Shown here piece by piece: positions 1-22,289 of a stretch of DNA of 22,289 nt. Under the pieces are notes generated by a model that saw nothing but the letters and a program-made list of their open reading frames with translations, had not been told where the DNA came from and ran no database searches. The position numbers and the translations under genes were made by a program. The stretch's first letter is position 1. Each line of letters begins with the position of its first letter. This DNA is from a bacterium. GTDB taxonomy: Bacteria; UBA4055. The DNA lies in contig JAKQBN010000023.1 in assembly GCA_029559475.1 (NCBI GenBank), positions 1 through 22,289 on the forward strand, in the 5' to 3' direction.

Positions 1-188
1 GGATACCGGAACTGCTTAACAAGTATAATTTTGTCTTTGTGATATGCGTTAACGATGACGGCTTTTGTATCTTTCGCCCTTTCGAGAAACTCCCATTTCT
101 GCAGCTTGCCGGATCTGTCTTCGAATTCTGTGATGAAGAAATTCGAATATTTTCCGTCAAAGATTTTATATTTTTTGATGATCTTCAT
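1..188 (-). CDS. Nudix hydrolase (ADP-ribose pyrophosphatase-like), N-terminal part only
   Basis: Reading the minus strand from an ATG at 188 gives 62 open codons that run off the left edge. The protein starts MKIIKKYKIFDGKYSNFF and ends at the edge with KDKIILVKQFRY. An N-terminal strand region, then a stretch like AVIVNAYHKDKIILVKQFRY, is the typical start of ADP-sugar pyrophosphatases of the Nudix superfamily, where LVxQFRYP precedes the Nudix box. The Nudix box itself lies outside the window, so the catalytic residues cannot be seen. The start overlaps the stop of the DUF2238 gene by ATGA (185-188), so it is the third gene of the mannosidase operon. Enzymes of this type hydrolyse ADP-ribose or ADP-sugars in the cytoplasm; the substrate here is an inference. 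Confidence 0.72.
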   Translation of the reverse strand, partial: MKIIKKYKIFDGKYSNFFITEFEDRSGKLQKWEFLERAKDTKAVIVNAYHKDKIILVKQFRY

Positions 189-796
189 TTTATCGTCTCA
201 GATATTTTTTTCCTGTTCATGAAATAGAATAAAAGCATGGCGAAGACCGAGCCTAATCCGTCGGAAAGCATGTCTTTCTGTGCGTCCCAAATGTCGCCCT
301 GAGATCCGAGAACGGTCATTCCGGCTTCCGGATCCGTAGAGATCGCGAATATCCATTCGAACAGCTCGTAGAAAGCTGCTACTGATAATATCGCGAAAAC
401 GGGAAAAAGATAAAGCAGCCACTTTGTATTGACAAGCTTTCTTTTGAGCAGGACTTCAGCTATCGGATAGGCATAGAAGCCAACCGTGAAATGAGCCATT
501 CTGTCATAATGATTTCTTTCAAAACCGAACATGTCTGTAATTAAGCCGAACGGAACTCTTTCAAATGTGAAATGTCCGCCGATCGTATGAAGAAATATCA
601 AGAAGAACATCATAATGTAGGCTGTCGGGGAGAATCTGAAATATTTTGATATTATCACAGCAGCAGCTACGATCAGCATTATCGGTATGTTCTCAGCCCA
701 CCAGACTCCTCTATGGTAAGGTGAGATCCCGCAGATAATAAACTCAGCTATGTAGATACCTAGTAGGATATGCGGAGTTTTATCTTTCATTTCCAT
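185..796 (-). CDS. DUF2238 (YjdF-type) integral membrane protein
   Basis: A 203-aa, very hydrophobic protein with about six predicted membrane segments (roughly residues 9-26, 34-52, 57-75, 100-117, 125-147 and 175-193). Three motifs match the DUF2238/YjdF inner-membrane family: a central NHYDRMAHF, an acidic ELFEW, and GSQGDIWDAQKDM before the last helix. The conserved D, E, H and W residues inside or next to the membrane suggest a catalytic or ligand-binding role, but the family has no established function. It begins 12 nt after the stop of the alpha-mannosidase gene and overlaps the following Nudix gene by ATGA, so it is co-transcribed and probably translationally coupled. A second ATG two codons in (790) is an equally possible start. 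Confidence 0.85.
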   Translation of the reverse strand: MEMKDKTPHILLGIYIAEFIICGISPYHRGVWWAENIPIMLIVAAAVIISKYFRFSPTAYIMMFFLIFLHTIGGHFTFERVPFGLITDMFGFERNHYDRMAHFTVGFYAYPIAEVLLKRKLVNTKWLLYLFPVFAILSVAAFYELFEWIFAISTDPEAGMTVLGSQGDIWDAQKDMLSDGLGSVFAMLLFYFMNRKKISETIK

Positions 797-808
797 TTCC
801 CGAAATTA

Positions 809-3800
809 TTATTTTGTCAGATACAGCGTTTTAATCTCGAAAGGCTTGAACTTGAGATCAACGGAACTACACTTTTTCTTCAAATGCTTTCTTTCGTTCT
901 CTATAAGGTTAGTTTCCTCAACCCCGTACTTTTCGTCAAAGTAAACTCTTATATTGTCGTTCATTCCCATAGTTTCGTACAGCCTGAGGATGATGCCTTT
1001 TCCGTCTTCGCTAATTTTGACCGTGTCAATTTTAACAGTGCATGAATCTATGCTGAAAACGGCTCTTTCTTTTATTACCGGCATTTTTTTTAGCGGTATT
1101 ATCGTTACAGGATCGTTTAGTTCGTGAGCCTTGACGAGCACATCTGAATATTCAAGGCTGCCGAGATGCGGATAGTATGAGAAAGTGAATTCGTGTTCGC
1201 CCGTGTCAGCGCTTTCATCGGGATATCTGGCGCTTCGTAACAGCGAAAGTTCCACTTTGCCGTCATTGATGATATGTCCGTATTTGCAGTCGTTCAGGAT
1301 GGCAAATCCCATATCAGGCTGGCTGATGTCCGCAAACCTCTGACCAGGCACCTCGAATCTCGCATGATCCCAGCTCGTGTTAAAATGCGCAGGTCTCTTT
1401 ATATTCCCGAACTGTATCTCATAAGTCGCTGTGTCTGAATGAATGTTCGTATCAGCCGTAACTTTTAAAAATTTCTTTTCCTCTTTCCAGTCAACGTTAT
1501 TATCTATCCTGATCTCCTTTGAATGAGATGCAAGAGTTATGGTCTGAATTATGGTTGAATTTCCTACAGACATAACCTGCTCTATGCCTACTAAATGCCC
1601 GCTGTCGCCAAGGATCAAAAGACTGACCCTCTGAGCCTGCTCAGCCTTTGTTTCTTTATAATAGTGGTTGACATCCCAGGCTTCCCAGTTTATTGGAAGA
1701 TCTTCCCAAAGAAGGAGTTTATTCGCGAATTTAACCGTCTCCAGCTCTCTCTCTTTATCATAAATGGAATGTATTACGCCGTCGTCGCAAATTATGATTT
1801 TCACGAATTTGTTTTCAAGCTCGATACCGTTCTCTGTGATCGTCAGAGAGGCTTTGCCGGAATGTTTCTGCTCAACGGCTTTTTTCTCTTTCTTTACTGT
1901 AAATGTCGTATATCCGAGCGGTGGAACTTTTACGAAGAACTCTATATGGCCGTGATTGATCAGCCAGGGTATACTTTTACCGTCAGCATCTGTGATACTA
2001 AAATGCTCGCCCTCTTTTACCGGGAACCTGACTATCTCATCTCTTTCCCAGCTGAGTGCATTAAAGGCGAGATAGGATCCTTCAAGCTTGTCATCATACC
2101 TGACATCAAAAAGCTGATTGAAAAATTTCTCAAACAGATCATGAAGCTTGTTGAAATTGTATTCCGACAGGTCGTGCGCATCCTTGTAAACCCAGCCTAT
2201 CGAAGATCCGGGCAGGATGTCGTGGAACTGATGCAGAAGCGTGTCTTTCCAGATCCTTTCTATCGCGGCTTTCGGGAAGTCCTTTATCATCGTGCCTAAA
2301 AACTCGATATCATGCAGAGCTATCTCCATATCGCGGTTGTATTTCTTCATCAGAGCCTGGGTGGTGTATGTTCCCCTGTGAAGCTCAAGATAAAGTTCGC
2401 CTGCCCACGACGGAAGATCCTTTTTAGGTATCTTCGCGATGTTATCAAAAAAATCCTGCGCGAACGAGAATTTGAATTTCGGAACGCCTTCGAGGTTCTG
2501 CTGCCTCAGCCCCAGCTCGATATGAATTGGTGAAGGTCCGCCTCCGCCGTCGCCGATTCCATAGAGGTTCAGGAATTCATCCGATACATCAGACTGCGCG
2601 TATCTTTCCTCACTTTCGATCATTTTGGCGGGCATATTGGAAAAATTGTAGTCATTCGTAGGTAAAAAGTGAGTTAAAATATCAGTCCCGTCAATTCCTT
2701 TCCAGTAGAATGTATGGTGCGGGAATTTGTTCGTCTCATTCCATGAAATTTTCTGCGTCATGAAAATGTCAACTCCCGATTTTTTAAGTATCTGCGGCAG
2801 CGCGGCCGAGTAGCCGAATACATCCGGCAGCCAAAGATTCTTTACATCTTCGCCGAATTCTTCCATAAAGAATTTTTTACCGAAAAGGCACTGTCTGACA
2901 AGAGATTCACCTGAAGTGATGTTCATATCAGGCTCGACCCACATCGCTCCCTGAACTTCCCATCTTTTATCTTTGACCGCTTTTTTAATTTTTTTATAAA
3001 GCTCGGGATAATTCTCTTTTACCCATTCGTACATCTGGGGCTGAGATGAACCGAACTTGTATTCGGGATATTCTTCCATAAGCTTTAATGCTGTAGAAAA
3101 TGTCCTACCCGCTTTTCGTTTCGTTTCGCGTACGGGCCAGAGCCATGCAAGGTCAATATGAGCATGACCGATCGAATAAACGGTCATAGAGCTGTCGTAC
3201 GCTTTTTTCGAAAGCAGATCTTTTGTGATCTTAAGAGCGCGGTCTATGCCTTCTCCGCTGTCCCAAAGGTTAACAATATCGTTCAAACCTTTTAAAAGTT
3301 TTTTTTTCCTAGGCTTATTGTCGGGAAGCTTTTTCATCAGGTCGAAAAGCACTATCATGTCATATTCAAGGTGTATTATCTTTTTATTCACAGCCACAAT
3401 TTCAGCCTGCTTAAGTCTGAACTCGTCCATATTCTTTCCGAACAGGCCGTTCGCACCTGCTTCGACAAGGATCTCGAACTTTTCGCCCTTTTTCGCCTTG
3501 AAGAAAAGCCTGTAAAAATATTTTCCTGAATTAATATACCAGTCGGTCTTATTGGTAAGTCCCTGATCGGGTACGCCTTTCACGAACACGCAGCCTTCGC
3601 CATCGAGGTCTATTAAAAGTCCGGTTTCCAGCCCGTCGAAGTCATCAGGTACGGTTCCTTTGAATTTAAACCATGCGCATCCCCATAATTTTCCCCACTT
3701 ATCACCGACCTTTATCGGTTTAAATTTCGATTTCACCGCTGTTTTATACGGGATCGGTTCTATCTTATCGTAGATATATGCGGCATCTACAGGCGCATAT

Positions 3801-3871
3801 TTTGAATATTTAAGATTGGACAGTCTGTCCATGAACTGCTTAATTCTTTCGGTATAGATTTTTTCATACAT
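809..3871 (-). CDS. Alpha-mannosidase, glycoside hydrolase family 38
   Basis: A 1020-aa protein with the full GH38 layout. An N-terminal beta region (about 1-225) is followed by the catalytic domain. The latter has the zinc motif GHAHIDLAWLWPVRET (His238, Asp240 by comparison with the family), the nucleophile Asp350 in WLPDVFGYSAALPQ, and a further zinc-ligand His498 in ELHRGTYTTQ. The helical middle domain has WKDTLLHQFHDILPGSS near 541-556, and a long beta-sandwich C-terminus follows. It has no signal peptide, so it probably trims imported mannosides or free oligosaccharides in the cytoplasm. Length and layout match bacterial GH38 enzymes of about 1000-1050 residues. The ATG at 3871 has a strong SD (GGAGGT, 6-nt spacing), and a promoter lies at 3905-3933. 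It is the first gene of an operon with DUF2238 and Nudix genes. Linkage specificity cannot be read from the sequence. Confidence 0.95.
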   Translation of the reverse strand: MYEKIYTERIKQFMDRLSNLKYSKYAPVDAAYIYDKIEPIPYKTAVKSKFKPIKVGDKWGKLWGCAWFKFKGTVPDDFDGLETGLLIDLDGEGCVFVKGVPDQGLTNKTDWYINSGKYFYRLFFKAKKGEKFEILVEAGANGLFGKNMDEFRLKQAEIVAVNKKIIHLEYDMIVLFDLMKKLPDNKPRKKKLLKGLNDIVNLWDSGEGIDRALKITKDLLSKKAYDSSMTVYSIGHAHIDLAWLWPVRETKRKAGRTFSTALKLMEEYPEYKFGSSQPQMYEWVKENYPELYKKIKKAVKDKRWEVQGAMWVEPDMNITSGESLVRQCLFGKKFFMEEFGEDVKNLWLPDVFGYSAALPQILKKSGVDIFMTQKISWNETNKFPHHTFYWKGIDGTDILTHFLPTNDYNFSNMPAKMIESEERYAQSDVSDEFLNLYGIGDGGGGPSPIHIELGLRQQNLEGVPKFKFSFAQDFFDNIAKIPKKDLPSWAGELYLELHRGTYTTQALMKKYNRDMEIALHDIEFLGTMIKDFPKAAIERIWKDTLLHQFHDILPGSSIGWVYKDAHDLSEYNFNKLHDLFEKFFNQLFDVRYDDKLEGSYLAFNALSWERDEIVRFPVKEGEHFSITDADGKSIPWLINHGHIEFFVKVPPLGYTTFTVKKEKKAVEQKHSGKASLTITENGIELENKFVKIIICDDGVIHSIYDKERELETVKFANKLLLWEDLPINWEAWDVNHYYKETKAEQAQRVSLLILGDSGHLVGIEQVMSVGNSTIIQTITLASHSKEIRIDNNVDWKEEKKFLKVTADTNIHSDTATYEIQFGNIKRPAHFNTSWDHARFEVPGQRFADISQPDMGFAILNDCKYGHIINDGKVELSLLRSARYPDESADTGEHEFTFSYYPHLGSLEYSDVLVKAHELNDPVTIIPLKKMPVIKERAVFSIDSCTVKIDTVKISEDGKGIILRLYETMGMNDNIRVYFDEKYGVEETNLIENERKHLKKKCSSVDLKFKPFEIKTLYLTK

Positions 3872-3904
3872 GATAATACCTCCATAACTTTACTCTCTGT
3901 ATGA

Positions 3905-3933
3905 ATAATATGAATATAAACAAACGAATTCAA
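3905..3933 (-). promoter_or_regulatory. Sigma70-type promoter of the alpha-mannosidase operon
   Basis: On the minus strand TTGAAT (3928-3933) and TATTAT (3905-3910) are separated by exactly 17 nt. This leaves a leader of roughly 25-30 nt before the SD and ATG of the mannosidase gene. The promoter sits in the short gap behind the stop of the DUF1846 gene (3948). No terminator hairpin is visible between the two genes, so some read-through is possible. Confidence 0.65.
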
Positions 3934-3947
3934 GAACTTAATTATTA

Positions 3948-5471
3948 TCAGCTTATAAATAAACTCTTACTTGAATATTCAGGGTCGCAGGTCAGGTTAA
4001 CCTTCAGTTTTCTCCAGCCGGCTTCATCACCCGGAGTAGGAATATGGGTCAGGTGGACTTCGCAGCCTGCAAGTTTTTTGAGCTGCTCCATGGCCATCTG
4101 GGCAGCCGGATTGAAAAGCGCACTGACGCTGAGAACTATAAGCATCTCGTCAACATCAAGGCTGGCGACTTTTCTGTTAAGTATATCTGTTTTAAGATGT
4201 GTTACAGAATCTATCAGGCTCTGCGGTAATAGGAACATATTGTCCGGAAGACCGGCGAGCTGCTTTACCGCGTTAATAATAAGGCTGGAGGAAGCATGCA
4301 TTAGAGGTGAGTTCTTTCCTGTTATTATAGTACCATCTGCAAGCTCAATGGCCGCGCCGCAGTAGAATCCGGCATGACCTTTGCCTGTACTTTCTGCTTC
4401 GGCAGCAGCCTGTCTGGCAGGCAGTACTACGCTTCTGTCCTCGGGTACCGCGCCAACTTTATTCATTATCTTTTGTGCATGTTCTAGAGAATCTTTCTCC
4501 GCTAAACCGAGAGCGTATTCCACTCCGCATCTGAAAAACCTGCGTATCACTTCCTGATGGCCTGCTTGTTCGAGCGCTTCATCATTGATTATTCCCGCAC
4601 TTGCCCTGTTCACGCCCATATCGGTAGGCGACTGATACATCGATTTTTCGCCTGTTATTTTTTCAAGCATCTTTTTCAGCAGCGGAAAAGCGTCAATATC
4701 CCTGTTGTAGTTCACAACTTCCTTGCCGTAAGCTTTCAGATGATGCGTATCGATAAGATTTACATCCTTCAGGTCTATCGTAGCTGCTTCATAAGCAATG
4801 TTCACTTTGTGGTTTAACGGCAGATCCCATATCGGAAATGTCTCGAACTTGGCGTATCCTGCCTTAACGCCCTTTTTATACTCATGATAAAGACTGCACA
4901 GGCAGGTGGTCAGTTTACCGCTTCCGGGACCGGGTCCTGTTACCACTACTATAGGTTTATCTGTTTTTATATATTCATTCGAGCCGTAACCTTTGTCGCT
5001 TACGATAAGGTCGATATTTTCGGGATATCCGTCGATCGGGCGGTGTATATAGACTTTCATCCCTCTCATTTCGAGCTTATTTTTAAATGCGTTCGCTGAA
5101 GGCTGGTTCTCATATCGTGTAATTACGACAGCTTTGATATCAATGCCCCATTCCCTGAAATCATCAATTGTCTTCAGCGTATCGTGGTCATAAGTAATGC
5201 CGAAATCCGCTCTGATTTTCTTCCTTTCAATGTCACCGGCATAAATGCACATTATGACATCTGTTTTATCCTTAAGAAGCTGTAATAGCCTCATTTTTAC
5301 ATTCGGATCGAATCCCGGAAGAACCCTCGAAGCGTGGTAATCGTACATTATCTTTCCGCCGAACTCGAGATAAAGTTTATCATTAAATCTACTCACTCTT
5401 TCCAGGATCGAGGCTGTCTGTTCTTTAAGATATTTCTCATTGTCAAATCCGATACGCTTAATCTTGTTCAT
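3948..5471 (-). CDS. DUF1846 family protein
   Basis: A 507-aa protein that matches the DUF1846 family over its whole length. Recognisable stretches are IGFDNEKYLKEQ at the start, KIMYDYHASRVLPGFDP, and a glycine-rich loop GPGPGSGKLTT (about 179-189) that resembles a P-loop. Later come PIWDLPLNHKVNIAYEAAT, SPTDMGVNRASAGI and GKNSPLMHASSSLIINAVK. The family is widespread in anaerobes and has solved structures, but no agreed biochemical role; nucleotide binding is inferred from the glycine loop. I place the start at 5471: AAGGAA lies just upstream with good spacing and a promoter is at 5502-5530. An in-frame ATG at 5516 would lie upstream of the -10 box and cannot be on that transcript. The gene is divergent from the Memo-like operon. 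Confidence 0.93.
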   Translation of the reverse strand: MNKIKRIGFDNEKYLKEQTASILERVSRFNDKLYLEFGGKIMYDYHASRVLPGFDPNVKMRLLQLLKDKTDVIMCIYAGDIERKKIRADFGITYDHDTLKTIDDFREWGIDIKAVVITRYENQPSANAFKNKLEMRGMKVYIHRPIDGYPENIDLIVSDKGYGSNEYIKTDKPIVVVTGPGPGSGKLTTCLCSLYHEYKKGVKAGYAKFETFPIWDLPLNHKVNIAYEAATIDLKDVNLIDTHHLKAYGKEVVNYNRDIDAFPLLKKMLEKITGEKSMYQSPTDMGVNRASAGIINDEALEQAGHQEVIRRFFRCGVEYALGLAEKDSLEHAQKIMNKVGAVPEDRSVVLPARQAAAEAESTGKGHAGFYCGAAIELADGTIITGKNSPLMHASSSLIINAVKQLAGLPDNMFLLPQSLIDSVTHLKTDILNRKVASLDVDEMLIVLSVSALFNPAAQMAMEQLKKLAGCEVHLTHIPTPGDEAGWRKLKVNLTCDPEYSSKSLFIS

Positions 5472-5501
5472 TTCTATTTCCTTATAAAAATATTGCTCAT
5501 A

Positions 5502-5530
5502 AATATAACTATACATAATGCTTTAATCAA
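5502..5530 (-). promoter_or_regulatory. Sigma70-type promoter of the DUF1846 gene
   Basis: Minus strand: TTGATT (5525-5530), 17-nt spacer, TATATT (5502-5507). The start of transcription should fall near 5495, about 24 nt before the ATG at 5471. This supports the shorter protein start. The promoter is back-to-back with the plus-strand promoter at 5555-5583. Confidence 0.7.
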
Positions 5531-5554
5531 ACGGGAATATGTTTTTTTCAAATG

Positions 5555-5583
5555 TTGATAATTATATGATTATTAAGTATAAT
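5555..5583 (+). promoter_or_regulatory. Sigma70-type promoter of the Memo/MFS/AhpD/TonB operon
   Basis: TTGATA (5555-5560), 17-nt spacer, perfect TATAAT (5578-5583). Transcription should begin near 5590, right at the Shine-Dalgarno sequence GGAGGAG (5589-5595), giving an unusually short leader before the ATG at 5605. It is the only clear promoter ahead of the five-gene operon that ends at 11360. Confidence 0.72.
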
Positions 5584-5604
5584 TCAGCGGAGGAGAAAAG
5601 CGTT

Positions 5605-6468
5605 ATGGCGATACCGGATTTTAAGAAAGATCATACTGAAAGGCACAGCAGGCTTTCGGAAGCTCAGATAGATAATATCTTCGATAAAGCTTCGGTGTAC
5701 GATCTGTCTGGAACTTTGAGGAACGGAGGGTCGGTGATTTTTCCGCACTCGACTATCGAAGTGAGCGGCATATATACAGCTGCGGCCGTTAATGCTTGTC
5801 TAGATTCAGGTGCTGACAGAGTGCTTGTCATAGGTGTTCTTCATGCTCTTACGGATGAAATGAACGAAGCGCGGATAAGGGTCGCGAACGGCGGAAGACC
5901 GGAGGATGAAGAACTCTGGGGAGTTCAGGGTCCGGGCTTAAATGGGAGAAGGGAGTGGGAGAGCGAGTTCTCGCTTCTAAACTTTTTGTTCCTGTGGAAC
6001 ATCGCCGTAAGGAGAAGAGGAATAGAACATCCAGAGCTGATCATGCGGTACCCGTATCTGGCTGGAGGCAGGCCCGAAGCGATGCCGGGGATAGGCGAAC
6101 TTGAAGATATTGCACTGAAGGCTGCCGCGATCGTAGCAACGACGGATCCTTTTCATCACGGGGTCGGATACGGGGATAAACCCGAGAATTCATTTTATCC
6201 TGAAACCGGCGGGCTCGATCTTGGGCGAAGAAGGATAAGAGAAGGACTTGATATACTTGAAAGGGCGGATCATCCGGCTTATAACAGGCACTGCGTTGAG
6301 GCCAAGAGCGACGGCAGGGATGCAGGTCAGGTTTTAAGGCATCTGCTCGGTCCGGTGAAGGCTGAAATACTCGATATCGTATCGGACGACATGACGGAAA
6401 TGTACGGAGGCGTTTCTCCGACCTGGGTCGCCGGAGCGCTGATCGAACTTAAAAGGACAGGTAAATGA
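5605..6468 (+). CDS. Memo-like protein (AmmeMemoRadiSam protein B / LigB-type fold)
   Basis: A 287-aa protein with features of the MEMO family, whose fold resembles class III extradiol dioxygenases. These are FPHSTIEVSGIYTAAA with His48, DRVLVIGVLHA with His80, IVATTDPFHHGVGYG with His184/His185 (compare SSDxSH in MEMO), and a C-terminal SPTWVAGALIELKR like the family's SVSYAAGAL end. Cys230 could take the place of the MEMO cysteine ligand. The family match is mine by motif and is fairly distant, so it may form a separate subfamily. I chose ATG 5605 because GGAGGAG stands 9 nt before it; an in-frame ATG at 5539 lies upstream of the promoter. It overlaps the MFS gene by ATGA. A metal-dependent redox or ring-cleaving role is possible but not shown. 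Confidence 0.68.
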   Translation: MAIPDFKKDHTERHSRLSEAQIDNIFDKASVYDLSGTLRNGGSVIFPHSTIEVSGIYTAAAVNACLDSGADRVLVIGVLHALTDEMNEARIRVANGGRPEDEELWGVQGPGLNGRREWESEFSLLNFLFLWNIAVRRRGIEHPELIMRYPYLAGGRPEAMPGIGELEDIALKAAAIVATTDPFHHGVGYGDKPENSFYPETGGLDLGRRRIREGLDILERADHPAYNRHCVEAKSDGRDAGQVLRHLLGPVKAEILDIVSDDMTEMYGGVSPTWVAGALIELKRTGK

Positions 6469-7799
6469 CATCTTTTCTTGATTTTAGCGGCCTTACTTTA
6501 AAAGAGAAAGTCACTCTTAAATATCATTTTATAAGTTCGATCTTTGAAGGTTTCGCGGTAGGGATTCTGGGCCTGAACGAATTCGTCTTTTTAAAAAGCC
6601 TCAACGCATCGCCTTATTTTCTCGGAGTACTTTTTCAGGCGAGCATCGTTGTAATGCTGATGAGCGTCGTGTTCAACCAGTTCGTTAAACGGTTTAAAGA
6701 TAAAAAAAAGCTGTTCTTCGTTTCCATCCTTCTTACAAGATCGCCTCTGTTCTTAGCTTTCTTTTTTAATTCAGGCTCGAAAAACGATATTCTATTTCAT
6801 TTTATTTTCCTCGGAATGTATTTCGCCTATTGCTTTACTACGCCGTTGATAATGCCGATACTCTCAATGATGATAAAGCAGAATTACAAAAATGAGAATT
6901 TCGGAAGACTGTACAGCAATGTAGCTGTCTCTGTAAAGATCACATCACTTATAACAGTGTTCGTATTCGGTATGATCCTCGACTACGACAATTTCGCGTT
7001 TAGATATTTCTATCCTCTTTCTGCGCTGTTAAGCATATTATCGGCTTATTATTTTATAAAAATACCGTACCGCTGCGTAACTCCGCATTTAAAGACTTCC
7101 GTGATCGAAAGCGTAAGATCGTCTCTTAAAGATATGGCAACAATTATAAAAAAGAACAAACCGTTCAGGGATTTCGAATGGGGGTTTATGGCTTACGGCC
7201 TCGCGTTTATGATATTCACTCCGGTAATGACCCTTTATTTTGAAAAAGCGCTCGGGCTTAGTTACTCTTCAGTTTCTTTCTATAAAAATCAGGCGACATT
7301 CTTATCTATGATATTTCTTCCTATGATGGGAAGGTATTTCTCGAAGAACGACCCGAGGAAATTCGGCATATTCACTTTCGCGTGGCTGTTTTTATTTCTC
7401 ACCGCTTTATGGTCTACGAAATTGATCGGATCTCACTTTGATTTCTGGAACATGCAGATCTATTATACAGTTTTTCTTGCCCACTGCTTTCTCGGGCTGT
7501 TCTACGCGAGCATGCAGCTTTTATGGGATATAGGCAGCACATATTTCTGCAAAAACGAAGAGGTCGGAGCATATCAGTCTATCCATATCTCCCTTACCGG
7601 TTTCAGGGGTATATTTGCGCCTCTTATCGGAGTCAGTCTATACGGCTTAATCGGTCATTACAATACTTTTATAGTTTCCGCTGCCCTGATACTCGGGGCT
7701 ATATATATTATGTATTATTCTATGAAAAGATATCCCGATCACGCAAGCTCAAAAAAATATAATAGAAAGGAGAAAAGGAGTGGAAAAAACATCGATTGA
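6465..7799 (+). CDS. MFS-type permease
   Basis: A 444-aa protein with about 12 hydrophobic segments and a polar central loop near residues 195-230, the usual 6+6 layout of the major facilitator superfamily. A basic loop between helices 2 and 3 (FVKRFKDKKKLFF) is in the place of the MFS motif A. The substrate cannot be told. Its ATG lies inside the stop of the Memo-like gene (ATGA, 6465-6468), and its last 20 nt overlap the start of the CxxC AhpD-like gene, so all three are translationally coupled. Being in an operon with a TonB receptor suggests it moves the same compound across the inner membrane, which is an inference from context. Confidence 0.82.
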   Translation: MTSFLDFSGLTLKEKVTLKYHFISSIFEGFAVGILGLNEFVFLKSLNASPYFLGVLFQASIVVMLMSVVFNQFVKRFKDKKKLFFVSILLTRSPLFLAFFFNSGSKNDILFHFIFLGMYFAYCFTTPLIMPILSMMIKQNYKNENFGRLYSNVAVSVKITSLITVFVFGMILDYDNFAFRYFYPLSALLSILSAYYFIKIPYRCVTPHLKTSVIESVRSSLKDMATIIKKNKPFRDFEWGFMAYGLAFMIFTPVMTLYFEKALGLSYSSVSFYKNQATFLSMIFLPMMGRYFSKNDPRKFGIFTFAWLFLFLTALWSTKLIGSHFDFWNMQIYYTVFLAHCFLGLFYASMQLLWDIGSTYFCKNEEVGAYQSIHISLTGFRGIFAPLIGVSLYGLIGHYNTFIVSAALILGAIYIMYYSMKRYPDHASSKKYNRKEKRSGKNID

Positions 7800-8130
7800 G
7801 AAGTTCATGGAGGAGCGGGAGAAACTTAATGAATATGTAATGAAGTACGCCGATAATACTGTAAAGCGCTTTTTCAGCCTCGACAACCAGACATATAGAG
7901 ATGGAGCGCTCGATAAGAAGACTAAAGAGATGCTCGGATTCGTGGCTTCGATGGTATTAAGATGCGAGGACTGCATAGACTATCATCTCGGCAGATGTTT
8001 CGAAGAAGGTGTTAATGATGCTGAATTTACTGAAATGGTATCTGTCGGGATGATCGTCGGCGGTTCAATAACCGTGCCTCACATGAGAAGAGCTTTTAAA
8101 AAGTGGGACGAGTTAAGAAACAGGGGATGA
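7780..8130 (+). CDS. Carboxymuconolactone decarboxylase/AhpD-like protein
   Basis: A 116-aa protein of the CMD/AhpD superfamily. After LDKKTKEMLGFVASMVLRC it has the hallmark CxxCxxxH (Cys62, Cys65, His69 in CEDCIDYHL), then a glycine-rich helix region MIVGGSITVPHMRRA. In AhpD these residues form a redox-active disulfide with a proton-relay histidine; other members are lactone decarboxylases or hydroperoxide reductases. The start is a GTG at 7780 with an SD (AAAGGAG) 7 nt upstream; no nearby ATG is better placed. It overlaps the MFS gene by 20 nt and the TonB receptor by ATGA, so it sits in the middle of a coupled operon. The enzymatic reaction here is unknown. Confidence 0.88.
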   Translation: MEKTSIEKFMEEREKLNEYVMKYADNTVKRFFSLDNQTYRDGALDKKTKEMLGFVASMVLRCEDCIDYHLGRCFEEGVNDAEFTEMVSVGMIVGGSITVPHMRRAFKKWDELRNRG

Positions 8131-10382
8131 TCATTTTAAAGACGATTTTTTTATTATTAATAGCTTTTTATGTTTTTGAGCTACACGGCGCAACCGTTTC
8201 CGGTCATGTCAGGGATGCTGCTACGAACGAGGCTGTATCCGATGTTAATGTTTTTGTCGAAGGAACAAGGCTCGGATCTGCTACTAATATAAACGGGTAT
8301 TTCGTTATATCGGGAATAAAAGCCGGTAACTACACTATAAAGGCAGAAGCTGTAGGCTATAAGCAGTTCATAGAAGAGATAACCTTAACCGGCGAACAGC
8401 AGAAAAAAATGGAGATCAAGCTCGTTCAGGATGTCATCGAGCTCGAAAGCATAAGCGTAAGCGTCGAGAGCGAGGAGGAGCATAAGGAAGAGGTCATGAA
8501 CATCAGGACCGGGCAGATGAAGCTGAAGCCGAGAGAGATCAAAACTTCAGCAACTTTTATTCAGCCCGATCTGTTCAGGTCGATCCAGACTCTGCCCGGA
8601 GTGGTATCGGTATCGGATTATTCCTCCGGTCTGTATGTTAGGGGCGGTAACAGCGATCACAATCTGATACTGTATGACGAGATCCCCGTTTATAATCCGT
8701 CGCATCTTTTCGGCGTATTCTCAACTTTTATAACTGACGCCTTAAGGGATTCCAAGCTTATAAAATCCGCTTATCCGGCAGAATACGGGGGCAGGCTCGG
8801 TTCCGTTCTGGATATCAGAAGCAGAGACGGTAATAAAGAGCAGTTCGAGGGGAATATTTCAGCGTCGCTGTTCGCAGGCGAATGCGTTTTAACGGGTCCC
8901 GTTTTCGACGGGGGATACCTGATCGCAGCGAGAAGAAGCTATGTCGATCCGATACTTAAAATGCTGGGCGACGAATATCCGTCATACTATTTCTGGGACG
9001 GACAGGGACAGTTGTATCAGGACTTCGGGCCGGATGACAGGCTGATATTCAGCACTTATGCAGGATCGGACAACCTCTCTTTCAGGCAGGTTGACATGGA
9101 TATGTACTGGGGCAACGACACGTATGCGCTGAGGTGGAGGCATGTTTTCTCGCCGAAGCTATATTCAAATTTCAAGCTTTCATTCTCGAGATTTACGCTG
9201 GGAATGGACGCATTCGGAAGTTTCCGCTACGATAACGAGATAAACGATATCAGCCTGAAAAACACAAACGAGTGGTTCATTTCAAACGATCTTGTGCTGA
9301 AAACCGGTATTGAATCACAGAGGTTCTATCTGAAATTCGATGAATCGTTCGGCGAAACTAAGCTGATGGATGTTTCGGGTAGCTATTATATTCATTCAAT
9401 ATTTGCCGATCTGATCAGAAGCTGGGATTCAAAATTCACGCTTAAACCCGGGCTGAGGATCGAATACAATCCTATTCTGAATGACACCTATAAATTTTCG
9501 TTCTCACCAAGGCTGAGCGTTAAGTACATGCTGCCGGACATGAGTTCATTGACTATCAGCGGAGGAAGGTACTATCAGAGCCTTTTTACGGTTCAGCAGG
9601 AGAATCAGTCGCTGCAGATAATGGACAACTGGTTTCCGGTAGATGATACGGTGGATCCAGGGATATGCGACAACGCAGCGCTGTCATACGAATCTACAAG
9701 AAGGATAGGCGGAGGGGATTATAAATTCACAGCAGAGATCTATTATAAATACATGCAGAACCTTCAGAACTGGAAGGAAACCACGTCGGCTACTGACGAT
9801 GTTATCGAAGATATGGAGATCGGAAAATATTTTATCGGCAGCCACGCGCACGCTTATGGCATAGAGCTGATGGCGGAAAGGCAGTTCGGCAGGCTGAACG
9901 GGAACGTTTCATATACTTACGGTAAAGTAAGGAAGACCATAGATGATCCGCTTGAAGATGATGATACTTTCGACGCTCACTGGGATATTCCGCACAGCTT
10001 TAAATCGTCAGTAAATTTCCACCTGAATAAAAAATGGAGCTTCGGTTCGGTAATTACTTACAGCACAGGAAGGCCATACACTGAAAATACAGGTTATTAT
10101 ACTGAAATATATGAGGACGGCAGCGAGGAGATAATAGCTATAAAGGGTAAGAGGAACAGAATGCGCTATCCGGATTATTTCAGGTGGGACATCAGCGTTA
10201 ACTATACATGGTTCTACAAGAACGGCTCGAAGCTGCTTCTGAACACGAGCGTTCTGAATGTTACTGACAGAGAGAACATTCAGTCTTATATTTACGATCA
10301 GCGCGAGGATGACAGGGTCGTTAAGGATGTTTTCCCGATGCTTCCTATACTTCCTTCGGTGCGTTTAAGCTATACATTTTAA
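8127..10382 (+). CDS. TonB-dependent receptor with carboxypeptidase-regulatory-like domain
   Basis: A 751-aa outer-membrane receptor. Residues 1 to about 21 form a signal peptide (MIILKTIFLLLIAFYVF, cleavage likely near HGA). A CarboxypepD_reg-like beta domain follows (about 22-105, SGHVRDAATNEAVSDVNVF, then GYFVISGIKAGNYTIKAEAVGY). Next is a plug with IQTLPGVVSVSDYSSGLYVRGG and YPAEYGGRLGSVLDIRSRDG, then the barrel ending in SVRLSYTF with a terminal Phe. This layout is typical of FCB-group receptors and is somewhat short compared with SusC. I start at ATG 8127, which overlaps the previous stop by ATGA; an in-frame GTG at 8103 would put charged residues before the signal peptide. The ligand is unknown. 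The lipoprotein that follows is a likely partner. Confidence 0.93.
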   Translation: MIILKTIFLLLIAFYVFELHGATVSGHVRDAATNEAVSDVNVFVEGTRLGSATNINGYFVISGIKAGNYTIKAEAVGYKQFIEEITLTGEQQKKMEIKLVQDVIELESISVSVESEEEHKEEVMNIRTGQMKLKPREIKTSATFIQPDLFRSIQTLPGVVSVSDYSSGLYVRGGNSDHNLILYDEIPVYNPSHLFGVFSTFITDALRDSKLIKSAYPAEYGGRLGSVLDIRSRDGNKEQFEGNISASLFAGECVLTGPVFDGGYLIAARRSYVDPILKMLGDEYPSYYFWDGQGQLYQDFGPDDRLIFSTYAGSDNLSFRQVDMDMYWGNDTYALRWRHVFSPKLYSNFKLSFSRFTLGMDAFGSFRYDNEINDISLKNTNEWFISNDLVLKTGIESQRFYLKFDESFGETKLMDVSGSYYIHSIFADLIRSWDSKFTLKPGLRIEYNPILNDTYKFSFSPRLSVKYMLPDMSSLTISGGRYYQSLFTVQQENQSLQIMDNWFPVDDTVDPGICDNAALSYESTRRIGGGDYKFTAEIYYKYMQNLQNWKETTSATDDVIEDMEIGKYFIGSHAHAYGIELMAERQFGRLNGNVSYTYGKVRKTIDDPLEDDDTFDAHWDIPHSFKSSVNFHLNKKWSFGSVITYSTGRPYTENTGYYTEIYEDGSEEIIAIKGKRNRMRYPDYFRWDISVNYTWFYKNGSKLLLNTSVLNVTDRENIQSYIYDQREDDRVVKDVFPMLPILPSVRLSYTF

Positions 10383-10391
10383 GGATGATCT

Positions 10392-11360
10392 ATGGAAAAG
10401 GCTTTTAAAATACTGGTTATTTGCGCAGCGGCAGCATGGCTTATATCTTCATGCGAAAGCAGCGATTCGGCCGGCTATAAAGAGAAAATGACGCTTTTCT
10501 GTTACGCGAAAGCAGATTCGACGATCGACAGCCTGTTTCTTATGCGAACGGGAGATGTGAATGAATCTATCAGCCTGAATTCTCTCGGTATTTCAGGCGC
10601 TGCCGTCGTTCTTTTTGAAAAATCTGCTGAGGATTATGCGTATTCAGTTGTCGATACGCTTCACGAGTATTCCGAAAGGCCGGGGATTTATTATCTGGCC
10701 GAGAATGAATTCCCCGGAGGCTTCAAGACCGGATATTTCTATAAAATTGAAGCTGAGCATTCCGATCACGGTCACGTTTATGCAGAGACCGTCTGTCCGC
10801 CCGAGCTTGATGATATATTAGTTAGAAATTACAAAACCGGGCAGGAAATGGTAGCGATGCAGGTCGATCCGGCTGCTTCAGATACAGTTTATTACAGAAG
10901 AGGCAAGGGCTTTGACGATGTTAAACTGATCACCTGTTCTTTCGATTCACTATCTATCATACTTGACGGAAGAATAGCTTCCTACAGACTCGTGCCTGAT
11001 GATATTTGCCGGACGGATACTTCGTTCTGGCTTGAAGACACGACTGAAACGGTATGGGAGGATTATCCGACTGAGACCCAGATATTCAAGGACAGGGAAA
11101 AGTACGGATCGGATTTTTTTGAATATTACATACGCAGTATTTCTATCAACTGGTACGCGCTCTACCATTCCGGGATACATACGCTTGTTCTGTCTTCATG
11201 CGACAAGGTTTTCAGATCTTATATGGAAACGGTTTACGGCGGTGAGGAAAGATATTCTAATGTCGTAAACGGTCTTGGGCTTTTTTCGCTTTCAAATTCT
11301 TCATCCGTCAGGAGCAGGTACAGAGTGTATGTAAAATCACTTGAGAACAAGTACCCGTGA
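10392..11360 (+). CDS. DUF4249-like lipoprotein, partner of the TonB receptor
   Basis: A 322-aa protein with a lipoprotein signal: MEKAFKILVICAAAAWLISS then Cys21 (lipobox LISSC). The mature part is beta-rich and has no catalytic motif I recognise. Features such as SGAAVVLFEKSAEDYAYSVV, PGIYYLAENEFPGGFKTG and a FYKIEAEHSDH segment followed by a Pro break resemble DUF4249 lipoproteins. Those are commonly encoded directly after TonB receptors in Bacteroidetes and are presumed to sit on the outer membrane. It starts 9 nt after the receptor stop with AAGGA as SD and ends the operon. The stop codon TGA at 11358 is also the first base-paired triplet of the structured element that follows. The family assignment is moderate; lipoprotein and receptor partner are better supported. 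Confidence 0.66.
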   Translation: MEKAFKILVICAAAAWLISSCESSDSAGYKEKMTLFCYAKADSTIDSLFLMRTGDVNESISLNSLGISGAAVVLFEKSAEDYAYSVVDTLHEYSERPGIYYLAENEFPGGFKTGYFYKIEAEHSDHGHVYAETVCPPELDDILVRNYKTGQEMVAMQVDPAASDTVYYRRGKGFDDVKLITCSFDSLSIILDGRIASYRLVPDDICRTDTSFWLEDTTETVWEDYPTETQIFKDREKYGSDFFEYYIRSISINWYALYHSGIHTLVLSSCDKVFRSYMETVYGGEERYSNVVNGLGLFSLSNSSSVRSRYRVYVKSLENKYP

Positions 11361-11496
11361 TAATACCCATATATAACATCCTCCAGATCACATTTTGAGG
11401 CATTAATTTTATTATGGATTTGAACTGAATCGTACCGGCAGGCAAAGATGGTTAGAAAATATGATCTTCCGGATTTATATAAGGGTATATTTATCA
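11358..11496. repeat. Long imperfect inverted-repeat element, copy 1
   Basis: The arm 11358-11396 pairs with 11456-11496. In order the matched blocks are TGATAA, TACCC, TATATAA, ATCC, AGATCA and ATTTT, interrupted by short bulges or mismatches, about 33 pairs over some 40 positions. The 59-nt region between the arms includes CATTAAT, GATTTGAA and CGTACCGGCAGGCAAAGA followed by TGGT. This core is shared with copy 2, 147 bp downstream, while the arms differ. Its left arm begins on the stop codon of the lipoprotein gene. The active strand is not certain. It could be a structured RNA, a 3'-UTR element or an interspersed DNA repeat. Confidence 0.8.
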
Positions 11497-11511
11497 TAAT
11501 TGGGTTATATA

Positions 11512-11631
11512 TTTGCACATATAATTCTTCAAAACGGATTTTAAAACATTAATAGTTAAGTAGATATGAAAATGGCGCGTACCTGCAGGTAAAGACGGTA
11601 GAAAATCCGTTCCTCAAAATATATGTGCAAA
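11512..11631. repeat. Long imperfect inverted-repeat element, copy 2
   Basis: TTTGCACATATA (11512-11523) pairs perfectly with TATATGTGCAAA (11620-11631), and AACGGATTTT (11533-11542) with AAAATCCGTT (11602-11611). The 8-9 nt between the two helices are unpaired. The interior has CATTAAT, GATATGAA and CGTACCTGCAGGTAAAGA followed by CGGTAG, aligning with copy 1 over about 65 nt. The palindrome ACCTGCAGGT (11581-11590) could form a small inner hairpin. It ends about 25 nt before the -35 box of the tRNA promoter. It is the same kind of element as copy 1 with different, but still complementary, stems. Confidence 0.8.
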
Positions 11632-11655
11632 CATAAATGAATATGATTAATCAAA

Positions 11656-11684
11656 TTGACTTGAATATATAAAAACCTTATATT
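11656..11684 (+). promoter_or_regulatory. Sigma70-type promoter of the tRNA pair
   Basis: TTGACT (11656-11661), 17-nt spacer, TATATT (11679-11684). Transcription should begin near 11691, about 14 nt before the 5' end of tRNA-Ser. Together with the terminator at 11881-11910 this defines a two-tRNA transcript. Confidence 0.75.
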
Positions 11685-11704
11685 TACCGCTCCGAAACAA
11701 AAAC

Positions 11705-11788
11705 GGAGACGTGGCCGAGCGGCTTAAGGCGCACGCCTGGAAAGCGTGTTTCCGCAAGGAAACGTGGGTTCGAATCCCACCGTCTCCG
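11705..11788 (+). tRNA. tRNA-Ser (anticodon GGA)
   Basis: The sequence folds as a class II tRNA. The acceptor stem is GGAGACG/CGTCTCC with discriminator G at 11788, and the D-arm has GGCCGAGCGG. The anticodon stem is CACGC/GCGTG around the loop CTGGAAA, giving anticodon GGA. A long variable arm (TTCC/GGAA around GCAA) and a T-arm (GTGGG/CCCAC with TTCGAAT) complete it. The CCA end is not encoded (GCAT follows), so it must be added after transcription. It reads UCC/UCU serine codons. Confidence 0.96.
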
Positions 11789-11803
11789 CATCGAAATAGA
11801 CTT

Positions 11804-11877
11804 GTACCCATAGCTCAATTGGATAGAGTACCTGGCTACGAACCAGGCGGTTGGGGGTTCGATTCCCTCTGGGTATA
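11804..11877 (+). tRNA. tRNA-Arg (anticodon ACG)
   Basis: Acceptor stem GTACCCA/TGGGTAT (first pair G-U), D-arm TAGCTCAATTGGATAGAG, anticodon stem CCTGG/CCAGG around the loop CTACGAA, giving anticodon ACG. The T-arm has GGGTTCGATTCCC and the discriminator is A at 11877. CCA is not encoded. The first anticodon base would normally be edited to inosine to read CGU/CGC/CGA, which requires a TadA-type deaminase encoded elsewhere. It lies 15 nt after tRNA-Ser on the same transcript. Confidence 0.96.
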
Positions 11878-11880
11878 TAA

Positions 11881-11910
11881 AAAAAAACGGCTGATTAGCC
11901 GTTTTTTATT
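11881..11910. terminator. Bidirectional intrinsic terminator
   Basis: ACGGCT (11887-11892), loop GATT, AGCCGT (11897-11902), flanked by an A-run and a T-run that also pair, giving an 11-bp stem. Because it has A's on the left and T's on the right it can end both the tRNA transcript (plus) and the permease transcript (minus, stop at 11929). Confidence 0.92.
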
Positions 11911-11928
11911 TATACAAACACAAAGACC

Positions 11929-13242
11929 CTATCCCTCTTCGAGAGGTTTGCCTTCATCAGTGTCCTGGTAAGCCGCGTATATTTTATATGATATGAACAG
12001 GCAGACACCGGCCAGTATAACACCGAGGCCGAATACGCCGTAAAAACCGAGTGTTAAGCTGAGAAGTCCGGCAGCCAACGGAATGATTATCTTAGCGATC
12101 TGGATAAGCTTTGTATATATCATCATATTCGACCTCTGCTCGTTCGGGGACGCGAAATAGGATATAAAACTCTTGATCGAATTGTCGAAAAGTGTCGTAA
12201 GACCGTATAGAGCAAGAATTGCCAGAAGAACATATTTCATAAAGGAGTTCTCGTCAATAAAAGGTGCTTCGCATAAAAGCAGGACTGCGAAAAATACCAG
12301 AGTAACAATATAACGTATCTTCATCGTAAGATCTTCACCTTTATTCTTCATGATCTCAGTAGCTTTTCCTTTCAGAAAAAATATCAGACCTGAATGCAAT
12401 AGGAAGATAAGACCGATTAATCCGAGGCTCAGCTTAAATTTATCAACAAGAAAAAACGCCCCGAAATATATCATGATGATATTAACCGCAGCAGTACAGA
12501 AAGTCAGAATGTAGAAATTAAAGAATTTACCTCGGATAATAAGCTCTACATTTTCCTTTAATGCTTTTGCCGCAGCTGCCTTCTTTGAGCTCATGATGCC
12601 TATAACGATAAGCGGAAGACCGATCAGGGGATAAAGGACATAATAGCTGATATCTGCAGAGCTTCCGTCAGCGAGAGCAATGTTCATAGGTATAAATCCG
12701 ATTATCGTAACTACCATATAACCAGCCGCGGTTCCCAGGAGACAGTAGGCGGAGATCTTGCTCATTATCAGCGATGTGGCTGAACTTTCCGTACTGTGTT
12801 TTACTAGAGAGTCTCTCGTTTTTTCAAAATATTCGATGCTCAGAGAAAGTATGAATGCGAATATCGCAAGATTTACGGCAAAGCTGCTGATACTGCTGCC
12901 GAACATAGAATATAAGGCTCCGAATATCGGATTTTCAGATTCCGCAAAAGCCGATAGAAGAATTCCTGTGCCTGCCATGGCAATAAGAATTCCTAACAGC
13001 CGCGATTCTGATATGTATGAAAGAAGGAACGAGATTATAAACCCGAATATAACAGCAGTTTCGTTAACGGTCAGGATCAGGCCGAAGTCTAAAGCTTTGA
13101 GCCCGAGTTTTTCAGCTCCAAAATTCATTAATGACGCTATCCATCCTGCTGCGCCGAAACATGCAAGGAAAGAAAGGTTGGCCGCAATTTTGATCTTCAT
13201 GTCTGTTTTGTCGTCAAAAGTGAAAAAACTGAATAAGCTCAT
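11929..13242 (-). CDS. MFS-like multi-pass permease
   Basis: A 437-aa protein with about 11-12 hydrophobic segments and a polar stretch in the middle (SSKKAAAAKALKENVEL, about 217-233), consistent with the major facilitator fold. No sequence motif tells its substrate. It is distinct from the other MFS protein in the window. The ATG at 13242 is only 3 nt after the stop of the cyclic-nucleotide-binding gene, with AGGA as SD inside the end of that gene, so the two are translationally coupled. The transcript ends at the bidirectional terminator at 11881-11910. Coupling suggests that the nucleotide-binding protein controls, or works with, this transporter, which is an inference. Confidence 0.8.
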   Translation of the reverse strand: MSLFSFFTFDDKTDMKIKIAANLSFLACFGAAGWIASLMNFGAEKLGLKALDFGLILTVNETAVIFGFIISFLLSYISESRLLGILIAMAGTGILLSAFAESENPIFGALYSMFGSSISSFAVNLAIFAFILSLSIEYFEKTRDSLVKHSTESSATSLIMSKISAYCLLGTAAGYMVVTIIGFIPMNIALADGSSADISYYVLYPLIGLPLIVIGIMSSKKAAAAKALKENVELIIRGKFFNFYILTFCTAAVNIIMIYFGAFFLVDKFKLSLGLIGLIFLLHSGLIFFLKGKATEIMKNKGEDLTMKIRYIVTLVFFAVLLLCEAPFIDENSFMKYVLLAILALYGLTTLFDNSIKSFISYFASPNEQRSNMMIYTKLIQIAKIIIPLAAGLLSLTLGFYGVFGLGVILAGVCLFISYKIYAAYQDTDEGKPLEEG

Positions 13243-13245
13243 AGG

Positions 13246-14112
13246 TTATTCCTGTTTTTTAAATACAATGATTTTCTTGCCGTTGTCATCAAAGCCGAAT
13301 TCAAGTGTAGAATTATCGGAGTAAAGGCTAAGTTTATGATTTATCTCTTCAAGGGCTGTACCGAGTTTTTCGATCTCGGCTGATACTTTCCCGTTACCGT
13401 CATCATGTATCATATCCTTAAGGTTTCCAAAAGCGTCGACTGCGTTCTTTATAGTTTCGGCGAAATCATAATTAACTGAGTTGACCATCGTAAGGATCGT
13501 TTCAACTATCGCCGCCCGTTTAATCTCTTTCTGGTTCTGTACGAGTTCCTGATTCTTTTTCTCGAATTCCTTCTGAGATTTTAGAAGTTCAGTTGTTCTC
13601 ATCGAATTCTCAAGCTGAAGCTCGTAAAGCTTCTTATATTTGCTTGATTCATTTGCGGCTCTTATTGAAGTTTCTCCGAGCCTTTCAGCGATAGTCTTAC
13701 CGAGGTTCTTTTGTATTCCCGGAATGATCTCGTATATCTTATAAAAGTCGTCAGTATTAACAAAAATGATTTTGCATATTTCGCTGAAGCAGTAAACATT
13801 TGCGGCTCTTTTTTTGTTGCTGACGAGAGCAAGTTCTCCGACGAACTCGTTCTTGCTGCAGTAATTGAGAATTACTTCTTTATTCTCTTCATCAGAAGCA
13901 GTATCTTTCATAGTCGATTTTGTGATAGATACCGAACCTTTCAGGATCAGATAAATACCGTCGGGATCTGCGTTCTGGGCTATTATAAGATCGCCTTTTT
14001 TATATTCACGCATCTGAAAAAGCGAATCATTCAGTTTCTGCAGTTCTTCAGCAGGTATATTCTCGAAGAGAAGATTCTTGCTGAGGTATTCCATTATTTT
14101 ATCGGAAAGCAT
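13246..14112 (-). CDS. Cyclic-nucleotide-binding domain protein with coiled coil, no DNA-binding domain
   Basis: A 288-aa protein. Residues 1 to about 135 form a cNMP-binding domain: FENIPAEELQKLNDSLFQM, YKKGDLIIAQNADPDGIYLI, and a phosphate-binding cassette VGELALVSNKKRAANVY. The last keeps the Glu (93) and Arg (102) that hold the cyclic phosphate and ribose. Residues about 150-205 are a charged coiled coil, followed by a helical segment (IVETILTMVNSVNYDFAETIKNAVDAF). That segment vaguely resembles a histidine-kinase dimerisation helix but has no phospho-accepting His that I can see. There is no helix-turn-helix, so it is not a CRP/FNR activator. It starts at ATG 14112, behind a promoter at 14145-14173, and is coupled to the permease that follows. 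Confidence 0.85.
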   Translation of the reverse strand: MLSDKIMEYLSKNLLFENIPAEELQKLNDSLFQMREYKKGDLIIAQNADPDGIYLILKGSVSITKSTMKDTASDEENKEVILNYCSKNEFVGELALVSNKKRAANVYCFSEICKIIFVNTDDFYKIYEIIPGIQKNLGKTIAERLGETSIRAANESSKYKKLYELQLENSMRTTELLKSQKEFEKKNQELVQNQKEIKRAAIVETILTMVNSVNYDFAETIKNAVDAFGNLKDMIHDDGNGKVSAEIEKLGTALEEINHKLSLYSDNSTLEFGFDDNGKKIIVFKKQE

Positions 14113-14144
14113 TTTACCCGCATAATTAATTACGCTGTGAGTAT

Positions 14145-14173
14145 AAATTAACGAATATCATACTAAAAATCAA
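14145..14173 (-). promoter_or_regulatory. Probable sigma70-type promoter of the cNMP-binding protein/permease operon
   Basis: Minus strand: TTGATT (14168-14173), 17-nt spacer, TAATTT (14145-14150). The leader would be about 25-30 nt. The -10 is weaker than in the other promoters of this window. The plus-strand gene at 14251 must have its own promoter in the same gap; TATTAT at 14221-14226 is a candidate -10 but I see no good -35 for it. Confidence 0.5.
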
Positions 14174-14250
14174 CATTTTAATTTCATACTTTCGGATTAA
14201 TATAAATCTGATTAAATTTGTATTATTGAAAAATTAAAACGGAGACGGTT

Positions 14251-15321
14251 TTGAATAAGATAATATTGATCCTGACGCTTTTTAGCCTTTCAGCATACTC
14301 ACAGAAAAGCAGCGATTACGAGAACTACTATGAATATTATGATAATTTTAATTATGAAAACATTACTGCATTATCTGCGTACACCGGCAATTATCTTTTC
14401 GGATTTCTGCCCGTTGATATTGATAATATTGATACTAAAGTGAAACTTATCGTCTCTTTATCACCTTTTGTTAAGCAGGCGGGAGATGAGTACGGCTGGA
14501 ACGCTATCGAAAACGGTGAAAGCGTCGATATGCTCAAAAATTTCAGCGCTGTCTGGAACCACAAAAAAGAATTCATGCCGTTCATATCGTATTATACTCC
14601 TTATAAATCCGTGTTAAAATTCGGCGAAGAAAGAGAGATGGTAAAAAAAACGGACGCTATAACTGTCGGTGTGATATCTGAATTAAAAAAGCATCAGGTC
14701 GCTATGGGACTGGATATGCTGATGTCGTCCTATTATGAAGATCAGAATGATAACGGCGGAGAATACGAGTTCAGGCGCGGAGGCTTTTCTGCCAGAATAC
14801 TTATAAATATGAAAGTTAATAAAAGATCTTCGATGTTTTTTTCAGCTTCTTCCCCGGTATATTTGGATTTCGACATTGATGACAGGGACGAAGGCAAATT
14901 CCACGGTGAATTCTTCGAGAAAATGAACGCGTCCGCAGGATTTAATTATAAATTCAGGGACTATTACGGTGTCTATTCTCTTGTGTACAGGAATTACGAC
15001 AAGTTTTACAGCAATGAAGACGGGAAGCAGGTCACATATCCCTGGGTGATCGAACATAATTTTGTATTCGGTTATAACTTCGATAAAAATCTAAAAGTTT
15101 CGGTCGACTATCAGCTCCTGCCTTCTGTTTTCACAGACAATTTCAATGACAGCTACGGAGTAGAGATCGGCGATACATACAGACATACTTTCGGAATTTT
15201 CGCAGGGGTTAATCTCGGAAATTTCACTCTTAACGCAAGATATGCGGACAGTAAACTGATGTCTGAAAAATCTCTGGCCAGAACTTATTTTCAGGCTGAT
15301 CTGATCTACAATATTAGGTGA
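14251..15321 (+). CDS. Predicted outer-membrane beta-barrel protein
   Basis: A 356-aa protein starting at TTG 14251, with GGAG 6 nt upstream. It has a signal peptide (MNKIILILTLFSLSAYS, cleavage near residue 17). The mature part opens with a Tyr-rich acidic stretch (DYENYYEYYDNFNYEN) and then shows alternating hydrophobic/polar strands rich in Tyr and Phe, such as AVWNHKKEFMPFISYYTPYKS, RSSMFFSASSPVYLDFDI, KVSVDYQLLPSVF and NFTLNARYADSKLM. It ends YFQADLIYNIR, so there is no terminal Phe. I do not recognise a family; porin-like or membrane-bound barrel is inferred from the strand pattern. It precedes the TGS-uridine kinase gene by 14 nt and is probably co-transcribed, though no functional link is evident. 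Confidence 0.66.
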   Translation: MNKIILILTLFSLSAYSQKSSDYENYYEYYDNFNYENITALSAYTGNYLFGFLPVDIDNIDTKVKLIVSLSPFVKQAGDEYGWNAIENGESVDMLKNFSAVWNHKKEFMPFISYYTPYKSVLKFGEEREMVKKTDAITVGVISELKKHQVAMGLDMLMSSYYEDQNDNGGEYEFRRGGFSARILINMKVNKRSSMFFSASSPVYLDFDIDDRDEGKFHGEFFEKMNASAGFNYKFRDYYGVYSLVYRNYDKFYSNEDGKQVTYPWVIEHNFVFGYNFDKNLKVSVDYQLLPSVFTDNFNDSYGVEIGDTYRHTFGIFAGVNLGNFTLNARYADSKLMSEKSLARTYFQADLIYNIR

Positions 15322-15335
15322 GAAGGGGAACTAAG

Positions 15336-16997
15336 ATGAAAGTTACTGCGTTTTGCATAAATACAGGCACAGAAATATCTGTTCCGTTGGGTGAAACTCT
15401 TTTTGATGTCGCAAAGAAAACTGATCTCAAATTAAAATATCCCGTGATCGGAGCGCTGGTAAACAACACACTTAAAGAATTGTCTTATCCGGTTCTTAGC
15501 GGCTGCGAGATCGAGTTTCTCGACAGGACTAACTCTAACGGCCTCAGTGCTTATGTCCGGTCGCTCATATTTGTGATGTGCAAAGCTGTGGATGATCTTT
15601 TCCCGGTATCGAAACTCCATATTCTTCACGCAGTATCAAAAGGATATTACTGCGAGCTTAAAGACAATGACGGCAACAGCCTTTTGAACGCTGCATCAAT
15701 CAAGGCGATAAAGGAAAGGATGAAAGAGGTAGTGGCCGAAGATATTCCGATCGAAAGAATGAAGATGAAAACCGAGGATGCGATAAAGGCTTTTAACGAT
15801 CAGGGACTTGAAGATAAAGAACTTATCCTCAGGCAGAGGAAAAGGATCTACACATCCGTTTACAAAATGGACGGCGTGGTTAATTACCTTTACGGTTTTC
15901 TCGCGCCTTCAACAGGCAGTCTTAACGTTTTCAATCTTGTTAAATATTTCGACGGTATGCTTCTTCAGGTGCCTTCTTCAGAAGATCCTGATAAAGTTGC
16001 TGAGAGAACGCCTCAGAACAAACTTTTCGACGTCATCAGCGAGCACAGCAGATGGGTGAAACTGCTCGATGTGGAGAACGTCGGGAAATTAAATCAGCTG
16101 ATAATCGATAAAAAGGCTGACAATCTTATCAAGATAGCTGAAGCGCTACATGAAAAAAAGGTCGCGGATATCGCTGACATGATATTTGAAAGGAAGGAGG
16201 TAAAACTCATTCTGATCTCGGGACCTTCGTCATCCGGAAAAACAACATTTTCAAAAAGGCTGAGTATACAGCTTCAGGTCGCAGGGCTTAAACCTCTAGT
16301 GATCGGTCTTGATGACTATTTTGTGGACAGAGAGCATACTCCCAGAGATAAAAACGGAGAATACGATTTCGAAGCTCTCGAAGCCATTGATATAAAGCTG
16401 TTCAATGACCACCTTCTTACACTTTTTAACGGGGGTGAAGTCACTCTTCCCAGATTCGATTTCCAGACGGGGAAGAGGTATGAAGGCGCTAAACTTAAAT
16501 GCGGAAGCAACAACATTATCGTCGTGGAAGGTATCCACGGGCTGAATCCGAAGCTTACTCCGCTTATTGAAGAGAAATTAAAGTTTAAAATTTATGTTTC
16601 AGCTCTTACTCAGGTATCGATAGACAGGCATAACAGGATCCCGACCACCGACAACAGGCTTATCCGCCGGATCGTCAGAGATTATAATTATAGAGGGCAC
16701 ACCGCTCTAGCCACGCTTAAAAGATGGCCCAGCGTAAGAGCGGGTGAGGAAAAGAATATTTTTCCGTATCAGGAAGAGGCGGACATAATGTTCAATTCGG
16801 CACTTTTATACGAATTCAGCGTGCTAAAGCATCTGGCTGAACCTATCATTAACGAGGTTCCGGAGAATACAAAGGAATACGCTGAGGCTATGAGGCTATT
16901 AAAATTCCTGTCGTTCTTTCTGCCCATTATAAACGAGGACATTCCGAACACTTCGATAATCAAGGAATTTATCGGCGGAAGCAGTTTCGAGTATTAG
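15336..16997 (+). CDS. TGS-domain uridine kinase-like nucleoside kinase
   Basis: A 553-aa fusion. Residues about 1-65 are a TGS domain (CINTGTEISVPLGETLFDVA). Residues about 80-185 resemble the second additional (editing-type) domain of threonyl-tRNA synthetase (MKEVVAEDIPIERMKMKTED), but the metal-binding His pairs of that domain are missing. From about 285 a P-loop kinase of the uridine kinase/phosphoribulokinase type follows, with Walker A GPSSSGKTT (about 296-304), GLDDYF, PRFDFQTGKR, VVEGIHGLNP and RRIVRDYNYRG. Such fusions are known in Bacteroidetes, Spirochaetes and Thermotogae as nucleoside kinases. It likely phosphorylates uridine or another nucleoside in the cytoplasm. I chose ATG 15336 because of the SD GAAGGGGA; an in-frame start at 15318 overlaps the previous gene. 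Its stop overlaps the opposing gene's stop. Confidence 0.93.
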   Translation: MKVTAFCINTGTEISVPLGETLFDVAKKTDLKLKYPVIGALVNNTLKELSYPVLSGCEIEFLDRTNSNGLSAYVRSLIFVMCKAVDDLFPVSKLHILHAVSKGYYCELKDNDGNSLLNAASIKAIKERMKEVVAEDIPIERMKMKTEDAIKAFNDQGLEDKELILRQRKRIYTSVYKMDGVVNYLYGFLAPSTGSLNVFNLVKYFDGMLLQVPSSEDPDKVAERTPQNKLFDVISEHSRWVKLLDVENVGKLNQLIIDKKADNLIKIAEALHEKKVADIADMIFERKEVKLILISGPSSSGKTTFSKRLSIQLQVAGLKPLVIGLDDYFVDREHTPRDKNGEYDFEALEAIDIKLFNDHLLTLFNGGEVTLPRFDFQTGKRYEGAKLKCGSNNIIVVEGIHGLNPKLTPLIEEKLKFKIYVSALTQVSIDRHNRIPTTDNRLIRRIVRDYNYRGHTALATLKRWPSVRAGEEKNIFPYQEEADIMFNSALLYEFSVLKHLAEPIINEVPENTKEYAEAMRLLKFLSFFLPIINEDIPNTSIIKEFIGGSSFEY

Positions 16998-17629
16998 AGT
17001 CTGCTTTTCAGCCAGTCGTTAAGATCTTCGCGCTTCGCGTTGGCGACAAGCTCTTTGAGCGGTATCTTGTTTACGAAATATTTAAATACATGGGAATATT
17101 GTTCGTAATTACCCCGTCTCGATTCGCCGATAATAAAATAAATTTCTTCCTGCGTGAGTTTAATTTTTGACTGAGTGAACTGATCTGCCGCAAAGATCGC
17201 GAATCCTTCAAAGAACCAGACCGGCCCCATAGCTTCCTCATCACCGTTTAAAATGCGGACATGAAGCCTGTGGCAAATTTCATGCGTCAGAAGTTTAATA
17301 TAGCTGTCAGGTTCAATTCCCTGAGGATAAACTTTCGCATAATATTCGGGGGAGACCGCTATAAGATTTCGTTCTTCAAGTGCGCCGCAGTAACTTTCAG
17401 GGAGCACCATTCCGGGATCCATTTTACAAAGTTCGAGAAGAGTTCTGTCAAAATCATTTTTGACATCAAATATCATGACTTTATCAAAGAAACTTTCATG
17501 AACGAGTGAAGACCAGCCGTATTTTGCCGCAAAAGCGCGGACATTATCCATGGCTTTAACAATATAGCCTTCAAATTCGGTTCTTCGCGGTTCGAGCGAA
17601 GCAGGAAGGATAAGGGAATATGTATTCAT
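16994..17629 (-). CDS. Gluzincin-type (HExxH) putative metallopeptidase
   Basis: A 211-aa protein with the zinc motif LLTHEICHRLH (His116, Glu117, His120) and a downstream WFFEGFAIFAA (Glu141), the third-ligand arrangement of MA-clan gluzincins. No signal peptide or membrane segment is visible, so it should act in the cytoplasm unless exported in another way. At 211 aa it is a minimal catalytic unit. It lies 13 nt downstream of the C25-like peptidase gene on the same strand, with a GGATAC SD region, so the two probably share a transcript. Its last 3 coding/stop bases overlap the stop of the kinase gene from the other side (16994-16997). The substrate is unknown; a peptidase role is inferred from the motif. 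Confidence 0.78.
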   Translation of the reverse strand: MNTYSLILPASLEPRRTEFEGYIVKAMDNVRAFAAKYGWSSLVHESFFDKVMIFDVKNDFDRTLLELCKMDPGMVLPESYCGALEERNLIAVSPEYYAKVYPQGIEPDSYIKLLTHEICHRLHVRILNGDEEAMGPVWFFEGFAIFAADQFTQSKIKLTQEEIYFIIGESRRGNYEQYSHVFKYFVNKIPLKELVANAKREDLNDWLKSRL

Positions 17630-17642
17630 AAATTGTATCCTT

Positions 17643-19172
17643 TTATTGAAATACCGCTGTTACCACGTAGAATTTCTTCACGGTTGAAGGATTTAAATCT
17701 GTCCAGCTTAGAGTTGTGACGTTTTCCGCGGAAAGCGACCAGCCCGAAGGGAAGACTGCATTAGGATCAGCTGAGGAATAAACTGAATAAGAAACGGCGT
17801 TCATGACTGAATTCCAGTTGAGAATCGCATCAGAACCCGGTCTGGATATGCTTACATTCGCAGGCGGGACAATCACATAAGGAGCTTCATACATGGGATC
17901 AGCCATCGGATCGCCTATTATACTCATCCCGTAAAACCAGCATGTTTCGTCAAAATCATGAGTCGGGCCGACATAAGATATCCACCAGTTCTTAAGTGCC
18001 TGTCCGATAGCTTTATCAATAGACACATAACTATAAAAATTACCGAATCCGAGCATTGAACCAGTCTTCGTACTTCCGATAGATGCAAGAGATCTTACAT
18101 CTGAATTGTAAACATACGCACCGCCGAGAAATCCTGTCGTGCCGGCAGAAGTCCATCTGACTCCGCTGCAGCAGAAAAGGTTATAGACCAGAGTCTGAGG
18201 TGTTAGATTAAAAATTTCCGTATTCGTAATGTCTTCGTAATCTTCTGCAGTCGGACCATACATTCTGTGCATAAGCCAGTTCGAATGGCAGGAAAGCTGA
18301 ACAAATTCATAAACACCGCCTCCGATGCGGGAAAGATAATCGCTTTTTTTGAAAAAAGAATCATTTGCGCTGAAAGCGTCATAACTGCCGTAAAGGTAAC
18401 TTATATCGTGTAAAAAGTCGCTGTAAGGAGTCCAGTCCCTATCCGTATAAGTCAGGCCTTTCTGCTGATCTACAGGCGTGACACCTGTCCAGAAGTCGTG
18501 ATTTTTATCAAAATAATCGGATATTCCCTGAAGCTCAGAACATAAATTTCCCATATTATAAGCCGATATCCTTCCTACGAAAACCTCGGGATTTATAAAA
18601 GAGCCAGTATGAGAATCATATTTTCCGTTGCTGTCCGCGTCCGTCCATGTTCCGTCAAGGTCCATCAGGAATAAGTCGCAGGGAAATTCTGCATAACCGT
18701 ATTCGTAGAAATCGTTTGCTATCTCGAACCAGCCTGCAGGGAGATTGCCGATCAGAACTACACCGTCAACAGCTCCGAGATTCCATTCATTTATTATCAT
18801 GTTTTTTAGCGCTACCGGGTGAATTGACGCAGAAGCCTGCTGGGATACCACGGTGCAGTTATAAGCATTACTGATATCATTTATATATCGCATTACCCGC
18901 TGTTCAATCTGCGGATAGAGGACGGATTCAGTTATTACAAGGATCTTCGAAACTGATTTTGACTTTACATCAGGTTTCGGAGCAGGGAAGACCTGTCTTT
19001 CGGATATGAACAAGGGAACATCCGGTCTTGATCTTAAATAATCTTCATAAGTATCTTTCGGAGCATTTTTTGCGTCTTCTTTGAACAGCTTAGCGAGTTC
19101 TCTCAGATCATACGACGAGGCTTGGATTGAAAACACTAAAAATAGAAGAATGTATAAATTTAATTTTTTCAT
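17643..19172 (-). CDS. Secreted C25-like (gingipain/caspase-fold) cysteine peptidase with C-terminal FN3-like domain
   Basis: A 509-aa exported protein with a signal peptide MKKLNLYILLFLVFSIQASS. A clan CD/C25-type core has KILVITESVLYPQI, GVVLIGNLPAGWF and DLFLMDLDGTWTDADSNGKYD, an Asp-rich likely calcium loop at 172-186. A putative catalytic His296 lies in LSCHSNW and putative Cys334/335 in NLFCCSGVRW. GGAYVYNSDVRSLASIGST and FYGMSIIGDPMADPM follow, the last being the usual end of the C25 domain. Residues about 435-509 look like one fibronectin type III domain. I see no type IX secretion C-terminal sorting domain, so release beyond the periplasm is uncertain. The ATG lies within the stop of the upstream 2-TM protein (ATGA). 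The catalytic residues are assigned by analogy. Confidence 0.82.
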   Translation of the reverse strand: MKKLNLYILLFLVFSIQASSYDLRELAKLFKEDAKNAPKDTYEDYLRSRPDVPLFISERQVFPAPKPDVKSKSVSKILVITESVLYPQIEQRVMRYINDISNAYNCTVVSQQASASIHPVALKNMIINEWNLGAVDGVVLIGNLPAGWFEIANDFYEYGYAEFPCDLFLMDLDGTWTDADSNGKYDSHTGSFINPEVFVGRISAYNMGNLCSELQGISDYFDKNHDFWTGVTPVDQQKGLTYTDRDWTPYSDFLHDISYLYGSYDAFSANDSFFKKSDYLSRIGGGVYEFVQLSCHSNWLMHRMYGPTAEDYEDITNTEIFNLTPQTLVYNLFCCSGVRWTSAGTTGFLGGAYVYNSDVRSLASIGSTKTGSMLGFGNFYSYVSIDKAIGQALKNWWISYVGPTHDFDETCWFYGMSIIGDPMADPMYEAPYVIVPPANVSISRPGSDAILNWNSVMNAVSYSVYSSADPNAVFPSGWSLSAENVTTLSWTDLNPSTVKKFYVVTAVFQ

Positions 19173-19351
19173 TTCTTAGTCTCATCATTTTTCTTTTTTG
19201 TTTTAGCATAACCGATAGCTATCCATGAAAGACCGACAGCTATAAGAGCTATACCTGTATTGGGCGATTTTCTTAGTAAGCTGACACCTGCGCCTATAAA
19301 TACAACACCGGCAGGTATGAATACTTTGAAATTAGGCTTGCTTCTTTCCAT
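19169..19351 (-). CDS. Small two-helix membrane protein
   Basis: A 60-aa protein with two hydrophobic helices (about residues 9-26 VFIPAGVVFIGAGVSLL and 31-49 NTGIALIAVGLSWIAIGYA), joined by a short basic turn (RKSPN) and followed by a very basic tail (KTKKKNDETKK). An SD (GAGG) lies 7 nt before the ATG. It overlaps the peptidase gene by ATGA, so the pair is coupled. The family is unknown to me; it may anchor or assist the peptidase, but that is only suggested by position. Confidence 0.75.
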   Translation of the reverse strand: MERSKPNFKVFIPAGVVFIGAGVSLLRKSPNTGIALIAVGLSWIAIGYAKTKKKNDETKK

Positions 19352-19410
19352 GTCATTGCCTCATTCTTATTTAATCATAATTTAAAGATTAGCTGATGCT
19401 AAGTCAAACA

Positions 19411-19437
19411 AAATAAAAAGGGCCTCTTTCAAGACCC
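19411..19437 (-). terminator. Intrinsic terminator of rsgA
   Basis: On the minus strand GGGTCTT (19437-19431), loop GAAA, GAGGCCC (19426-19420), with two G-U pairs, followed by TTTTTATTT. It starts 7 nt after the rsgA stop codon at 19444. It also separates rsgA from the small membrane protein/peptidase operon. Confidence 0.88.
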
Positions 19438-19443
19438 GATTTT

Positions 19444-20571
19444 TCAATTGGCGTACTTATCGCGCCTTTTAATGCCTCTCATGTGCTGCTTGATCTTCAT
19501 AGCACCTTTTTTCTCTTTCTCAAAAGCTTTCTCCAGAAATCTCTCTCTCTGCTTCGATCTTTTTTCAAAAAAAGCGGATTCGCGCTTTAGTTTGATGTAA
19601 TTTTCATATCTCTTATCAGTAAGTTCACCGCTTTCGAGAGCTTCATTGATTGCGCAGCCCGGTTCTGTCTGATGCCGGCAGTTAGAAAACCGGCACTGGC
19701 TTTCAAGCATAACAATATCTTCGAATGTGTTCTCAAGCGCTTCCAGAGAAGCTACCGGTTTCAGATCTCGGATGCCGGGGTTGTCAATCAGGATCCCGCC
19801 TTCGGGGAACAGAAGCATTTCTCTGTGCGTCGTCGTGTGCTTTCCGCGCCTGTCAGCAGTTCTGATATCGCTGACGAACATAATGTCTTCGCCCATCAGT
19901 GCATTGATTATTGATGACTTGCCGACTCCGGACGATCCGATAAAGCTGACAGTTTTTCCGGGCTTCAGATATTCGAGAAGCCCTTCAATTCCGTCGAAGT
20001 CAACCGCGCTTACGGCGTAAACCGGCAGATCACCCGATATTTTCTTTATCTGCGCGATATAATCTTCGTAATCGGGGCAGATGTCCTTTTTATTCAGGAT
20101 CAGAACAGGCTCTGCTCCGCTTTCATACAGCATGACAATGTATCTTTCGATCTTTGTCAGGTTGAAATCGCGGTGATCCATTGCGGCCACATAAAATACA
20201 GTATCAATGTTGATTGAAATGATGCGTATTCCGCCGTCACCCGCTTTTTCAAAGTTCCGCCCAAATGTGTCCTTGCCTTTTCTGAACAGTTTTGTCTTTC
20301 TCGGCATAACTCCCTCGATAAAGTATTCTTCCGATCCTTCTGGCTTTTTAACCGCTGCCCAGTCGCCTACCACAGGCAGCTGTTCCTTTCCGAATGTGCT
20401 CATAAAGAATTTTGTGGAAAGGGTTGATTTTATCTCGCCTTCATCCGTCATCAGCCAGTACTGATTGATGCTTTCTTTCGTTACTCTCGCCGGTATGCAA
20501 TTCAAAGTTTTATAAGGTTCAAAACTTTTTTCAAAGAACTCATCCCAGCCGTAATCTATTATTGTGCTCAT
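19444..20571 (-). CDS. rsgA: Small ribosomal subunit biogenesis GTPase RsgA
   Basis: A 375-aa circularly permuted GTPase. Residues about 25-95 form the OB-fold domain. The G motifs then come in permuted order: G4 NKKD (160-163), G5 SAV, G1 GSSGVGKSS (212-220), a G2 loop RRGKHTTTHREM and G3 DNPGIRD (263-269). The C-terminal zinc knuckle has Cys293, Cys298, His300 and Cys306 in CRFSNCRHQTEPGC. The C-tail is longer and very basic (up to KQHMRGIKRRDKYAN), suited to rRNA binding. RsgA helps mature the 30S subunit and releases assembly factors by GTP hydrolysis. Start at ATG 20571, SD GGAG about 10 nt upstream, inside a short overlapping ORF. The N-terminus is slightly extended compared with typical members of about 300-350 aa. 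Confidence 0.96.
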   Translation of the reverse strand: MSTIIDYGWDEFFEKSFEPYKTLNCIPARVTKESINQYWLMTDEGEIKSTLSTKFFMSTFGKEQLPVVGDWAAVKKPEGSEEYFIEGVMPRKTKLFRKGKDTFGRNFEKAGDGGIRIISINIDTVFYVAAMDHRDFNLTKIERYIVMLYESGAEPVLILNKKDICPDYEDYIAQIKKISGDLPVYAVSAVDFDGIEGLLEYLKPGKTVSFIGSSGVGKSSIINALMGEDIMFVSDIRTADRRGKHTTTHREMLLFPEGGILIDNPGIRDLKPVASLEALENTFEDIVMLESQCRFSNCRHQTEPGCAINEALESGELTDKRYENYIKLKRESAFFEKRSKQRERFLEKAFEKEKKGAMKIKQHMRGIKRRDKYAN

Positions 20572-20659
20572 TATTAATTGTCTCCAAATTCTGTGTTTTG
20601 AGGATACGCATTATCCCCGTTTCAAGTTTACTTCTATTACTACAGACTAATAATATCAT
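20540..20659 (-). CDS. Short ORF (39 codons) overlapping the rsgA start, possible leader peptide
   Basis: Starts at ATG 20659 behind a near-perfect SD (AGGAGG, 5-nt spacing to ATG). It gives MILLVCSNRSKLETGIMRIL and 19 more residues, ending at 20540 inside rsgA in a different frame. The overlap with the rsgA start (20571) means ribosomes on it would pass the rsgA SD. The SD is stronger than that of rsgA, which suggests translational coupling or attenuation. No family is recognised, and it could equally be a free small protein. A leader (AAATTTAATC to CAGTATGAT) resembling it lies ahead of the 14-codon ORF at 20808-20852. Confidence 0.42.
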   Translation of the reverse strand: MILLVCSNRSKLETGIMRILKTQNLETINNEHNNRLRLG

Positions 20660-20691
20660 ACTGACCTCCTGTGTGATTAAATTTAGTATTG

Positions 20692-20706
20692 CCGTTCTGA
20701 GAACGG
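20692..20706. promoter_or_regulatory. Perfect palindrome CCGTTCT-G-AGAACGG
   Basis: A 7-bp inverted repeat around a single G, 33 nt upstream of the 39-codon ORF on the minus strand. As RNA it could form a 5-bp stem with a 5-nt loop; as DNA it could be a dimeric repressor operator. There is no T-run directly after it, so it is not a standard terminator on either strand. Confidence 0.45.
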
Positions 20707-20807
20707 ATATTTCTTTTTTGGTTTGATAATTCGGGATCGAAACGACGATAGTCAAAGATCCTGAGCGGACCTTTTTGATTGAAGAGATCTGAAGCTTTTA
20801 GATTATG

Positions 20808-20852
20808 CTATCTTCTGCAATCCGAATTACCTTTTAAACATATATCCATCAT
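20808..20852 (-). CDS. Very short ORF (14 codons) with strong SD, possible leader peptide
   Basis: ATG at 20852 preceded by AAGGAGG and CAGT. It encodes MMDICLKGNSDCRR and ends with TAG at 20808. Immediately upstream is the perfect palindrome GTTAAATTTTAAC (20866-20878). After the TAG the same frame stays open for 55 more codons to a TAG at 20640, so either a leader peptide or the remains of a longer small protein is possible. Nothing identifies its function. Confidence 0.33.
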   Translation of the reverse strand: MMDICLKGNSDCRR

Positions 20853-20928
20853 ACTGCCTCCTTCGGTTAAATTTTAACATGCTGAATTTTAATAAATAAA
20901 CTTCGGGTATGCAAGAAAGAATTTATTT

Positions 20929-21087
20929 TTATCTGTATATCTCAACTTTATAAAAAGAATTATTATTTGAATTCTTATTTGTGAACTTTTCAGAAATTAT
21001 TGACGTAGTATTTATCAGCATCTCAATTTTTTCGAGCTTTTTTCTTATCTTCGACTCTTCCTCAAGTCTTTTTAGTTTATCGGTCAC
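20929..21087 (-). CDS. Hypothetical small protein, 52 aa, GTG start
   Basis: Starts at GTG 21087 behind GGGGAGGG with about 8-nt spacing. It begins MTDKLKRLEEESKIRKKLEK, continues with IEMLINTTSIISEKF, and ends KVEIYR before TAA at 20929. The first half is a charged amphipathic helix, possibly a coiled coil; the rest is Asn/Ser-rich. No transmembrane segment is present. It is not recognised as any family. Its SD and codon pattern (many AAA, GAA, ATA as in the neighbours) argue that it is translated. A CRP-type palindrome stands 63 nt upstream at 21150-21165. It may be co-transcribed with the two short ORFs and rsgA that follow. Confidence 0.5.
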   Translation of the reverse strand: MTDKLKRLEEESKIRKKLEKIEMLINTTSIISEKFTNKNSNNNSFYKVEIYR

Positions 21088-21149
21088 GATTTATTCCCTC
21101 CCCGGAATAAGTTTCTAAGATCAATTTACGGCTTATGAGAGAGAATGTA

Positions 21150-21165
21150 TGTGATTGGAGTCACA
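21150..21165. promoter_or_regulatory. CRP/FNR-family-type binding site TGTGA-N6-TCACA
   Basis: Both half sites TGTGA (21150-21154) and TCACA (21161-21165) match the CRP consensus exactly with the right 6-nt spacer. It lies between the divergent 52-aa ORF (start 21087, minus) and the toxin-antitoxin promoter (-35 at 21229, plus). An activator bound there could serve the minus-strand gene. No CRP-like DNA-binding protein is encoded in this window. Confidence 0.5.
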
Positions 21166-21228
21166 ATAATATATCACTGTCTCAATATTTTTCGAGATAA
21201 TATCATCTTTATTCTTCACATCAGCAAA

Positions 21229-21257
21229 TTGACATTCCTATAAATAATTGCTATATT
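21229..21257 (+). promoter_or_regulatory. Consensus sigma70 promoter of the toxin-antitoxin operon
   Basis: Perfect TTGACA (21229-21234), 17-nt spacer, TATATT (21252-21257). It is the strongest -35 in the window. The likely transcription start near 21264 lies inside the operator palindrome. Confidence 0.82.
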
Positions 21258-21267
21258 ATGCATAATA
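21254..21267. promoter_or_regulatory. Probable autoregulatory operator of the toxin-antitoxin operon
   Basis: The 14-bp perfect palindrome TATTATGCATAATA overlaps the -10 box and the likely transcription start of the operon. Type II antitoxins and their toxin complexes normally repress their own promoter by binding such a palindrome; that it is the binding site here is inferred from position and symmetry. Confidence 0.7.
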
Positions 21268-21286
21268 AAATCAGAATGGAATAACT

Positions 21287-21469
21287 ATGAAGACGATAAC
21301 GATCAATATAGATAATGAAAAGCTGGTGGATAAGGTCACTTGGTTTTTGGAACATTTGAAAAATGACGGGCTGGAAATAGTCTCGAAAGAAGACCTTGAC
21401 GATTTAAAATTACTTAAAGCTACGAGAAGTGAAGATGCGATATCTTTCGAAGAGTATCTTAAGAAATGA
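21287..21469 (+). CDS. Type II antitoxin (RelB/ParD-like), partner of RelE/ParE-type toxin
   Basis: A 60-aa protein: an N-terminal beta strand and helix (MKTITINIDNEKLVDKVTWFLEHLK) followed by an acidic C-terminus ending FEEYLKK. An acidic C-terminal tail with a FEEYL-type end is typical for antitoxins that wrap around RelE/ParE toxins. It overlaps the toxin ORF by ATGA (21466-21469), the usual antitoxin-first order with coupling. The DNA-binding part is not one I can assign to a named family. It sits behind the consensus promoter and the palindromic operator. Confidence 0.82.
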   Translation: MKTITINIDNEKLVDKVTWFLEHLKNDGLEIVSKEDLDDLKLLKATRSEDAISFEEYLKK

Positions 21470-21714
21470 AAATCTTTATTCGTAAAAGCGCAATAAAAGA
21501 CCTGAATAAAATTGATCCCGACAAACGAAATTTGATACATGAATCAATCCTTAAACTCACTGACTTTCCAAATGTCGCTAATATTAAGAAACTAACTAAT
21601 TTCGAACCTGCTTTCAGGCTGAAAACAGGGGATTACAGAGTACTGTTTGATGTTATTGACGATACTGTATTTATCGGCAGAGTCCTGCACAGAAAAGAAA
21701 GCTATAAAAAATAA
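21466..21714 (+). CDS. RelE/ParE-family toxin
   Basis: An 82-aa basic protein with the RelE/ParE fold signature: MKIFIRKSAIKDLNKIDPDKR at the start, a middle KKLTNFEPAFRLKTGDYRVLF and a C-terminal FIGRVLHRKESYKK. The GDYRVLF and HRKESY motifs are the typical ends of the RelE sheet. RelE toxins cut mRNA at the ribosome and ParE toxins poison gyrase; the HRKE..Y end is more usual for RelE-type mRNA interferases, but the assignment between the two is not secure. It is translated from an ATG overlapping the antitoxin stop. Confidence 0.92.
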   Translation: MKIFIRKSAIKDLNKIDPDKRNLIHESILKLTDFPNVANIKKLTNFEPAFRLKTGDYRVLFDVIDDTVFIGRVLHRKESYKK

Positions 21715-21862
21715 AATATTCTAATTAATGTATCTTATTTGCCTGTATCTAATTCTTTATTCAATCTCTTTTCCCATATTTACCACTATTTTCAAGGAAT
21801 TAATCAAACTCCTTTAAATAATAATTTATGAAGATATTTTGAGCTGCAAATATCAACTTCAC

Positions 21863-22141
21863 TTAACCGCAAGTTGCAGCCACATTTGCGGGTGCAAGTG
21901 TGGTGCTTCCAATATCCATAGCATTATCTGAAAGATTATGCGCGTGGCATAAAGGCACGATATACCAATTCCTGTCATCCGAATTGACTTTTACTACATG
22001 AGCACCGTCGGTAGCTTTCTCTAAACAGCTGTTTACTGAACAATAATAAGAATTTTTATCAGTATATTTTTCCCAATGATCTATCCAGCTTTTGCATTCG
22101 CATGTATTATTTGCTGTTCCGTGTAAACTTTTTACTAACAT
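21863..22141 (-). CDS. Small HNH-like zinc-finger protein
   Basis: A 92-aa protein. It has paired cysteines near residues 14/16 (CEC), Cys34 and Cys39 (CSVNSC), then GAHVVKV (His48) and a C-terminal YIVPLCHAHN (Cys65, His66, His68). The order C-x4-C, then GAHV, then IVPLCxxHN matches the core of small HNH-like zinc proteins found in Bacteroidetes and their relatives. A catalytic HNH triad is not fully evident, so nuclease activity is uncertain. The ATG at 22141 has AGGAGAG with about 8-nt spacing. It is isolated: the nearest gene is the convergent toxin gene. Function and export are unknown. Confidence 0.62.
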   Translation of the reverse strand: MLVKSLHGTANNTCECKSWIDHWEKYTDKNSYYCSVNSCLEKATDGAHVVKVNSDDRNWYIVPLCHAHNLSDNAMDIGSTTLAPANVAATCG

Positions 22142-22202
22142 ATTTATCTCTCCTACTTATTTTTTGTTTAAATTTCGTTAAGTTTTTAATTAAATTTGTA
22201 AT

Positions 22203-22271
22203 AGCAAGACAGCCTCATGTTTTCTAGGTCCCTGTTTACGAACAAACCTCTAAAGGAGTCAGCTGCTTGCT
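22203..22271 (+). ncRNA. Candidate structured RNA at the window edge
   Basis: AGCAAG (22203-22208) and CAGC (22210-22213) pair with GCTGCTTGCT (22262-22271), with a single bulged A. Inside, AGGT (22226-22229) pairs with ACCT (22246-22249), and TGTT (22233-22236) pairs with AACA (22241-22244) around a TACG loop, a UNCG-type tetraloop when read on the plus strand. CTC (22214-22216) can also pair with GAG (22256-22258). There is no convincing ORF in this stretch and no T-run after the outer stem. It lies upstream of the HNH-like gene on the opposite strand. The right side may continue past the window. Confidence 0.33.
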
Positions 22272-22289
22272 GTTAATCCCGATAAGTTG

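Follow-up and report, generated by a model that had tools for sequence, protein, structure and literature searches.

A lineage-specific family of intergenic palindromes with a conserved core and variable complementary arms in Candidatus Delongbacteria

Results

The window analyzed here, 22,289 nucleotides in full, belongs to a 2.28-Mb genome of Candidatus Delongbacteria (G000) that is assembled in 83 contigs and about 92% complete. A lipoprotein ORF ends at position 11360, and a promoter-like site of tRNA genes, with TTGACT and TATATT as −35 and −10 boxes, is found at 11656–11684 on the forward strand (10 of 12 positions in a consensus scan). The tRNA-Ser gene starts at 11705 and the tRNA-Arg gene at 11803. 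Between the lipoprotein gene and the promoter-like site lie two copies of an element, c1 (11365–11487) and c2 (11511–11633), both on the forward strand and each about 123 bp long. The first starts 5 nt 3′ of the lipoprotein stop codon. The promoter-like site is 23 nt 3′ of c2, outside the element, and marks the downstream limit of the array. Elsewhere in the window, a small ORF at 21466–21714 resembles, as judged by eye, a RelE/ParE-type toxin.

Each copy is a long imperfect stem, consisting of an outer helix P1, an internal loop, and an inner helix P2, around a core of about 65 nt; c2 has the same architecture as c1 but different arms. Using cmsearch, c1 and c2 score 100.7 and 92.9 bits with covariance model R1 (built from 16 copies), and 94.8 and 82.3 bits with model R2 (built from 53 copies). 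The core includes CATTAAT on its 5′ side (11401–11407 in c1 and 11547–11553 in c2, forward strand), read from the sequence and conserved in alignment A4, and a 22-nt sequence, CGTACCnGCAGGnAAAGAnGGT. The latter is present twice, 147 bp apart, against a chance expectation of 0.01 matches in the window. It corresponds to the most conserved core block of c1, CGTACCGGCAGGCAAAGATGGT (11431–11452), and of c2, CGTACCTGCAGGTAAAGACGGT (11578–11599), both on the forward strand and recovered by the pattern scan with no mismatches. The initial annotation of this DNA had described two elements with cores 147 bp apart and about 65 nt in common, each core inside its own long stem with arms unlike yet complementary, and with a lipoprotein gene on one side and a tRNA promoter on the other. 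The pattern scan and the positions above bear out that description. Folding c1 and c2 singly gives a modest gain over shuffles, with z about −2.1 for each. Across the family, the pairing of the arms despite their differing sequence is far above chance.

The element is repeated throughout the genome. The core pattern, allowing up to three mismatches, occurs at 17 places in G000, while a reversed control pattern occurs at none. R1 finds 43 matches and R2 finds 47, a few of which are antisense re-matches of the same palindrome; the genome has about 40 copies. The copies split into sequence subfamilies, the largest of which in G000 has arms GCTCGACATAACTTCATCTC...AAACGGACCC, and one subfamily has been amplified there. 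Many copies are paired head to head with a spacing of about 20 or 70 nt, and some are nested. Of 12 relatives in the same GTDB family, 6 gave matches in covariance-model searches (7 of 13 counting G000); of 48 genomes outside that family, none did. Such a search had been proposed in the initial annotation, and it did yield further covarying copies; of the guesses made there, the right one was that the elements are intergenic repeats belonging to a family in a lineage of FCB type. The comparison with Rfam proposed alongside it, run for the window and for other subfamilies, returned nothing at gathering score and nothing noteworthy at E values up to 10, and a known RNA family was rejected on that ground.

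A wider pattern scan of contigs gave repeated matches only in two Delongbacteria assemblies, UBA12480 (contigs DMTS01) and SRR8868559_bin.84 (contigs CALMWI01), whose matches and scores are the same as those of G002 and G001, respectively. The other matches were mostly singletons and were taken as chance; 12 were checked with the model and all were empty. Viral contigs and plasmids had no match, and carriage by phage or plasmid was rejected. The family is specific to one family of Candidatus Delongbacteria and previously undescribed, in the sense that it is new to the databases searched, while its general kind, mobile intergenic palindromes, is already known. As far as we could find, no family of intergenic palindromes had been described in Delongbacteria before.

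The arms covary strongly. Among 53 copies, double changes are found in 25 of 26 arm pairs, 333 cells in all. The covariation score is 0.622 compared with 0.197 for shuffles, with none of 500 shuffles reaching it, and a slid-partner control gives at most 0.141. Arm pairs take all of the top 21 places in the MI-APC ranking. No core pair is among them, MI-APC gave no helix within the core, and inner core helices were rejected. The earlier reading that pairing is retained while arm sequence changes is therefore correct, and strongly so. Nor do the copies have the identical arms and variable cores of a MITE-type repeat. MITE copies share terminal inverted repeats, whereas here the core is conserved and the arms differ between subfamilies.

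One transition in a Watson–Crick pair yields G-T or A-C equally easily, and an RNA helix tolerates only G-T. The imperfect arm pairs comprise 26 G-T and 38 A-C, with no G·U excess. The ratio does not change when the young subfamily (4 and 5), all others (22 and 33), or a non-redundant set (16 and 21) is counted alone. The stems of tRNAs from these genomes and relatives, by comparison, have 40 G-T and 2 A-C (Fisher p 2.6e-9 versus the elements), a control that is somewhat biased in that tRNA detection favors pairs, as does the covariance model of the elements. The mismatch counts favor neither strand, as expected of a palindrome maintained in DNA. Because there is no G-U excess, unlike in the tRNAs of the same genomes, the palindrome is probably not selected as RNA.

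Using simple longest-ORF gene calls, 52 of 60 classified copies adjoin at least one gene 3′ end. Forty-three of the 60 (72%) have the same sense as the upstream gene and about 28% do not. Of the 46 copies whose upstream gene is in sense, 24 begin no more than 30 nt from the stop codon of that gene. Often a copy occupies the space separating two convergent stop codons; eight of 60 lie between divergent genes. The neighbors are housekeeping genes, for example polA, rnr, smpB, ftsK, rpoD, and obg, with names assigned by eye from translations. A riboswitch or leader RNA was rejected, since the copies do not precede one gene class and most follow stops. A coding remnant was likewise rejected on inspection by eye: the copies come after stop codons, and the reading frame across the core varies.

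Congeneric species do not all carry the same copies. A concatenated protein query was used to locate, in G001 or G002, the gene 3′ ends that carry the element in G000; most of those recovered have none there. Orthologous regions lacking the element in the sister species include those at polA, rpoD, ftsK, obg, rnr, and plsC, among others; for rpoD and ftsK, the empty site can be seen beside a terminator or a promoter. The smpB 3′ end has an element in G002 too, and the copies at this locus, which we call old, have partly decayed arms. Behind an MBL-fold gene, the element is found in four genera (G000, G003, G008, and G011). At shared loci the arms are often lineage-specific, which therefore points to replacement or homogenization.

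The whole c1–c2 array is missing in G001. The lipoprotein is 86% identical in amino acids between G001 and G002, and 65% between either and G000. Since G000 is the most distant of the three, either the array disappeared from G001 or it was acquired separately. Between G000 and G002, c1–c2 together with about 38 nt up to the tRNA −35 box (window 11358–11660 versus locus L067) are about 90% identical, and the arms are far better conserved than the adjoining lipoprotein gene. This conservation suggests local constraint or function, or horizontal exchange of the intergenic block.

At two orthologous loci, a segment flanked by inverted repeats has flipped between species. The c1 orthologue in G002 is inverted between unchanged outer sequences, while the c2 orthologue keeps its orientation. 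At a methyltransferase (RlmI-like) locus, the element in G000 is opposite to that in G001 and G002, with the flanks kept. A search for a promoter facing a gene in the flipping segment yielded no more than a weak match (9/12) within the c1 core, which is at chance level for the region. It is unusual for one family to combine a conserved core with arms that vary yet stay complementary and with flipping in place.

We looked for an enzyme that could mobilize the family in three element-bearing congeneric genomes, G000, G001, and G002. Neither a Y1 transposase (PF01797) nor a reverse transcriptase (PF00078) is present in any of them, with G000 about 92% complete, and a reverse transcriptase as mobilizer was rejected. 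G000 has one IS110-family transposase gene (PF02371; contig C77, 23171–23431), about 4 kb from an element; G001 and G002 have none, and IS110 was rejected as well. The TA..TA offset is not consistent in 53 copies, no shared end motif was found among the copies, and no clear duplication is seen at the element-free polA and rpoD sites, compared by eye. Overall, these searches link the family to no transposase, no reverse transcriptase, and no consistent target duplication.

Discussion

Taken together, we favor the view that these are ~125-bp quasi-palindromic, non-coding mobile intergenic repeats, similar in kind to ERIC, YPAL, and REP, whose arms are likely kept complementary at the DNA level. 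The presence and absence of copies, along with the subfamily structure, show that the family is mobile, or at least gaining and losing copies. In G000, the amplification of one subfamily has been mainly at gene 3′ ends, often as head-to-head pairs. Template switching in inverted repeats is known to homogenize arms and invert the spacer (PMC8604942), and it can mimic compensatory changes (PMC8794818). Repeated switching of this kind, or conversion between arms, is the likely cause of the arm covariation and the core inversions alike: a change in one arm would be transferred to its partner, and occasionally the stretch between them would be flipped. We infer it because of the symmetric G-T and A-C mismatches and the two in-place inversions, and the homogenization from pair statistics rather than from single events on a tree. 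The published work describes a process, not a family, with spacers of 2–5 bp compared with about 60–100 bp here. Several observations count against this reading: no mobilizing enzyme or consistent target duplication is linked to the family, the c1–c2 arms are far better conserved between G000 and G002 than the adjoining gene, and some bulges and internal loops survive that repeated correction between arms ought to remove. As for the conserved core, it probably serves as the site recognized by whatever spreads or uses the element.

A more specific proposal, which we hold to be improbable though worth stating, is that the core is a site bound or cleaved in the folded hairpin, as ssDNA or RNA, by a Delongbacteria-specific machine without known relative, which spreads, pairs head to head, and flips the hairpins. 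If true, it would be a mobile-hairpin system with neither a Y1 transposase nor a reverse transcriptase.

The initial annotation had read the retained pairing as the mark of selection on structure. A structured RNA or 3′-UTR element, whose core would be a loop that binds a ligand or protein and whose stem would be maintained by selection acting on the transcript, would fit the strong arm covariation with a conserved core, the predominance of copies sense to the upstream gene, often within 10 nt of the stop codon, and the retention at orthologous sites such as that of the MBL-fold gene. However, A-C mismatches are at least as common as G-T, no helix covaries inside the core, and Rfam holds no match. 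The element inverts in place relative to the gene, comes and goes between sister species, lies between divergent genes in some cases, and in more than a quarter of copies is not in sense orientation. The RNA reading of the covariation is thus unsupported, and we consider it unlikely that such an RNA explains the family. This matters because stem pairs that covary are commonly taken to prove a functional RNA, and here a DNA repeat family shows such covariation in textbook form. The mismatch spectrum and inversions point to maintenance of the palindrome at the DNA level, and the family warns against taking covariation as proof of RNA. The ratio of G-T to A-C, set against that in tRNAs, is a simple check by which RNA candidates found in metagenomes could be screened for such an artefact.

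A structure that serves both strands would escape part of this argument. If the element were a bidirectional 3′-end structure for convergent genes, either a terminator or an mRNA-end hairpin, pairing would matter on both strands, neither G-U nor A-C would be favored, and inversion would be neutral. The many copies between convergent stop codons, and the orientation flip at such a convergent locus, agree with this. On the other hand, the element is without a U-tract, a terminator scan finds none in it, and at rpoD it lies beyond an existing terminator. Of the many gene ends, only about 40 have it, and the corresponding genes of sister species manage without it; we regard this explanation as rather improbable. 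Least likely of all, and very doubtful, is an attC-like or inverton-like role, in which the element would be a recombination substrate folded as a single strand, or an invertible switch, and a dedicated recombinase would flip it: a conserved core with variable arms and in-place inversion would suit it, but arms that differ between copies make a common recombinase site in them unlikely, no shared end motif was found, and the inversions do not aim a promoter at one gene.

Mobile palindromic repeats, the reading we prefer, have precedents in other lineages. ERIC (RU-1, 127 bp) and YPAL (RU-2, ~168 bp) are enterobacterial intergenic repeats considered small mobile non-autonomous elements (PMC2759123). 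Compared by description, the Delongbacteria family is similar in size (100–170 bp range), in its long imperfect palindrome, in its many intergenic copies, and in being non-coding. It differs in belonging to an unrelated lineage and in its conserved core with arms varying between subfamilies, and no clear sign was seen of the TA ends and the duplicated TA target that ERIC and YPAL are reported to have. REP/BIME and REPIN sequences, mobilized by RAYT, lie downstream of genes and between convergent genes, in opposite-orientation pairs and mosaics (PMC3733652, PMC3116915); the preference for gene 3′ ends is the same (PMC3733652), and our family shares the convergent positions and the opposite-orientation pairs. 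However, REPs are 20–40 bp with a GTAG or CGTC tag at the foot. These tags occur at or below chance rate in 53 copies of the ~125-bp element, and the Y1 (RAYT) transposase is absent from the three congeneric genomes. A RAYT-driven REP was rejected for these reasons. Cozzuto et al. (2008) described bacterial stem-loop sequence families, which are also repeated intergenic sequences with a common fold, and proposed a function at the RNA level (PMC2267715). Those are from other lineages, and the mismatch test does not support such a function here.

The family also resembles invertons in having inverted repeats around a segment that flips at two orthologous loci, but it has no convincing promoter in that segment and sits mostly at gene 3′ ends. 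Integron attC sites have conserved AAC/GTT at the hairpin base and form same-orientation arrays, whereas the alignment of our family has no conserved end motif and the pairs are mostly head to head.

Individual copies show some further variation. At L069 (G002, contig C64, 9592–9811), a full element is followed by a partial tandem copy with the core and the 3′ arm but without the 5′ arm. In L041 and L043, and in the outer flank of L018, a small palindrome, CCGGCTTxAGCCGG, lies directly 5′ of CATTAAT and looks like the insertion of an additional, optional hairpin.
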